Positions 1-64,000 of a stretch of DNA of 64,000 nt are shown here, one piece after another; position 1 is the stretch's first letter; every line of letters starts with the position of its first letter. Origin of the DNA: an uncultured Akkermansia sp. (lineage in GTDB: Bacteria; Verrucomicrobiota; Verrucomicrobiia; Verrucomicrobiales; Akkermansiaceae). The DNA lies in assembly GCA_947588645.1 (NCBI GenBank), contig CANPYO010000001.1, positions 23,571 through 87,570 of the forward strand. Direction: 5' to 3'. The position numbers and the translations under genes were made by a program. Below the pieces are notes generated by a model. That model did not search any database. It was not told the DNA's origin and saw only the letters and a list, made by a program, of their open reading frames with translations.

Positions 1-3000
1 GCCGTGTCCCTCGCACGGTATCGACCGGCACCGCCTTGCTGGGCGTCTTTACCATGCTTTGGGGCGCAGCCTCCCACGCGGCTACTCAGCAGGATCAGGA
101 CTCGCCCTTGTCGGAGGACGAGGAAGTTCTCCTTTTGGATGAACCGGACGAGCTCACCTTCGATGCTCCCAACCTGTTGAGTGAGGATGATGAGTATGGC
201 TTGCAGAGATTCCTCGCCGCCAACAACGAGGAAAACGTCATGACGATCTCTCGAGGTGATTCGGGGATTATGCCGGTTGCAGCGCCAGACGGAGCTTTTG
301 AGGTAAATGCTCATGACAGAGGGGCCGGCTCATTGACAGATGCGTACAGCAATCACAACCAGGCGGGAACGACTTGGAATATTAACTTGAAGTCCGGAAT
401 CAACTACTTCCCCTCCACCGCCGATCCGATCCTGGCCAATATTTACTTAAGCCAAACCTTGACGATTAACCAGGGATCTTCTAGGACTACTGTGACATTC
501 CAAGGTGCAATTACAGGGGAAAATGGCGCCAACTTGGTGTACGCCTGGGCGGGGGGAGCAAGTGTCGGCTGGAAATTCATGGCTAGTACTCTCGATGATT
601 TCCGTGGTAATATTTCCACTTCAGGTAGGGAAAATGATACTGACGCCGCCCACACATTCACATGTACGATTGAGGGGAGATCGAATACGGGGGCAATCAC
701 ACTGAATGGCAGGCAAGATGTTTTGGCGCTGAACAACGCCACCATGCGGAACTCTGCCATCAATGTGACTACTCTGAACGTGGCAAATAAAGATGCCTCA
801 ACGACCACTGCTACGACATTTGATGTCGAAAATGTTACCGTGACGGGTACGCTGACTACCGCGCCCGGGAGCACAGCGCAGTTCGATTCGGGTAACATTG
901 TGCTTGCCACTGTCACCAATAACGGGACATTGAGCTTGGGAAACACTGCCTCTGCGATATTAAACGGTGTGATGTCTGGCAGTGGCTCCCTGACGATAGG
1001 AGGTACGGCATCTTTGACTGTGAGCGCCAATAACAATGTTGATGTCAATAGCCTGACCATGAGCGGCGGCACACTGACGTCGAATGGGACGGGACAGGTG
1101 AACGTCAACGGTGTCCTGACCATGAGCGGCGGGAGTATAACGGTGGGTAATCGTCTTTTTTTGAAGGATAACGGTAATACACATTACATCCGAGGGGGAG
1201 CAAGCGTGACCGCGGCAGAGATGACCAACGGTCAAGGTCATGTGGGGAATTTGGTGATTGGCGGACAGGTAAACGGGGTTGGAGATGTGACTAATGGCAA
1301 GCTCACGGTGGGGAGTGGAGCTTCGACGGTGACGGCTGACCTCCTGAAGGCGCGTACTCTCTGGATCAGTAACGCCCAAACTGTAAGTAATGCGGATAAT
1401 CGCTCCGTGGTGATCGTTTATGGTGGAGTAAACCTCTACACTAAGTTTGATCGTAGCACGTTAACGGCAACAGGTCTGTCCGGAGATGTGTGTGTCCTGG
1501 TCGATGGTGCGAGTGACTTGATTGTGAAGGGGGCCATGCACGGAAATAACAACGCTCTCCTCGAGAGTGTGTATGTGAGAAATAACGCGACGATGACCGT
1601 GGAAGGGATGCTCTCCATCCAGAATGACAATAAGTTAGACATCAATGCTGGCACCGTGACCCTGAATGGCGGTTTGACGGCGAATTCTGTGGCTTTGACG
1701 CAGGGGAGTCTGACGGCGGGCGGGACAAAGGTGACCGGTACCTTCACCATGGGAGGTGGTGTCACAGCGCAAGCAGCGGTTGACGGGCTGAGTGCTGGTT
1801 CTCTGGAGACGCTGGAGAACGGAAAAAGTCTGACCTTGGTGAGTGGGGCGTTGACAATAACGGACGCCGTGAATATATCGGGGGGAGAACTGCGTCTGAG
1901 TGGAGGAGCTGTGAGTGTGGCGAACGGGATTGACGCAAGCGGGGGCAAGCTGGTGCTGGGCAGTGTGAGGGTGGCAGAGGATCTGAAGATCACGCTGAGA
2001 GACAGCGCCGTCCTTGAGGTGGCAGATGGTGCAGAACCGGGGATTGATGGAATTTCACGGATAACGCTGGGTATCGAGGTGGCGGATGACGCCTCGTCGG
2101 GTGGCAAGCTGAAGCTCACGAAGGCCGCCATGGACACGTTGCTTAAGTGGAAAGGACAGATCAACTTCAGCATCACGGGAGCGCCGATCGGCGCCATTTG
2201 GGATTACGAGCTCTTCGACGACACGACGGGTTGGTCGAGTGCCGATACCGAGGCTGCCGAGTCTTTCCTGAAGGAGTTCCTGGGAAAGGACATCCTGGAG
2301 GGACGAGGAGGCATCACAGTGGATTCCTCAGGCAATGTGCACTACGCCTTGGCCGGAGACCTCACGTGGACCGGTCAAGACGGTGAGACGGGCAGTGTGT
2401 GGGATGAGACTGCCAAGAATTGGGAGAAGGAAGGTAAAGAGGCTCAGGTGTTCGAAGACAAAGATTCTGTCACATTCGGCACCGCTGGAAGCGGGCACAG
2501 TGATATCATCGTATCCGGTGAACTGACTGCCGGGGATATCCGCGTGGAGGGCGAAAGCATTTACAGCTTCACCGGAGAGGAGGGAGATGATTCGATAAAC
2601 GCTGTCGGGAATTTGTACGTGAGAGATGGCTCGTCGGCAACCTTTAGTAATTTAAAGTCGTTCAGCGTGGCGGGCGGCACGCTGCAGGGTACTCTTAGGC
2701 TTGAAAACACGGGGACAGAGAACAGCCTGGGCAGCATGATCGTGAAATCTGGCGGCGGGATCACCATTGTCGGCGAAACGGCGAGAACCACTCTGACGAG
2801 TCTTGATATCGAGGGCGGCTCGCTGACCTCCTTCGGCGCGGGGCAGGACGGCTCCAAGAGCGTCGGCGGCGCGATCACCGTAAATGGGGCGATGACCGTA
2901 AGCAACGTCGACGGTAGCGGTGGTCAGGTAGACGTGACGGGCGACTTGTCGGCATCCTCCTTGGTCGTGAGCGGGACCGGGGTGAGTGTGATCGTGTCCG

Positions 3001-6000
3001 GAACCATGGGGGTAGGCAATTCGGATACGAATGACCCTCTCCTGAGGATCGACCAGGGTGGTAGCGTAACGGCCGGCTCCTTGAAAGGGTTTGGGGGGAA
3101 TGGTTACGCCGGGCGCATTTTGGTGGGTGGAAACGGCATCGGCACGCTGACCGTGGGCAGCGAAGGAAAAAAGGGCGTGCTTGTGCTTGAGGCGCGCGGG
3201 CTGAGCGTGCAGGGAGGAAACTCGAGTGTGACGGTTCATGGCGACGCTTCTCTCTATGGAAGTTACGATAACGATCACGCCCTTCTTGTCACGGGTGCAA
3301 CAGTGGATATCAGGGGAACCCTGCGTGCTCCCAACTCAGCTGATGATCCCAGCAGCGCCGTGAGAGTGGAGATCGGAGGAAATTTGAGCATCGGGAAAGG
3401 GGCGTGGGTGCAGGGTAGCCTCGAGGTGCTGAGCAACTCCAATGTCAAAGTTGATCAGCGTCTCAGTTTGGAGGATAGCAATGACCCAGTATTGATCGTG
3501 ACGGGCGGCAGCAGCGTGACGGCAGGATCTATTTGGGGGTGGACTGATACCGGGGTCGCCGGACGCCTGACCGTGGGAGATGCGGTGTCCGCCGGTACCC
3601 TCACCGTCGGCGTCGAGGGGTATTCCGTGGAAGAGGAGGTACTGAAGGCGAAATCGCTCTACGTGCAGCATGCAAATTCCAATGTTACCATCAACGGGGA
3701 TGTGAAACTGACCGGCACGACGGAAGACAATAACAATGCGTTGAAGCTCGAAGGCAGCAGCTCCATGACTGTTCACGGGGGGGTGCATGGAGCTGGTGGC
3801 GACCCCATGAGTGGCGGCGTTTCGCTCAACAACGGATCCCATCTTACGGTTGATGGCGACGTTGCAAGCGGTGGCAACGTCTCTCTCGGCGGTGAATCTT
3901 CTTCTTCGCTCACGGTCGATGGCAGCGTTAAAAGTGACGCCCTCCAAATTACAAATGGTACGGCGACCTTGAAGGGCGGATTGACGGCGAATTCGGTCAG
4001 CTTGAGTAATGGGAGTTTGCAGCTGGGAGGAGAGGTGAACGTTTCCGGCGCCTTCACGGTGTCCGGCGGCACGCTCACCTTGGGCGTTGGAACAGGGGCT
4101 GAACACCCTCTCACCTCGTTGACCGCGGGCGAGAGGATCAGCTTGGTAGGCGGCACTTTGGATCTGAGTGTGGCGAGTGTGGAAGAGCTGGGCGTGATCG
4201 ATTTCGGGTGGTTCAACCACGTGGATGTAGGACAACATTACAATAACCAAAATATTCGGCCCTTGCTCAAGGTTGATACTGATAACTTGTGGAAGCTGGC
4301 TCATTTGAAATCCAACACCGTCCTGGATCTGGAGGGCTGGAACGGAAGCACAGGATTGCATCTGGTGGACCGCGACGATGTATCCAAGCTGAAAAACGGG
4401 GACTCTTTGAATTCTTATTTTGATGCGTTCCTCCACGAGCACCTGCGCAGTCGGGGCCGTGATCAGCGGTACAGTTTGGACACAGACGGCATGCTGACGA
4501 TTGTTGGTGAGGTGACCGAACTGACTTGGGACGGAAGCGCAGGGGACGCTTGGCGCGCCCAAACAGAGGACAGTTCCGACAACATGTGGAATATGGGGGG
4601 GGAGAGCGGCCTCACGGACACTTACTTCCGGAACGGGGAAAAGGTGATTTTCACGACCGAGGGCAAAGAGTATGAAGACGTGTCCACGACTGTGGCGATC
4701 GACGGCATTGTGCGACCCGACAGCCTCCAATTCGTTTCCGGAACTTGGACGATCACCAAGGCGCAGGCAGAGGAAGGCGAGGAGGAAAAGACGGCCGTGG
4801 TCGTTTCTTACGGTCAGTTGAAGCTGAAACAAGGCACGGATGTCACGTTCAAAGACGTGGACTCCTTGACGGTACTCGGCGCAACCATCGAAGGTCATCT
4901 GACGCTGGACTTTGAGGGGACGAGAAGAGTCGACACGGTCAACGTCAGCGCTTTGGGCCGCTTGACCATTAAGACGGGTGATGTGAGCGTGTGGGAAGGC
5001 TCTACGGTCATTCACGGCAGTGGCGCTGTGATATTGGATGCCGCCGATCAGGTCGTAACAGTCAATGGAGACAACAATCTCTTTGCCGTACTCCTCGCCG
5101 GGGGGGATGCCACAGTGCAGCGTGATAGAACCCACGAAGGCATCGGGAGCTTTGTGGTGGCGTCAGGCACGACGCTTCAGCTCGCAGCCAACGCTGCCAC
5201 GATCGGCAAGGGGTTGAGCTTGGCGCGTCAGTTGGTCGTGCAAGGTGGCGCCTCCATTCAAGTCGACGCTTCAGTGTTCGACTATGGAAGCAGCCCGTCG
5301 GTGATGCATTACAACGAACGCGGTACGCTGGTTCTTGCGGGGGACGGGATTGAAGGGGAAGAGGCAACGGGAGCCCTGAAAGTTACCGCCGAAGAATATA
5401 TAAAGTGGGCGGTGGAGTTGGCGGACGATGCGTCCATCTATCTGAATGGTGTTACACTGCATTTTGGCGGCGCCGGAGCGTACGCCGGCGCATTTCATGG
5501 AAATGGTAAGAGACTCACGGTAAAGGGCGGATCGAGTTCCGTTCTGCAGATTGGAGAAAACTTCAGGATGGTTAATGAGGTCGATGAGCATGGAGGCGGT
5601 ACGATCGAAATGACCGCGGGAACAAGGCTTCAGCTGGCTGAAGATACGTTGGACATGTCGGCCTATGCGATCGTTCTTAACGGGGGATCGCTTGATGTGC
5701 AAAGGACTGCGCAAATTAAGTCCCTGAGCGGAAATGGAGGAGTAAGCTATGCCAATACAAACCAGGTGTTGGAGATTGTCGGCTGGGCTGAAGAGGCGTA
5801 TACCGGGAGTCTTGCTCCCGGGGGTCTCGCGACAGTCAAGATCGCCGGAGGGGCGCGCTTCCTGCTGGGAGATGGCGCAGCGGTTGGTAACAAGGTGGAG
5901 GTTTACGGCACACTCTCTACGGATGATGCGGCGGAGGCTACGGAGAGTGGGGAGCCGGCCTCGCTCGCGGCAAGCGTGAGTAACCTCAATATCGCCGCGG

Positions 6001-9000
6001 GCAGTGCAGTTGGTCTTGGGAAGAACTCGACCCTGACGGTTAGCAGCAACTTGGCGGGGCTCGGTGGGGGATTCGGGTCCATTGAAGGAAAAGAAGGGAG
6101 CATGCTGGTGCTGCGACAGGGGGGTACCGGTGGCACGTTCGGAGGCTGGGTGAGCAGCAGTTTCACGTATGCGGGGGGGGGGCAGTATACGCTGAGCGGC
6201 GGCTTCACGGGACCTGAGTTGGTGGTGAACAGCAACGGCACGCTGAATCTCACCGGTGCGACGAGCAGAGAGGAGGGCGAAGCGAGGACTGTCCTCGATC
6301 TGAGAAATACTGATGTCGACGTGGCAGCCGGCGCGACCTTGGTGTTGGGAGGCGGATCCAACAACAAAGTGAACCGTGTGTACGTGACGACGACGAAAGA
6401 GGTCGAGGGCGGAGAGCAACAGCAGCTGACCTTGAATGGTACGCTGACGCTTCGGGGGACGTTGCTCAACCAGGTGGAAGGGGATCTCACATTGGGAGCG
6501 GGTGCGACGCTCAACTATGACAACGGTGGGGCGGGCAGGAATGCTCTCACCGGCGTGTTGACCCTGGATGGCGGTACATTGACCTGGCAAAGGAAGTTGG
6601 AGGTCGAAGGATTGGAGAGGGGCACGAGCGGGATGCTGAATGGGGCTGATTCTCCGGAGTTTCTGATCACCGGCAACGTGGGCAGGCACGTGTACGACGG
6701 AGTTCTGGGAAACATTGCCGTGACGATGAAGGGCTCGGCGACGCAGGCGTTCTCCGGATCAAGTTACACGAACGCGTTTATCGTGGAGGACGGAACAATT
6801 GAATTCTCCGGTGCCGTCGACCTGAGCGGAGCGACGCTCACGCTGAAAAACGGCGTCTTTAGCTTCACCGGCGGGTCTGGCATCGTCGATACGCTCACAA
6901 CAGGTGATGGGGGGGATAAGCGAGCCTTGGTGCTGGGTGGCGGCGAGCTGTCGGTGGCGAAGCTGGACGGCAGTTTGACGAGTCTCACGCTGGAAGGGGG
7001 CAGCCGTTTGGACCTCGGCGACGGTAACGCGCCGACTGAGCCGGTGCTTTACGACTTGGGGACGGTGATCTTGGGGGGCAACGCAACCTTGGGGGGACTG
7101 AGACTTGTGGCGGGAGAGGGAGATTTGCCGGAACCTTTGCCGGAACCGACGCAGCTGCATTTCACCGGGTTTGACTACTCTCGAGGAGGGAACCTGACCA
7201 TCGAGTTGTCGGGAGATGATTTGGGGACGATTGCCCGGAACCGTACGGGTTATCAGCTCTTCCAGATTCGGGAGGGGGATCTCCTCACGGATAAGTGGTG
7301 TGATGGCATCAACATCGAGGTGAAGGATAACTCGGCTGGTTGGAATTGCCGCGTGGATTCCAGCGGGTACCTCTGGATTTTGGATTCGACCAATGCCCTC
7401 ACTTTCGACGGCTTCGAGTACATTGAGGAAGAAGATCGCAAACAACCATTGGACTCCATGACGTGGATTTCGAATGATCCGGATCTCGAGTGGCAGGTCG
7501 GCCGTGGGGAGGGGCAGGCTCCTGTGTGGAGCACGTGGCGCGACAACAGCGGCGGGCAGAACGTGATCCTGACGCTTGCCGAGGAGTGGGCCGGGGAGGT
7601 CGAACAACCCAAGATGGAGATGGAAGTGTCTCTGGTGGGTGGAGTCAGCGTGCACGATATGAAGGTGGAGGGCGCGACCTTCACGTTCACGCACGAGTCG
7701 GACGTGGAGGGCAGTCTGAGCGTCACTGGCAACCTCTCAATTGCGGGTAATGGCGGCGTGGTGGTGAAGGGTTCGACCGTCACTGTGGACGGCGAGCTGA
7801 CCGGAGTCATAGATGAGGACGGCGAGCTGAGAGCGGGAAGTATGATCGTGGGCGCCGGAGGCCGCTTGGAGACGACCGTTGATGAAAACTACACGTCCAG
7901 GATCCTGCTGGAGGATACCGGCACGTTGCAGGCAAAAGGTCAGGCGAAGGTGAAGGTGACCGGTGTGGAAAATCGCATTGAGACTTTCTCGGGAGACGGT
8001 AACGAACTTCACCTGGATCTGGTCGTTGATATTGCCACTGGTGCTGCTTCAGGGGATGGGTGGACTCCTGTGAATCAGGATACTTCGGCTTCCGGTAATC
8101 TCTATCTCGACAGCGTCAGCGTGAATAAAGGGACGTTGAAACTCGTGGACGTACCGGAGGCCATTCATGTGGGAAATTTGACGGTAGGGAATAATGATCC
8201 GGATCACCTTGACAGCATAGCCAACATGTCGGGAGTCGCGGTGGATGGACTCGTGACGGTGAACGCGGACGGGCAACTCGCGCTGGGGACGACGAAGGAG
8301 ACGACGTTGAGAGGCGGACTGACGGGCGTCGGCGCAATCAGCGGCGGTACGGATACGGCTCATGCCAAGCTCACCTTCGACGGCGCCTTGTCTGAGGCGC
8401 AGACCTTCGAGGGCTCCATCACTCGCGTGGATATCACGGTCATCGGCGATGCGAAGAATCAGACCTTGACGAAGCTGTCCGACAGCACTGTCACGGTGGA
8501 TCAGGGCGGCGCCATTACCTTGGGTGGCGATGGCGAAGACGATGTGGTGAATCTCGAAGGAGCGACGAATGTTTTCCAAGGAACGCTTGCATTCACGGGA
8601 TCGAACAACACGGTGGCGGGAGGGGAGTCCCTCACCATGGGCAGACAGGGAACCGATGAGACGGAGCCTGCGGTGGGAGTCATCGAGGTGCTCGAGGGCA
8701 GCTCTCTCACCATCACCGGCGGTCTGGGGTCGAAAACGGACAACGGCAGCATCACGGGAAGTGGTGTGCTGACGGTGGATACCACGGGAGCGACGAGCTC
8801 GGCTGTGACGTTCGGGCAAGGCATCAACGTGGTGAAGAAGGGCGCCGGGGAGCAGAGTTTCTCGGCGGATCTCGGTAGTGGGGGAACCCCGCATGAGGGC
8901 GCCATCACGGTGCAGCAGGGGACGCTGACCTTCGGCGGCGATGTGTTCCAGTCCGGGGACGTGACGCTGGCGCACGGGACGACGCTGCATTTCAGTAAGG

Positions 9001-12000
9001 TCAGTGCGGAGGGCGAGACGGCTCAGGTTCAGTTGGGAGCGATCAATGCCGCAGACGAGGTGCCGGAAAGTTACGAGGGCGCTATCGTCTTCGACGGCGA
9101 GAAGCTCACCCTGGGAGCCGGCAGGGAAAGCTTCCTGGGCAGTTTGGAGTTCACGCGCGATGGGGAGACCACCTGGGATTTGGCGGGTAACGTCACGCTG
9201 GGAGGGTTGACCGTGGAGGCGGCTGATCAATTGACCGTCGGAGGAGAGGGGCGCCTGACTCTGGACGGTGAATTGGATCTGGGCGACCAGGATCTTGTCG
9301 TGAATCTGGTTCCCGGTCTGGCCGTGACGCGGGGCGATGATTTCGGCTACAGAGAAGGAACCACGGGCAGGCTCATTCTGAACGGGGAGGGTCTCGGCAC
9401 GCCGGTGCACATGTCGCTGATCTTTGACAAGTCGTGGGAGGGAGAAGAGGTTGGCCTTGACGGCAACGTGTTCTACTACGACTTCGGTGCGGAGCATGTC
9501 GGTTACGGTGAGGATGCCAGGAATTTCAAGAGCGTCACGGTGAGAAGCGGGGCGCAGTTCTGGCTGAAGGAGACTTATGACCAGTCAGAGGTGGAGACGC
9601 AGGCCGGGGTACAGCTGGGGTCGGGTGAGGTGCACATCGCCGGCAAAGGGTTCACAAATGAGGACGGATCTTTCCAACCGAACGTCGTCGGGGAGGGCGA
9701 GGATGCATACCTTTCCTACGGCGCGCTGCGCTTGGATGATGGAACCTTGCTCATTGGCGGTTCCCTGGTGCTGGATGAGGATGCGGCGGTGCTCGTAAGC
9801 AGTGGCACGGGGACGATTGCCGCCGAGGCGGTGACAGGCAGCGCCCAAGGTGGTGAAGTTCTCACCAAGTACGGCGACGGCACGCTGGAGATCACCGGCT
9901 CGGTGTCGGGGCTGGGAGGTATCGCCACTGCGGATGCGGATTCTTCCTCTTCGAGTGACGGAACAACATCCGGCGGAACGTTGATCCTTTCCGGTTCTTT
10001 GGATGTGGGCGAGGGCTCCTTCACGTTCAACGCTGATGGACGCGGCGATGGCCCCAGCAGCAGTATTGTGGTGCAGGGCGGCTTGACCGGCAGCGCGAAT
10101 ATCACAAAGACGGGCTATGGAACCCTGGTGCTGGACGGCACGAAGCACGAACTCACGGCCACCGGCAGTCTGACGATCGACGAGTACAGTACGGTTGAAC
10201 TGATGGGAACCAACAATTTCTCGGGCGTGGTGGTAAATGGCGTTCTGAATTTGGCGGGTACCGACGTCGCCTTGAAGAAGCTCGATGGCGACAGCTCCGG
10301 CACGATCGGGTTGGGTGGTAGGACTCTGACCATCATCGGTACGGGCGGTACTTTCAGAGGGTGGATCAAGGAAGGACAGTTGACGATTGATAAAGGCGCT
10401 TCGCAAGAGCTCGTGGACGGCGATCCTGACAACTTCGATCAGGTGGATGTTGTGGACAACGGAACGCTGACGCTTTCCGCTCCGAAAACCACCATCAGGA
10501 GTCTGTCCGGCAGCGGAACGGTGACGGACGACAAGGCGGAGAGCAGAATCACCTTGATCATCCAAAAGCCTCAAGGAGAAAAGACTTTCGATGGCTCGCT
10601 GGAGGATGTCGGTAGCATAACCGTGAGGGGTGGCGTCCAGGGCTTCTCGAAAGCGTTTTCCGGCGCGTTCGCGAACGTGGAGAATGTCGTAGAGGATGGC
10701 GTGGAGAAAGTTGGCGTCCTCAAGCTCCTTGGTGCGGACAATACGCTGACCATCGGCTCTCTGGAGGGTACGCTGACCATCGGCGATGATGCGTATGAGG
10801 ATGCGAGTCTCACGCTGACCGACCAGACGACGACCTCCGGGACGATCAATGGCACGGGTGCGCTCACGCTGACAGGCATGGGCAGCATCGAAAGTTTGAT
10901 CGAGGGCTCGCTGGCGATCACGTCCTCCGGCACACAGAGCCTCACCAATGTGACCGCTGAGAGCATCGCGGTGGAGAGCGGCAGCATGACCGTAAGAGAA
11001 GGCATCACTGTGAATCGGATGAGCGTGTCCGGCGGCAGTGTCTTGACGCTGGAAAACAGTAATGTGAGAGCAAAGGACGAAAGCGCGGTGAACGGAGAGG
11101 AACCGCATCTCGATATCGAGGTGAGTGGAGCGGAATCGCGCCTCGCGTTTGCCTTTGGCGATCCCGACCTGGGCAGCGGGATAATAAATCTGACGCTCTC
11201 CAGCGGCGCTACGCTGGACATGAGCGAACTCACCGGCCGTGTGGATGGGCAGCATGGGCAGGAGATTCTCCTGAATACGCTCGGCGTGACTGACGGCGGC
11301 AACATGACCTGGGCGGACAGCGTGACCGGCAACCAGACGGTGTATGTGGGCACGATGAGCGCTACGGGTGACGTGAATCTCGGTTCGCTGGCGAGCGGGC
11401 AGGAATTGCATCTGGAGCATCTGTCCAACGTGACCGGTCACCTGACGGCCGATGTGAGCGGCGGGGGCGTGGTGTACCTGGGCGAAATCTTTGTGGCCGC
11501 CGGTGAGACGGGGGGCAGCGTGGCGGTAAGAGGCGGCGACCTGCATGTGCACGCCGTGGAAAATGGTGGTCACGGATCCGCTTTCCACAAATCCGGTTCC
11601 GGCGACTTCAACATCGGCAGCAAGGTGGTCTTTGAGAGGAGCACCGAGAATAACTATAACAAGCTGTTTGTGACCTTCTCCGGCGGTCTGACCTGGGGCG
11701 GGAAGAACGCGGGGACAGACGTGCTGGGCGCCGGCGAGCTGAGTTTTGACGGCGGGAATCTCGCGTTTGGTTACGATGAAGAAGACAGCTCCTTGTTGAA
11801 GATGGATCAGAGTTTGTTTACCTCCGATCTGACCTCCATCTACATCGATCTGAAGAAGATGAGGGTTGAGTCGTTGGAGGGGCGGGGCTTCAGGCTGGGC
11901 ATTGTCCTGAGCGCGAGTGAGTACACCGACGAAAAGGCTGCAGAATTGCTGGAATTGTTTGCCGGCAATGCCAGTGGTCAGATGGGGACGGATGACGAGG

Positions 12001-15000
12001 AGGGGGAGGAAGGTGAAGGCGGCGAGGAAGGAAAGGGTGGTTTGATCGATTTGGATGAAAATTACAGCTTCAGTGAGAAGTCTTTGAGTTGGGAGCTTGA
12101 CGCGGATGGCAACCACTACCTGACCCTGCACGCCAGCGGCATCGCACTGCTGGACGTGAAGTACTGGGATCAGCGCTGGGATGCTGCCAATTATTCCGCG
12201 CCGAACAGCGGCATATTGGAGAAGACCCGCTTCCACGACTTCGGTTCACTTTCCGGCAATACGGGTTCCTTCCTGGATAGCACGCTCGCGTTGGCTGACA
12301 CTCCCTTGTTGAAGGATGGTGGTCATAATGACGCAAATGAGTCTCGCACGGTTGTATGGGTGGACAGCGGAGCGGATGTGTGGAACGGTTCAGGCGTGAA
12401 CACGACCCGGGCGACCATTGTTGGCGGAAGTGTCCATAAGACGGATGAATCGGTGTCGATTGTCGGCGTGGTGGACAGCTTCGACAGCTACATTTGGTAC
12501 AACCCGGTGCAACCGGCGGACACGGATCCGGCAGATGACGCGGCGGCAGATGAGGAGTCTCCGATGCCTCCTTCGGATACCACGGCGCACGTGCACATGC
12601 TGGTGGGCGGGTCGGTCTGCACTTGGCTGAGCCCATCGGAGGACGAGCGCGGCGGCTTCAAAGGAATAAGCCACATCCAGATGGAGAATGGCGCGGTGGA
12701 TTACATCGTGGGCGGTAACCACGTGAACAACAGCGCCTTCACCTTTGACGGCGACAGCTACATCTCCGTCTTCGACGGCAGCGTGCTCGGCTCGGTGGTG
12801 GGCGGCAGCACGCTCACCGAGGGCAGTGCGAGCGGGGCAAACGGGTACGCCTTCTCCGGCGATTCCCACGTCAACATCTACGCCGTGCTGAGCAATGCGA
12901 AGGACGCGGAAGGCAAGGATCTCGTGCCGACAATCTCCTCCGCCGTCTCGACTTCAGAGAGTACACAGGCTGCGGAAGGTACGGCCTTTACCGCGGTGGT
13001 GGGCGGCAATGCGTGGATCGGCTTCGCTACGGCTGAGGGCGCTCAGGACGCCGTGACGACCTTCAACGGCAATTCCCACGTCCTTGTTGACCTGGTGGAT
13101 TCCCAGTATCAGCTGAATGGCGGGGATGCTCCGACGGAAAAACCGGCTCCGGATGCGGAAGGTTCCTTCGACAAGGCCATCGTGGGCGGCAACTACACGG
13201 CCTTCCGGAAGGATGAGAATGGAGCCCGCTCGAGCTCCACGCAGTTCCTCGGCAACACGGACATCTCCATCACCGCCAACGAGAATCACACCTTTACCGC
13301 GGGCATCAACGGCGCAAGCCGCAGTGCGCGCGCCGGCGAGGGAATCACTCTCTTCGGCATTGCCGATCTCGCGCCCGAGAAGCCAGAGTTGCGCTCCTCC
13401 ACGAACATCACCATCGATGGCGGTACGTACCGGGAGGCCATCGCGGGCGGCTTCTGGTTCGAAGAGAGCGCCACGGGCGACCATGCGGCCGAGTTCTACG
13501 GCGACACGCACGTCACTTTGAATGCGGGCAACTTCTCCCGCGTCGTGGGCGGCAACTACAACCTGGCCGGTGGCGCCGGCGCCTCGGAAACGACGATGGG
13601 CGACACCCACGTCTCTGTCGCGGGCGGAACCATCGCGGGCGGCTTGCTGGTCGGCGGCGATTTCTACAAAGACGATAACGGTCAGAGCAATGTCCGCACG
13701 GGCAACACGAATGTCGAGATTTCTGGCGGTGCGTTTACGGACACTTCCATCGTGGGCGGCGACTACGCTGACTTCTCCGGCACAACGACCGGCAACGCGA
13801 GCATTCAAGGCAATGCCAACCTGATCATCGGATCGCCCGATGCGGACAACGCCGCCATCACGATCAAGGGTAAGCTGGTCGGCGGCAGCATGGTTCTTGA
13901 CGATGGAAGCGGAGCCCATACGGTGGATGTGCAGAGCAGCACGATCACCGTGAACAGCGGAACTATCGAGGGCGTGGTGATCGGCGGCAGCTACCAGAGC
14001 GACCACAGAGCGGGTGAGTCGCCTGCCATGAACACGCTGAGCAGCGAGAGCATCGTCGTCAACCTCGACGGCGGCGTCATCACCGGCAACGTGTACGGCG
14101 GCCATTACAGCGAGGTGGCGGACCACGCGGACGCGCTGGAGCTGGGCACGGTGGAGATCAATGTGAACGGCAGTGAGGTGACCGGCAATATCGTGGGCGG
14201 CAATTACCTCGCGGCGGTGAAGGATTCGGAAGCTGCGCCGGGGGGTGCGGTGACCATCAATCTGAACTCCGGCAGCGTGAGCGGGGATGTGTACGGTGCG
14301 GGTCACCATGCAGCCGCCTCCCTCAGCGGTGAGGAGGCTGCGCTCAACGCGAGCGTGGCGGAAGTGGTCGTCAATCTGAGTTCGGACTTCGTGTTCGCGA
14401 GCACTCCGGAGACCGAGTCCCATCGCCTGAGCGGCGGCTTCCTCAAGGCCTCCGGTAACGAGAAGCTCGATGCCTCCTCGGTGGATCACGCCGTGCTCAA
14501 GTTGACATCCGGAGGGGTGTACACGAATCTGACCGAGGTGACCCTGCAGGACTTCGATGAGGTCGTGCTGGGCTCGACGGCTGCCGTGTCTGACTTCTCC
14601 TTGACGCAGGACGCAAAGGGCGTGGGAACCTCGTACCGGGACTACGACGCGGACGGCATGAAGGTTCGCACGGTGGATGCTCTGCTCGTGCGCCGCGATG
14701 AAAATGCGCAGGACACTGCCCGCTTCACCGTGAACGGCAATCTGGATATGACGGGCGCTGCCACGCGGGCGCTGGATGTGAGCGGGGCCGAGATGCGTGT
14801 GGGCGCTGTGAGCGGATTGCAGACCCTGCTGGTGCATGACGGTCGCATGACGGTGGATTCCGAGCTGAAGATGGTGGACGGGCTGCACATCGACTTGGAG
14901 AACGGCTTCAGCAGCAGCTACGGCAAGGATGAGAGCCGCGCCTTCCTCCGGGCGGGCAGCATCGATATGAGCCAGTTCTCCGCCGACAGGAAGGTGAAGC

Positions 15001-18000
15001 TGACGGTGTCCGGACTGTACGAGGGAGGCAGGGTGCACGAGGGCTTGTTCTACCTGGTGAGCGGCTTCGACCCGGAGCAACAGAAGGGCTTTGCGGATCT
15101 CTTTGACGCCGAATTCCTCAAGACGTTGGAGACTCAGACCAACGAAGCTCTCCATGAAGGCGAGTCCGGTTTCAGCTGGAATGGCGAGGGTGAGGGCTAC
15201 TACTTGGATCTGCAGGAGCGCGCCGGCAGCCTAGTGCTGAGTGTCCGCTTCGGCTCCCCGGACAAGTGGTTCTGGAACGGTCAGGTCGGCTCGGAGCATG
15301 ATGTGGAGGCCGGCGTCTGGAAGGGCAATACGAATGACAACTGGAGCAAGCTGGATCAACCGGGTGCCGAGGGTGGCGAGACGCCGAATCAAGCCCCGCT
15401 GGTCAACTTCACGGAAGGCGCCAGCAACGCGAACGACGGCGTTGTGCGCATCGAGGGAACGGTGACGCCGGGCGGCATCTGGGTGCAGGGTGGTGAATAC
15501 ACCTTCCGCGAGTCCGACAAGGGCGGCAGCATCGAGCTGCGTTCGCCGCAGATCAGACCGGGTGATCCCAAGGAAGATCCTGACAGGATTATCGGCAAGA
15601 TTGTGGTGGGTGGCGTCGATGATGCGAATTCCTTTGCCTCGTTGGATCTCCAGATGGGCACGACGTTGGTGCCGGAAGTGGAGATGCGCGATCGCGGCGT
15701 GTTGACGCTGAGCCACGAGAATGCCATTCAAGACAACACGAGGGTGTCCTTCCTGGGCGGTAAACTCGTGATCAACGAGAAGGTTTCCGAAATCCGGCCG
15801 GATGGAAGCGGTGAGCTCTGCTACACCGGGAATATGGGCGCACGCCTCAACTTGGCGGACGACAACATGCTCATCATTCAGGTGGGCAGGTCCTATGAGG
15901 GCTTCCTCGCCGAGTTGGCTGCTGCCCCCGCAGGTGCGGCGGAATTTTCCGGTTCCGGGGAATCCCCCTATGCCGCGCCCGAACAATCGCTCGTCATGGG
16001 CAATATCAACACCGCCCTCAATGCGACTGAGGGATCGGATGGTATGCGCAAGGCTTTGTATACCAATGGTGTAGAGAAGAGTGGGCGCTATAAGCTGACC
16101 ATGGCCTGGAGGGAGACGGGCACGGATGTGACCCTCAGCTCCAACATCCGCGCGCAGGAAGGGGAACTCGCCTACGAGATCGGCACAGCGGCGGATGGCG
16201 AAATGACGCTGCCCGACGGTGTGACGGTGGTGCGCGGGGCGACCTTCAGCATGTTCGCTACGGCGGGCAATGTGACCCTGGGCTCCTTCACGAGCCGGGA
16301 TCGAGCTTCCGGAGAGATGGAGAGCTTGATTGGGGACATGCTGGGCATGGATGATGTGGCGCGCGTGTCGGTAGGCTCTGCGGATGACAAGGCGACGTAT
16401 TCCTTCACGGGAGACAACTCTTCCTTCAGCAACGGAGCGATCCGCCTGGTGGGCAATGGTTCCTCGTCGCTCGCACGGGCGAAGGATTTGAAGGCTATCG
16501 GTGCGGCGACCTCGGCGCAGAACGCCCATGTGCGGCTCGAGCTGCAAGGGCGCGCTCTGGAGTTTGACGCCAAGACGGAGACGGGGAGGAGAGGTCTTGA
16601 TCTTTACCTGACCGGCATGGATGTGAGCGGCGACAACGCCAGCTTCCTGGGCGGGTATAGCTTGGGGAATGCGGCCAACGCGCGCATCAACGTGTATGCC
16701 TCGACTCTTACCGGCGATGGTGTGCTGGCCAATGCCTGGGGCAAGGATGCCAACGGCGAGGGCACGGTCTCCACGGCCTTCCACCACTCTTTCACCGGCG
16801 ATATGGCCGACTTCCACGGGAAGATTGTGGCGGGCGCCTCAACGCCCGGAGGGCAGAACAGCGCTTCCGACTCCAGCTGGACGCTGAATGTGCAGAATGT
16901 TGCGGAGGATCACGACTACGACTTCAGTCTGGGCGGCACCGGCAAGGTGACCATGAATGCGGGTGAGTCCGCCATCACCCTGACCGGGCAGGTCAGTGAC
17001 CTGGTGAGCCTGGAGAACGCCGGCAGTGGCGATGTCGTCCTCAAGGGGCAAAACTCCACGACCGGCGCCCTCATTACCGGCGACGGATCGGACGAGGCAG
17101 TCGCCGGCGGCTTTGTGCTGGACGGCGGTGCGACTTGGAGCGGTACGCAGCTGCAAGGCCATGGAACCTTCACGCTCAAGCAGGGCACGCTGACCAACGG
17201 CGGCAGCTTCACGAAGGATGAAAACGCTTCCGTCGTGGTGGACGCTACCGGTGTGGTTGACGTGAAGGGTATGAAAGCTGATACGCTCGGCGATATCACC
17301 GTGCACGGCGACCGAGGCGGACGTCTCTCGAATGTGCAGGGTACGCTGGGTACGAGTGGGCGCAGGGTCACACTCGTCTTCGACGAAGCCAACCTGAGCG
17401 GGGTGGGCGAGGATGCCGACGGTTTGGTCTCCTTCACCGGTAAGGGCGGTTCGCTCGTGGTGACGCAAGACAGCCAGGCAGAAACACCGGACAGCGGTTT
17501 GGTTCTCGACTTCTCGGAGGGGGGATTCGTGGATGTGCTGAAGAGCCACAGGGTCGAGGGTGCGCAGACCGTGCTGCATGTCGTGGAGAACGGAACGCTG
17601 AACCTCGATGCCGTGGATGACGGCGATCTGCTGCGCTTCCTGACCAAAGATTCCTCCGGTTACGGACAATTGCTCTCCGATCTCGGTTTCACCCTCAATA
17701 AGAGCGGCGCAACGAGCGGCAACCTGTTGCTTTCCGGTGTTTCGACGGACGTGTACCTGGTGCTCGGCGAGCCCGGCGGCGACGACGACGATGTGACTGT
17801 GGGCGCTGTCAACGACGCCTTCGATCGGAAGAAGGCTGTGGTGGTCGATCAGAACACCGGTCTGACACTGCGCTTCGATGACAACTCCGGCGACGAGGTG
17901 ACGCTGCATAATCTGGTGGGCCTGGTGGGCTCCTCGCTCAATGTCGTCGATGATCGCGAGAACACGCAGGGAACCGTGACCGTTGAGCTGAATAACGAGA

Positions 18001-20840
18001 CCTGGGAGAACGTGGACGGCTTCGGCTACGAGCAGGGGCAGGTGCAGGATGACAGAGGGCATGTCGTCGGAACGGGCGCGCCCAACGGAACGGAAGGCTT
18101 CCGAGTGAAGGGGCAGGATACCACCTTCGAGGGCACGATCACAGGCGATGCGGCCGTGGTCTTCGACAAGACGGGCGACGGCCGTCTCACACTCGGCAGT
18201 GATCAGAGTCACCAAGGTTCGACCGGCGGCGTGAACGCGAAGGGCTCCTTCCGGATCTCCGATGGCTCCATCACCCTGCAGGGCAACGGCCTCGACGGAA
18301 ATGGCAACACGATGGGAGAGCTCGTCTTTGCCTACGATTTGACTTCCGACGAGCGGACGGACGACAACACCGGTCTGACGCTCAACGAGGGGATTCACCT
18401 CACCGTGCACGGTATGCACGAAGAGGGCAAGAACGGCGCTGAGAACGGGATTCTCGGCGGCGATGTGACCCTCAACAAGGACAGTGTGTTCACCTTTGAC
18501 AACTCGGCTAAACAGGAGGGATCGGTGCTGCATGACACCACGTTTAAGGCCGGTTCGTCGGGCGGGTTGCTCGTTGTTGGAGGCACGACTCCCGTCGGCG
18601 ATGGAACCACTGCCCAAAACGGCTCCAGCCTGACCTTGGACAGCGCCAATTCCGGCATAAGTGGGGTGGACTTCCAGGTGAAGGATGGCGCGGAGGTGAC
18701 CATGAGCAACGGCGCAGAGGTGACGAATAGCAACATCACTGTCAGCGGCAAACGGCAGACGTTCAATGAGAACGGCGAACTGACGACCAAGGGCAGCTTG
18801 CTCGCCATGGAAGGTAAGCCTTCGTCTTCGTCCATCGGCGGCGCAGGCGACATCACGGTGCAGGAGGGAGGTGAGCTGGCCCTCCGTGGAGGTGCGACCA
18901 TCGTCGGCGAGGATAAGAACATCACGCTGACGGGCGAGGGATCCAAGTTATCGGTGGATGACGAATCCTCGTTGGCCGTCTCGGGCAAGATGTCCGTGAG
19001 CGATCGCAGTGAGCTGGATCTGAATGGCAGCTCCGGCAACTCCATCGGGTCGCTCACCGGTACCGGCGTCATTTCCGGTAACCAGGGGGCTCAGCTGACC
19101 ATCAAGGGGCCGGGAGAAAGTTCCTTCTCCGGCACGCTCACCAGCGATACCAAGCCGTCGAACGGTCTCAAGAGCCAGGGCGGCAAGTTGATTGTGGAGA
19201 ACGGCAGCCGTCTGACGCTCGATCATGTGACGATGGAAGCCAGGTGGGATTTGCGCGTGAACGACGGCGGCTACGTCGGTCTGTTCGCGGATAAGAGCTC
19301 TGCGGACTTCGGCAATATCGAGCTGGCGGGCGGCGGTGAACTCGAACTCGGCGACATCTCCGGCGGATTGAGCGGCACCCTCTCTGTGGATGATCAGAAT
19401 GGCAAGAAGGGCAAACTGAGCATCAACGTCGGCGATGGCAACGGCGATGTGAGCCTGGATGACCTCGATATTGTGGGGGCGGATGGTAAGAGACTGTCGG
19501 CTCAGCAGGCAGCCGGCAAGCTCGAGGTGGACTTCACCGGACGCGGTTCCGATCACTACAACGGATCGCTCCAGTACAACAGTCAGGATGGCTGGTACAT
19601 CTACATGAACCGCAAGTCCTCCAATGGTTTCCTCAGACCCGGCATGCACAAGAATGTGCGCGCGGGCGCCAATCTCGCGTGGAATGTGGATGATCCGCTG
19701 AGCAAGGCCAGTCAGTACGTGAACGGCGCCGGCGCTTTCGGCGACCTGTACATGCTGTTCAAGTCCATCGCTGAGGGCTACGGCATCGTGGATCAGACCC
19801 TCGCTGACGCGGGATTCTCGAACCCGACCTCGATGGAGAATATGGACCGCACCCTTGCGGCGATGGCGGGCAGCTCGGTGGCGACGCTCGGCTCCGCGAG
19901 TCTGCAGGATGTGAAGCGCCAGTTGGAGAGCATACGCAACCGCTCCACCATGTTGGGCGACGCGAGTGTGAATGCGGATCCGGGCGCCAGGAAGATTCAC
20001 GCCTGGGTGAATGCTGAGAGCGGCTATCACAAGGTGGATGCCGATGGCTGGGCTCCCGGTTACACCCTGGATGGTTGGGGCGGTACCCTCGGCGGCAGCG
20101 TCGACTTCAGCGCCTCTACCAGCGCCGGCTTGGCTATCACGGCCATGTACAACAATTTGAAGACCGATTCGGCTGACATGGGCAAGGGCGATATCGACGT
20201 CACCTACCTCAGCGGCTACATCCGCATGCAACAGGGCGCCTGGAGTCATACCTTCCTCGCCACGTTCGGTTCCTCCAATGTTTCGCTGGATCGCACGGTC
20301 TCCTACGGCCTCGGCTCCGGCTACAGGACTCATGGCGAGACGGACGGCTTCTCCACCGGCTTCATGTACGAGGTGGCCCGCACCAGCATGCTCAATGAAC
20401 GAGGCACGGTTGCTCTCCAGCCGGTCTTCAATGTGCAGTACCGCCACTCCAAGATCGACGGCTACGACGAAACGGGCAGCGATGCCGGCTTGCGCGTCAA
20501 TGAGGCCTCTGCCGATATGGTGACCTTCGGCCTCGGCGCTCGCATGCAGTCGGTCATCAGCGAGAATGTCTTTGGCAGAGCCTCGGTGTTCGAAGCTCGG
20601 GCGCTTGTCAAGGCTGATGCCGGCGATGACGCCGGCGAGGCCAGCAACTCGCTGCTCCACGGCGACTTATCCCAGGACGTCGAGAGCGCCAGTGTCGGCA
20701 AGATCGGCCTTGAGATCGGCGCCGGCCTGACCCTGCCCATCGGCAGCAACGGCGGCACCATCTTCGTCGACGCCTCGGCTGAGTTCCGCTCCCGCTACAC
20801 CAACCTCAACGCTAGCGCCGGTTACAAGATCAGCTTCTGA
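1..20840 (+). CDS. Giant autotransporter (type V secretion): signal-peptide-like N-terminus, very long beta-solenoid passenger, C-terminal autotransporter beta-barrel; 5' end truncated by window edge
   Basis: ORF of 6934 aa reported from 36, but 36 is a TTG and the frame is open to base 3 (…TVSTGTALLGVFTMLWGAASHA|ATQQD), so the true start is upstream. Passenger rich in G/T/S/N/V with L-x-V-x-G-G-x repeats; C-terminal ~285 aa (HAWVNAESGYHKVDADGW … ASAEFRSRYTNLNASAGYKISF) ends in aromatic F like an outer-membrane barrel. Confidence 0.93.
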   Translation, partial: RVPRTVSTGTALLGVFTMLWGAASHAATQQDQDSPLSEDEEVLLLDEPDELTFDAPNLLSEDDEYGLQRFLAANNEENVMTISRGDSGIMPVAAPDGAFEVNAHDRGAGSLTDAYSNHNQAGTTWNINLKSGINYFPSTADPILANIYLSQTLTINQGSSRTTVTFQGAITGENGANLVYAWAGGASVGWKFMASTLDDFRGNISTSGRENDTDAAHTFTCTIEGRSNTGAITLNGRQDVLALNNATMRNSAINVTTLNVANKDASTTTATTFDVENVTVTGTLTTAPGSTAQFDSGNIVLATVTNNGTLSLGNTASAILNGVMSGSGSLTIGGTASLTVSANNNVDVNSLTMSGGTLTSNGTGQVNVNGVLTMSGGSITVGNRLFLKDNGNTHYIRGGASVTAAEMTNGQGHVGNLVIGGQVNGVGDVTNGKLTVGSGASTVTADLLKARTLWISNAQTVSNADNRSVVIVYGGVNLYTKFDRSTLTATGLSGDVCVLVDGASDLIVKGAMHGNNNALLESVYVRNNATMTVEGMLSIQNDNKLDINAGTVTLNGGLTANSVALTQGSLTAGGTKVTGTFTMGGGVTAQAAVDGLSAGSLETLENGKSLTLVSGALTITDAVNISGGELRLSGGAVSVANGIDASGGKLVLGSVRVAEDLKITLRDSAVLEVADGAEPGIDGISRITLGIEVADDASSGGKLKLTKAAMDTLLKWKGQINFSITGAPIGAIWDYELFDDTTGWSSADTEAAESFLKEFLGKDILEGRGGITVDSSGNVHYALAGDLTWTGQDGETGSVWDETAKNWEKEGKEAQVFEDKDSVTFGTAGSGHSDIIVSGELTAGDIRVEGESIYSFTGEEGDDSINAVGNLYVRDGSSATFSNLKSFSVAGGTLQGTLRLENTGTENSLGSMIVKSGGGITIVGETARTTLTSLDIEGGSLTSFGAGQDGSKSVGGAITVNGAMTVSNVDGSGGQVDVTGDLSASSLVVSGTGVSVIVSGTMGVGNSDTNDPLLRIDQGGSVTAGSLKGFGGNGYAGRILVGGNGIGTLTVGSEGKKGVLVLEARGLSVQGGNSSVTVHGDASLYGSYDNDHALLVTGATVDIRGTLRAPNSADDPSSAVRVEIGGNLSIGKGAWVQGSLEVLSNSNVKVDQRLSLEDSNDPVLIVTGGSSVTAGSIWGWTDTGVAGRLTVGDAVSAGTLTVGVEGYSVEEEVLKAKSLYVQHANSNVTINGDVKLTGTTEDNNNALKLEGSSSMTVHGGVHGAGGDPMSGGVSLNNGSHLTVDGDVASGGNVSLGGESSSSLTVDGSVKSDALQITNGTATLKGGLTANSVSLSNGSLQLGGEVNVSGAFTVSGGTLTLGVGTGAEHPLTSLTAGERISLVGGTLDLSVASVEELGVIDFGWFNHVDVGQHYNNQNIRPLLKVDTDNLWKLAHLKSNTVLDLEGWNGSTGLHLVDRDDVSKLKNGDSLNSYFDAFLHEHLRSRGRDQRYSLDTDGMLTIVGEVTELTWDGSAGDAWRAQTEDSSDNMWNMGGESGLTDTYFRNGEKVIFTTEGKEYEDVSTTVAIDGIVRPDSLQFVSGTWTITKAQAEEGEEEKTAVVVSYGQLKLKQGTDVTFKDVDSLTVLGATIEGHLTLDFEGTRRVDTVNVSALGRLTIKTGDVSVWEGSTVIHGSGAVILDAADQVVTVNGDNNLFAVLLAGGDATVQRDRTHEGIGSFVVASGTTLQLAANAATIGKGLSLARQLVVQGGASIQVDASVFDYGSSPSVMHYNERGTLVLAGDGIEGEEATGALKVTAEEYIKWAVELADDASIYLNGVTLHFGGAGAYAGAFHGNGKRLTVKGGSSSVLQIGENFRMVNEVDEHGGGTIEMTAGTRLQLAEDTLDMSAYAIVLNGGSLDVQRTAQIKSLSGNGGVSYANTNQVLEIVGWAEEAYTGSLAPGGLATVKIAGGARFLLGDGAAVGNKVEVYGTLSTDDAAEATESGEPASLAASVSNLNIAAGSAVGLGKNSTLTVSSNLAGLGGGFGSIEGKEGSMLVLRQGGTGGTFGGWVSSSFTYAGGGQYTLSGGFTGPELVVNSNGTLNLTGATSREEGEARTVLDLRNTDVDVAAGATLVLGGGSNNKVNRVYVTTTKEVEGGEQQQLTLNGTLTLRGTLLNQVEGDLTLGAGATLNYDNGGAGRNALTGVLTLDGGTLTWQRKLEVEGLERGTSGMLNGADSPEFLITGNVGRHVYDGVLGNIAVTMKGSATQAFSGSSYTNAFIVEDGTIEFSGAVDLSGATLTLKNGVFSFTGGSGIVDTLTTGDGGDKRALVLGGGELSVAKLDGSLTSLTLEGGSRLDLGDGNAPTEPVLYDLGTVILGGNATLGGLRLVAGEGDLPEPLPEPTQLHFTGFDYSRGGNLTIELSGDDLGTIARNRTGYQLFQIREGDLLTDKWCDGINIEVKDNSAGWNCRVDSSGYLWILDSTNALTFDGFEYIEEEDRKQPLDSMTWISNDPDLEWQVGRGEGQAPVWSTWRDNSGGQNVILTLAEEWAGEVEQPKMEMEVSLVGGVSVHDMKVEGATFTFTHESDVEGSLSVTGNLSIAGNGGVVVKGSTVTVDGELTGVIDEDGELRAGSMIVGAGGRLETTVDENYTSRILLEDTGTLQAKGQAKVKVTGVENRIETFSGDGNELHLDLVVDIATGAASGDGWTPVNQDTSASGNLYLDSVSVNKGTLKLVDVPEAIHVGNLTVGNNDPDHLDSIANMSGVAVDGLVTVNADGQLALGTTKETTLRGGLTGVGAISGGTDTAHAKLTFDGALSEAQTFEGSITRVDITVIGDAKNQTLTKLSDSTVTVDQGGAITLGGDGEDDVVNLEGATNVFQGTLAFTGSNNTVAGGESLTMGRQGTDETEPAVGVIEVLEGSSLTITGGLGSKTDNGSITGSGVLTVDTTGATSSAVTFGQGINVVKKGAGEQSFSADLGSGGTPHEGAITVQQGTLTFGGDVFQSGDVTLAHGTTLHFSKVSAEGETAQVQLGAINAADEVPESYEGAIVFDGEKLTLGAGRESFLGSLEFTRDGETTWDLAGNVTLGGLTVEAADQLTVGGEGRLTLDGELDLGDQDLVVNLVPGLAVTRGDDFGYREGTTGRLILNGEGLGTPVHMSLIFDKSWEGEEVGLDGNVFYYDFGAEHVGYGEDARNFKSVTVRSGAQFWLKETYDQSEVETQAGVQLGSGEVHIAGKGFTNEDGSFQPNVVGEGEDAYLSYGALRLDDGTLLIGGSLVLDEDAAVLVSSGTGTIAAEAVTGSAQGGEVLTKYGDGTLEITGSVSGLGGIATADADSSSSSDGTTSGGTLILSGSLDVGEGSFTFNADGRGDGPSSSIVVQGGLTGSANITKTGYGTLVLDGTKHELTATGSLTIDEYSTVELMGTNNFSGVVVNGVLNLAGTDVALKKLDGDSSGTIGLGGRTLTIIGTGGTFRGWIKEGQLTIDKGASQELVDGDPDNFDQVDVVDNGTLTLSAPKTTIRSLSGSGTVTDDKAESRITLIIQKPQGEKTFDGSLEDVGSITVRGGVQGFSKAFSGAFANVENVVEDGVEKVGVLKLLGADNTLTIGSLEGTLTIGDDAYEDASLTLTDQTTTSGTINGTGALTLTGMGSIESLIEGSLAITSSGTQSLTNVTAESIAVESGSMTVREGITVNRMSVSGGSVLTLENSNVRAKDESAVNGEEPHLDIEVSGAESRLAFAFGDPDLGSGIINLTLSSGATLDMSELTGRVDGQHGQEILLNTLGVTDGGNMTWADSVTGNQTVYVGTMSATGDVNLGSLASGQELHLEHLSNVTGHLTADVSGGGVVYLGEIFVAAGETGGSVAVRGGDLHVHAVENGGHGSAFHKSGSGDFNIGSKVVFERSTENNYNKLFVTFSGGLTWGGKNAGTDVLGAGELSFDGGNLAFGYDEEDSSLLKMDQSLFTSDLTSIYIDLKKMRVESLEGRGFRLGIVLSASEYTDEKAAELLELFAGNASGQMGTDDEEGEEGEGGEEGKGGLIDLDENYSFSEKSLSWELDADGNHYLTLHASGIALLDVKYWDQRWDAANYSAPNSGILEKTRFHDFGSLSGNTGSFLDSTLALADTPLLKDGGHNDANESRTVVWVDSGADVWNGSGVNTTRATIVGGSVHKTDESVSIVGVVDSFDSYIWYNPVQPADTDPADDAAADEESPMPPSDTTAHVHMLVGGSVCTWLSPSEDERGGFKGISHIQMENGAVDYIVGGNHVNNSAFTFDGDSYISVFDGSVLGSVVGGSTLTEGSASGANGYAFSGDSHVNIYAVLSNAKDAEGKDLVPTISSAVSTSESTQAAEGTAFTAVVGGNAWIGFATAEGAQDAVTTFNGNSHVLVDLVDSQYQLNGGDAPTEKPAPDAEGSFDKAIVGGNYTAFRKDENGARSSSTQFLGNTDISITANENHTFTAGINGASRSARAGEGITLFGIADLAPEKPELRSSTNITIDGGTYREAIAGGFWFEESATGDHAAEFYGDTHVTLNAGNFSRVVGGNYNLAGGAGASETTMGDTHVSVAGGTIAGGLLVGGDFYKDDNGQSNVRTGNTNVEISGGAFTDTSIVGGDYADFSGTTTGNASIQGNANLIIGSPDADNAAITIKGKLVGGSMVLDDGSGAHTVDVQSSTITVNSGTIEGVVIGGSYQSDHRAGESPAMNTLSSESIVVNLDGGVITGNVYGGHYSEVADHADALELGTVEINVNGSEVTGNIVGGNYLAAVKDSEAAPGGAVTINLNSGSVSGDVYGAGHHAAASLSGEEAALNASVAEVVVNLSSDFVFASTPETESHRLSGGFLKASGNEKLDASSVDHAVLKLTSGGVYTNLTEVTLQDFDEVVLGSTAAVSDFSLTQDAKGVGTSYRDYDADGMKVRTVDALLVRRDENAQDTARFTVNGNLDMTGAATRALDVSGAEMRVGAVSGLQTLLVHDGRMTVDSELKMVDGLHIDLENGFSSSYGKDESRAFLRAGSIDMSQFSADRKVKLTVSGLYEGGRVHEGLFYLVSGFDPEQQKGFADLFDAEFLKTLETQTNEALHEGESGFSWNGEGEGYYLDLQERAGSLVLSVRFGSPDKWFWNGQVGSEHDVEAGVWKGNTNDNWSKLDQPGAEGGETPNQAPLVNFTEGASNANDGVVRIEGTVTPGGIWVQGGEYTFRESDKGGSIELRSPQIRPGDPKEDPDRIIGKIVVGGVDDANSFASLDLQMGTTLVPEVEMRDRGVLTLSHENAIQDNTRVSFLGGKLVINEKVSEIRPDGSGELCYTGNMGARLNLADDNMLIIQVGRSYEGFLAELAAAPAGAAEFSGSGESPYAAPEQSLVMGNINTALNATEGSDGMRKALYTNGVEKSGRYKLTMAWRETGTDVTLSSNIRAQEGELAYEIGTAADGEMTLPDGVTVVRGATFSMFATAGNVTLGSFTSRDRASGEMESLIGDMLGMDDVARVSVGSADDKATYSFTGDNSSFSNGAIRLVGNGSSSLARAKDLKAIGAATSAQNAHVRLELQGRALEFDAKTETGRRGLDLYLTGMDVSGDNASFLGGYSLGNAANARINVYASTLTGDGVLANAWGKDANGEGTVSTAFHHSFTGDMADFHGKIVAGASTPGGQNSASDSSWTLNVQNVAEDHDYDFSLGGTGKVTMNAGESAITLTGQVSDLVSLENAGSGDVVLKGQNSTTGALITGDGSDEAVAGGFVLDGGATWSGTQLQGHGTFTLKQGTLTNGGSFTKDENASVVVDATGVVDVKGMKADTLGDITVHGDRGGRLSNVQGTLGTSGRRVTLVFDEANLSGVGEDADGLVSFTGKGGSLVVTQDSQAETPDSGLVLDFSEGGFVDVLKSHRVEGAQTVLHVVENGTLNLDAVDDGDLLRFLTKDSSGYGQLLSDLGFTLNKSGATSGNLLLSGVSTDVYLVLGEPGGDDDDVTVGAVNDAFDRKKAVVVDQNTGLTLRFDDNSGDEVTLHNLVGLVGSSLNVVDDRENTQGTVTVELNNETWENVDGFGYEQGQVQDDRGHVVGTGAPNGTEGFRVKGQDTTFEGTITGDAAVVFDKTGDGRLTLGSDQSHQGSTGGVNAKGSFRISDGSITLQGNGLDGNGNTMGELVFAYDLTSDERTDDNTGLTLNEGIHLTVHGMHEEGKNGAENGILGGDVTLNKDSVFTFDNSAKQEGSVLHDTTFKAGSSGGLLVVGGTTPVGDGTTAQNGSSLTLDSANSGISGVDFQVKDGAEVTMSNGAEVTNSNITVSGKRQTFNENGELTTKGSLLAMEGKPSSSSIGGAGDITVQEGGELALRGGATIVGEDKNITLTGEGSKLSVDDESSLAVSGKMSVSDRSELDLNGSSGNSIGSLTGTGVISGNQGAQLTIKGPGESSFSGTLTSDTKPSNGLKSQGGKLIVENGSRLTLDHVTMEARWDLRVNDGGYVGLFADKSSADFGNIELAGGGELELGDISGGLSGTLSVDDQNGKKGKLSINVGDGNGDVSLDDLDIVGADGKRLSAQQAAGKLEVDFTGRGSDHYNGSLQYNSQDGWYIYMNRKSSNGFLRPGMHKNVRAGANLAWNVDDPLSKASQYVNGAGAFGDLYMLFKSIAEGYGIVDQTLADAGFSNPTSMENMDRTLAAMAGSSVATLGSASLQDVKRQLESIRNRSTMLGDASVNADPGARKIHAWVNAESGYHKVDADGWAPGYTLDGWGGTLGGSVDFSASTSAGLAITAMYNNLKTDSADMGKGDIDVTYLSGYIRMQQGAWSHTFLATFGSSNVSLDRTVSYGLGSGYRTHGETDGFSTGFMYEVARTSMLNERGTVALQPVFNVQYRHSKIDGYDETGSDAGLRVNEASADMVTFGLGARMQSVISENVFGRASVFEARALVKADAGDDAGEASNSLLHGDLSQDVESASVGKIGLEIGAGLTLPIGSNGGTIFVDASAEFRSRYTNLNASAGYKISF
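12400..14320 (+). repeat. Protein-level repeat block of the passenger: [IVAL]-V-G-G-[NSDG] units (~25-60 aa)
   Basis: TIVGGSVHK, MLVGGSVCT, YIVGGNHVN, SVVGGSTLT, AVVGGNAWI, AIVGGNYTA, AIAGGFWFE, RVVGGNYNL, LLVGGDFYK, SIVGGDYAD, KLVGGSMVL, VVIGGSYQS, NVYGGHYSE, NIVGGNYLA in succession. Confidence 0.85.
19986..20840 (+). other. Autotransporter beta-barrel domain of the giant protein
   Basis: Amphipathic alternating pattern, WVNAESGYHKVDADGW…GWGGTLGGSVDFSASTSAGLAITAMYN, terminal F. Confidence 0.88.
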
Positions 20841-20858
20841 CGAAGCCAATCTTGTAAC
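20821..20858 (+). terminator. Perfect stem-loop spanning the autotransporter stop codon (no U-tract; terminator or mRNA 3'-end structure)
   Basis: GTTACAAGAT-ca-GCTTC-TGAC-GAAGC-ca-ATCTTGTAAC; loop holds the TGA stop (20838-20840). Confidence 0.7.
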
Positions 20859-20943
20859 TATGTACGATGTACGAGGTACGATTTGGAAAGTTCGCGCGCC
20901 TGCGGCGCGGGCGTATCCAAATCGTATCGTAAATCGTAAATCA
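20859..20943. repeat. Heptamer-array inverted element (TACGATG/TACGAGG/TACGATT … AATCGTA)
   Basis: tatgTACGATGTACGAGGTACGATTTGGAaag…tatCCAAATCGTATCGTAAATCGTAAATC; arms are inverted repeats of each other. Confidence 0.85.
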
Positions 20944-20971
20944 AAATGTTTCTCCGCGCGTTATTTTCTTC

Positions 20972-20999
20972 TTGCATTCGCGGGGGATGAGAGTATACT
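20972..20999 (+). promoter_or_regulatory. Sigma70-like promoter for acnA
   Basis: TTGCAT-N16-TATACT. Confidence 0.65.
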
Positions 21000-21020
21000 G
21001 TGCGCGAGTTCAAACGCAGT

Positions 21021-23738
21021 ATGGATACGATACGCACATTTACCACGGGAGAAGGCAAGACGGCGCGCTATTATTCATTGCCGGCTCTGGCGGAGCAGGG
21101 ATACCCCGGCATTCGGCGTATGCCGATATCGCTGCGCATTGTGTTGGAGAGTGTTCTGCGCAACTGTGACGGGTTGCGAGTGACGCAGCAGGACGTCGCC
21201 AATCTCGCCGGTTGGCAAGCTGGGGGAAAGGCGGACTTTGAGGTGCCCTTTACGGTAGCGCGCATCATTCTGCAGGATTTGACCGGGGTGCCGCTGCTGG
21301 TGGATTTGGCGGCGATGAGGGATGCGGTGCAGGCGCGTGGCAAGGAGGCGGGGAAGATGGAGCCGCTGGTGCCGGTGGACTTGGTGGTGGATCATTCCGT
21401 GCAGGTGGACTGGGCGGGTTTTCCCGGCGCCTTGCAGAAGAACATGACGCGTGAGTTCGAACGCAATGCCGAGCGCTATGAGTTCCTCAAATGGGGGCAG
21501 CAGGCGTTCAACTCTTTTTCGGTGGTTCCTCCCGGCACCGGCATCGTGCACCAGGTGAACTTGGAGCGACTCGCCCGCGGTGTCATGCAGCAGGGAGATG
21601 TCTTTTACCCGGATTCTCTGGTGGGCACCGATTCTCATACCACCATGATCAATGGCCTGGGTATTGTGGCCTGGGGGGTGGGCGGTATCGAGGCTGAAGC
21701 GGGCATGCTCGGTCAGCCGATCACTTTCCTTGCGCCGGAGGTGGTGGGCGTGCAGCTTACGGGGAGCCTGCGCCCGGGTGTGACGGCGACGGATCTGGCG
21801 CTGCGGGTCACTCAGATGCTGCGGGCGCATGGCGTGGTGGGTAAGTTTGTGGAATTTTTCGGGGAAGGCGCAGCGGCGCTCTCTTTGCCGGATCGTGCTA
21901 CGGTGGCCAACATGGCTCCGGAATATGGCGCGACCATGGGCTTTTTCCCCATGGATGAGGTGAGCGCGGACTACCTGCTGTCCACCGGACGCAGCCGCGA
22001 ACATGTGGATACCTACATCGCCTATTATCGGGCGCAACAGATGTTCGGCGTGCCGCAAGCGGGGGATATCGATTACAGCACGGAGCTGACGCTCGATCTG
22101 GACAGCGTGCAGCCCGCCGTCGCAGGTCCCCGCCGTCCGCAGGATCTCATCCCGCTCGCCGAGCTGAAGCAGAGTTTTTCCCGCATTTGCGAGAGCACCT
22201 TCGGTCGCCCCGCGAGCGCGGAGACCGTGCGCGTGCAGATGCACGGCAATGCCGGTGATCCGGATGCCCCTGAGGAGCATGAGGTGGAGCTGCGCGACGG
22301 GTCTATTCTCGTGGCGGCCATCACCAGCTGCACCAACACCAGCAATGAGGGGCTCATGCTCGCCGCCGGCATTCTCGCCAAGAAGGCTCTTGCTCTTGGC
22401 TTGCACGTGCCCGCATACGTGAAGACGAGTATGGCGCCCGGTTCGCGTGCGGCCGCTCACTATTTTGCGCACACGGAACTCACCGCCGCGCTGGATGCTA
22501 TCGGCTTTTCCATCGTCGGCTACGGCTGCACCACTTGCATCGGCAATTCCGGTCCCCTCAACAGCGCTATCGAACAGGCAGCGGAGCAGCGTCCCTTCAT
22601 TTCCTGCTCCGTGCTGTCCGGCAACCGCAACTTTGAGGCGCGCATCCATCCGCGCGTGAAAGCGAACTTCCTCATGTCGCCCCCTCTCGTGGTGGCTTTT
22701 GCGTTGGCGGGACGGGTGGACATCGATATGGAGAACGAACCGTTGGGGCACACCCCGGACGGACAAGCCGTGTATCTGCGCGATGTTTGGCCTACGCCGC
22801 AGGAACTCGCCGACGCCCGCGCGCGCGCCTGCACGCCGGAGGAGTACCTCGACTGCTACTGCTCGCCCGCGCCGGAGTGGGATGCCATTCGCCCGCCGAA
22901 GGGCGCCACTTTTGCCTGGCATGCGGATTCCACCTACATTCACCGTCCCCCTTTCTTCGATGCCTTCACCGGGGAAAAGCAGCCGATTCACGATATTGTG
23001 GAGGCGCGTGCCCTGGGCATTTTCGGCGATAGCGTGACGACGGATCACATTTCCCCCGCCGGCGCCATCAAGCCCACAGGCCCGGCCGGACAATTCCTCG
23101 CCGAGCACGGTGTGCAGCGGCGCGATTTCAACACCTTCGGCTCGCGCCGCGGCAATGATGAGGTCATGGTGCGCGGCACCTTTGCCAATGTGCGCATCCG
23201 CAACCTGATGACCCCCGGTATCGAGGGCGGCTACACCCTCTATTTCGGCACGCGACCCGTCAACGAACCGGATGTGCCGATCTCTTCGCCGATCGGTACC
23301 CCCACTTTCATCTACGATGCCGGTATGGCGTACAAAGCCGATGGGGTGCCTGCTATCATCATCGGCGGGTCGGATTACGGTATGGGATCCAGTCGAGATT
23401 GGGCTGCCAAAGGAACTGCTCTGCTCGGCGTGCGGGCGGTCATTGCCAAGAGCTTTGAGCGTATTCACCGCTCCAATCTCATCGGTATGGGTGTGCTCCC
23501 GCTTGTTTTTGCTCAGCCGGACGATTACGACCGTGTGCGCGACCTGAAGGACGCTCTCTTCTCCATTACCGGCTTGAGCAGCGATATAGCCCCGCGCGCC
23601 GCCGCTACCCTGCTGGTGCAGCCGGCTCAGGCTCCGGCTTTCTCTCTGCCGCTCATTGTGCGCCTCGATACGCCTATCGAGCGGGAATATTTCCGCGCCG
23701 GAGGCATCTTGCCATACGTCCTCTCCCGCTATTGCTAA
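21021..23738 (+). CDS. acnA: Aconitate hydratase
   Basis: SFSVVPPGTGIVHQVNLE, GTDSHTTMINGLGIVAWGVGGIEAEAGMLGQP, ITSCTNTSNE, YGCTTCIGNSGPL, GSRRGNDEVMVRGTFANVRIRN. ORF reported from GTG 21000, but that codon abuts the -10 box; ATG 21021 preferred. Confidence 0.97.
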   Translation: MDTIRTFTTGEGKTARYYSLPALAEQGYPGIRRMPISLRIVLESVLRNCDGLRVTQQDVANLAGWQAGGKADFEVPFTVARIILQDLTGVPLLVDLAAMRDAVQARGKEAGKMEPLVPVDLVVDHSVQVDWAGFPGALQKNMTREFERNAERYEFLKWGQQAFNSFSVVPPGTGIVHQVNLERLARGVMQQGDVFYPDSLVGTDSHTTMINGLGIVAWGVGGIEAEAGMLGQPITFLAPEVVGVQLTGSLRPGVTATDLALRVTQMLRAHGVVGKFVEFFGEGAAALSLPDRATVANMAPEYGATMGFFPMDEVSADYLLSTGRSREHVDTYIAYYRAQQMFGVPQAGDIDYSTELTLDLDSVQPAVAGPRRPQDLIPLAELKQSFSRICESTFGRPASAETVRVQMHGNAGDPDAPEEHEVELRDGSILVAAITSCTNTSNEGLMLAAGILAKKALALGLHVPAYVKTSMAPGSRAAAHYFAHTELTAALDAIGFSIVGYGCTTCIGNSGPLNSAIEQAAEQRPFISCSVLSGNRNFEARIHPRVKANFLMSPPLVVAFALAGRVDIDMENEPLGHTPDGQAVYLRDVWPTPQELADARARACTPEEYLDCYCSPAPEWDAIRPPKGATFAWHADSTYIHRPPFFDAFTGEKQPIHDIVEARALGIFGDSVTTDHISPAGAIKPTGPAGQFLAEHGVQRRDFNTFGSRRGNDEVMVRGTFANVRIRNLMTPGIEGGYTLYFGTRPVNEPDVPISSPIGTPTFIYDAGMAYKADGVPAIIIGGSDYGMGSSRDWAAKGTALLGVRAVIAKSFERIHRSNLIGMGVLPLVFAQPDDYDRVRDLKDALFSITGLSSDIAPRAAATLLVQPAQAPAFSLPLIVRLDTPIEREYFRAGGILPYVLSRYC

Positions 23739-23750
23739 AACACAAGACCT

Positions 23751-23923
23751 TTACGATTTAGAATTTCCCGCACTTGCGCGCGAATTTCTCAAATCGTACA
23801 TCGTACGTCGTACATCGTACATGGGCGACGCTAGTCGCCACCGCCCACGCCTTCCGCTTACGCTTCGCATTCCCCGCGCCTTCGGCGCGCTGTAATCCAA
23901 ATCGTAAATCGTAAATCGTAAAT
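23751..23923. repeat. Heptamer-array intergenic element between convergent acnA and the bat operon
   Basis: TTTACGATTTAGAATTTCCCGC…CTCAAATCGTACATCGTACGTCGTACATCGTACATG … GCGCCTTCGGCGCGCTGTAATCCAAATCGTAAATCGTAAATCGTAAATG. Confidence 0.85.
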
Positions 23924-23932
23924 GCCTTGCGT

Positions 23933-26353
23933 TTACCGAAAGCGAACAAAGATGGGCGTCCTCGGTGGGGTGTCAGTGGTGTCGAGCGATTCGATGTGGT
24001 CGGAGGCAACCCATCCGCGCAGGCCGGTAGCGGTCTCCACATAGGAGAAGGAACCACGGCGAGCGAGCAAATGCAGCGGGGAAGAGGGGGTGAGCTGGAG
24101 AGTTGCTGAGGCATCCGGCGAGGCGGCGGTGTGCAGAGGGGTGCCGTGCAGCACGTAAGCTAGGTCTGATGCGGGCAGGGAGGAGAAATCTGCCGAGTCG
24201 CGCGTGGCGTAGTAGAGCCAATTCAACGCGCAGAGCAGACTGAGAGCGGCAAAGAGCGCCGTAGCGGATGTGAGCCAAGCTGACCGTCGGCGCATGAGCA
24301 AGTGCAGCGCGATGCAGAGCAGCAGGACTGCGGTGCAGACGATGCCGGCAATCCAGAGTTGTCCGCAGGAGAGCAGAGTGAAGATATGATGCACGCCGGA
24401 ACGCACCGGAAGCAGGGCGCCTTCCTTGCGTTGGATAAATTCGAGGTTGGCGCGGGCTTCGGGAAAAGTGGGGTTAATTTGCAAGGCTCGGGCAAAGCTG
24501 AGAGCAGCGGCGCCCGGTTTGCCGAGGCGGTACTGGCAGGCGCCTATGTCGTAGTAGAGGACATCTGCGTCCGGGGCATTGTCGCCAAGATTCTTCTGCA
24601 GTTGTTGGAGTTTATCGAGAGCTTGGGAGTACTGCCGGGCGGCGTAAAGCTCCTGCGGAGAGCCGTCATTAGCGGTGGAGAAAGGCAGCAGGGCCAGCAA
24701 CGTGAGACATAGCACCCCGGTCGCGCGCATCAGGGCTTTGCGCACGGCTTGCAGCATGGCCGCACGCTCATCCTTCGGCACAATGGGAGATGCTTCGGGG
24801 CGGAACGCTTCATCATCCCGGCGTTGCAGGATGCGTTGCAACTCCTCATCGCGCGCTTCGTCGGGCACTTGGGCCTCGATAAAGGCGCCGATGCGTTTGA
24901 GGAAGGTGAGGGAGTCCGGCTCGGAAGAAATGGCGGCGAGTTCGTGCTCGCGTGCACGCTCGGCAGACCTGCCGGCCAGAAGACGAGCGCTGTATCGCCA
25001 AGCCAGATAGATGAAGATGAGGAGAGCCGGCAGGTAAAGCAGATACCACAGCGCGCGCGGCAGAACGAAGGTTCGCCGGTCTCCACTGCCTACGGGGATG
25101 AAATCGTAAATATCCGTGAGTTCTGCGACGGGCACCGTGCCTGCCGGTGGCGGCGTGGCGGCCGTTTGCACCAAGGCGGGTCCGGCAGAATTTGTCTCGC
25201 GCCAGGGAAGGGGAATGGGCGGTGAGATCGCACGCTTGTAGGCCATGGCCTCCGGATCGAAATAAGCGAGGGAGAAGGCGGGAATGCTGTCCACTTCCGT
25301 GACGGGGCGCATGAGTTGGGAGAAAACCATGCCGATGGTTTCGCCGGTGGCGGAAATGATGGGTTTACGAGTGGCGGGCACGAGCTTCCACTCATCCGTC
25401 ATGTCGGGAGCCGGGCAGGCGAGCTGCTGCAGATTGCCCGTGCCATGTACAGTAATTTGCACCTCCACAGCCTCGTTCATGGCCAGGGAGCTTGCATCGC
25501 ATTTTGTGGAGATCGTGTAGCGTCCCACGGTGTCGCTGAAGTTCGCCGGGGCTCCGGGAGGAAGGGGCAGAGCGGAAAGTGTCAGGGTGGGCAGGGGAAT
25601 CTCCTCTTGTCCCACGGTGAAGAATCCGCGTTGGCGAGCCAGTAAAATCTTGCCGGTAATGTCCGAGGCGCCCTCGCGGAAGGGAGTGAGTTCCCCGGAG
25701 AAATCCGCCGTGCGCCAATCCTGCCTGTTTGCGAAGGCCGTGGGATTCTCCATGATCTGTCCCTGCACCATGGCGAGCACCCCTTGCACGGCGGGCTGCA
25801 GCGTGCTTACCTTGACGCCTACGGAGTGCATCTGCGGCAGATTGCTCACAAAACAATCTTGCGGGAAAAAGAGCTTGAGAGAGGCTTTGACGGGTTGGTG
25901 CACGTAGGGATCCTGCGGGTGCGTGTACCAGAGCGCTCCGTAAGGTACCGGGGTGTTGTACCATTTAATTTGCGCGGTTGAGCACACTTGAAGCGGGGGA
26001 ACTTTGACCGTCTGCTTGCGCCCGCTTCGGTATTCCACGGTCAAATCCGGAATTTGCAGGGTTCCGGTTTTGTCCGGTCGCACCAAGATCGGCAGGATTT
26101 GCACCATGGCGCGGTTGGCATCCAGCGGATTGGCTCCCGCCTTGGATTGCAAAATTTGCACCCCGGCGAATTGCACGCGCGGCTGCTCGCGGATGGAAAA
26201 AATGTCCTCGCCTACCTCCGTGTCCACGAGGTAAAGCAGTACCTGTTCCCCCGGCACTGCCACGCCTGTGGACCAGACCGGTGTCACCTGTGCGGCGGCG
26301 TACCAAGCTGCCGCAAGGAACATAATGATGATGCTTTGGATGAATTGTCGCAT
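23933..26353 (-). CDS. BatD-like protein fused to a C-terminal BatE-like TPR + SH3-like region
   Basis: N-terminal signal and BatD-type beta domains, TM segment, TPR (DVLYYDIGACQYRLGKPGAAALSFARALQINPTFPEARANLEF), 2 TM, SH3-like tail (GSFSYVETATGLRGWVASDHIESL). Confidence 0.8.
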   Translation of the reverse strand: MRQFIQSIIIMFLAAAWYAAAQVTPVWSTGVAVPGEQVLLYLVDTEVGEDIFSIREQPRVQFAGVQILQSKAGANPLDANRAMVQILPILVRPDKTGTLQIPDLTVEYRSGRKQTVKVPPLQVCSTAQIKWYNTPVPYGALWYTHPQDPYVHQPVKASLKLFFPQDCFVSNLPQMHSVGVKVSTLQPAVQGVLAMVQGQIMENPTAFANRQDWRTADFSGELTPFREGASDITGKILLARQRGFFTVGQEEIPLPTLTLSALPLPPGAPANFSDTVGRYTISTKCDASSLAMNEAVEVQITVHGTGNLQQLACPAPDMTDEWKLVPATRKPIISATGETIGMVFSQLMRPVTEVDSIPAFSLAYFDPEAMAYKRAISPPIPLPWRETNSAGPALVQTAATPPPAGTVPVAELTDIYDFIPVGSGDRRTFVLPRALWYLLYLPALLIFIYLAWRYSARLLAGRSAERAREHELAAISSEPDSLTFLKRIGAFIEAQVPDEARDEELQRILQRRDDEAFRPEASPIVPKDERAAMLQAVRKALMRATGVLCLTLLALLPFSTANDGSPQELYAARQYSQALDKLQQLQKNLGDNAPDADVLYYDIGACQYRLGKPGAAALSFARALQINPTFPEARANLEFIQRKEGALLPVRSGVHHIFTLLSCGQLWIAGIVCTAVLLLCIALHLLMRRRSAWLTSATALFAALSLLCALNWLYYATRDSADFSSLPASDLAYVLHGTPLHTAASPDASATLQLTPSSPLHLLARRGSFSYVETATGLRGWVASDHIESLDTTDTPPRTPIFVRFR

Positions 26354-26358
26354 AGTGT

Positions 26359-28365
26359 TTAATAATCTTTAAGAGGACGGCGGCGGGAGACGTCCTTGTG
26401 CGGAATGGGAGAACCTCCGGTCTCGTCCATGTGCATGCGCAGAATTCCTGCAGCGCGCTGCTTTTCCTTTTGTTCGTCACTCAACTCGGCTTGCTGCATT
26501 TCTGCCTGCTGCCGGTCGTCTCGTTGTTCGTCCTGGTTCTGTTGCGGATCCTGGTTTTGCTGCGGATCTTGCTTCTGCTGTTGATCCTGGTTCTGCTGTT
26601 GATCTTGCTTTTGCTGTTGATCTTGATTCTGCTGCTGATCTTGATTCTGCTGCTGATCTTGATTCTGCTGTTGATCTTGATTCTGCTGTTGATCTTGATT
26701 CTGCTGTTGATCTTGATTCTGCTGTTGATCTTGGTTCTGCTGCTGATCCTGGTTCTGCTGTTGATCCTGGTTCTGCTGTTGATCCTGGTTCTGCTGTTGA
26801 TCCTGGTTCTGCTGTTGCTCTTGGTTCTGCTGTTGATCTTGCTTCTGCTGTTGATCCTGCTTCTGCTGTTGATCCTGCTTTTGCTGCTGATCCTGGTTCT
26901 GCTGTTGGTCTTGGTTCTGCTGTTGGTCTTGGTTCTGCTGCTGCTTGAGACGCTCGATCTCTTCCTCGAGCAATTTGATGAACTTCTGGATTTTTTCCGA
27001 GTTATTCTTTGCCTGGATGAGGCCGGAATCCGCTTGTTGAGCATCGCGGTAGGGAGCGAGAACCGACTTGAGCTCATCGACAATTTTTTGCAGTGATTCG
27101 GGGGATACTTTTGCGCCGGAATCCTGAGCGTAAAGACGACGCAATTTCTCAAAGCAGGCGTGTGCTCGTTGATTGCCTAGAGCCAGGTGGGTCGCGGCCT
27201 GGAGGCGTGAGTCACTCGTCAGAAGAGCCTCGGAAAAAAGCTCTCGAGCTTCTTCGTCCTTTTGCTCTTGAAGGGCTTGGAGCGCCCGAGCGTACGAATC
27301 TGCCGGGGTTGAATCGGCCGAAGCATGCTGCGAAAGAAGGAAGCAGCCCGCCAGCAACACGACGCCGCGCCGTGGAGCCTTCCATCCCGTGGCGGCTAGA
27401 ATGCCGGCGATGATCAGCAACAAGGCAGGAACGGCAAGCCAGGCAAACAAGTCTCGCGGCACACGCCCGGAATCAAAGGTTTCCTCGTGCCGGGTAAGAC
27501 GCGAAGCTGTCTCGCGAGCGAAAGCGGAAAGATCGGCGCCGGAGCCCATGATGAAGAAATCGCCGTTCGTAGCCTTGGCGAGCCGCTGCAGCGAATCCGT
27601 GTCCAACTTGCTGATGACATGCTTGCCGGAGGCATCCTGCCAGAGGCCGTTCTCGCCATGGGGATCAGGGATCGGAGCGCCGGTGGGGGTGCCCACACCT
27701 ACCGTGATGACGAGCATGTTCTTTTTACGAGCCTCTTCGGCCAGGGAAACCGGTGTGTCCACGGTGTCCTCGCCATCGCTGAGAATGACGAGGGCGTTTG
27801 CGCTATCGGGAGCGCTGCGCGTGAAGGTCGCAATGGCGCAGCGCAAGAGTTGGTCGAAATTGGTTCCGCCGCTGCCGGCCCAGTCCCGGTTCACTTGCTC
27901 CAACGCATCGCGTAGAGCCGTGTGGTCATGCGTCAGCGGAACGACGAGGTCGGCCTCCCCCGAAAAGATGATGAGCCCAATTTTATCCCCCGGCAGTGCG
28001 TCGATGAGTTCGTAGGCTGCCGCGCGGGCTTCATCCAGACGCGATGGGGAGACGTCTGTCGTCTCCATGGATCGTGAGATGTCCAGGGCGATGAGCAGAT
28101 TGCGACCGGAAGCGGAGGCGCTGCCCGGCTCATAGCCGTTGATGGGACGAGCCAGCGCCAGGATGATGCAGGCAAGAGCAGGGAGGAGCAAAAGAACCGG
28201 CAGCAGAGAACGCCACACAGGCGGTTTGATGACCAGCTCCGGGTGCTCGGAAGATACCAGTGAGCCCCAAGCTTTGCCGAGACGCCGCCGCCACAGCAGA
28301 ACCGCCACTCCCAGTATGACCGGAAGCAGCAGGACTATCAGAATATGCGGGTATAGAAAGCTCAT
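26359..28365 (-). CDS. BatB-like VWA-domain membrane protein with C-terminal TPR-like part and long QNQDQQ repeat
   Basis: VWA MIDAS LIALDISRSMETTD; TM helices; QQNQDQ tract. Start set at MSFLYPHI (ATG 28365), ATGA overlap with the upstream gene stop. Confidence 0.85.
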   Translation of the reverse strand: MSFLYPHILIVLLLPVILGVAVLLWRRRLGKAWGSLVSSEHPELVIKPPVWRSLLPVLLLLPALACIILALARPINGYEPGSASASGRNLLIALDISRSMETTDVSPSRLDEARAAAYELIDALPGDKIGLIIFSGEADLVVPLTHDHTALRDALEQVNRDWAGSGGTNFDQLLRCAIATFTRSAPDSANALVILSDGEDTVDTPVSLAEEARKKNMLVITVGVGTPTGAPIPDPHGENGLWQDASGKHVISKLDTDSLQRLAKATNGDFFIMGSGADLSAFARETASRLTRHEETFDSGRVPRDLFAWLAVPALLLIIAGILAATGWKAPRRGVVLLAGCFLLSQHASADSTPADSYARALQALQEQKDEEARELFSEALLTSDSRLQAATHLALGNQRAHACFEKLRRLYAQDSGAKVSPESLQKIVDELKSVLAPYRDAQQADSGLIQAKNNSEKIQKFIKLLEEEIERLKQQQNQDQQQNQDQQQNQDQQQKQDQQQKQDQQQKQDQQQNQEQQQNQDQQQNQDQQQNQDQQQNQDQQQNQDQQQNQDQQQNQDQQQNQDQQQNQDQQQNQDQQQNQDQQQKQDQQQNQDQQQKQDPQQNQDPQQNQDEQRDDRQQAEMQQAELSDEQKEKQRAAGILRMHMDETGGSPIPHKDVSRRRPLKDY
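26530..26945 (-). repeat. 18-bp tandem repeat encoding (QNQDQQ)n
   Basis: ttctgctgttgatcttga units in long succession, with synonymous and K/N/E/P variants. Confidence 0.95.
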
Positions 28366-29990
28366 GGCGCAAAGCGGGTGCGTAATTCTGAAAAGCAAAA
28401 GCCAAGCAGCAGGAGAATGAGCGCCGCCGACAGAGGGTACATGAAGAGAGGATCAAAGCTCACTAACTTGCGGCGTGTGGCGTCTGTCTTCTCCAGAGAG
28501 TCGATGCTGCGGAAGGCTTCCTGCAACTGGGCGCCACTGCCGGCGCGGTAGAAGCGACCGCCGGTGATGGTCGCAATTTCGCGCAGCGTTTTCTCATCGA
28601 AGGTATCGACATCTGCCGTGTAACGCGAGAGACGCTCATCCCTGCCGATAGCGATCGTGAAAATCTTGATGCCGAGTTTGGCGGCCTCCTTGGCCGCATC
28701 GACGGGAGAGATGGAGCCGCTGTTGTTCACACCATCCGTTACGAGGATAATGACCTTGGACTTGGTCTCAACGCGCTCGTGCAGACGGGTGGCAGCCCCG
28801 GCAATGGCGGTGCCGATGGCCGTGCCATCCGGTTCCACGTAGCCCGGACGGTCCGCTTGCCCGAATTGTCCGGCCTCAGGCAGGTAAAATTGCTCCATGA
28901 TGTAGCGCAAAATCGCATGATCGAGGGTGAGTGGGCTGCACAGCTTGGCGCGTCCTGCAAAGGCGAGCATGCCGATACGGTCGTTCGGGCGGTCGGCGAT
29001 AAAGTTTGAGATGACGTGCTTGGCGGCAGTGAGGCGATCCACCGTGGCGCGTCCCGTGCGGCCGCGTTCATCGCGTACGGAAAAGACCATATCGCGCAAG
29101 CCCATGGAGCCGGAAAGATCGCAAGCAATCATGATGTCGATGCCGCTCACCTTTTGTTCTTCATGCTCGAGACGCCAACGGGGCTGCGCCAAAGCCACTA
29201 CGAGCGCAACGGCTGCCAGCGTTGAGCAAATGGGGCCAAGACGTCCGGCCAGAGTGTGAGGTGTACTCAGAAGCGGGCGTACAAATGAAAGCGTGGGTAA
29301 GCAGACACTGCCCTCGGCGCCTTCACGCCGGCGCAAAAAGAACAGAGGTATCAGAAGCAGCAGCACCCACAGCCAACCGGGACTGCCCCATTCGAGCTCG
29401 CGAGTGCCACTCACCACCGCGAGCGGCAAGAGGGCGTGCAACGGCACGGAGGAGGGCGTGTTCTGCGTCTGCTGCGCGTCGCGAATCTTGCCGAGGAGGT
29501 CGCGTGCGCGTTCGATAAAATCGGTCATGGCGGCGGCATCGCCGACATCACTGGCGGCGTATTTGAGATCCGCGAGTTGTTGCAGCAGGGAGAGCATGGG
29601 GAGGCGCAGAGGCTCCGGCACGGCAGACAGCGAATCGATGCGGCGGCTGAATTCCTCATGCGTTTCGTACAGGGCAGGGTCCTGGAGTTCTCCTTGCAAG
29701 AAGCGGCGCAATATCATCGAAAGCTGCAGGCTGAATTCCCGGAGGAGTTGCGGGCAGTTGGCTTGCAGGGCATCCAGGGCTTCCAGCGCCTGCTGAGCCG
29801 GCGTCGTTACGACTTCCGGCGCTTGTGTGCGTCGCCGATACAGGTAGATGTACAGCACGGAGCCGATGAGGGCGATGAGCAGAGCCGCAAGCAGCCACCA
29901 CACCCAGCCGCTGGCGGCAAACTGCTCTGCCGGGAGCTCGGGGGCAAGCTCCGGTATGGCATCCGGTATGCTGGTGGGCGTGAAGGGCAT
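28362..29990 (-). CDS. BatA-like VWA protein with N-terminal DUF4381-like region
   Basis: N-term WVWWLLAALLIALIGSVLYIYLYRRR…; VWA MIDAS MIACDLSGSMGLRD; LVTDGVNNSG. Confidence 0.83.
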   Translation of the reverse strand: MPFTPTSIPDAIPELAPELPAEQFAASGWVWWLLAALLIALIGSVLYIYLYRRRTQAPEVVTTPAQQALEALDALQANCPQLLREFSLQLSMILRRFLQGELQDPALYETHEEFSRRIDSLSAVPEPLRLPMLSLLQQLADLKYAASDVGDAAAMTDFIERARDLLGKIRDAQQTQNTPSSVPLHALLPLAVVSGTRELEWGSPGWLWVLLLLIPLFFLRRREGAEGSVCLPTLSFVRPLLSTPHTLAGRLGPICSTLAAVALVVALAQPRWRLEHEEQKVSGIDIMIACDLSGSMGLRDMVFSVRDERGRTGRATVDRLTAAKHVISNFIADRPNDRIGMLAFAGRAKLCSPLTLDHAILRYIMEQFYLPEAGQFGQADRPGYVEPDGTAIGTAIAGAATRLHERVETKSKVIILVTDGVNNSGSISPVDAAKEAAKLGIKIFTIAIGRDERLSRYTADVDTFDEKTLREIATITGGRFYRAGSGAQLQEAFRSIDSLEKTDATRRKLVSFDPLFMYPLSAALILLLLGFCFSELRTRFAP

Positions 29991-29993
29991 GGT

Positions 29994-30884
29994 TTAGCGG
30001 AGAAATAGTCGGCTGCGACGCTTGAAGAGTGCGCGAAGTTTGGGCATAAAGTCTTCGTTGGTGAGTAGCTGAAGATGGTCGATGGACAGTTGTCCGAAGA
30101 GCTTATCCCAATCGGCAAAATGTGCATGCACCCGCTTGGAATGCTCGGCGCGAAGAGCTGCATCAGACAAATTGGCTGCGAACTGCACGCCCGTCTCGGC
30201 ATCCAATGCGCAGACGCGTCCGGCGGCGGGCAGGGAGATTTCCAGCGGGTCATTCACGCGCATCGGGATGAGTTCGTGGCAAAAGTTGAGCTTGCCGATG
30301 GATTGCTTATCCGGGGCGAAAAGGAAATCACTAATCATAACCAGCAGCGTTTTCTTGCGCTGGGTGCGCAGCAATTCATCGACCACGGTGGGCACATCTT
30401 CATCCGCCCCGCCGGGCGGGGCGCTGAGGATGGAAGTGAGCACGCGCAGATATTGGCGCACGCCTTTGGCCGGGGGCAGGTAAAAATGCGGATTGCAACC
30501 GAAGATGAGCAGACCGGTTTTATCGCCGTTGAGGGCGGCGCTGTAGGCAAGGGTGGTAGCGATGCGCGCAGCGTACTCCAGTTTGGAATCCGGACTCAGA
30601 CTGCCGGCGTAGCGCATGGAGGCGCTGGCATCTACCGCCAGCAGCAGAGCTTGCTCGCGCTCCTCATGAAACTTGCGCACGTAGGGGGTGCCGGTGCGTG
30701 CGGTCACTTTCCAATCGATGAAACGCGGCTCGTCGCCCGGAGTATACTCGCGAAATTCGTCGAAATCGAGCCCCTGTCCGCGGAAGCCGGATCGGTACAG
30801 CCCGGCAAAGGTGGCAGTAACCAAGCGTCGCGCCTGCATTTCAATGCGGCGCACTCGCTGCATGATGTCCTGCGTTTTATCCAT
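29994..30884 (-). CDS. DUF58-family protein
   Basis: YRSGFRGQGLDFDEFREYTPGDEPRFIDWKVTARTGTPYVRKFHEEREQALLLAVDASASM. Confidence 0.92.
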   Translation of the reverse strand: MDKTQDIMQRVRRIEMQARRLVTATFAGLYRSGFRGQGLDFDEFREYTPGDEPRFIDWKVTARTGTPYVRKFHEEREQALLLAVDASASMRYAGSLSPDSKLEYAARIATTLAYSAALNGDKTGLLIFGCNPHFYLPPAKGVRQYLRVLTSILSAPPGGADEDVPTVVDELLRTQRKKTLLVMISDFLFAPDKQSIGKLNFCHELIPMRVNDPLEISLPAAGRVCALDAETGVQFAANLSDAALRAEHSKRVHAHFADWDKLFGQLSIDHLQLLTNEDFMPKLRALFKRRSRLFLR

Positions 30885-30911
30885 GACATGCGAGAGGCGG
30901 TGCGCTTCTTA

Positions 30912-31901
30912 TCAAGGTACAGGTACTTTCGAGAGGATGCGGTCAATGACATCGTCTGCCGTCACATTGGCGGCTTCGGCCTCATAAGAGAGGAGGATGC
31001 GGTGACGCAGGATGTCATGCGCCAGATCCTTCACATCCTGCGGGGTCACATAAGCGCGCTGGTGGGTGAAGGCAAGCGCCTTGGAGGCCAGAGCTATGTT
31101 GATGGTAGCGCGTGGAGAAGCGCCTGCGCGTACCATGCCGGACAGCGAGCGATCCACCTTTTCCGGTGTGCGGGTCGTGCGCACCAGGTCTACGATGTAG
31201 TGCTGCACCGCCGGGTCGATGAATATCTTATCCACCAGCTCGCGGGATGCCTCAATATCCTGAGCCTCCACGACCGGGTGCGTCGTGGGAACAGGTCCGG
31301 TTCGCCCCATCAGGGTGAGTACTTGCAATTCCTCGTCGCGCGAGGGATAGTCGACGACCACCTTAAAGAGGAAGCGATCCAGCTGCGCCTCGGGAAGCTG
31401 GTAGGTGCCTTCCTGTTCGATCGGGTTTTGCGTGGCAAGCACGAGGAAGGGATTGGGCAGGGTGTAGCTGGTCTCGCCCAAGGTTACCTGGCGCTCCTGC
31501 ATGGCCTCCAACAGCGCACTTTGCACTTTGGCGGGCGCGCGGTTAATTTCATCCGCCAAAACCAAATTGGCAAAGATAGGACCTTTTTTGGGCGAAAATT
31601 GATGCAGCTCAGGGTTGTATATCATGGTGCCCACCAGGTCTGCGGGCAGAAGATCCGGCGTGAATTGAACGCGGGAAAAATTGGCGTGCATCGCCCCGGC
31701 CAGCGTTTTCACGGACAGGGTCTTGGCTAGCCCCGGAACGCCCTCCAGCAGGACATGACCCTTGCAGAGCAAGCTCAGGATGAGGCGAGAAATGAGAGCC
31801 TGCTGCCCCACCACGACTTTGCTGATTTCGATTTTGAGTGTGCTGATCCAAGAAGAGCGGCGCACGATGAGGTCGGTTAATTCTTGGGTATTCGTTTCCA
31901 T
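30912..31901 (-). CDS. MoxR-family AAA+ ATPase
   Basis: LLEGVPGLAKTL (Walker A), VLADEINRAPAKVQSALLEAMQERQVT, LATQNPIEQEGTYQLPEAQLDRFLF. Confidence 0.96.
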   Translation of the reverse strand: METNTQELTDLIVRRSSWISTLKIEISKVVVGQQALISRLILSLLCKGHVLLEGVPGLAKTLSVKTLAGAMHANFSRVQFTPDLLPADLVGTMIYNPELHQFSPKKGPIFANLVLADEINRAPAKVQSALLEAMQERQVTLGETSYTLPNPFLVLATQNPIEQEGTYQLPEAQLDRFLFKVVVDYPSRDEELQVLTLMGRTGPVPTTHPVVEAQDIEASRELVDKIFIDPAVQHYIVDLVRTTRTPEKVDRSLSGMVRAGASPRATINIALASKALAFTHQRAYVTPQDVKDLAHDILRHRILLSYEAEAANVTADDVIDRILSKVPVP

Positions 31902-31912
31902 ACGCTCCCCCT

Positions 31913-31940
31913 AGCATAGCACGTTGCCCCCGTATTTCAA
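31913..31940 (-). promoter_or_regulatory. Promoter of moxR/bat operon
   Basis: Minus strand TTGAAA-N16-TATGCT, 11 nt from ATG. Confidence 0.55.
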
Positions 31941-31982
31941 GCTGCATCTTGCAGTCTGACACAATTTGACAGGTCTTACCAC

Positions 31983-32229
31983 GGCAAACGCATTGGAAAT
32001 ACGTTTGCCTATGTACGAGGTACGATTTTCGATGTACGATTTGCAAATAATGCGGAGCGTAAGCGAAGGTGGCGGATAAAACAAGGTTCGGGCATGGTTA
32101 CAAAGGGACGGGAAGCGAAGCGGTCGATTTCTAACCAACTCCGCGTGTCGCTTTCGAAACACGCGCTTCGCTACCCCCGCGAGCCGGAGGCGAGCCACTC
32201 TTCTAAATCGTAAATCGTAAATCGTAAAT
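31983..32229. repeat. Composite element: hairpin GGCAAACGCATTGGAAATACGTTTGCC + heptamer arrays, inverted heptamer array at far end
   Basis: ggcaaacgcattggaaatacgtttgcctatgTACGAGGTACGATTTTCGATGTACGATTTG … AAATCGTAAATCGTAAATCGTAAATG. Confidence 0.85.
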
Positions 32230-32237
32230 GACTTGTC

Positions 32238-33005
32238 TTACAGACTGAGGCGGTCGGTAATGACGTCGGTGATGGGGCGGTTTTGGATTTTCTCGCTCAG
32301 GATGCCGTCACCGAGTATGTCGGGCGAGCAATAGCGGATAAGCTTGCCGAGCCGCTCAGCCCAACTGCGCAGGTTCACATCGGCATTGCCCGTTCTTTTG
32401 TAAGCATCCGCAGAGATGAGTCGAGCTGCCTTGCGATTGCTATCCTTGCAGGCGAACAGAAGTTGTCCGGTTTTGACGTCACGGATGGTGAGTTCAATGC
32501 ATATATCGCCTTCGGCAAATTTACCGACCACGCCGGTGACGCCGGGAACTTTGATAAAATTGCCGCTGATTTTGGAGAGAATGCGCAGGACAGGATACTG
32601 GGGGCGAAAGTGAACGAGCGCCATATCGACGCGAATATCGGCCGTAGTTGGGTCATCCGTCAAAGTCCAATTGTGCTTGTTGGCCTCGTTCCCTTCCCTC
32701 AAAGCTTTGCCAAGGGATTCCACCATGTAATGCTGCATCTGGGGAACCATAAGGGGCGCTAATTCCGGTTCATCCTTCTCAACTTTGGAAATATCCAGCG
32801 GCGCAATGTAAATGGAGCCTTCCTTCTGGTTGAGATAGGGATTGCCGCGACCCCAAGACCAGGCGCCGTTGAGGGAGATTTTTATGGAACGGCGCAACTG
32901 CACGTCGTACAGACCACTCTCGGAGGTGAGGGTATGTTGCTGCGCACAGGAGACACACAGCAGAGAAGCCAGGATAAGCAGAACAACGTATCGAACACTG
33001 GTCAT
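32238..33005 (-). CDS. Putative lipoprotein (DUF3313-like)
   Basis: Lipobox …LASLLCVSCAQQ; single domain with SIKISLNGAWSWGRGN…ADIRVDMALVHFRP; family call from general resemblance only. Confidence 0.65.
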   Translation of the reverse strand: MTSVRYVVLLILASLLCVSCAQQHTLTSESGLYDVQLRRSIKISLNGAWSWGRGNPYLNQKEGSIYIAPLDISKVEKDEPELAPLMVPQMQHYMVESLGKALREGNEANKHNWTLTDDPTTADIRVDMALVHFRPQYPVLRILSKISGNFIKVPGVTGVVGKFAEGDICIELTIRDVKTGQLLFACKDSNRKAARLISADAYKRTGNADVNLRSWAERLGKLIRYCSPDILGDGILSEKIQNRPITDVITDRLSL

Positions 33006-33011
33006 GAGCCA

Positions 33012-33040
33012 ATCATATCACAATCTGAGCCGTGTTGCAA
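33012..33040 (-). promoter_or_regulatory. Promoter of lipoprotein gene, 6 nt from ATG
   Basis: Minus strand TTGCAA-N17-TATGAT-N6-ATG. Confidence 0.65.
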
Positions 33041-33061
33041 TACCACCAAGGAAAACGCCAG

Positions 33062-33290
33062 GGCAAACGCATTAGAAAATGCGTTTGCCTATGTACGATT
33101 TACGATTTACGATTTGTTAATAATGTGCGCGTTGCGCAGATTTTTTCGGATCATTAATGTATGCTGAGATCCCTTTAGAGCCATCATCATAATGACTGCT
33201 TCTTGTCACGATTTTTGATACGTATAAACGTTGATATCAGCCAATAAGAGTATTTCCTCTGTCGATTAACTTCTCTCAAATGCGTTTGCC
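33062..33290. repeat. Full-length ~229 bp element (copy R1): terminal hairpin, three heptamers, ~185 bp core, right terminal repeat AAATGCGTTTGCC
   Basis: Near-identical to 39639-39852 (about 7 substitutions over the ~185 bp core by eye). Confidence 0.92.
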
Positions 33291-33337
33291 TATGTACGAT
33301 GTACGATTTGGAAAATTCCCGTGCTTGCGCGCGAATT
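33291..33337. repeat. Heptamers plus AATTCCCGTGCTTGCGCGCGAATTTT hairpin module, ending at the uvrA-paralog stop codon
   Basis: tatgTACGATGTACGATTTGGAAAATTCCCGTGCTTGCGCGCGAATTTT; cognates at 23760-23790 and 49621-49655. Confidence 0.8.
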
Positions 33338-35776
33338 TTACGGTTTGCCGGCAGAAACAATGCGACCTCCTTCGTCACCGGCGCCCGGTCCGAGTTGCAC
33401 CAGGTAATCGGCGCGGGAGAGCATGCCGGGGTGGTGCTCGATGCACAGGATGGTATGCCCGGCATCGCGCAGACGATAGATGGCACGTAGCAGTTGATCC
33501 ACCTCTGCAAAGTGCAGACCGGTGGTAGGCTCATCCAAGATGAAGAGGAGTTTTTTCTCGTGCAGAGCGCGCAGGTTGCGGGATGGGCCTGCTTTGGCCA
33601 GATAAGTGGCTAGTTTGACTCGTTGCGCTTCCCCGCCGGAGAGTGTTTCTGCAGCCCGGTCGAGAGGCAGGTAGCCCAATCCGATGTCGTGCATAGCTTG
33701 AAGAATGGAGACTGCCGCGGGAATGCTTGAAAAAAAGGAGAGGGCATCCTGCACGGTGAGGGCAAGCGCTTGAGCAATCGATTTGCCGCGCCAAGTGACC
33801 TCCAGCGTTTCGCGGTTGTACCGGGCGCCGTGGCAGGCATCGCAGGGGGTGTGGAGATCTGCCAGGAAGTTCATATCTACCTCCAGGAAGCCTGTGCCGC
33901 TGCAACGCTCGCAACGCCCCCCGCGCACATTCAGCGAAAAGCGAGCCGGCGTGTACCCGCGCGCACGCGACAGAGGCAGGCGCGCGTAGAGCGGTCGAAG
34001 CACATCCAATAAGCCTGTGGCTGTGGCGGGAGTGGAACGTCCACCGCTGCCGATGGGGCTCTGATCCACCACGACAGCACGCTGGATGTTTTGTGCCCCG
34101 CTGAGTTTGCCGGTCTTGAGTGCGGGAACGAGGCAATCGTGCACCAACGTACTTTTGCCCGAGCCGCCGGGACCTGCCAGACAGGTGAAGGCGGCAATGG
34201 GAAAGCTGAAGTCGATGTTTTTCAGGTTGTGCGCGCTGGCGCGGTGCAGGGTGAGCCATCCGTATTCACCGGGGGTGATGGGCGCGGGGTGAGCGTAGGT
34301 GCAGCGACCCGCGAGCCAAGCGCCGGTGGGCGAGTCCGGGTTATCCATGAGCTGCGCGCAGGTGCCGGTGGCCACAATGCGACCGCCTTCCGGACCGCTG
34401 CCGGGACCCATTTCCACGATGAGATCTGCGGCGCGCAACAGTTCAGCATCATGCTCCACGACAAGGATCGTGTTTCCCTTGTCGCGCAAGCGTTGCAACG
34501 CGAGGATAAGCCGTTTGGTTTCGGAGGAATGCAGACCGATGGTGGGTTCATCCAGCACGTACAGCACGCCGGAGAGACCTCCGCCGATTTGTCCGGCCAG
34601 GCGAGCGCGTTGCAGTTCACCGCCCGAAAGTGTCGTGGCCGGACGGTCAAGAGTCAGGTAGCCCAAGCCGAGCTCGTGCAAACACACCAACCGTGTGCGC
34701 AGAGCATCCAGAGCAGGGCGAAGTGCACGGGAGAACACCGTGGGCAGGGAAAGCGAATCCAGCAGCTCCAAGTTATGCTGCACGGTAATGTGGCAAAAGT
34801 CGCCGAGGCCGATTTCACGCTCACCAAAGCGCAGAGTGACGGCCAGGGCGGTGGGATTCAGGCGCATGCCGCCGCATGCCGGGCAAGTCATGAGCGCTTT
34901 CTTGCGATTTTCGACGACACCTCGTCCTCCGCATTTTGGGCATGCGCCGCTCGACGAAAAGGGGGAGAAAAGTTCCGGGCTGAGATCCGGCAGAGTGAAC
35001 CCTGTGTGTTCATTGCGAAAGCGTGTGTGATAGGTGCTCAGCTGCGGTTCCGTTTGCCCGGGAGCTTGCGTCAATGCGCGCACTTCATCCGGACAAATCC
35101 GAAGCGCATTTTGAAGAGAGTCTGCCAGGCGTGAAAAATTATCCGGTTTGACGACGAGGCGATCCACCACCAGCTCCAGCGCCGCCTCCGGGGGCAGGGG
35201 GGTGTCCTCCAGCTCGTCCAGGTCGCGCAGCTCGCCATTCACCCGCAGGCGCAGGTAGCCGGCTTTGCGCAGTTGCAAGGTGTTCAGCTTGTCCTCCTCA
35301 TCGTTCCATTTCTTGTCCAAGGGCGCGAGCATGGTGAGCCGCGTGCCATCGGGCAGCTCGCAGAGTCTGGCGGAGATTTCGTCCGGGCTGAGTCGGGTGA
35401 GCGCCTCGCCTGTGACGGGGTCGTGCGGCGTTCCGATGGCAGCGTAAATGATGCGCAGGTAGTCGAGAGATTCTGTGATACTGCCCAACACGGCACGGGA
35501 AGTAGAAACGGGAAGTCCTTGCTCCAGGCACAGGGCGGGGGGCAGCCCCTCAATGCTCTCCACCTCAGGACGGGCGGGACGAGCCATCATCCTCCGTGCA
35601 GCGGGGGAGAGACAATCCAGAAAACGGCGACGCGACTCAGCAAAGAGTGTGTCGCGCGCCAGCGTGCTCTTGCCGGAACCACTCGGCCCGGCCAGCGCAA
35701 TGAGCTTTCCTGCCGGCAGACTCAAATCGATGTGCCGAAGCGTATTGAGGGAGGCCCCACTGATACGAATGTCCAT
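33338..35776 (-). CDS. UvrA paralog (UvrA2-like, 812 aa)
   Basis: Two ABC ATPase halves: GPSGSGKST, GPGGSGKST; TLSGGELQRARLA, TLSGGEAQRVKLATYL; zinc motifs CPKCGGRGVVENRKKALMTCPACGG and CERCSGTGFLEVDM…CDACHG. Confidence 0.9.
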   Translation of the reverse strand: MDIRISGASLNTLRHIDLSLPAGKLIALAGPSGSGKSTLARDTLFAESRRRFLDCLSPAARRMMARPARPEVESIEGLPPALCLEQGLPVSTSRAVLGSITESLDYLRIIYAAIGTPHDPVTGEALTRLSPDEISARLCELPDGTRLTMLAPLDKKWNDEEDKLNTLQLRKAGYLRLRVNGELRDLDELEDTPLPPEAALELVVDRLVVKPDNFSRLADSLQNALRICPDEVRALTQAPGQTEPQLSTYHTRFRNEHTGFTLPDLSPELFSPFSSSGACPKCGGRGVVENRKKALMTCPACGGMRLNPTALAVTLRFGEREIGLGDFCHITVQHNLELLDSLSLPTVFSRALRPALDALRTRLVCLHELGLGYLTLDRPATTLSGGELQRARLAGQIGGGLSGVLYVLDEPTIGLHSSETKRLILALQRLRDKGNTILVVEHDAELLRAADLIVEMGPGSGPEGGRIVATGTCAQLMDNPDSPTGAWLAGRCTYAHPAPITPGEYGWLTLHRASAHNLKNIDFSFPIAAFTCLAGPGGSGKSTLVHDCLVPALKTGKLSGAQNIQRAVVVDQSPIGSGGRSTPATATGLLDVLRPLYARLPLSRARGYTPARFSLNVRGGRCERCSGTGFLEVDMNFLADLHTPCDACHGARYNRETLEVTWRGKSIAQALALTVQDALSFFSSIPAAVSILQAMHDIGLGYLPLDRAAETLSGGEAQRVKLATYLAKAGPSRNLRALHEKKLLFILDEPTTGLHFAEVDQLLRAIYRLRDAGHTILCIEHHPGMLSRADYLVQLGPGAGDEGGRIVSAGKP

Positions 35777-35784
35777 GGCTTGCG

Positions 35785-36465
35785 TCAGGATGAGGAATCG
35801 GGAATCTCCCGAATGCCGATGTGCCGACCGCCGGAGTCAACCTGCAGGTATGGCGTGCAGCAGGGTCCGTTGAGCTTACCTCCGGGGTATATATGCACGG
35901 AGTCGCGGGCGTACACGCGCCCGCTGAGCGCACCGTGCACATCGGCGTGCTCGACAGAGATGCCCGGCTGCACTTCCGCTTTTGCTCCACGCTGCACGAT
36001 AAGCTCATCGGCAATGAGGTTGCCTCCCACAGTAGCGTGTCCTACCAGCGTGATGGTTCCCGTCGCTCGTATGTTTCCTGCCACTCGCCCCGCTCCATGC
36101 AGGTGGTGGCATACGATATCCAGTCCGGAAAGCTCCACTCCGGCCGGTATTTTCACGTTCCCGAGCGTGCGCACGTGCAGTCGGTGCGTGCCGGGCTTGA
36201 GCGTAATGTTGTCCGTATTCAGGTGAGCAAAGCAGTTGGGACACGCCGCAGAAAGTGCGGCAGCGGGAATGCTGCATGTCTTGCCGCATTCGTAGCACAC
36301 GATCTCGCGCATGGGAACGGCGACACGCGACTCACGCTCCACGGGAGGCGCGAGAGGATCACGCCGCCTGTGCCCACCCTGTGCCAAATAGCCGGAGAAA
36401 CCGGGAGCCTCCAGCGGTCGGGTGATGAAGCCCGAGTCTGCAGAGGTCATCCTCGCTTCGATCAT
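35785..36465 (-). CDS. Bactofilin-type polymer-forming protein with N-terminal Cys4 zinc-ribbon-like motif
   Basis: CYECGKTCSIPAAALSAACPNC then repetitive GNVKIPAGVELSGLDIVCHHLHGAGRVAGNIRATGTITLVGHATVGGNLIADELIVQRGA. Confidence 0.8.
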   Translation of the reverse strand: MIEARMTSADSGFITRPLEAPGFSGYLAQGGHRRRDPLAPPVERESRVAVPMREIVCYECGKTCSIPAAALSAACPNCFAHLNTDNITLKPGTHRLHVRTLGNVKIPAGVELSGLDIVCHHLHGAGRVAGNIRATGTITLVGHATVGGNLIADELIVQRGAKAEVQPGISVEHADVHGALSGRVYARDSVHIYPGGKLNGPCCTPYLQVDSGGRHIGIREIPDSSS

Positions 36466-37094
36466 ACCAAGAGATTGGAGGCGTCTTCATCGGCAGAAGA
36501 GGAAGTACGCCTGACGCTCTTCCTGGGTGAGGACGCCGGTGATTTGAGGGGAGCGGTGATACCGAGGTTAGCGCCTGCCTGGACGTGGCCGACAATCTGA
36601 GCTCCCTCCTGAATGGCGATACTGTTTGCAGTGACATCTCCCTGCAATTCAGCGGTGGAGGAGAGTTCAACGCGGTCAGAAACTACAACGTTGCCGATAA
36701 CCTTGCCATGGATAATGGCGCTCTTTGTGCGGATAGCCGGCTGGTTCTTGTCCGTACCGGAAATCTTAGCGTTGGCTCCCACAGTGAGCACTCCATCAGA
36801 TACTATCTCGCCTTCCACGATACCGTCCACCAGCAAGTCGTCCGTGAAACGCAGAGTGCCTATCACGGTGACATCAGAGTTGAGCACATTGCTGTTGGAA
36901 GAGGAGGGAATATCCGGCGAGGACTCGCCAAAGGGGGATAAATCAGACTCCCTCGTGGCGTAAAAGTCGGAAGCCGGATCAGCGGGATCGCCCGCAGGGG
37001 CATCCCACGGCGAACTAACGGAGTCTTTAGAAAAATCGGACGACGCCTTATAATCGGGCTCTGAATTGCTCTTGGTGTTGTTGAAGAATGGCAT
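36462..37094 (-). CDS. Bactofilin family protein
   Basis: VTVIGTLRFTDDLLVDGIVEGEIVSDGVLTVGANAKISG…IIHGKVIGNVVVSDRVELSSTAELQGDV; start set at MPFFNNTKSN; ATGA overlap with next gene. Confidence 0.9.
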   Translation of the reverse strand: MPFFNNTKSNSEPDYKASSDFSKDSVSSPWDAPAGDPADPASDFYATRESDLSPFGESSPDIPSSSNSNVLNSDVTVIGTLRFTDDLLVDGIVEGEIVSDGVLTVGANAKISGTDKNQPAIRTKSAIIHGKVIGNVVVSDRVELSSTAELQGDVTANSIAIQEGAQIVGHVQAGANLGITAPLKSPASSPRKSVRRTSSSADEDASNLLV

Positions 37095-37404
37095 GATAGG
37101 AAGCGGGTTGAATCTTGTGCGCGGAGTTCGCAGAGATGCTCCGCTCATACGCGCTTCATCCTACCCGAATGCGTGCTTTTTGTCCATCCGAAAGTGCGTC
37201 TTGACTCGTTTTTTTTGCATGTCGCATGTTCGACGTGTTGAGTACATCCGTCCGAGTATAATTTTTCCATTCCCATTCGACATTTTTCCCACGCGTTTCA
37301 TGGAAAATGAATGGCGGAAACGTCCCCCCATTTGCCTCCGTTCCCGTTTCAGCTTTGCAAGTTCAAATCGTAATTGTAAGAATCGCAACTGATTTCTTTC
37401 ACGA

Positions 37405-38076
37405 TCAGACTTCGGCCGTATAAATAGCAGCGATGCCCCCGCAGAGTGGCAGGTGCGTGGGGCAGATGAACCCGGCTCCTCGCATCAGCGCCAGCATGGC
37501 CTCCCCGCTCGGAAATTGCTCAATGCTCTGTCCCAAGTAGGCGTACGCGGTGCGCTTGCCGGTGAGCAGGGTAGCCAGATGCGGCAGAATGTGGTGCAAA
37601 TACAATCGGTAGGGTTCCCTGGCTATGCCATCGGGAAGGGAAAAATCAAGCACGAGCAGGTGCCCGCCAGATTTCAGCACCCGCTTAAACTCACGCAGCG
37701 CCTCTGCGTAGTTCGGCAGATTGCGCAAGCCGAAAGCGATGGTAAGCGCGTCAAATGAGGCGTCTGCAAATGGCATATGCATGGCATCCGCTCGCAAGGT
37801 GTGAGTGAGCCCTCGTCGCCGTGCGATGGCGAGCATGGGTTCGCAGAAATCGAGACCGAGCACATGGGTCTCGGGTAACTCTCGGCGGATATCCAGCGCC
37901 AAGTCGCCTGTACCCGTGGCGACATCCAACAGGTCGGAAGGGTGCCAATCTGCGACGATCTGTACGGCACGCGAGCGCCAAAGTATATCTGCCCCCAGTG
38001 AGAGTATGTGGTTGGCCGCGACGTAGCGCGAGGCAATGGCACTGAATGTGTCGTGGACGAATTGCGGGTCGACCAT
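37405..38076 (-). CDS. ubiE: Demethylmenaquinone/ubiquinone methyltransferase
   Basis: VHDTFSAIASRYVAANHILSLGADILWR, LLDVATGTGDLALDI, DALTIAFGLRNLPNYAEALREFKRVLKSGGHLLVLDFS. Confidence 0.93.
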   Translation of the reverse strand: MVDPQFVHDTFSAIASRYVAANHILSLGADILWRSRAVQIVADWHPSDLLDVATGTGDLALDIRRELPETHVLGLDFCEPMLAIARRRGLTHTLRADAMHMPFADASFDALTIAFGLRNLPNYAEALREFKRVLKSGGHLLVLDFSLPDGIAREPYRLYLHHILPHLATLLTGKRTAYAYLGQSIEQFPSGEAMLALMRGAGFICPTHLPLCGGIAAIYTAEV

Positions 38077-38082
38077 GGCGCC

Positions 38083-39303
38083 TCAGGAAAGAATGTGAGC
38101 GATCAGCGCATCAGCGTAGTCAGACGTACTCAGAGCAGAAGCTCCCGGAATGAGGGCGGCCAGATCTGCAGTGACCTGGTGGGCGGCGAGGGCAGCCTGA
38201 AGTCCGCGCAGCAAGGCATTCGCCGCCTCGTTCCAGCCGATGTAACTGAGCATCATTTGAGCAGAAAGCAGGAAGGAACTCGGATTCACCTTATTCAGAT
38301 TCGCCAGAGCGGGCGCCGTTCCGTGTGTGGCCTCAAAGATGGCGTGACCTGTGCAGTAATTGATGTTGGCGCCGGGGGAGATGCCGATGCCGCCCACTTG
38401 CGCCGCGAGAGCATCCGAGCAATAATCGCCATTCAGGTTGAGGGTAGCAATTACGGAGTGTTCTGCCGGGTGCAACAGGATTTCTTGCAAAAAGGCATCA
38501 CAAATGCAGTCTTTGATGATGATGCCGCAAGGAAGCTGTCGCCAGGATCCTTTGCCGTAAGGGACAGCGCCGAACTCACGCTCGGCGAGCGCGTATCCCC
38601 AATCGCGAAATGCTCCCTCGGTGAACTTCATGATATTGCCCTTATGCACCAGGGTGACGCTGGGGAGTTGATGGTCGATAGCGTACTGGATGGCCGCACG
38701 CACGAGTCGCTCCGTCCCCTCGCGCGAGACAGGTTTGATGCCGAAGCCGCTCGTCTGTGGAAAACGAATTTTTGCTACGCTGTCCGGGAAGGTAGCGCTC
38801 AGCCAATCGCGCAGGGTTTGGGCTTCCGAAGAGTCTGCTGCGAACTCAATACCTGCGTATATGTCCTCCGTATTCTCGCGGAAAACGACCATATCCACCA
38901 GCTCAGGGTGCTTCACGGGCGTTTCCAGTCCGCGAAAATAGCGTACCGGACGCACGCAGCAATACAGATCAAGACCTTGACGAAGAGCCACATTCAACGA
39001 ACGAATGCCCCCGCCTACCGGAGTGGTGAGGGGACCCTTGATACCTACCAAAAAATCGCGAAACACGTGCATCGTTTCTTCCGGCAGCCAAGTTCCCAAC
39101 GTATCGTATGCTTTTTGCCCGGCAAGCACTTCCATCCAGTCGATGCTGCGAGTGTCAGAGTATGCCGATCGCACGGCTGCGTCGATGACCGGTTGCGAGG
39201 CTCGCCAGATATCCGGCCCGGAACCATCGCCGATGATGAAGGGAATAGTGGGATGGGGCGGCACGACGAGACCGCTGGGCTGCATACGGATGGGATTGCT
39301 CAT
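38083..39303 (-). CDS. icd: NADP-dependent isocitrate dehydrogenase
   Basis: [86 protein letters not shown]; start set at [11 protein letters not shown]. Confidence 0.96.
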
Positions 39304-39307
39304 TTTC

Positions 39308-39577
39308 TTATTCATCATCGGCGTTTTCATCTTCCAACTCTTCATCATCCTCTATGTACTGAGCCGTGGTAGAGTAAACAGGCTCGGTCTTCACTTGTTT
39401 CACGGCTGCCGGTTCGGATGACTCCGGAGTTTGGCTGTTCAGGTGACAATACACGAAAACGGAGGCCACAACGAGCGGAGGAAGAATGTAGAAAAGAACG
39501 CCTTGCCCCCTCTTTTTTACCTCGGCGGTTTCTATTTTAAAATCGAAGACTGGTTGGTTGTTTGCAGAAGGTGCCAT
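39308..39577 (-). CDS. Small single-pass membrane protein with acidic tail, unknown function
   Basis: Compact spacing upstream of icd; [23 protein letters not shown]; acidic tail [15 protein letters not shown]. Confidence 0.65.
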
Positions 39578-39588
39578 AACTCGGACGC

Positions 39589-39617
39589 ATCATAACACCA
39601 TTCAGCTTTTTTGGCAA
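39589..39617 (-). promoter_or_regulatory. Promoter for 89-aa gene/icd/ubiE
   Basis: Minus strand TTGCCA-N17-TATGAT-N11-ATG. Confidence 0.6.
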
Positions 39618-39638
39618 GTGAAGACTACATCCGCGCAG

Positions 39639-39852
39639 GGCAAACGCATTAGAAAATGCGTTTGCTATGTACGATTTATTAATAATGTGCGCGTTGCGCA
39701 GGTTTTTTCGGATCATTAATGTATGCCGAGATCCCTTTAGAGCCATCATCATAATGACCTCTTCTTGTCACGATTTTTGATACATATAAACATTGATATC
39801 AGCCAATAAGAGTATTTCCTCTGTCGATTAACTTCTCTTAAATGCGTTTGCC
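39639..39852. repeat. Full-length element (copy R2), ~214 bp, with one heptamer where copy R1 has three
   Basis: GGCAAACGCATTAGAAAATGCGTTTGC…TTCTCTTAAATGCGTTTGCC. Confidence 0.92.
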
Positions 39853-39865
39853 GTGTACGAAGCAC

Positions 39866-39895
39866 TTGACATGTCAGGAGGGTGTGTGGTAGCGT
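39866..39895 (+). promoter_or_regulatory. Promoter of rph, 6 nt from ATG
   Basis: TTGACA-N18-TAGCGT-N6-ATG. Confidence 0.5.
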
Positions 39896-39901
39896 GGTGA
39901 C

Positions 39902-40630
39902 ATGAGAACAACACGCACAGACGGAAGGGCCGTGGGGGAAATGCGTCCGCTTGTATTTCACCCCGGGGTGGCGCCGCAGGCAATGGCCTCGGTGTTGGTG
40001 AGTTTCGGAAAAACGCAGGTGATCTGCGCTGTATCAGTGGAGGATGATGTGCCGGGATGGATGAAGGCACAAGGAGTGAGCGGAGGGTGGCTGACAGCGG
40101 AGTATTCTATGCTTCCGTATTCCACACCGACGCGCAAGAGGCGCAGTAGTAATGGCAAGGTGGATGGTCGGGCAGTGGAGATACAACGACTCATAGGTCG
40201 TTCGCTGCGTGCGGTGGTGGATTTGGAGGCGCTCGGTGAGCGCACGGTATGGGTGGATTGCGATGTACTGCAGGCAGATGGGGGAACGCGCACGGCTAGT
40301 ATCAGCGGCTCTGCCGTGGCTCTGCAGTTGGCGTTCCGGCGCATGGTGCAGGAGGGCGTGTTGGAGAACAACCCGATGAAGCAGCTTGTTTCGGCCGTTT
40401 CCGTGGGAAAGGTGGACGGCGAGGCCTTGTTGGATTTGTGCTACGAGGAGGACAGCGCCGCGGAGGTGGATATGAATGTGGTACTCACAGAAAGAGGGGA
40501 GTACGTAGAGTTGCAAGGCAGCGGAGAAGAGGCTACTTTCACACCGGATGAATTGGCACAAATGCTTGCTTTAGCACACAGCGGGGCTCAGCAAATTCTG
40601 GCGGCTCAGAGGGCAGCGGTCAACGCGTGA
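39902..40630 (+). CDS. rph: Ribonuclease PH
   Basis: FGKTQVICAVSVEDDVPGWMK, GWLTAEYSMLPYSTPTRKRR, EIQRLIGRSLRAVVDLEALGERTVWVDCDVLQADGGTRTASISG. Confidence 0.97.
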   Translation: MRTTRTDGRAVGEMRPLVFHPGVAPQAMASVLVSFGKTQVICAVSVEDDVPGWMKAQGVSGGWLTAEYSMLPYSTPTRKRRSSNGKVDGRAVEIQRLIGRSLRAVVDLEALGERTVWVDCDVLQADGGTRTASISGSAVALQLAFRRMVQEGVLENNPMKQLVSAVSVGKVDGEALLDLCYEEDSAAEVDMNVVLTERGEYVELQGSGEEATFTPDELAQMLALAHSGAQQILAAQRAAVNA

Positions 40631-40636
40631 GGAGAC

Positions 40637-41092
40637 CTATACTTCCAGCTCAGTGGAGAGCAAAGCTTCTACTTTTTCCGGGGATTCAGCCAAGGCGTAC
40701 AGCTCGGCTTCAGTGAGGCTTTTGCGCCAGCGAACAATGCGCGAGAGCAGTTGCAGATGCAGTTCCGGGTTTTCCCAGGGGACGATAAGGAGGGTGATGA
40801 GGTGAGCCTCTTCCGCAGGCCAAGGTATGCCGACCCGGCTGAACGCAACATACACACCGGCGCGCTGCAAGCCTTGTACCCGGGCGTGAGGCACGGCCAA
40901 GCCGAGACCAACATAAGTGGATTCCACCTGCTCGCGATCCAAAGCATCAGCAATGATCTCATCCTCGTTATGGCTTTCGTTGAACTGAATGGCGGCGGTG
41001 TGTACGAGAGAACGCAGCACCTGCTCCCAATCAGAAGCAGGCAGGTTTTGCTCATGCACCTTCAATAGAAGTTGATCCACTTGCTTGTCCAC
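40637..41092 (-). CDS. PTS EIIA (PtsN-type) domain protein
   Basis: LDREQVESTYVGLGLAVPHARVQGL; EIIA fold pattern. Confidence 0.85.
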   Translation of the reverse strand: MDKQVDQLLLKVHEQNLPASDWEQVLRSLVHTAAIQFNESHNEDEIIADALDREQVESTYVGLGLAVPHARVQGLQRAGVYVAFSRVGIPWPAEEAHLITLLIVPWENPELHLQLLSRIVRWRKSLTEAELYALAESPEKVEALLSTELEV

Positions 41093-41120
41093 AGGCAGGA
41101 GAGAGGAGGAAGGTGGAGAG

Positions 41121-41534
41121 TTATTGAGCCTCGGCGGGCGCTTCAGCCGGCTCGGGCGACTCTGAAGTCGGCGTTGCCGGAGGAGTATCAGGTTGAGGAA
41201 CGGATTGAACCGGAACCGTGGTTTCGGGTTGCTGTGTTGCCGCTGCTGACGCCTTGCCTTCCGTCAAATCAGTAGGATGGCTACGCTTGTACTGTGCATT
41301 CATGAGTACAGCCAGCACAAAGCAGAGAAGCATGAAGAGAGTGCCGAAAAATACCGTCCCCTTTTTGAGTACATCTGTGGTCTGTGCCCCAAAGGCCTGG
41401 TCTGTCATTTGGGCTCCGAAGGCAGCGCCGAGACCTTCTTGTTTCGGGCGCTGCATGAGTACGACGAGCAGCAACAGTGCGCTCACAATAAGCAACAGGG
41501 CAAATACAATGTAGATGGAGGATTGCAGAAACAT
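41121..41534 (-). CDS. secG: Preprotein translocase subunit SecG
   Basis: LLIVSALLLLVVLMQRPKQEGLGAAFG…GTLFMLLCFVLAVLMN. Confidence 0.93.
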   Translation of the reverse strand: MFLQSSIYIVFALLLIVSALLLLVVLMQRPKQEGLGAAFGAQMTDQAFGAQTTDVLKKGTVFFGTLFMLLCFVLAVLMNAQYKRSHPTDLTEGKASAAATQQPETTVPVQSVPQPDTPPATPTSESPEPAEAPAEAQ

Positions 41535-41544
41535 GTCGGGAGGG

Positions 41545-41573
41545 ATTGTAGCGGAAGAGATCGGGGTTGTAAA
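41545..41573 (-). promoter_or_regulatory. Promoter of secG
   Basis: Minus strand TTTACA-N17-TACAAT-N10-ATG. Confidence 0.6.
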
Positions 41574-41585
41574 GAGCAGAGGACG

Positions 41586-41924
41586 TCAGGAGATAATTTC
41601 GTTGAACTCATTACAGACGACACGCTTTGGGATAATGGGCTTGTCATCCAGTGCGAAGCTCATGATGACGATGCGTTCACCCGCTTTGATGAGGTGAGCA
41701 GCGCCGCCGTTGATGATGATTTGTCCGGTGCCGGGAGGACCGACGAGAACGTATGTTTCGAAGCGGTTACCGGTGGTCACAGAAGCGACCAGCACTTTCT
41801 CACCGGGCCAGAGACCAGCAGCTTCCACAAGATCCTGCGGAATCTCGATACTTCCCTCGTAGGCTATATCTCCGCGAGTTACTTTGGCTCGATGAATTTT
41901 CGACTTGAGCTGCGATACGAGCAT
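41586..41924 (-). CDS. panD: Aspartate 1-decarboxylase
   Basis: MLVSQLKSKIHRAKVTRGDIAYEGSIEIPQDL (Gly-Ser processing site), NGGAAHLIKAGERIVIMSFA. Confidence 0.96.
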   Translation of the reverse strand: MLVSQLKSKIHRAKVTRGDIAYEGSIEIPQDLVEAAGLWPGEKVLVASVTTGNRFETYVLVGPPGTGQIIINGGAAHLIKAGERIVIMSFALDDKPIIPKRVVCNEFNEIIS

Positions 41925-41980
41925 GATTTTGCTGTTTGTCGGGCGTCTATGAAACAACTTTTTGCCCCAAAGGTCAAGTA

Positions 41981-42278
41981 AAATACGATGTGCGATGTAC
42001 GATTTGAATGCGAGATTGCCGAGCCGGTGCATAGCGGAACTCTTGAAATGATGATGCGTTGACAGGAGGAAAGTCTCCTGTGTGAGACTATGTCGGGTTG
42101 ACTCGTAGGCACCCCATTGCCTATTGCTTCGGAGTCGCCTCACGACTCCTCACCCCTGCGGGGCAAAAGCTATCGCTTTTGGCTAATCGACCTCACGGCC
42201 GTCGGTCACTTTCGCCTCCCCGCGCCTCCGGCGCGCTATAATCCAAATCGTACATCGTACATCGAACATCGTAAATGA
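41981..42278. repeat. Long heptamer-array inverted element
   Basis: TACGATGTGCGATGTACGATTTG … GCGCCTCCGGCGCGCTATAATCCAAATCGTACATCGTACATCGAACATCGTAAATG. Confidence 0.83.
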
Positions 42279-42444
42279 GCAGCCGCTCTGCGGCTGCTTG
42301 GGGCCGTCAGGCGTCTTGCTCAATCACCAATGGTTTTCCGTCTTGCCGGCTTACTTCCTTCATCCATAGGAAACGCATGGGAAATGGGTTGAATGAGCCC
42401 GGAGAAAATTTTATTGGGACACGTGTGCATACAATGGGAGGAAT

Positions 42445-43071
42445 TCAGCGCAGCAACCGGGAGCAGATGGAGCACGATGGTGTGCAGCCGCGAGCCGGGC
42501 AAAAGCTACGTCCCCAGAGAATAAAACGCAGGTGCAGCTTGCCCCACATTGCCTGCGGGTAAAGACGCTTAAGGTCGGACTCCACACGTTGCACGGTGGA
42601 TCCTTTGCTCAGTGACCAACGGCGTGCCAGCCGGAAAATGTGTGTATCCACAGGAAAAGCCGGAACCCCAAAGGCTTGGTTCATGACGACACTGGCGGTT
42701 TTGTGACCCACGCCGGGCAGAGCTTCCAGCTCCTCGAAAGACGCCGGCACCTGACTTCCGTACCGTTCTGTGAGAATACGGGCGGTTTGCACGAGATGCA
42801 GAGCCTTTGAATCTGCCAGACCGCACGTGGCGATAAAGGGTCGGAGTTCATGGGGCTCCATAGCCGCCATGGTCTGCGGGGTGCCGGCTACCTTGAAAAG
42901 TGCAGGCGTAATTGTATTCACGCGCGCGTCCGTGCATCGTGCGGAGAGCATGACGGCCACAAGCAACGTGAAAGCATCCTTGTGCTTAAGAGGCACTTGC
43001 GGCTCAGGAAAAGCACGCTCCAACTCGGTGGCAACCAGTTCGGCTCGTTGCGCGATACGCATTGCTGGCAA
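42445..43071 (-). CDS. nth: Endonuclease III
   Basis: LLVAVMLSARCTDARVNTITPALF, LPGVGHKTASVVMNQAFGVPAFPVDTHIFRLARR; Cys-rich C-terminus FCPARGCTPSCSICSRLLR. Confidence 0.94.
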   Translation of the reverse strand: MPAMRIAQRAELVATELERAFPEPQVPLKHKDAFTLLVAVMLSARCTDARVNTITPALFKVAGTPQTMAAMEPHELRPFIATCGLADSKALHLVQTARILTERYGSQVPASFEELEALPGVGHKTASVVMNQAFGVPAFPVDTHIFRLARRWSLSKGSTVQRVESDLKRLYPQAMWGKLHLRFILWGRSFCPARGCTPSCSICSRLLR

Positions 43072-43085
43072 TCAAGGAGCAGAAA

Positions 43086-43292
43086 TCAGCGACGAGCGTT
43101 GCTCAGCGGACCAAGAATCGCGTCGCCTTCCTGGCGCGTCGTGCGGTTCCAAGATTTCATGACGTCAGTGCTACCCTTGGGCTGCACAACGGTGCGATGA
43201 GAGGGTGGAACGGGAGGCACAGAACGCTGGCAACCGGGCACAAACAGCGCCACTGCTGCGAAAGACAAGGAAAATATCATCCGGTAATTCAT
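43086..43292 (-). CDS. Small putative lipoprotein (68 aa)
   Basis: MNYRMIFSLSFAAVALFVPGCQRS…; located between a coiled-coil gene and nth on the same strand. Confidence 0.55.
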   Translation of the reverse strand: MNYRMIFSLSFAAVALFVPGCQRSVPPVPPSHRTVVQPKGSTDVMKSWNRTTRQEGDAILGPLSNARR

Positions 43293-43310
43293 CGCGCGCT
43301 GCAGATAAAA

Positions 43311-44174
43311 TCAGGAACCCATTGGCACCTTGCGAAGCACCATGTCACCTACCTCAGGCATCACACCCAAGGGCAACTCCTTCTCGTTGTACTCGGCTAC
43401 CACCTGCCCGCCGCTAACGCTGACGATACGCAGAGTGGCGATGGCGACACCATTGCGGCGCACGAGCAGCGGGGTTGTGTCTCCGGGATAGAATCCGCTA
43501 TTTTCGCTGGCATTGAAGACCACGAAATGCCACTGAGGATTGACAGCCGCGATTGTGTACTCGACATCATTGTCGCGGTACTGCTCAGTGAAACGATCAT
43601 TTGCTTCTTTCTTGGTGTTGAAGGTCACTGTGGCAGCGGCCTCATCGTCGTTAAGACCCTTGCGCTGGGAGACGAGTTTCTTGCTCTGTTCGTCAAGTTT
43701 GGCAATAGCCTCCGAATTTTCCTGCACGACGTCATGCAACGCATCGACAGCGTTTTCTGTATCGGCATTCTCCAAGCCAGGTACACTCTGGAGCTGGGCA
43801 ATCAACTCTTCCTTTTGTTTTGCAAGTTCTTCCTGGTGGGCAGCAGCTTCCTCACTGCGAGCCGTTGCGCTCTCCATCTCGGCTTTGTGCTTTTCTGCGG
43901 AGCTGCGTGCGTCGTCCCGTTTCTCCATGGCATTGGCAGCTTCTGCCTGGCGAGAAGTGTTAGCCTTCAGAGCATCACTGCGAGCCTTTGCAACGGTTGC
44001 GGCCTCGGTGATGAGATTTTTATTAGTGAGCTCCATACCGGCAGGATCCTCGGAGAATCCGGCACGAGCTCCCACGAGCATGCGAACGGTAGCCTCCTGG
44101 GTGGACGCGTAATGGTAGCCAATGAGCGCCAGTACAACGACGCAGCCGAGCAGAACATAGGTGACGATTTTCAT
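43311..44174 (-). CDS. Membrane-anchored coiled-coil protein with C-terminal FlgT_C-like beta domain
   Basis: N-terminal TM, Ala/Glu/Lys coiled coil, C-term AVNPQWHFVVFNASENSGFYPGDTTPLLVRRNGVAIATLRIVSVSGGQVVAEY. Confidence 0.75.
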   Translation of the reverse strand: MKIVTYVLLGCVVVLALIGYHYASTQEATVRMLVGARAGFSEDPAGMELTNKNLITEAATVAKARSDALKANTSRQAEAANAMEKRDDARSSAEKHKAEMESATARSEEAAAHQEELAKQKEELIAQLQSVPGLENADTENAVDALHDVVQENSEAIAKLDEQSKKLVSQRKGLNDDEAAATVTFNTKKEANDRFTEQYRDNDVEYTIAAVNPQWHFVVFNASENSGFYPGDTTPLLVRRNGVAIATLRIVSVSGGQVVAEYNEKELPLGVMPEVGDMVLRKVPMGS

Positions 44175-44194
44175 GGTAGAAAGGTGTGTAGTGT

Positions 44195-45085
44195 TTAATT
44201 CTTCTGAACCGGACGCACGGAAACGACGCGATCACCCGGTTCGACCGCTTCTCCGGCAAGCAGAGTATTCATGACGATGTCGCAGCTCGAACGGTTGTCT
44301 TCCACCAGCGTCACGCTCACCTCGCATATCTTCTTGCTCCCTCGCATCACAGAGAGGCGGGAGCCGATGACAACGCCGTCACTCACCCCGGCATCCACGA
44401 TCACGTAGTCCCATCCACGGTTTGCCATAATGACGTTGCAACTTAGCGATTCAGGAGAAATTCTCGCTTGGCGTTCGCGCGCCAGAGCATCCTCCTTTGC
44501 GGAGGCCTCGTTCAAGGCGTCGATGCGGCTTTGGAGGGACTGAATCGTAGATTCGTCCTTGGTAATTTCGCCGGAGATTTCCTCGCGCTTGGACTTGAGC
44601 AGATTGACGTTGGTAGCGATGTTGCTGAACACATCCGGGTCAGAGGCATCCATATCTGCCACCTGCACATCTCCTTTCTCCTGCAAATCAGAGAGAGCTT
44701 TCTGGAAGATCTCATCATTGACGAGAGAGTCAAGCATGCTTTGCTTTTTTTCGTTGAACTCATTCAGAAGCCCGCCCATGCTTTTGATTTCGGCCTCAAG
44801 ACGTTCAATTTCGGTGGTGTATGTGACGTCTTCCTCACGGAATTTCGCCTCTTGTTCCTCAGCTTCAGACTTGCATTTAATGAGCCACTCACTGCGCATG
44901 CGGGCATAGGCTGAAATTATCTCATCGGTGTAGATTTCCTTGCTCTTCGCAATGGCATTTTCGTATTGAACTTGCAGAGCCGCTACTTCACCATTCGCAG
45001 AGACGAGTCCCTGGTGCGTCTTGTAGAGGACGAAGAGACCCGCAGCAATGAGTACGAGAGAGACCGTGAGAATATATTTCCACAT
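44195..45085 (-). CDS. Paralogous membrane-anchored coiled-coil protein with C-terminal FlgT_C-like beta domain
   Basis: N-terminal TM, coiled coil, C-term IMANRGWDYVIVDAGVSDGVVIGSRLSVMRGSKKICEVSVTLVEDNRSSCDIV. Confidence 0.75.
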   Translation of the reverse strand: MWKYILTVSLVLIAAGLFVLYKTHQGLVSANGEVAALQVQYENAIAKSKEIYTDEIISAYARMRSEWLIKCKSEAEEQEAKFREEDVTYTTEIERLEAEIKSMGGLLNEFNEKKQSMLDSLVNDEIFQKALSDLQEKGDVQVADMDASDPDVFSNIATNVNLLKSKREEISGEITKDESTIQSLQSRIDALNEASAKEDALARERQARISPESLSCNVIMANRGWDYVIVDAGVSDGVVIGSRLSVMRGSKKICEVSVTLVEDNRSSCDIVMNTLLAGEAVEPGDRVVSVRPVQKN

Positions 45086-45177
45086 AGCAAGTGTAAATTA
45101 AGCTGTACGCTATCCTTTTACACCAGAAAGAGTCACTCTGCAATCAAAAAATACACTTTAGCCAACTTTTTTTTCGC

Positions 45178-45214
45178 AAAAAAAGACCCGCTCACCCGGG
45201 AAGGGTGGGCGGGC
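45178..45214 (-). terminator. Rho-independent terminator of pnp
   Basis: Minus strand GCCCGCCCACCCTTCCCGGGTGAGCGGGTCTTTTTTT, 28 nt after pnp stop. Confidence 0.9.
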
Positions 45215-45242
45215 GTACAATTTCCAAAGAGGAAATGCTATA

Positions 45243-47384
45243 TCATGCACCAGCAGCAGCCTCCTTGGCTTTGCGGTCGCGGGCGGCTGCGCGCATGGAC
45301 ATTTTTACACGTCCTTTGTCATCGATGCCGATGCACTTGGCCGTCACAATATCGCCGACTTTGACGACATCTTCGGTTTTCTGAGTGCGACCTTCGGCAA
45401 GCTCAGAAATATGGATAAGGCCATCCTTGCCGGGGAGAACTTCCATGAAGGCGCCGAATTCCTTCGTGGAAACAATTTTACCCTCGTAAGTTTCACCGAC
45501 CTCAATTTCCTTGAACATGCGACCGATGAGGAAGAGGGCTCGCTCCACGCCTTCCTGGCGGTTGCCGTAGATGCGCACTGTGCCGTCTTCCTCGATATTA
45601 ATGTCGGTGCCGGTCTCAGTTTGCAATGCCTTGATGTTCTTGCCGCCTGGGCCAATGAGTTCGCCGATGCGATCTGCAGGAATGGTCGTGGACTCAATGC
45701 GCGGAGCCTTCGGGCTGAGCGGTTGAGGCGCAGGTATGGCGTCACACATCGTGTCGAGTACCTGCATGCGTCCCTGCTTGGCCAGGTGAATAGCGTCCTC
45801 CAGAATCTCTAATGGAATGCCGGGGAGCTTCAGATCGAGCTGGTATCCCGTCACACCCTCTGCTGAGCCGCAGAGTTTGAAGTCCATGTCGCCGTAAAAA
45901 TCCTCCGAGCCAATGATGTCCAAGAGTGTCTTATAGCGCTTGGGAACACGGTCGCCGGGGTTGTCAAACTCAGTGACGAGACCGACAGAGATGCCGGACA
46001 CCGGGCGCTTGAGCGGCACGCCCGCTGCGAGCAGGGACATGGTGCCGGCGCACACAGAGGCCATGGACGTGGAGCCGTTGGATTCCATGATTTCTGAGGA
46101 AACGCGAATGGCGTAAGGGAACTCATCCTCAGAGGGCACAACCGGGGCGATAGAGCGCTCTGCCAAGGCTCCGTGGCCGATTTCGCGGCGGTTTTGTCCG
46201 CCGAAACGTCCGGTTTCACCGACGGTGAACGGCGGGAAATTATAGTGCAGGATGAAGCGTTTTTCATCCACCGAACCGGTGTAATTGTCCAAGTACTGCT
46301 TTTCCTCCAGCGGAGCGAGGGTAGCCAGACACAGCGACATCGTCTCACCGCGTGAGAAGAGAGCAGAGCCGTGTACAACGTTGGGCAGCACATTTACCTC
46401 TGCCTTGAGCGGGCGAAGCTGCTTGATGCCACGACCATCCGCGCGTTTGTCATGCTCCATGATGGAGATGCGGAATGCTTTTTTCTGGATGTACTCAAAG
46501 ACTTGCTCCACATCGAAATCGGTAGCTTCCGGGTGAGCTTGTTTGATGGCAGCTTCCACCTCATCGCGCAGGGCGCCGACTTGTTTCTGGCGTTGGATCT
46601 TGTTGGGGGCGTAGATAGCCTCCTCGATGCGATCGCCAGCAATTTGGTAGCCGATTTCGAGCAGTTCGGGCTTGGCCAAGGTGAGCTCATATTCGCGCGT
46701 GGGCTTGCCGCATTGAGCACGCAGCTCTTCTTGAGCGGCACAGATCTTAGCCACATTCTCCTGCGCCACATGCAGAGCCCTGATGAAGTCTTCTTCGGGG
46801 AGCTCTTTAGCGGATCCTTCAATCATGATCACCTGATCCTTGGAGCCGGCGTACACGAGATCCAAGTCGGATTCAAGACGCTGCTTGTTGGTGGGATTGA
46901 TGACGAATTCGCCATTGATACGCCCCACACGCACGGCGCCGACAGGCTCGGCAAAGGGGAGATCCGAAATCACGCAGGCAGCGGAAGCTCCGTTGATGCT
47001 CAGAATATCCGGTTCGTTCTCTCCGTCCGCTGCCATCAGCAGGGAAATTACTTGCGTGTCGTAGAAATACCCTTTCGGGAACATGGGGCGAAGGGGACGG
47101 TCAGTCATGCGGCAGGTCAAGATTTCTTTCTCTGTGGGGCGTCCTTCACGCTTAAAGTAACCGCCAGGGAAGAGTCCCGCGGCTGCCGCCTTTTCCTTGT
47201 ACTCGACCGAGAGCGGGAAGAAGGTCTGTCCCTCTTTAATTTTTGTTGCACTCACGACAGTTACCAGCACAACGGTATCTCCGCAACGTACGGTGACGGC
47301 GCCATCGGCCAATCTCGCAATTTTACCTGTTTCAATGGTGATGGGATTGGCACCCACGGCACACTCAACTTTGTATATACTCAT
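45243..47384 (-). CDS. pnp: Polyribonucleotide nucleotidyltransferase
   Basis: FFPLSVEYKEKAAAAGLFPGGYFKREGRPTEKEILTCRMTDRPLRPMFPKGY; KH (IGPGGKNIKALQTETG) and S1 domains; start set at MSIYKVECAVG. Confidence 0.97.
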   Translation of the reverse strand: MSIYKVECAVGANPITIETGKIARLADGAVTVRCGDTVVLVTVVSATKIKEGQTFFPLSVEYKEKAAAAGLFPGGYFKREGRPTEKEILTCRMTDRPLRPMFPKGYFYDTQVISLLMAADGENEPDILSINGASAACVISDLPFAEPVGAVRVGRINGEFVINPTNKQRLESDLDLVYAGSKDQVIMIEGSAKELPEEDFIRALHVAQENVAKICAAQEELRAQCGKPTREYELTLAKPELLEIGYQIAGDRIEEAIYAPNKIQRQKQVGALRDEVEAAIKQAHPEATDFDVEQVFEYIQKKAFRISIMEHDKRADGRGIKQLRPLKAEVNVLPNVVHGSALFSRGETMSLCLATLAPLEEKQYLDNYTGSVDEKRFILHYNFPPFTVGETGRFGGQNRREIGHGALAERSIAPVVPSEDEFPYAIRVSSEIMESNGSTSMASVCAGTMSLLAAGVPLKRPVSGISVGLVTEFDNPGDRVPKRYKTLLDIIGSEDFYGDMDFKLCGSAEGVTGYQLDLKLPGIPLEILEDAIHLAKQGRMQVLDTMCDAIPAPQPLSPKAPRIESTTIPADRIGELIGPGGKNIKALQTETGTDINIEEDGTVRIYGNRQEGVERALFLIGRMFKEIEVGETYEGKIVSTKEFGAFMEVLPGKDGLIHISELAEGRTQKTEDVVKVGDIVTAKCIGIDDKGRVKMSMRAAARDRKAKEAAAGA

Positions 47385-47406
47385 TTTCTTTTCGTTTTCG
47401 TCTTGT

Positions 47407-47444
47407 GTCGGCTCCATTCTGCGCCGCGGGAAACCGAAGCCGAC
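47407..47444 (-). promoter_or_regulatory. Stem-loop in pnp 5' leader
   Basis: Minus strand GTCGGCT…AGCCGAC arms within the ~120-nt leader. Confidence 0.5.
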
Positions 47445-47514
47445 AACTGTTTCCGTTGGTTGGGGTTGATACGCCCCCGGCCTTCGCATGCTCAATGCAC
47501 GCAAAGGCGAAAGC

Positions 47515-47543
47515 ATTCTACACCTGATTTGCCTATCATGCAA
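47515..47543 (-). promoter_or_regulatory. Promoter of pnp
   Basis: Minus strand TTGCAT-N17-TAGAAT. Confidence 0.6.
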
Positions 47544-47821
47544 GCCTTTAGCGTGTACTAATCTACTCTTCTCTCTCATTCGAGGCGATGTGAACCGAGA
47601 TGAAAGTTGAAGAAATCTCTTTTATCGCTCCGATAAAAAATGCATCACGATACGCGTAATATACAGACATTCAATAAGAAATAGGATGTATCCATCGCGA
47701 ACGAAGCCCCTGTCAGATACCAGTTTTTTATCTGAGGGAGCGGAGCGGTAATTATGTTGCCTACGCACAAAAAACTGACATAAGCCGGAAATATGAAGCT
47801 CCCATGTCCTGGAATACCCAC

Positions 47822-47880
47822 GGCAAACGCACTAGAAAGTGCGTCTGCGATTTACGATTTACGACTAGAGGAATCCACGC
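47822..47880. repeat. Hairpin with compensatory change GGCAAACGCACTAGAAAGTGCGTCTGC + heptamers
   Basis: GGCAAACGCACTAGAAAGTGCGTCTGCGATTTACGATTTACGAC. Confidence 0.8.
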
Positions 47881-47921
47881 GCTCTCGTGCGAATGTTGTG
47901 GGGCAGGATCGAGAAGGATGT

Positions 47922-49346
47922 CTACTCAAATGACGGATCTGTGTGTTTCCAGTCTCCACGTGTGAAGTCAGGGAAAAGCTGAGGCGCACCACCCTCATGC
48001 ACGGATTTCTCAGAAAGAGGTCCCACGGCAGACCAGAGTGCCGCTTCGTATACATTTTGGTCAGTCGGGAGTCCTTGATGCAAGCATTCGACGATGCGAT
48101 AGAGCATGAGGTAATCCATCGCAGCCCGGGGCGTAAGAAGTTTGATAGGCTCCGCAAGACGACGGTAGAGGGGGTGCTCAAATCGAGAACGAAGATCTTC
48201 CAAAGCGGCTGGGCCGGTGTACCATGCGTGCGTTTCCGCGTCGGCAGTATCCGGAGTTGAGCTTGTTTTGGCGCTCGAAGCAAAATTGCCAATGACACGA
48301 AGGGGAAAATCTGCAAGTGTACCTTCGGTGCCCTGAATGAGATTTTTGCGATCGTAGGGACGTGGGCTTGATTCGTCCCATTGCACCAGGATCGTACGTC
48401 CAAGCTTGGTCTGAATGATGGAGGTGTTGATATCCCCGCAGAGGAAATCGGTGCGATTCCATTTGTTTTGGGAGTGCAGGGTTTTCTCAACGAATGACCT
48501 GTGTCCGAGAGAGGGACTGCTGAGTGAGACGATGCGGTCGAAGGTGTCTTCGCCGCGGGCAATGTTCATGTATTGAGCCACCGGCGCCAAGCCGTGGGTA
48601 GGGTAAAGATTGCCATTGCGGTCGGCGTAATGAAAGGCACGCCAAGATATGTCGCCGGGGGTTCCTCCCATTGTGCGCTCTCTCAGGTCGTGAATATAGG
48701 CAGCTTCACCGTGTAGGAGATCGCCAATGAGACCGAGACGCACCATGTGCAGAAACATGAGTTCATTGCGACCATAGGTTACCTCCTCAAGCATCATGCA
48801 GTGTCGCTGCGTACGCTCTGCAGTACCCACCACGGCCCATAGATCATCCAATGTGAGAGCTAAGGGAACTTCAACAAAGGCATGGGCGCCGCTCTGCATA
48901 CTATCGATAGCCATGCGAGCATGCAGCTCCCAAGGCGTGTTAATGAAAACAGCATCCGGACGCTCTTTTTCCAGCATCTCAAGGTAAGATGACTCAGATC
49001 CGCTGTAAAGCGACGGAGCGGGACTCCCTTTCTCGACCAGAGTCTTTGCTGTATGGTGCACAGCTTGATCTCGTTCATCGCATAACGCCACGACCTTGCA
49101 TCCGGGTAACTGAGACAAGCACTGTGCATGCGCTTGTCCCCGAGCGCCCAACCCAATGATTGCCATGCGTATGCAGTCAAGTTTGGGTGCACAGAAGTTT
49201 CCCATGTAGATGGAGCCATGGGGACGCGGCGTGGCAGCGGTTGTGTCAGAGGGGCTAATGTTACGCTCGTGGATACAACGCGCGTCACATCCGAAGGGAA
49301 ATTCGGATCGTGTCATTTGGCTATCCTCAGGCTCGATGTCTTTCAC
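47922..49346 (-). CDS. Gfo/Idh/MocA-family protein resembling GH109 (alpha-N-acetylgalactosaminidase-like)
   Basis: RMAIIGLGARGQAHAQCLSQLPGCKVVALCDE; EVTYGRNELMFLHMVRLGLIGDLLHGEAAYIHDLR; YPTHGLAPVAQYMNIARGEDTFDRIVSLSSPSLG. Start uncertain: GTG 49346 fits the promoter; ORF extends to 49451. Confidence 0.85.
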   Translation of the reverse strand: MKDIEPEDSQMTRSEFPFGCDARCIHERNISPSDTTAATPRPHGSIYMGNFCAPKLDCIRMAIIGLGARGQAHAQCLSQLPGCKVVALCDERDQAVHHTAKTLVEKGSPAPSLYSGSESSYLEMLEKERPDAVFINTPWELHARMAIDSMQSGAHAFVEVPLALTLDDLWAVVGTAERTQRHCMMLEEVTYGRNELMFLHMVRLGLIGDLLHGEAAYIHDLRERTMGGTPGDISWRAFHYADRNGNLYPTHGLAPVAQYMNIARGEDTFDRIVSLSSPSLGHRSFVEKTLHSQNKWNRTDFLCGDINTSIIQTKLGRTILVQWDESSPRPYDRKNLIQGTEGTLADFPLRVIGNFASSAKTSSTPDTADAETHAWYTGPAALEDLRSRFEHPLYRRLAEPIKLLTPRAAMDYLMLYRIVECLHQGLPTDQNVYEAALWSAVGPLSEKSVHEGGAPQLFPDFTRGDWKHTDPSFE

Positions 49347-49353
49347 TTCGCCC

Positions 49354-49382
49354 ATAGTACACCATGGCAATGGACATAGCAA
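49354..49382 (-). promoter_or_regulatory. Promoter of GH109-like gene, 7 nt from an in-frame GTG
   Basis: Minus strand TTGCTA-N17-TACTAT-N7-GTG. Confidence 0.5.
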
Positions 49383-49429
49383 CAGTAAAATCCTTCCGGA
49401 AGAAGCGACTGCACATTCGTCCCCCCTCA

Positions 49430-49788
49430 AAAAAACGATCCAAATACGCAATTCATTTATGATTTATGATTTACGGTTTGAAAAGTGAGCGCCGGAGGCG
49501 CGAGCTAGCGAAGCAGATGCGGACGAGATATGATGAAGCCGTGATCGGGGGTGGTCAGAAGGAGACGGTGGCGCCTGGCGGCGCCCGGTGGCAGCTAGAC
49601 GATACTATGTACGGCGTACGATTTGAGAAATTCCCGCGCTCGCGTGAATTTGGCGAATGAGAGGGGAAGTCTTTAGTGCTATCATCATGATGACCGCTTG
49701 TTGTCGTGATTTTTGGTACCTATAAATGATGATATCAGTCAATAAGAGCCTTCTTTCTGCTGATTAACTTCTCTCAGATACGTTTGCT
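49430..49788. repeat. Composite degraded element: heptamers, AATTCCCGCGCTCGCGTGAATTT hairpin and diverged ~125 bp core (copy R3)
   Basis: ATTTATGATTTATGATTTACGGTTTG…TACGGCGTACGATTTGAGAAATTCCCGCGC…; core shares GATATCAGTCAATAAGAG…GATTAACTTCTCTCAGATACGTTTGC with R1/R2. Confidence 0.78.
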
Positions 49789-49973
49789 CTGAGAAACTGC
49801 AGGCGCCAGCAATTTTGTTGCAGGTATTTGATAAAATTTGACAAAAATGTTGAACATATTTGTAAATTATGTCAGCCTGTTTTACAATTTTGTAAGTTTA
49901 GTTGCAGAGTACCGAATGAAGATTCACATTGTAAATACATGAAAACAAGGTGAAAGGAAAAAATGAAAAAATT

Positions 49974-49987
49974 GGCACGCTATTTGC
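49974..49987 (+). promoter_or_regulatory. Sigma-54 (RpoN) type promoter of glnN
   Basis: TTGGCACGCTATTTGCA: GG and GC dinucleotides with 10-nt spacing, near-perfect consensus. Confidence 0.82.
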
Positions 49988-50051
49988 ACAAGAGGAAGTG
50001 AGAGACAGCGTGGAGCCGTGCTCGACTACGAAAACTTACCCTCACACAAGT

Positions 50052-52154
50052 ATGGAAACAGAAAACACAAGTGCAGAAGAAGCGCTGACTGCGTTATACG
50101 GCAGCGACACCTTTGGGATCAAGACGATGGAGAAGTACCTCTCTAAGAGTGCCTTCAAAAAGATGCTTGCCACGGTACAACGCGGTGGTAAATTGGACAT
50201 GAGCATAGCAGACGAAGTGGCGCAGGCGATGAAGGTGTGGGCTCTTTCCAAAGGAGCTACGCACTATACGCACTGGTTTCAGCCGCTTTCAGACGCCACG
50301 GCAGAGAAGCACGATTCTTTTGTGGAACCGGATGGAAAGGGTGGCATGATCTGCGAGTTTACCGGCAAAAGTCTCATTCAAGCAGAGCCTGATGCCTCAT
50401 CTTTCCCATCCGGTGGGATACGCGCTACATTTGAGGCGCGAGGCTACACGGCGTGGGATCCGACATCCCCGGCGTTTATCAAGCGTACGGAGCATACGGC
50501 TACCCTTTGCATCCCCACTGCCTTTTGCTCGTACACCGGCGAAGCCTTGGACAAGAAAACGCCGCTTTTGCGTTCAATGGTAGCCGTATCGAAGCATGCC
50601 ACGCGCGTGTTGCGGTGTTTTGGTGTGGAACCCAGCTGTGTGGAGAGCAATCTTGGTGCCGAGCAAGAGTATTTCCTGATTGACCGTAGTTTGTATTTGC
50701 AGCGGCCAGATCTTATTGAGACGGGACGCACTCTTTTCGGCTGTCTACCGCCCAAGCACCAGCAGATGGAAGACCACTACTTTGGTTCCATCAAGGAGAG
50801 AGTGTTGGAATTCATGAACTCTGTGGATCACGCGCTGTGGGCTCTCGGTGTGCCGGCTAAAACCCGTCACAATGAGGTGGCTCCTGCGCAGTTTGAAATC
50901 GCTCCTCTCTTCGAAGCAAGCAATGTAGCAGTTGATCACAATGTGATGATTATGGACGTTCTGCAACGTCAGGCACTCAAATTTAATCTTGTGTGCCTGC
51001 TGCATGAGAAACCTTACGCCTGCGTCAATGGCTCCGGCAAACACAATAATTGGTCGCTCGGAACTCCGGAACTTGGTTCTCTATTCTCTCCAGGTAGCAC
51101 TCCCCACAGCAATTTGCTTTTCCTCACCTTTCTCGCCAGTGTGATCCAGGGGGTGGATAAGCATGCAGATTTGCTGCGCGCATCGATCTCCAAGGCGGGC
51201 AATGATCACCGTCTTGGCGCCAACGAGGCGCCTCCTGCCATCATCTCTATCTTCCTGGGGGATCAGCTCACCGATATCATTGAACAAATCAAGGCCGGTG
51301 GGGCTAAGAGCTCTGCCTCCAAGACCACCATGGAGCTGGGAGTGGACGTACTGCCCACCCTTCCGAAAGATACGACCGACCGCAACCGAACCTCGCCCTT
51401 CGCCTTCACGGGTAACAAATTTGAATTCCGCGCCGTTGGTTCCTCGCAGACTTGCGCCTGGCCCATGGCCGTTCTCAACACTATTGTAGCCGAAGCTCTG
51501 GATGAAGTGGCAACTAAGCTTGAACCGGTTGTTGGCAAACGCAATTTCAACGCCGTGGTCAGCGCCATGATCAAGGAGATGATCACGAAGCACGACCGCA
51601 TCATCTTCAATGGCAACGGCTATTCTCAAGAGTGGATCAAAGAGGCCGAGCGACGCGGACTGCCGCATCTCAAAACTACGCCGGAGGCCCTTGAAGTGCT
51701 CTCTCGTCCGGATACGATCAAACTCATGAAAAAATACAACATCCTCTCCAAGGCCGAGTTGTTGGCTCGTAAAGAGGTGCAGGCAGAGAGCTACCTTAAG
51801 CTCATCCACATTGAGGCTAAGACTTGCCTGAATATGTTGCAAACCATTTACCTGCCGGCTATAGCCGGCCAGATGACAGAAATCTGCGGAACGATCGCCG
51901 CCATCAAGACTGCCGGTATCAAAGCCGGGTTGAAGGCGGCTGAGGACAAGGCCAATGCCGTAGGCAAGCTCTATGATGAGTTGCCCGGCAAGGTGCGGGC
52001 TCTGCAGGCTGCCATCGATAAGGGTTGCCCCGTGTGCATGAAAGAGGCCATGGAGTCTGCCCGCGTCACCGTTGATGCCCTCGAAGCCATTGTGGACGCC
52101 GACCTCTGGCCAGTGCCCACCTACGCTCAGATGCTCAACATCCACAGCAAATAG
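50052..52154 (+). CDS. glnN: Glutamine synthetase type III
   Basis: [72 protein letters not shown]; start at [11 protein letters not shown] since the ORF start 49950 lies upstream of the promoter. Confidence 0.96.
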
Positions 52155-52179
52155 TCTGAAACGCGAGATTCGTTTCGCT

Positions 52180-52213
52180 ACCGGCAGCTCCGGGTGGGGC
52201 TGCCGGTTTCTTT
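52180..52213 (+). terminator. Rho-independent terminator of glnN
   Basis: ACCGGCAGCtccgggtgggGCTGCCGGTttcttt. Confidence 0.85.
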
Positions 52214-52297
52214 CGGGGTACGTCAGGCATGACATGGAACTGGGGTAAAGATTCCAAAGAATCCCGAACGCGGATGGCTGGTACCGCAAACCTTGAA

Positions 52298-52367
52298 GGC
52301 AAATGCATTTTCTAGTTACACTTGTCCAGCATGACCTACTCGGTTACTTCTCTCAAATGCGTTTGCC
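52298..52367. repeat. Minimal 70-bp element with terminal inverted repeats GGCAAATGCATTT / AAATGCGTTTGCC
   Basis: GGCAAATGCATTTTCTAGTTACAC…TTACTTCTCTCAAATGCGTTTGCC. Confidence 0.8.
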
Positions 52368-52449
52368 GTGGACAAGGCGCGTGTTTATGGAGCCATGCCG
52401 GCGACTCTCTGCTGAGACGATGACTCCAGCGGTCAGGGCTGTTTATGAG

Positions 52450-55029
52450 TTAATTAAACGTAATAGCTCCATCCTTGGTGTCGATGTGGATGATGGATCC
52501 GTCCGGGAATTTCCCTTCCAGAATGGCAATGCTGAGCGGGTCGAGGATATCGCGTTGAATAGCACGCTTGAGTGGTCGAGCCCCGTACACAGGATCATAC
52601 CCATGACTTGCTACCAAATCAGCGGCGGCATCGGTGAGTTCCAGTTTCAGTCCGCGAGCATTCAGGCGTGAGCGCACACGGCCAAGTTGAATATTCACAA
52701 TGCGTTTGAGGTCATCCACGCTGAGGCGGTCAAAAATGATGATATCATCCACACGATTGAGGAACTCCGGGCGGAAGTGTCCACGCAGGGCATCCAGAGC
52801 TTTTTCATTGCGAATAGAGACATCTTGCTCATCAAGGATGAAACGCGAGCCGATATTGCTCGTCATGATGAGCACGGTGTTGGTGAAATCAACCGTGCGG
52901 CCTTGTCCATCGGTGATGCGTCCATCGTCGAGTACCTGCAGCAGCACGTTGAAGACGTCCGGGTGAGCTTTTTCTATCTCATCGAACAGCACAACGCTGT
53001 AAGGACGGCGGCGTACGGCTTCCGTGAGTTGCCCCCCTTCATCATAGCCGACGTATCCCGGAGGCGCACCGATGAGACGTGAGACGCTGTGCTTTTCCAT
53101 GTACTCAGACATATCAATGCGCACCATGGCGGCCTCATCATCGAAAAGGAATTCGGCGAGTGCTTTTGCAAGCTCCGTTTTGCCTACGCCGGTGGGTCCC
53201 AAGAAAATGAAGGAACCGAGGGGGCGGTGTTCGTCCTGCAACCCTGCCCGAGAACGGCGCACAGCATCTGCAACGGCCTTGACTGCATTTTTTTGTCCGA
53301 TGAGCCGTTGCCCCAGGCGCTCCTCCATGTGAACTAGTTTTTCGCGTTCGCCTTCAGCGAGTTTGGTAGCGGGGATGCCAGTCCACGAGGAGACGACTTT
53401 GGCGATGTCTGCTTCGGTTACTTCCTCCTTAAGCAAGCCCTCGCCACTGCTCTGGAGATCTGCTAAGGCTTTACGAGCTTCGTTCAGGGAGTGTTCGGCA
53501 GCCGGGAGCTCACCATACTTGATTTCGGAGGCGCGAGAAAGTTCTCCCTTGCGCTCAGCTTGTTCAGCCTGGGTACGCAGGGAATCGATTTTCTGTTGAG
53601 TTTCTCGGGCACGTTGCACCACCTGTTGCTCGCTTTTCCAACGCGCGAGCAGGGCAGAGGTTTTCTCCTTATTATCGGCCAGCTCCTTGGTAATTTTGCT
53701 CAGCCGCTCGCGGGAAGCCTCATCTTTTTCTTTTTCGAGAGCCTGACGTTCCATTTCCAGCTGCATACCGGTTCGGTTCAGTTCATCAATTTCAGAAGGC
53801 ATGCTGTCCAGCTCGATTTTGAGACGAGCAGCGGCTTCATCCACCAAATCTACGGCTTTATCCGGCAGGAAACGGTCGGTGATATAGCGATTACTGAGTG
53901 TAGCAGCCGCCACGAGGGCGCTATCGGTGATATGAACACCATGATGCACTTCATAGCGTTCTTTGAGCCCACGCAAAATAGCGATTGTATCTTCTACACT
54001 CGGCTCAGCTACGAAGACGGGTTGAAAGCGGCGCTCTAGGGCGGCATCCTTTTCGATGTATTTGCGATATTCGTCCAACGTAGTGGCTCCAATGGTACGC
54101 AGCTCGCCGCGGGCGAGAGCCGGCTTGAGCAGGTTGGCTGCATCCATGGAGCTATCGCCTCCCGCTCCAGCACCGACTAATGTGTGCAGTTCATCAATGA
54201 AGAGGATGATCTGTCCCTCAGAGGCGCTCACCTCTTTGATAAAAGCCTTCAGACGTTCCTCGAACTCACCACGGTATTTTGCACCCGCGAGCATGGAGCC
54301 GATATTGAGGGAAACGAGACGCTTATCCTTCATGCCCTCGGGCACATCGCCATTCACAATGCGACGGGCGAGCCCCTCTGCAATGGCTGTCTTACCCACA
54401 CCAGGCTCCCCAATGAGCACGGGATTGTTTTTAGTGCGCCGCGAGAGAATTTGGAGCACCCGGCGAATTTCCGCATCTCGGCCAATGACGGGATCTATCT
54501 TACCCTGGCGGGCGCGAGCGGTCAAATCCGTGCCGTACTTCTCCAAAGTTTGGTACTTTTCTTCGGGATCTTGGTCAGTGATACGCTGGTTGCCGCGTAT
54601 CTCCTTGAGCGCTTGCAGGTACTTATCCTGCGGCAAACCGCAATCCGTCAGCAGTTTAGTCAGTTGTTCATCTACCGCATAGACGCCGAGTAAAAAGTGC
54701 TCCGCACTCAAGTAGTCATCCTTCATTCTCTTACGTTGATCCTCGGCTGCGTTGAGCACGCGATCCAAGGCCGCGCCAATGCCGGGACTGCTCGCTACGG
54801 CTCCTTGCTGCCTCGGTTGGCGACCCAGAAGATCCACTAATGAGCGCTCCAGCATGGAAGCATCAGCCCCTGTTTTTTGAAGCACTGCGCCGAGTACGCC
54901 ACCATCTTGGTGGAGCATAGAGAGCAGAACCTCCGCCGGCAGGATTTCCGCCCTACCAGCTGCCTGCGATGCGCGCTGCGCCGCCTGCAAACTTTCCATC
55001 ATTTTTGTGGTCAGGTTATTGTTCATCAT
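52450..55029 (-). CDS. clpB: ATP-dependent chaperone ClpB
   Basis: [77 protein letters not shown]; middle coiled coil. Confidence 0.97.
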
Positions 55030-55036
55030 GCCTGTT

Positions 55037-55065
55037 TGATAACACGAACCCGAGCATGTGTTCAA
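55037..55065 (-). promoter_or_regulatory. Promoter of clpB, 7 nt from ATG
   Basis: Minus strand TTGAAC-N17-TTATCA-N7-ATG. Confidence 0.45.
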
Positions 55066-55114
55066 AATAAAACGATTTTTTTGAAAAAAGCAGATCTTCG
55101 GGAAGATCGAGCAG

Positions 55115-55317
55115 GGCAAACGCATTAGAAAATTCGTTTGCCTATGTACGAGGTACGATTTGCAAAGTTCGCTCGCGTTGCGCGGAGGAAGATGAACAGC
55201 GCGAAGCGCTGCCCGGAGGTCGAAAACTGCCGACGGCGTAAGGCAGTTTAGCCAAAAGCATAGCCTTTGCCCCGCAGGGGCGAAAACTCGTGGGGCGACT
55301 GTGAGTCATCGTAAATA
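55115..55317. repeat. Composite element: hairpin GGCAAACGCATTAGAAAATTCGTTTGCC + heptamers TACGAGGTACGATTTG + GC-rich filler
   Basis: Same module order as 31983-32229; ends …CATCGTAAATAATC. Confidence 0.8.
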
Positions 55318-55416
55318 ATCAACGGTTTATGTTGCATGATGTGCCGTTAACTACCTATTGGAGGTGCTTGTTCTTGGGACGGATGTGGTTTGCCCTGGGA
55401 CGTGATGTGAATTCGC

Positions 55417-55445
55417 TTGACACAAGGCGTCTCTTTTGCTAGGAA
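55417..55445 (+). promoter_or_regulatory. Promoter of C39-like gene
   Basis: TTGACA-N17-TAGGAA. Confidence 0.45.
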
Positions 55446-55465
55446 ACGAGAGAAGAGCGGCAATT

Positions 55466-56920
55466 ATGATATGGATTTACAAGATAAGTAGACGTTGGAT
55501 GGGGGCGGCGGCTTGCATGATGGTGACGTTGTGTGCAGGCAATGTCTATTCCCTGGATGTGGGAGCGGTGTGGAAGAGTGGGGAATTATGGAAGACGAAG
55601 AGACAGACAACGTGGGACGATGTGAATTTTGAGAGCGAGAGCGACACACGCACGAGGGCTACGCAACGCAATCTTGTTACTTTCGGTCGGCACCAGGTGG
55701 AGGGCAATGTGATGCTGGATTGGAAAGCGACTGCCGGTGGAACAAAGACGTCTGATGATGGCGACAAGTCGGGGAAAGACGATCGGAAGGATAAGACAAG
55801 TGATGAGCAAAAGAGTCCGGCAGAATTGGAGACCGAACGTGCGGAAAAATTTGGTGAACTTTGCCGGGTGACCTGCGAAATATACAACCGCAACGATTAT
55901 GGGGAGATCAGTAAGGAGACCTTCGATAACTACGTGGCTTCGTATAAAACGGAGGTGGGAAGAGTCTCCGGGGCAAAGATGACAAAAGTACGCGTGTCCT
56001 CCGGCAAAACTGCCACCAAGGTGGAGGCTTTTCAATGGGAGATTCCACAGGGAGTGGCGCGATTGTATGCGGCTACCACCACGATGAAGAAGGACAAGAA
56101 GAAGGAGGGGAAAAAGGAGGAAAAAAAAGAGGAGAGAAAGTCGAAGGATGGAGGCGTGCGCATGGAGTACATTCGATTGGTACTCGCGCCGAATGTGGCC
56201 GGACTGGAGAAAAGTGCTACGCATGAGAAGGGTGAGAAACGTGACCACAAGAATTCCGTAGTCAAGGAGAAGAATGGTACGGCGTGGATTAAGGACTTGC
56301 CCATGGTGGAGCAGGGGATGAAAGCGGTGGCCTTGCCCGCTCAGTTGGCACGTTTGCTCATGTATTATGGGGTGGAAGGGGCGGACGCCGATGCGATATC
56401 GGCGCTCTGCGAGACGCCGGATGAGGGGGGGTACAAACGCGAGGACATGGAAGAGGTCATACAGCAGGTAGCACGAGAATACCGGTTGAAAGTGAAAGAG
56501 GTGTCGGCTCAGTGGTCCGCGCGTGAGGGCTATATGAAGGATTATAATGGAAAGGCGCGTAAAGAGAAGAAAATTGAAGAAGATGTGACGGATACCCAGC
56601 TTCTGGAACCGGATCTTTGGCTTTCTCTCTTCGCCAAAAAAAAGTCGGATTGCAACAAATGGCTCGGTAGTATACGCGCCTGCATAGATGCCGGGGTTCC
56701 CGTGATTTGGCTCGTCATGCGTGGCGATTTTTATACTGACGTGATGGACTCTCGGGGCACGAAAGGCGTACACGTTCGCCTCATCATAGGCTATGATGCC
56801 ACCAAGGGCAAGGAAAAAATTATCTACACAGAACCATGGGGAAAGAAGGGGGAGCGCTGCATGATGGATCTGCCCAAGGCATACGCTGCGACAGACGCAA
56901 CACTCATTCTTCGGCAATAA
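55466..56920 (+). CDS. Secreted protein with C-terminal C39/papain-like domain apparently lacking the catalytic Cys
   Basis: Signal peptide MGAAACMMVTLCAGNVYS; KE-rich linker; DLPMVEQGMKAVALPAQLARLLMYYGVEG…GVHVRLIIGYDATKGKEKIIYTEPWG. Confidence 0.7.
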   Translation: MIWIYKISRRWMGAAACMMVTLCAGNVYSLDVGAVWKSGELWKTKRQTTWDDVNFESESDTRTRATQRNLVTFGRHQVEGNVMLDWKATAGGTKTSDDGDKSGKDDRKDKTSDEQKSPAELETERAEKFGELCRVTCEIYNRNDYGEISKETFDNYVASYKTEVGRVSGAKMTKVRVSSGKTATKVEAFQWEIPQGVARLYAATTTMKKDKKKEGKKEEKKEERKSKDGGVRMEYIRLVLAPNVAGLEKSATHEKGEKRDHKNSVVKEKNGTAWIKDLPMVEQGMKAVALPAQLARLLMYYGVEGADADAISALCETPDEGGYKREDMEEVIQQVAREYRLKVKEVSAQWSAREGYMKDYNGKARKEKKIEEDVTDTQLLEPDLWLSLFAKKKSDCNKWLGSIRACIDAGVPVIWLVMRGDFYTDVMDSRGTKGVHVRLIIGYDATKGKEKIIYTEPWGKKGERCMMDLPKAYAATDATLILRQ

Positions 56921-56931
56921 CAGTGGATTAA

Positions 56932-57417
56932 TCAGGCCTCGTTCGCGTAACGCTCCCGCGACTCGCGGAGGATGTCAACGGCACGGTCGATATTAAAAAA
57001 CTCGCCCACTTCCGTTTTCTTATTTTGCAGAGTTTTGTAAGTAGAGAAGAAATTCTGGATCTCTTGGAGGTAGTGGGGAGGAAGATCGTGCAGGGTGTGC
57101 ACATGTTCGTAGCGAGGGTCACCCACATTCACGGCTAGAATTTTCACATCCGGTTTGCCGCCGTCAATCATATCCATGCCGCCGATGATGCGGCAGTCCA
57201 CGTAGCAGCCCGGAAAGGTGGGTGAGGAGGTGAAGACGAGAATATCCAGCGGGTCGCCGTCCAAGTACTTCGTTTCCTCCACGAAACCGTATTCAGCCGG
57301 ATAATACACAGAGGAGTATAGGACGCGATCCAACTTGATGTGGCCGGTTTTCACATCTACTTCATACTTATTGCGACTTCCCATGGGGATTTCAATGCGG
57401 GCTTCGACGATTTCCAT
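56932..57417 (-). CDS. ppa: Inorganic pyrophosphatase
   Basis: MEIVEARIEIPMGSRNKYEVDVKTGHIKLDRVLYSSVYYPAEYGFVEETKYLDGDPLDILV; start chosen because ATG 57426 overlaps the -10 box. Confidence 0.95.
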   Translation of the reverse strand: MEIVEARIEIPMGSRNKYEVDVKTGHIKLDRVLYSSVYYPAEYGFVEETKYLDGDPLDILVFTSSPTFPGCYVDCRIIGGMDMIDGGKPDVKILAVNVGDPRYEHVHTLHDLPPHYLQEIQNFFSTYKTLQNKKTEVGEFFNIDRAVDILRESRERYANEA

Positions 57418-57424
57418 GGGGAGC

Positions 57425-57453
57425 ATGCTAGCAGTTTCTACATATCCTGTCAA
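57425..57453 (-). promoter_or_regulatory. Promoter of ppa, 7 nt from ATG
   Basis: Minus strand TTGACA-N17-TAGCAT-N7-ATG. Confidence 0.65.
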
Positions 57454-57456
57454 GGC

Positions 57457-57485
57457 TTGACGCGGTAGGGAGCGGCGTGTATGAT
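57457..57485 (+). promoter_or_regulatory. Promoter of recQ, 8 nt from ATG
   Basis: TTGACG-N17-TATGAT-N8-ATG. Confidence 0.65.
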
Positions 57486-57493
57486 GAGGGCGA

Positions 57494-59356
57494 ATGGTAC
57501 GCGGAAAAGCAGAGCCGGGGAAAAATGATGAAGTAGAGGTCTTGAGGCGCTTCGGCAAGAGGTCGTTGAGACCGGGGCAGGCTGAACTCATACAGAGAGC
57601 TGTGGAGGGAGAATCCGTGCTTGGAGTGTTGCCTACGGGGTATGGCAAGAGTCTGTGTTACCAAGCGGCCGCATTGCTGCGTGGGGGTACCTCCGTGGTG
57701 GTGTCGCCGCTGTTGGCTCTCATGCGCGAGCAGGTCGAATATATGTGCAGCATAGGAGCTCATGCAGCACGATACGATTCTACGTTGACGCCAGAGGAAC
57801 GTGTATCACTTTTGACCGACCTTGCCGCGGGAAAGCTGCAGCTGCTGTACGTAGCTCCGGAGTCCTTGGAAAGTCCGGTGCTCAACGAGGCGTTATCGCA
57901 TGCACCATTACAAATTTTTGTGGTGGATGAGGCACATTGCATCTCGCAGTGGGGGCATAGTTTTCGGCCGGATTATCTTCGATTGCCAGCATGGGCGGCA
58001 ACAAGGCAGTTTGCCTGTACCATGGCATTCACTGCTACTGCAACTCCACGCGTGAAGGAGGATCTCTGCCGTGCTTTCGGCATATCCAAATGTTGCGTGG
58101 TGGAAGTTTCACCCTGCCGCGCCAACATTATGCGCCGCGTCATGTGCTCCGATTCACCGGAAGAGACGCTGGGTCAATATCTCAGAGTGCCGTCTAACCG
58201 ACCCTGCATTGTTTACACCCGGACACGAAAAAAAGCGGAAGAATTAGCGACAGTGTTGACGAAGCAATGGGGCATTCCCGCAGCATGTTACCACGCCGGA
58301 CTGCCCACCGAATTACGTGAGAAGCTCCAGGATGCTTTTCTTGCCAACAAACCGGATGTACTCGTGGCCACCATCGCTTTCGGCATGGGAATTGATAAGC
58401 CGGATGTGAGAAGCGTGGTGCATGTGAGTATGCCTGCTTCTCCGGAAGCATACCTGCAGGAGAGCGGCCGTGCCGGTCGCGATGGATTGCCCGCAAGTTC
58501 GCTGGTGCTGCTCAGCGGGGCGGATCGCGTGAGCGCGCGTAATCGTATTTATGCTGCAATGCCTGATACAGAGGGTGTTCTGCGCTGTGTACGTTGGTTG
58601 TTGCCGACCTCGCCGCGTGTGGTGTCGCTCTGGGAGCTGGGTGTCACTTGTGATGTTCCTGAGGATGTGCCTCAGAGGGTGCTGGAGCTGCTGGTGGCGC
58701 GGAAGGCTGTGTGTGTGGAATCGCAGGGCTACAAGTATTATAAGGTACGCCCTCTCTTTTCATTGATGAGCATTTTGCGTGGCCGGGATGCGAAGGAAAG
58801 TTCACGCCTTCGTTGGCTGGATGAACACCGAGAGGGAGAGGTGGGAAATGCTGCGTTTGCATGGGAATGTTCCTTTGCCGAAGCTGTGGAGCAACTCACT
58901 GAGTGCGAACGAGCCGGCGAGTGGAAACTTGCTTTTCGACAGAGAGCTCTCTGCCTTGTCCCCGGCGAAAATGACGCGGATTCTGCCGCTGTTGCAGACG
59001 AGCTGAATGCTCTCTACACTGCCCGCAGGGATTCCGAACTGGGACGCCTTGCCGCGTTGGAAGATATGCTCACAGCCCCCACTTGTTTGAACAACTTGTT
59101 GGAGCTGTATTTTACCGGACGACCACTGCGTAAACCTTGTGGGCATTGCCCCGCATGCTGTGGGGAGGTGTCACAGCTCCCTCCCACACCTGAGTCAGAA
59201 GAGCTCCCAGTGGATGCCGTGTTACCGGACTTCGATCGTGATGCTCAACGGCGCCGATTTTTAGCTGGTGTTGCTTCCCCCTCCCTTCTCGCTCGGCGTC
59301 TCTATACTCATCCTCTCTACGGGTTTCTCTCCAACACACCGTGGGAATCAATTTGA
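57494..59356 (+). CDS. recQ: RecQ-family DNA helicase
   Basis: LPTGYGKSLCYQAAALL, VVDEAHCISQWGHSFRPDYLRL, CIVYTRTRKKAEELA, TIAFGMGIDKPDVRSVVHVSMPASPEAYLQESGRAGRDG, CGHCPACCGE. Confidence 0.94.
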   Translation: MVRGKAEPGKNDEVEVLRRFGKRSLRPGQAELIQRAVEGESVLGVLPTGYGKSLCYQAAALLRGGTSVVVSPLLALMREQVEYMCSIGAHAARYDSTLTPEERVSLLTDLAAGKLQLLYVAPESLESPVLNEALSHAPLQIFVVDEAHCISQWGHSFRPDYLRLPAWAATRQFACTMAFTATATPRVKEDLCRAFGISKCCVVEVSPCRANIMRRVMCSDSPEETLGQYLRVPSNRPCIVYTRTRKKAEELATVLTKQWGIPAACYHAGLPTELREKLQDAFLANKPDVLVATIAFGMGIDKPDVRSVVHVSMPASPEAYLQESGRAGRDGLPASSLVLLSGADRVSARNRIYAAMPDTEGVLRCVRWLLPTSPRVVSLWELGVTCDVPEDVPQRVLELLVARKAVCVESQGYKYYKVRPLFSLMSILRGRDAKESSRLRWLDEHREGEVGNAAFAWECSFAEAVEQLTECERAGEWKLAFRQRALCLVPGENDADSAAVADELNALYTARRDSELGRLAALEDMLTAPTCLNNLLELYFTGRPLRKPCGHCPACCGEVSQLPPTPESEELPVDAVLPDFDRDAQRRRFLAGVASPSLLARRLYTHPLYGFLSNTPWESI

Positions 59357-59429
59357 AGCGCATTTCGTATTCGGAAATAGGCACGAGATCAACTGTTTGG
59401 AGAGTTTTCTCTGCTTTCCCACTTCATCC

Positions 59430-59442
59430 AAATACGTTTGCC
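59430..59442. repeat. Isolated right-terminal repeat of the GGCAAACGCATTT family
   Basis: AAATACGTTTGCC followed by GTGG as in other right ends. Confidence 0.5.
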
Positions 59443-59491
59443 GTGGCGCATTGCTCTTTTCATGGAGGCAGAGGTGTGCTAGAATGAGGGA

Positions 59492-60436
59492 GTGATGATG
59501 CAAGAGCTGAGCATAGGGGTGGATATGGGAGGCACCTCGCTGAAAGCGGCGGTGGTACGCGGAGCAGAAATTGTGCAGCGAAGTGAACCTGTGAACACGC
59601 GTGCGTGCAATACTCCACAGGAGCTTACAGAACGGTTAGGAGAGAGATTGCGTGCGCTGCGCGAGCAGTACCCGACAGTGCGTGCGGTGGGAATGGGACT
59701 GCCCGGCTTTGTAGATCATGCAAAGGGAATGGTAGATTCACTCACGAATGTGCCGGGGTGGTATGATGTGCCAATCCGGCAGATATTGGAACAGGCGTGT
59801 GGGTTGCCGGCTTCGGTCGAGAATGATGCAAACTGCATGGCGTACGCGGAGTGGCGATTAGGGGCAGCACAGGGAATGCAGGATGTGGTGTGCCTGACAC
59901 TCGGCACGGGAGTGGGTGCCGGAGTTGTGGCGAACGGTCAGTTGCTACGCGGTCATCTGGGAGCCGCAGGGGAGATTGGTCAGGTGTCCATCGACTACCA
60001 CGGGCGCATTGGTCACTACGGCAATCGCGGAGCCGTGGAAGATTATATCGGCAACAACGAACTGATGCGTGAGGCGAAGATGCTCTACGCAACGACACCG
60101 GAGAGCGCGCCTGCAGTGTTGGAAACGCCCGTTCATCTGGAAAACGCCGCGAAGGCCGGTTGCGCAGTTGCACAAGCGCTGTGGGATGATGCTGCTCGGA
60201 AATTGGCTACCTGTTTGCTTAACTGTTACTATATTCTCAACCCGCAGGCTTTCGTTATCGGTGGGGGTATCTCGAAGGCGGGAGAGCTCCTTTTTGCGCC
60301 ACTGCGACGGTATCTTCAAACGCAGATTTATCCGCCTCACTTTGCCAAGTTGAAGATACTGTCGGCCAAGTTGAGCAGTGATGCCGGGATTATTGGGGCT
60401 GCACGCTTAGCTCTGGATGACTTGCCGCATAATTGA
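59492..60436 (+). CDS. ROK-family sugar kinase (glucokinase-like)
   Basis: IGVDMGGTSLKAAVV, ENDANCMAYAEWRLGA, LTLGTGVGAGVVANGQLLRGHLGAAGEIGQ; start may be 59495 or 59498. Confidence 0.93.
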   Translation: MMMQELSIGVDMGGTSLKAAVVRGAEIVQRSEPVNTRACNTPQELTERLGERLRALREQYPTVRAVGMGLPGFVDHAKGMVDSLTNVPGWYDVPIRQILEQACGLPASVENDANCMAYAEWRLGAAQGMQDVVCLTLGTGVGAGVVANGQLLRGHLGAAGEIGQVSIDYHGRIGHYGNRGAVEDYIGNNELMREAKMLYATTPESAPAVLETPVHLENAAKAGCAVAQALWDDAARKLATCLLNCYYILNPQAFVIGGGISKAGELLFAPLRRYLQTQIYPPHFAKLKILSAKLSSDAGIIGAARLALDDLPHN

Positions 60437-60444
60437 TACCTGCC

Positions 60445-61371
60445 ATGCACGATGAAGCCTTGAGAACGTCCGCCAGAGCCGAGCAACGTCTGTGCGAGCG
60501 CTTGCGATTGGAAACCGAGCAGTCAGAGGCCTTGCTGCGAGCCATGCACGCCGGGAATGCGGGGAGGCAGGCCGTCGTGTTTTCCCCTCGTGCCCCACGG
60601 GGGTATGAGCCACCCTTTGCTTGCGCGGATCGTACAAGCTTTCCCTGGCTTCCGACGCGTGTTCGGATACCGGAATCTGGGGAAAATCCGACGCGGTACG
60701 CGGATTACGCAGCTGGCCTGTACTATGTGCTGGATCTCTCCTCGTGCTGGGTGGGAGCGGCTCTCTCTTCTTTGCCGCAGGAGCCTCAACGGAGCTTGGA
60801 TATGTGTGCGGCGCCGGGTGGCAAAAGTATGCTGCTTGCCGCGCAGGTAGAGTTGCATGACCACACGGCAAACGAGGTGAACGCCGCGCGTCGTGGTATT
60901 TTACGGCAAAATGCTGAGCTTTGCGGGCTGCCCAACACGCGTATCATGAGTTTGCGTCCGGATCAGTGGGGTAACTCCGGCGAGTTTTTTGACCTCATTC
61001 TGGTGGATGCTCCATGCAGCGGGCAATCCCTGCTGTGCAAGGGGGTGAAAAATCCTGGTTGCCTAAGCTCTTCCATGGTTCGGGGAAACGCCAAGCGGCA
61101 GCGTGGCATCCTGCTTTCCGCCGTGCGTTGCGTAGCCCCAGGTGGACATTTGCTCTATTCTACTTGTACCTATGACCCGGAAGAGAATGAACGCGTGGTG
61201 GCATATATTATGCGACGCATTGGGGGCTTCTCGGCGTGTGAAGTTCCATCGCTGGCAGCATATCGCACATGGTTGGCTGATTTTCCGGCATACCGACTGA
61301 TGCCCCACCATGGGGCGGGAGCCGGTGGATTTTGTTGCCTGTTGCGGCGTGAAAATAAGGAGGACGATTAA
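60445..61371 (+). CDS. RsmB/NOP2-family RNA m5C methyltransferase
   Basis: LDMCAAPGGKSMLLAAQ, LILVDAPCSGQSLLCKG, GGHLLYSTCTYDPEENERVV. Confidence 0.88.
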   Translation: MHDEALRTSARAEQRLCERLRLETEQSEALLRAMHAGNAGRQAVVFSPRAPRGYEPPFACADRTSFPWLPTRVRIPESGENPTRYADYAAGLYYVLDLSSCWVGAALSSLPQEPQRSLDMCAAPGGKSMLLAAQVELHDHTANEVNAARRGILRQNAELCGLPNTRIMSLRPDQWGNSGEFFDLILVDAPCSGQSLLCKGVKNPGCLSSSMVRGNAKRQRGILLSAVRCVAPGGHLLYSTCTYDPEENERVVAYIMRRIGGFSACEVPSLAAYRTWLADFPAYRLMPHHGAGAGGFCCLLRRENKEDD

Positions 61372-61372
61372 A

Positions 61373-61831
61373 ATGAAGATGATACAAATGATGCTCATTG
61401 TTTCGCTGGTTGGGTTGAGCGCGTACGCTTCTCCCTTACCGCAAAAGGCAGATTTGCTAGCCTCCAATACTGTTGTGGCTCGGTATGAGGGCACGCAGCA
61501 TCACCCATGTCGGCACATGACGGCTCTTTGTCCGGATCGTTGCAATCACGCTGCCACGCTGGCTCATTTCCGTGTGTTGCGCAACGAAAGATATCAAAAG
61601 TCCGGGGAATATGGCGATGAAAAAATCAACGAGGGCGATACTGCTTTGGTGGAGGTGCTCAAGGATACTCCGGGCCAGGATACAGCGGTGGCTGACTTCA
61701 TTTCACGTCTTAAACCAGGGGATGTAGTTCGTTTCACCATGAACCACTACTATGTGCAGGATCACCAGACCCTCTTTCCTGTGCGCCCGGTCGTCCATAT
61801 CGAGGTTGTCGAGACTTTTCGGGACGATTAA
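61373..61831 (+). CDS. Small secreted protein with Cys/His-rich motif, unknown function
   Basis: Signal peptide MLIVSLVGLSAYAS; ARYEGTQHHPCRHMTALCPDRCNHAATLAHF. Confidence 0.7.
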   Translation: MKMIQMMLIVSLVGLSAYASPLPQKADLLASNTVVARYEGTQHHPCRHMTALCPDRCNHAATLAHFRVLRNERYQKSGEYGDEKINEGDTALVEVLKDTPGQDTAVADFISRLKPGDVVRFTMNHYYVQDHQTLFPVRPVVHIEVVETFRDD

Positions 61832-61901
61832 AAGGCATAGAGCATCAAGACGTTACATAAAAGTCTCTTCTTTTTTTCTTGCCATGCTAGCGGAGGTGAG
61901 C

Positions 61902-61907
61902 TATGAT
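61902..61907 (+). promoter_or_regulatory. -10 box of aqpZ promoter
   Basis: TTGCCA (61879-61884)-N17-TATGAT. Confidence 0.55.
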
Positions 61908-61948
61908 GAACAATGAGCTTTCGCTCGCTTTTTAACCTCACATTTACC

Positions 61949-62644
61949 ATGAATGCATTGAAGAAATTTATCGCAGAGTTCATCGGCACGTTCGTGCTCG
62001 TTCTTTTCGGTTGTGGTACGGCGGCTGTCGTGCATTGCAGCGCAGAGCCCAATGTTGCGTACTTGCTTACAGCCCTGGCGTTCGGTCTCTCCATCGTGGC
62101 CATGGCTTATTCCATCGGCAACATCTCCGGTTGTCATGTCAATCCTGCCGTTTCCATCGGCATGCTCGCTAGTGGACGCATGGGGTTCGGCAGCTTCCTT
62201 GGCTATGTCATTTTCCAGTGTCTCGGGGCTATCGCCGCCGCTGCGGTGCTGATGTCGCTGCTGGGAATAGAATCAGGCCTCGGTGCGAATGGTTTGTATC
62301 ACAATTGCATTTGCTCTTCCCTGCTGGTGGAGGGTATTCTCTCTTTTGTGTTCGTGCTAGCTGTGCTCGGAGCTACGGCGAAGGCATCCAACGGAGCTGT
62401 AGCCGGTCTCGTCATCGGTCTTTCTCTCACTCTGGTGCACATCTTAGGCATCTCATTCACGGGTACTTCTGTGAATCCTGCTCGTAGTCTCGGACCCGCT
62501 CTCTTCGTGGGAGGCAGTGCACTTGACAGTTTGTGGGTGTTCATTGTGGCACCTCTGGCAGGCGGACTGCTGGCGGCTGTTGCATATCGTTTGCTGAGCT
62601 GCGGATGTTGCTGCTGTGCGGACAAGGGAAAAGAAGAAGCTTGA
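61949..62644 (+). CDS. aqpZ: Aquaporin (MIP family, AqpZ-like)
   Basis: Two NPA motifs: GCHVNPAVSIG and GTSVNPARSLGPAL; six TM segments. Confidence 0.93.
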   Translation: MNALKKFIAEFIGTFVLVLFGCGTAAVVHCSAEPNVAYLLTALAFGLSIVAMAYSIGNISGCHVNPAVSIGMLASGRMGFGSFLGYVIFQCLGAIAAAAVLMSLLGIESGLGANGLYHNCICSSLLVEGILSFVFVLAVLGATAKASNGAVAGLVIGLSLTLVHILGISFTGTSVNPARSLGPALFVGGSALDSLWVFIVAPLAGGLLAAVAYRLLSCGCCCCADKGKEEA

Positions 62645-62685
62645 GAATTTTCTCTCGTTTTTTCTGGACAACATTATTTTTCATC

Positions 62686-62713
62686 GGCAGGTCGCATAAG
62701 GATGCGGCCTGCC
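62686..62713 (+). terminator. Strong hairpin downstream of aqpZ (possible terminator)
   Basis: GGCAGGTCGCATaaggATGCGGCCTGCC, weak T-rich tail. Confidence 0.5.
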
Positions 62714-63603
62714 GCATTTCGCTTTGCAATTTTCATCCTCAGAGAAATTGATAAAACGTTTGACGCAAGCAGAAGCGTTCAGTAAAAAGACTGCGGCAAC
62801 TTCGAAAAAGGATGCAAGAAACCTGAAACGGACGACCATGAAAACGATCCATTTCACCTGTACGAAAAAAGGGTTTTATGTCATCGAAAAAGGTCGGGTT
62901 TGCTTTCGGAGGCACGTGGGCATATGAGGGCGACGGAGTTCAAGTTGCGCTTGCATGGGACTTCCCCGTGTCGGCGCTGTCTCTGGACGGGGATATCGAT
63001 AAACCAAACATTTGCGATGAGTGTTTCGACCTCCTGGCCCGGTATGAGTAGGAGGAAAAGGTTCCTGAGGAGCTCATCATCGATGATTTGTCGGAGGCGT
63101 TTTTTCGTTGTACGCAACGGTCAAGTACACTCACGGGATTCTCGTCGAAAATACGGATGACGCTCGGGTTGCCTAGGCGATGGAGGCGGAAGAGTTTATC
63201 CTTGCCTCATCACGCAATGGGTCAAGAGTGACGGCGATGAGCAGGAGAAATCATAGTGGCGCAGTTCCCACCGGAGGATTCACTTCGGGACGTGTGGGTG
63301 AAGGAGGACAGTAAGTGGATAGTGGCGAGCGTGCGCGGCTCCCACACCATCTCGACGCACATCGGCATTGACAGCCTAGCGGACGCATGGCAGTACGGTC
63401 TGGGAATGCTTAAGAGATGGTGCGCTCGATGCCACCAGGCTCACGCGAGTATATTGGTTCCATCAGGCGATCCAGCAGTTCGCCGAGCTGCGTTAAAAAG
63501 GAGCAGGAGTGAGAGATCTTAGCCCTCAGAACTACCATGGAGTGGACGAATGGAGTGCAGAGAAAATGAAGGGAGTGGTGAAACACTCCGTCAGACTGAT
63601 GCT

Positions 63604-63927
63604 TCAACGTCTGAGTTTGAGATTAAAATTTCCCATGATAGTGAGTTCGAAAAGTTTCTCTTCCTCCTGAGTACCCATGCCAATGTTATGAATGATGAGA
63701 GCTTCGCGCCGATTGCTTTTCACATCGCTTACAATCATAATGCGCGGCAAGTTTCCACCCACAGTACAGGTAACTAAGTCGCCGGGCAAATAATCCGCAG
63801 AATTATCAGTAATGCGCAATGACCAACCACGATGTGTGAAGAAGGTGTACAGGTTCGGTACGCGACGATGATCAATGTTCGTATCCGGTCGCTTGAGTCC
63901 CCTTTTTCGGGTAGACGGGAAAAAGGG
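63604..63927 (-). pseudogene. DUF1287-like gene remnant (C-terminal part)
   Basis: Frame reads …RPDTNIDHRRVPNLYTFFTHRGWSLRITDNSADYLPGDLVTCTVGGNLPRIMIVSDVKSNRREALIIHNIGMGTQEEEKLFELTIMGNFN; in-frame TGA at 63928-63930 upstream and no start before the conserved HRRVPN segment. Confidence 0.65.
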
Positions 63928-64000
63928 TCAACCCATTTTTTTGTGGAAAGTGCATTTTTTATGGAATAGGTGACCACATTCAAGCAAGACCCTGAGGCGG

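Follow-up and report, generated by a model that had tools for sequence, protein, structure and literature searches.

What kind of element is the intergenic repeat that recurs through this region, and what decides where its copies lie? The window, a 64,000-nucleotide stretch, comes from a 2.49-Mb metagenome-assembled Akkermansia genome (G000), and a preliminary description had recognized in it a family of modular, MITE-like repeats. The family is real: its copies in the window were recovered, and blastn found at least 41 near-full copies in the host genome, at 84-100% identity. This count is a lower bound; 40 candidates were scored. The unit spans 33059-33290 (+ strand; CAGGGCAAACGCATT...AATGCGTTTGCC) and, with the additional CTG that a typical right end carries, measures 235 bp; in this first copy, which consists of CAG plus 229 bp, TAT and a heptamer stretch stand where the right CTG would be. 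The true boundary, CAG...CTG, lies 3 bp further out at the ends than had been described, and the interval originally drawn to 33337 extends beyond the unit into flanking DNA and another stretch of heptamers. Inverted terminal repeats are present at both ends, as had been described. The left one, CAGGGCAAACGCATT (33059-33073, +), is identical to the ends of ISAs1-family ISs (L071, L072, L136 and L141), and the right one, AATGCGTTTGCC, lies at 33279-33290 (+). The terminal repeat occurs a third time, internally, and so makes the left end a 28-bp hairpin (GGCAAACGCATT-AGAA-AATGCGTTTGCC, 33062-33089, +), with a heptamer array, (TACGATT)n, next to it (33094-33113, +). The conserved core (33111-33278, +), delimited in an alignment of 52 copies, holds no open reading frame, and the MITE no plausible gene.

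The other copies in the window were compared with a reference comprising 33059-33293. The second full copy lies between two divergent promoters at 39636-39855 (+); over 39636-39852 it is 90.5% identical to the reference, with exactly 7 substitutions, where about 7 had been counted at 39639-39852, and a 14-bp deletion in the heptamers. The degraded copy reported at 49664-49788 is a decayed right half (49671-49787, +; 82% identity), and the 70-bp minimal form at 52298-52367 (+) is an internal-deletion derivative whose right end (52346-52367) is identical to the reference over 22 bp. Hairpins with heptamers and no core occur at 31980-32052 and 55112-55161 (both +), and there is a further hairpin-only relative at 47819. 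The right end at 59430-59442 had been wrongly assigned to the family: it has the terminal repeat alone in common with it and belongs to a different element (59431-59442, +), whose inner sequence, CCACTTCATCC..., differs. A second small family, with the terminal repeat of the MITE and the inner sequence TGGATGAAGTGG...GAGAAAACTCTCC, was seen at 59380-59442 in the window, at L059:1570 and in the right flank of L016.

All MITE copies are intergenic (0/43 genic), at a coding density of 86%, and a search for copies on plasmids or phages found none. In the host genome the hairpin is about four times commoner than full copies, with 103 + 72 matches to the left-end 31-mer at three or fewer mismatches (about 175) and none to a reversed-pattern control. 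The hairpin occurs in 13 of the 76 Akkermansia genomes compared and is absent from 63; the relatives that carry it are Akkermansia sp. from the rabbit gut. Some copies are older than the split of the species represented by G000, G083 and G087, because one insertion is common to all three with the same target duplication.

Such target duplications (TSDs) are 10-bp direct repeats directly outside CAG...CTG; when both flanks were compared, no other length showed repeats. A match of at least 8/10 was present in 20 of 55 full-size end pairs, versus 0.19 expected from flanks shuffled among all the pairs tested. Empty sites were first sought at five loci, some of which held shared or other elements; a second set of loci yielded two clean ones. 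Allowing for divergence, the target AGTCATAACG is present in single copy in two congeners (G020 and G016) and the target CATTGTGGCA in five (G083, G087, G086, G020 and G016).

A partner with matching ends was found in congeners. L071 is an intact IS of 1315 bp encoding a 383-aa transposase with the domains DDE_Tnp_1_assoc and DDE_Tnp_1 (PF13808 and PF01609; 80.9 bits each, above the cut-offs). Its ends, CAGGGCAAACGCATT and AATGCGTTTGCCCTG, are identical to the MITE ends over 15 bp, and its left end has 22 bp in common with that of the MITE. This parent IS agrees with the ISAs1 family (1.2-1.5 kb, CAGGG-type ends, TSDs of 8-10 bp) in its length, its ends and its 10-bp TSD; copies with 10-bp TSDs include L138 (AACCAAGGGG), L141 (GTGACTGTAT) and L148 (CTCTGCTATC). 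The same 14-bp end also delimits ISAs1 ISs of a less closely related family in the phylum (L171), and the ends of L196 and L199, which are annotated ISAs1 ISs, are CAGGGCAATCGCAT. At 85% identity or more, the transposase occurs in 7 of the 76 genomes, all 7 of them hairpin-positive, and in none of the 63 hairpin-negative ones. No ISAs1-type transposase was found in the host assembly, which is fragmented, so that the absence is weakly supported. Given the defined ends, the 10-bp TSDs, the empty sites and the autonomous IS with identical ends, the sequences well support the view that the repeat is a genuine transposon derivative, a MITE with an ISAs1-family parent IS, as its MITE-like appearance had suggested.

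The main point that the preliminary description missed is a fixed 18-bp spacing to -35 boxes. Sigma70-type promoters (TTG...TATAAT) were called by consensus alone, and the register was taken as the start of the -35 hexamer counted outward from the terminal CTG, a register of 19 being an 18-bp gap. After removal of similar flanks, a strict outward promoter was present at 95 of 267 element ends, and in 42 of these 95 the -35 box starts exactly at 19. As a control, these flanks were reverse-complemented, which yielded 20 promoters, with a maximum of 2 per position. By class, register 19 accounts for 23/45 of the MITE and hairpin ends of G000 (binomial p ~1e-30) and 11/22 of the IS ends (p 3e-15), compared with 4/476 for random intergenic points and 0 for the ends of heptamers and other dispersed repeats; ends of the second MITE family were left out of this comparison as contaminated by MITE-A ends. 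Among 35 independent, TSD-bearing insertions of MITE and IS, a good promoter stands at register 19 in 19, whereas the remaining registers have at most 3 each, and 14-16 have none.

The promoter at register 19 can be faced by either element end, in either orientation. Both full copies in the window obey the 18-bp rule through their left ends, with TTGCAA and TTGCCA at 19. The former is the -35 box of a promoter at 33012-33040 (- strand; TTGCAA, 17 nt, TATGAT with preceding TG; -35 19 nt from the left MITE end) that serves a leftward gene for a 255-aa DUF3313 protein (32238-33005, -). At one promoter, G000, G083 and G087 each carry an element at the same spot, plus or minus one base, and its orientation in G083 is opposite to that in G087, indicating independent insertions. 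ISs with divergent transposases are also in register, namely L141 (48% identical) and L169, which comes from another family. Roughly one in two promoter-bearing ends is off register 19. A minor second register has the -35 box at 10-12, about 8 bp closer, as at the right end of the second window copy (TTGACA at 11 from 39855), a copy without a TSD; this cluster may reflect deletion after insertion or a second mode of insertion. Among 13 regions with ISAs1 plasmid insertions from other phyla, 7 have a TSD, and 0/7 have a complete promoter in register. The plasmid-borne ISPa60 in L199 has TATAAT at 42-47; further ISPa60 insertions were left out because they seemed to come largely from a single, recurring plasmid context.

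With the -35 box at 19-24 and the -10 box at 42-47, the element end falls at about -54, and the 10-bp duplication extends from there to about -45, a stretch that the alpha C-terminal domains of RNA polymerase touch. Recognition of the polymerase-promoter complex would therefore be the simplest mechanism. Very probably, then, to judge from sequence comparison, the MITE is mobilized in trans by ISAs1-family DDE transposases that choose promoter targets. In the scheme that we propose, the transposases of 1.3-kb ISs with the same 15-bp ends would pick a target by recognizing a sigma70 promoter, which would most likely be occupied by RNA polymerase holoenzyme. The element would be joined at about -54, so that the duplicated 10 bp reach to about -45 and one side retains the promoter whole. 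Such an intergenic, harmless niche would account for the high copy number, and the source of transposase may have been lost from the host genome or be unassembled in it. We also consider it likely that promoter targeting by DDE transposases evolved independently in a second class, the ISAs1 enzymes, or at least the ones from Akkermansia and some other Verrucomicrobiota. These would read either the sigma70 promoter or the RNA polymerase on it and insert with single-base precision at about -54, with the MITE as a passenger that marks many promoters.

The core also contains a terminator-like stem-loop, TGTGCGCGTTGCGCA, followed by GATTTTTT (33124-33146, +), and the suggestion that the element carries transcript-ending signals was right to the extent that a 5-bp stem (TGCGC-GTT-GCGCA) and T6 are present. 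In the alignment, 96.5% of cells are paired, but the 52 sequences show one compensatory change, and the covariation score was reached by 15/500 shuffles, so that covariation does not exceed what relatedness among the sequences could produce. The consensus fold is weak, and no Rfam family was matched. Incoming gene transcription arrives at the left end in 13/42 copies and at the right end in 13/42, and this equality leaves nothing to suggest selection as a terminator. With one compensatory change, a weak fold, neutral orientation and no Rfam family, the case for a terminator or structured-RNA function is weak.

Two other accounts of the spacing were weighed against target choice. Copies might have inserted at random and been kept just outside promoters by purifying selection, and selection against gene disruption surely contributes to the location of 43/43 copies between genes. 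Selection is not expected, however, to produce a single-base peak such as that at register 19 (19/35 sites with a TSD, against none at 14-16). Random intergenic points and other repeats in the same genome give a flat profile. The IS copies share the register, and parallel insertions at one promoter agree within one base; we therefore regard random insertion followed by selection as very unlikely. It is somewhat less improbable, though still unlikely, that the hairpin or core has been domesticated as a promoter enhancer, insulator or terminator, with the spacing serving as functional phasing. Its constancy beside promoters, the stem and T6 at 33124-33146 and the retention of the core in several species would all accord with such a role. 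Yet the promoter is faced by either end, in either orientation, and by IS ends as well, the peak is not repeated at other helical phases, RNA covariation was not seen, and the orientation is neutral toward incoming transcription.

The abundance of hairpins, about four times that of full copies, together with widespread heptamers and tandem and mosaic copies, would also be expected of palindromic REP/BIME-type or STRR repeats spread by replication slippage or recombination, with no transposon involved. REP and BIME are small palindromes without target duplication, whereas full copies of the Akkermansia MITE have TSDs; these 10-bp TSDs, the empty sites and the IS with identical ends contradict such an origin for the full element and make it most improbable, although spread of this type is possible for the core-less hairpins. 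The MITE is most readily viewed as a selfish passenger that leaves genes intact through its choice of target, and it may affect adjacent promoters.

Promoter targeting is documented for TnGBS and ISLre2, which insert 15-17 bp upstream of sigmaA -35 boxes, and ISs of the ISKra4 group show a similar preference (Guerillot et al. 2014, PMC3942029); that paper cites a proposed contact with RNA polymerase and does not mention ISAs1. We found no report of promoter targeting by ISAs1 in the open-licence papers searched, which is not proof of its absence. TnGBS and ISLre2 (p-MULT3) and the ISKra4 group (p-MULT4) resemble the Akkermansia elements in their fixed distance upstream of the -35 box, but their transposases belong to the Mutator superfamily, whereas the Akkermansia enzyme is of the ISAs1 DDE type, with DDE_Tnp_1-type domains only. 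The Akkermansia elements are further distinguished by the 18-bp gap, the 10-bp TSD and the ability of either end to lie toward the promoter. Few bacterial transposases are known to target promoters, and the documented ones that we found are of the Mutator superfamily; a second family with the same targeting, if true, would permit a comparative test of how transposases locate RNA polymerase. The elements also serve as natural promoter markers in uncultured gut bacteria, and their uniform insertion upstream of many Akkermansia genes may influence regulation.

ISAs1 ISs such as ISPa60 share PF13808 and PF01609, ends beginning CAGGGCAA and a 10-bp TSD with the Akkermansia IS; the MITE differs from them in having no transposase. 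Like bacterial MITEs such as MITEAba12 (PMC6382973), it is short and gene-less, with terminal inverted repeats, a TSD and high copy number, and it appears from its sequence to be mobilized in trans. Its parent IS, the left-end hairpin derived from a third terminal repeat and the heptamer array inside it set it apart from other bacterial MITEs. Correia and RUP elements are further examples of bacterial MITEs.

The heptamers had been taken for a module of the MITE, but they form a repeat family of their own. Of 76 congeners, 33 have arrays, among them genomes that lack the MITE hairpin, and arrays also follow other hairpins. STRR of cyanobacteria are intergenic tandem heptanucleotide repeats; the Akkermansia heptamers are likewise intergenic and tandem, but lie both within the MITE and beyond it, and no mover is known for them. 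Outside the MITE, the window has arrays at 20863-20938, 23790-23920, 32207-32226 and 42247-42259, followed by TTTGGAAANTTCGCGCGC...GCGCGGG-like sequence, and many of the genome's arrays come after other hairpins that end in GCC-TATG. In G019, inverted pairs of arrays, about 125-170 bp apart, surround GC-rich stem-loops (C36:19488-19676, and also on C41, C54, C68, C107, C115 and C122), an arrangement that resembles the two ends of a further intergenic element.

Core-less hairpins mostly lack a TSD and fit the promoter rule poorly (2/10 in register versus 11/18 for hairpins with core), so they look like products of decay or recombination. At the site corresponding to 33059, G083 and G087 carry a core-less hairpin instead of the MITE, which suggests, at the level of sequence, an exchange of modules.

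Three further features were noted in passing. The dispersed repeat ACACGTGTCCCAATAAAATTTTCTCCGGGCTCATTCAACCC is frequent between genes genome-wide (for example at L048:9085 and in the L026 flank). A repeat of at least 70 bp that starts with CAGGGCAAGGTGGATTGCAAG is present in very high copy and at many contig ends (L004:1750-1830; G088, G086 and G087), and probably represents one end of an IS that is abundant and assembles poorly. At 36-20840 of the window, an open frame of 6934 aa (+) overlaps a long series of - strand open frames; it may be a giant gene rich in repeats, or else lie antisense to genuine genes.
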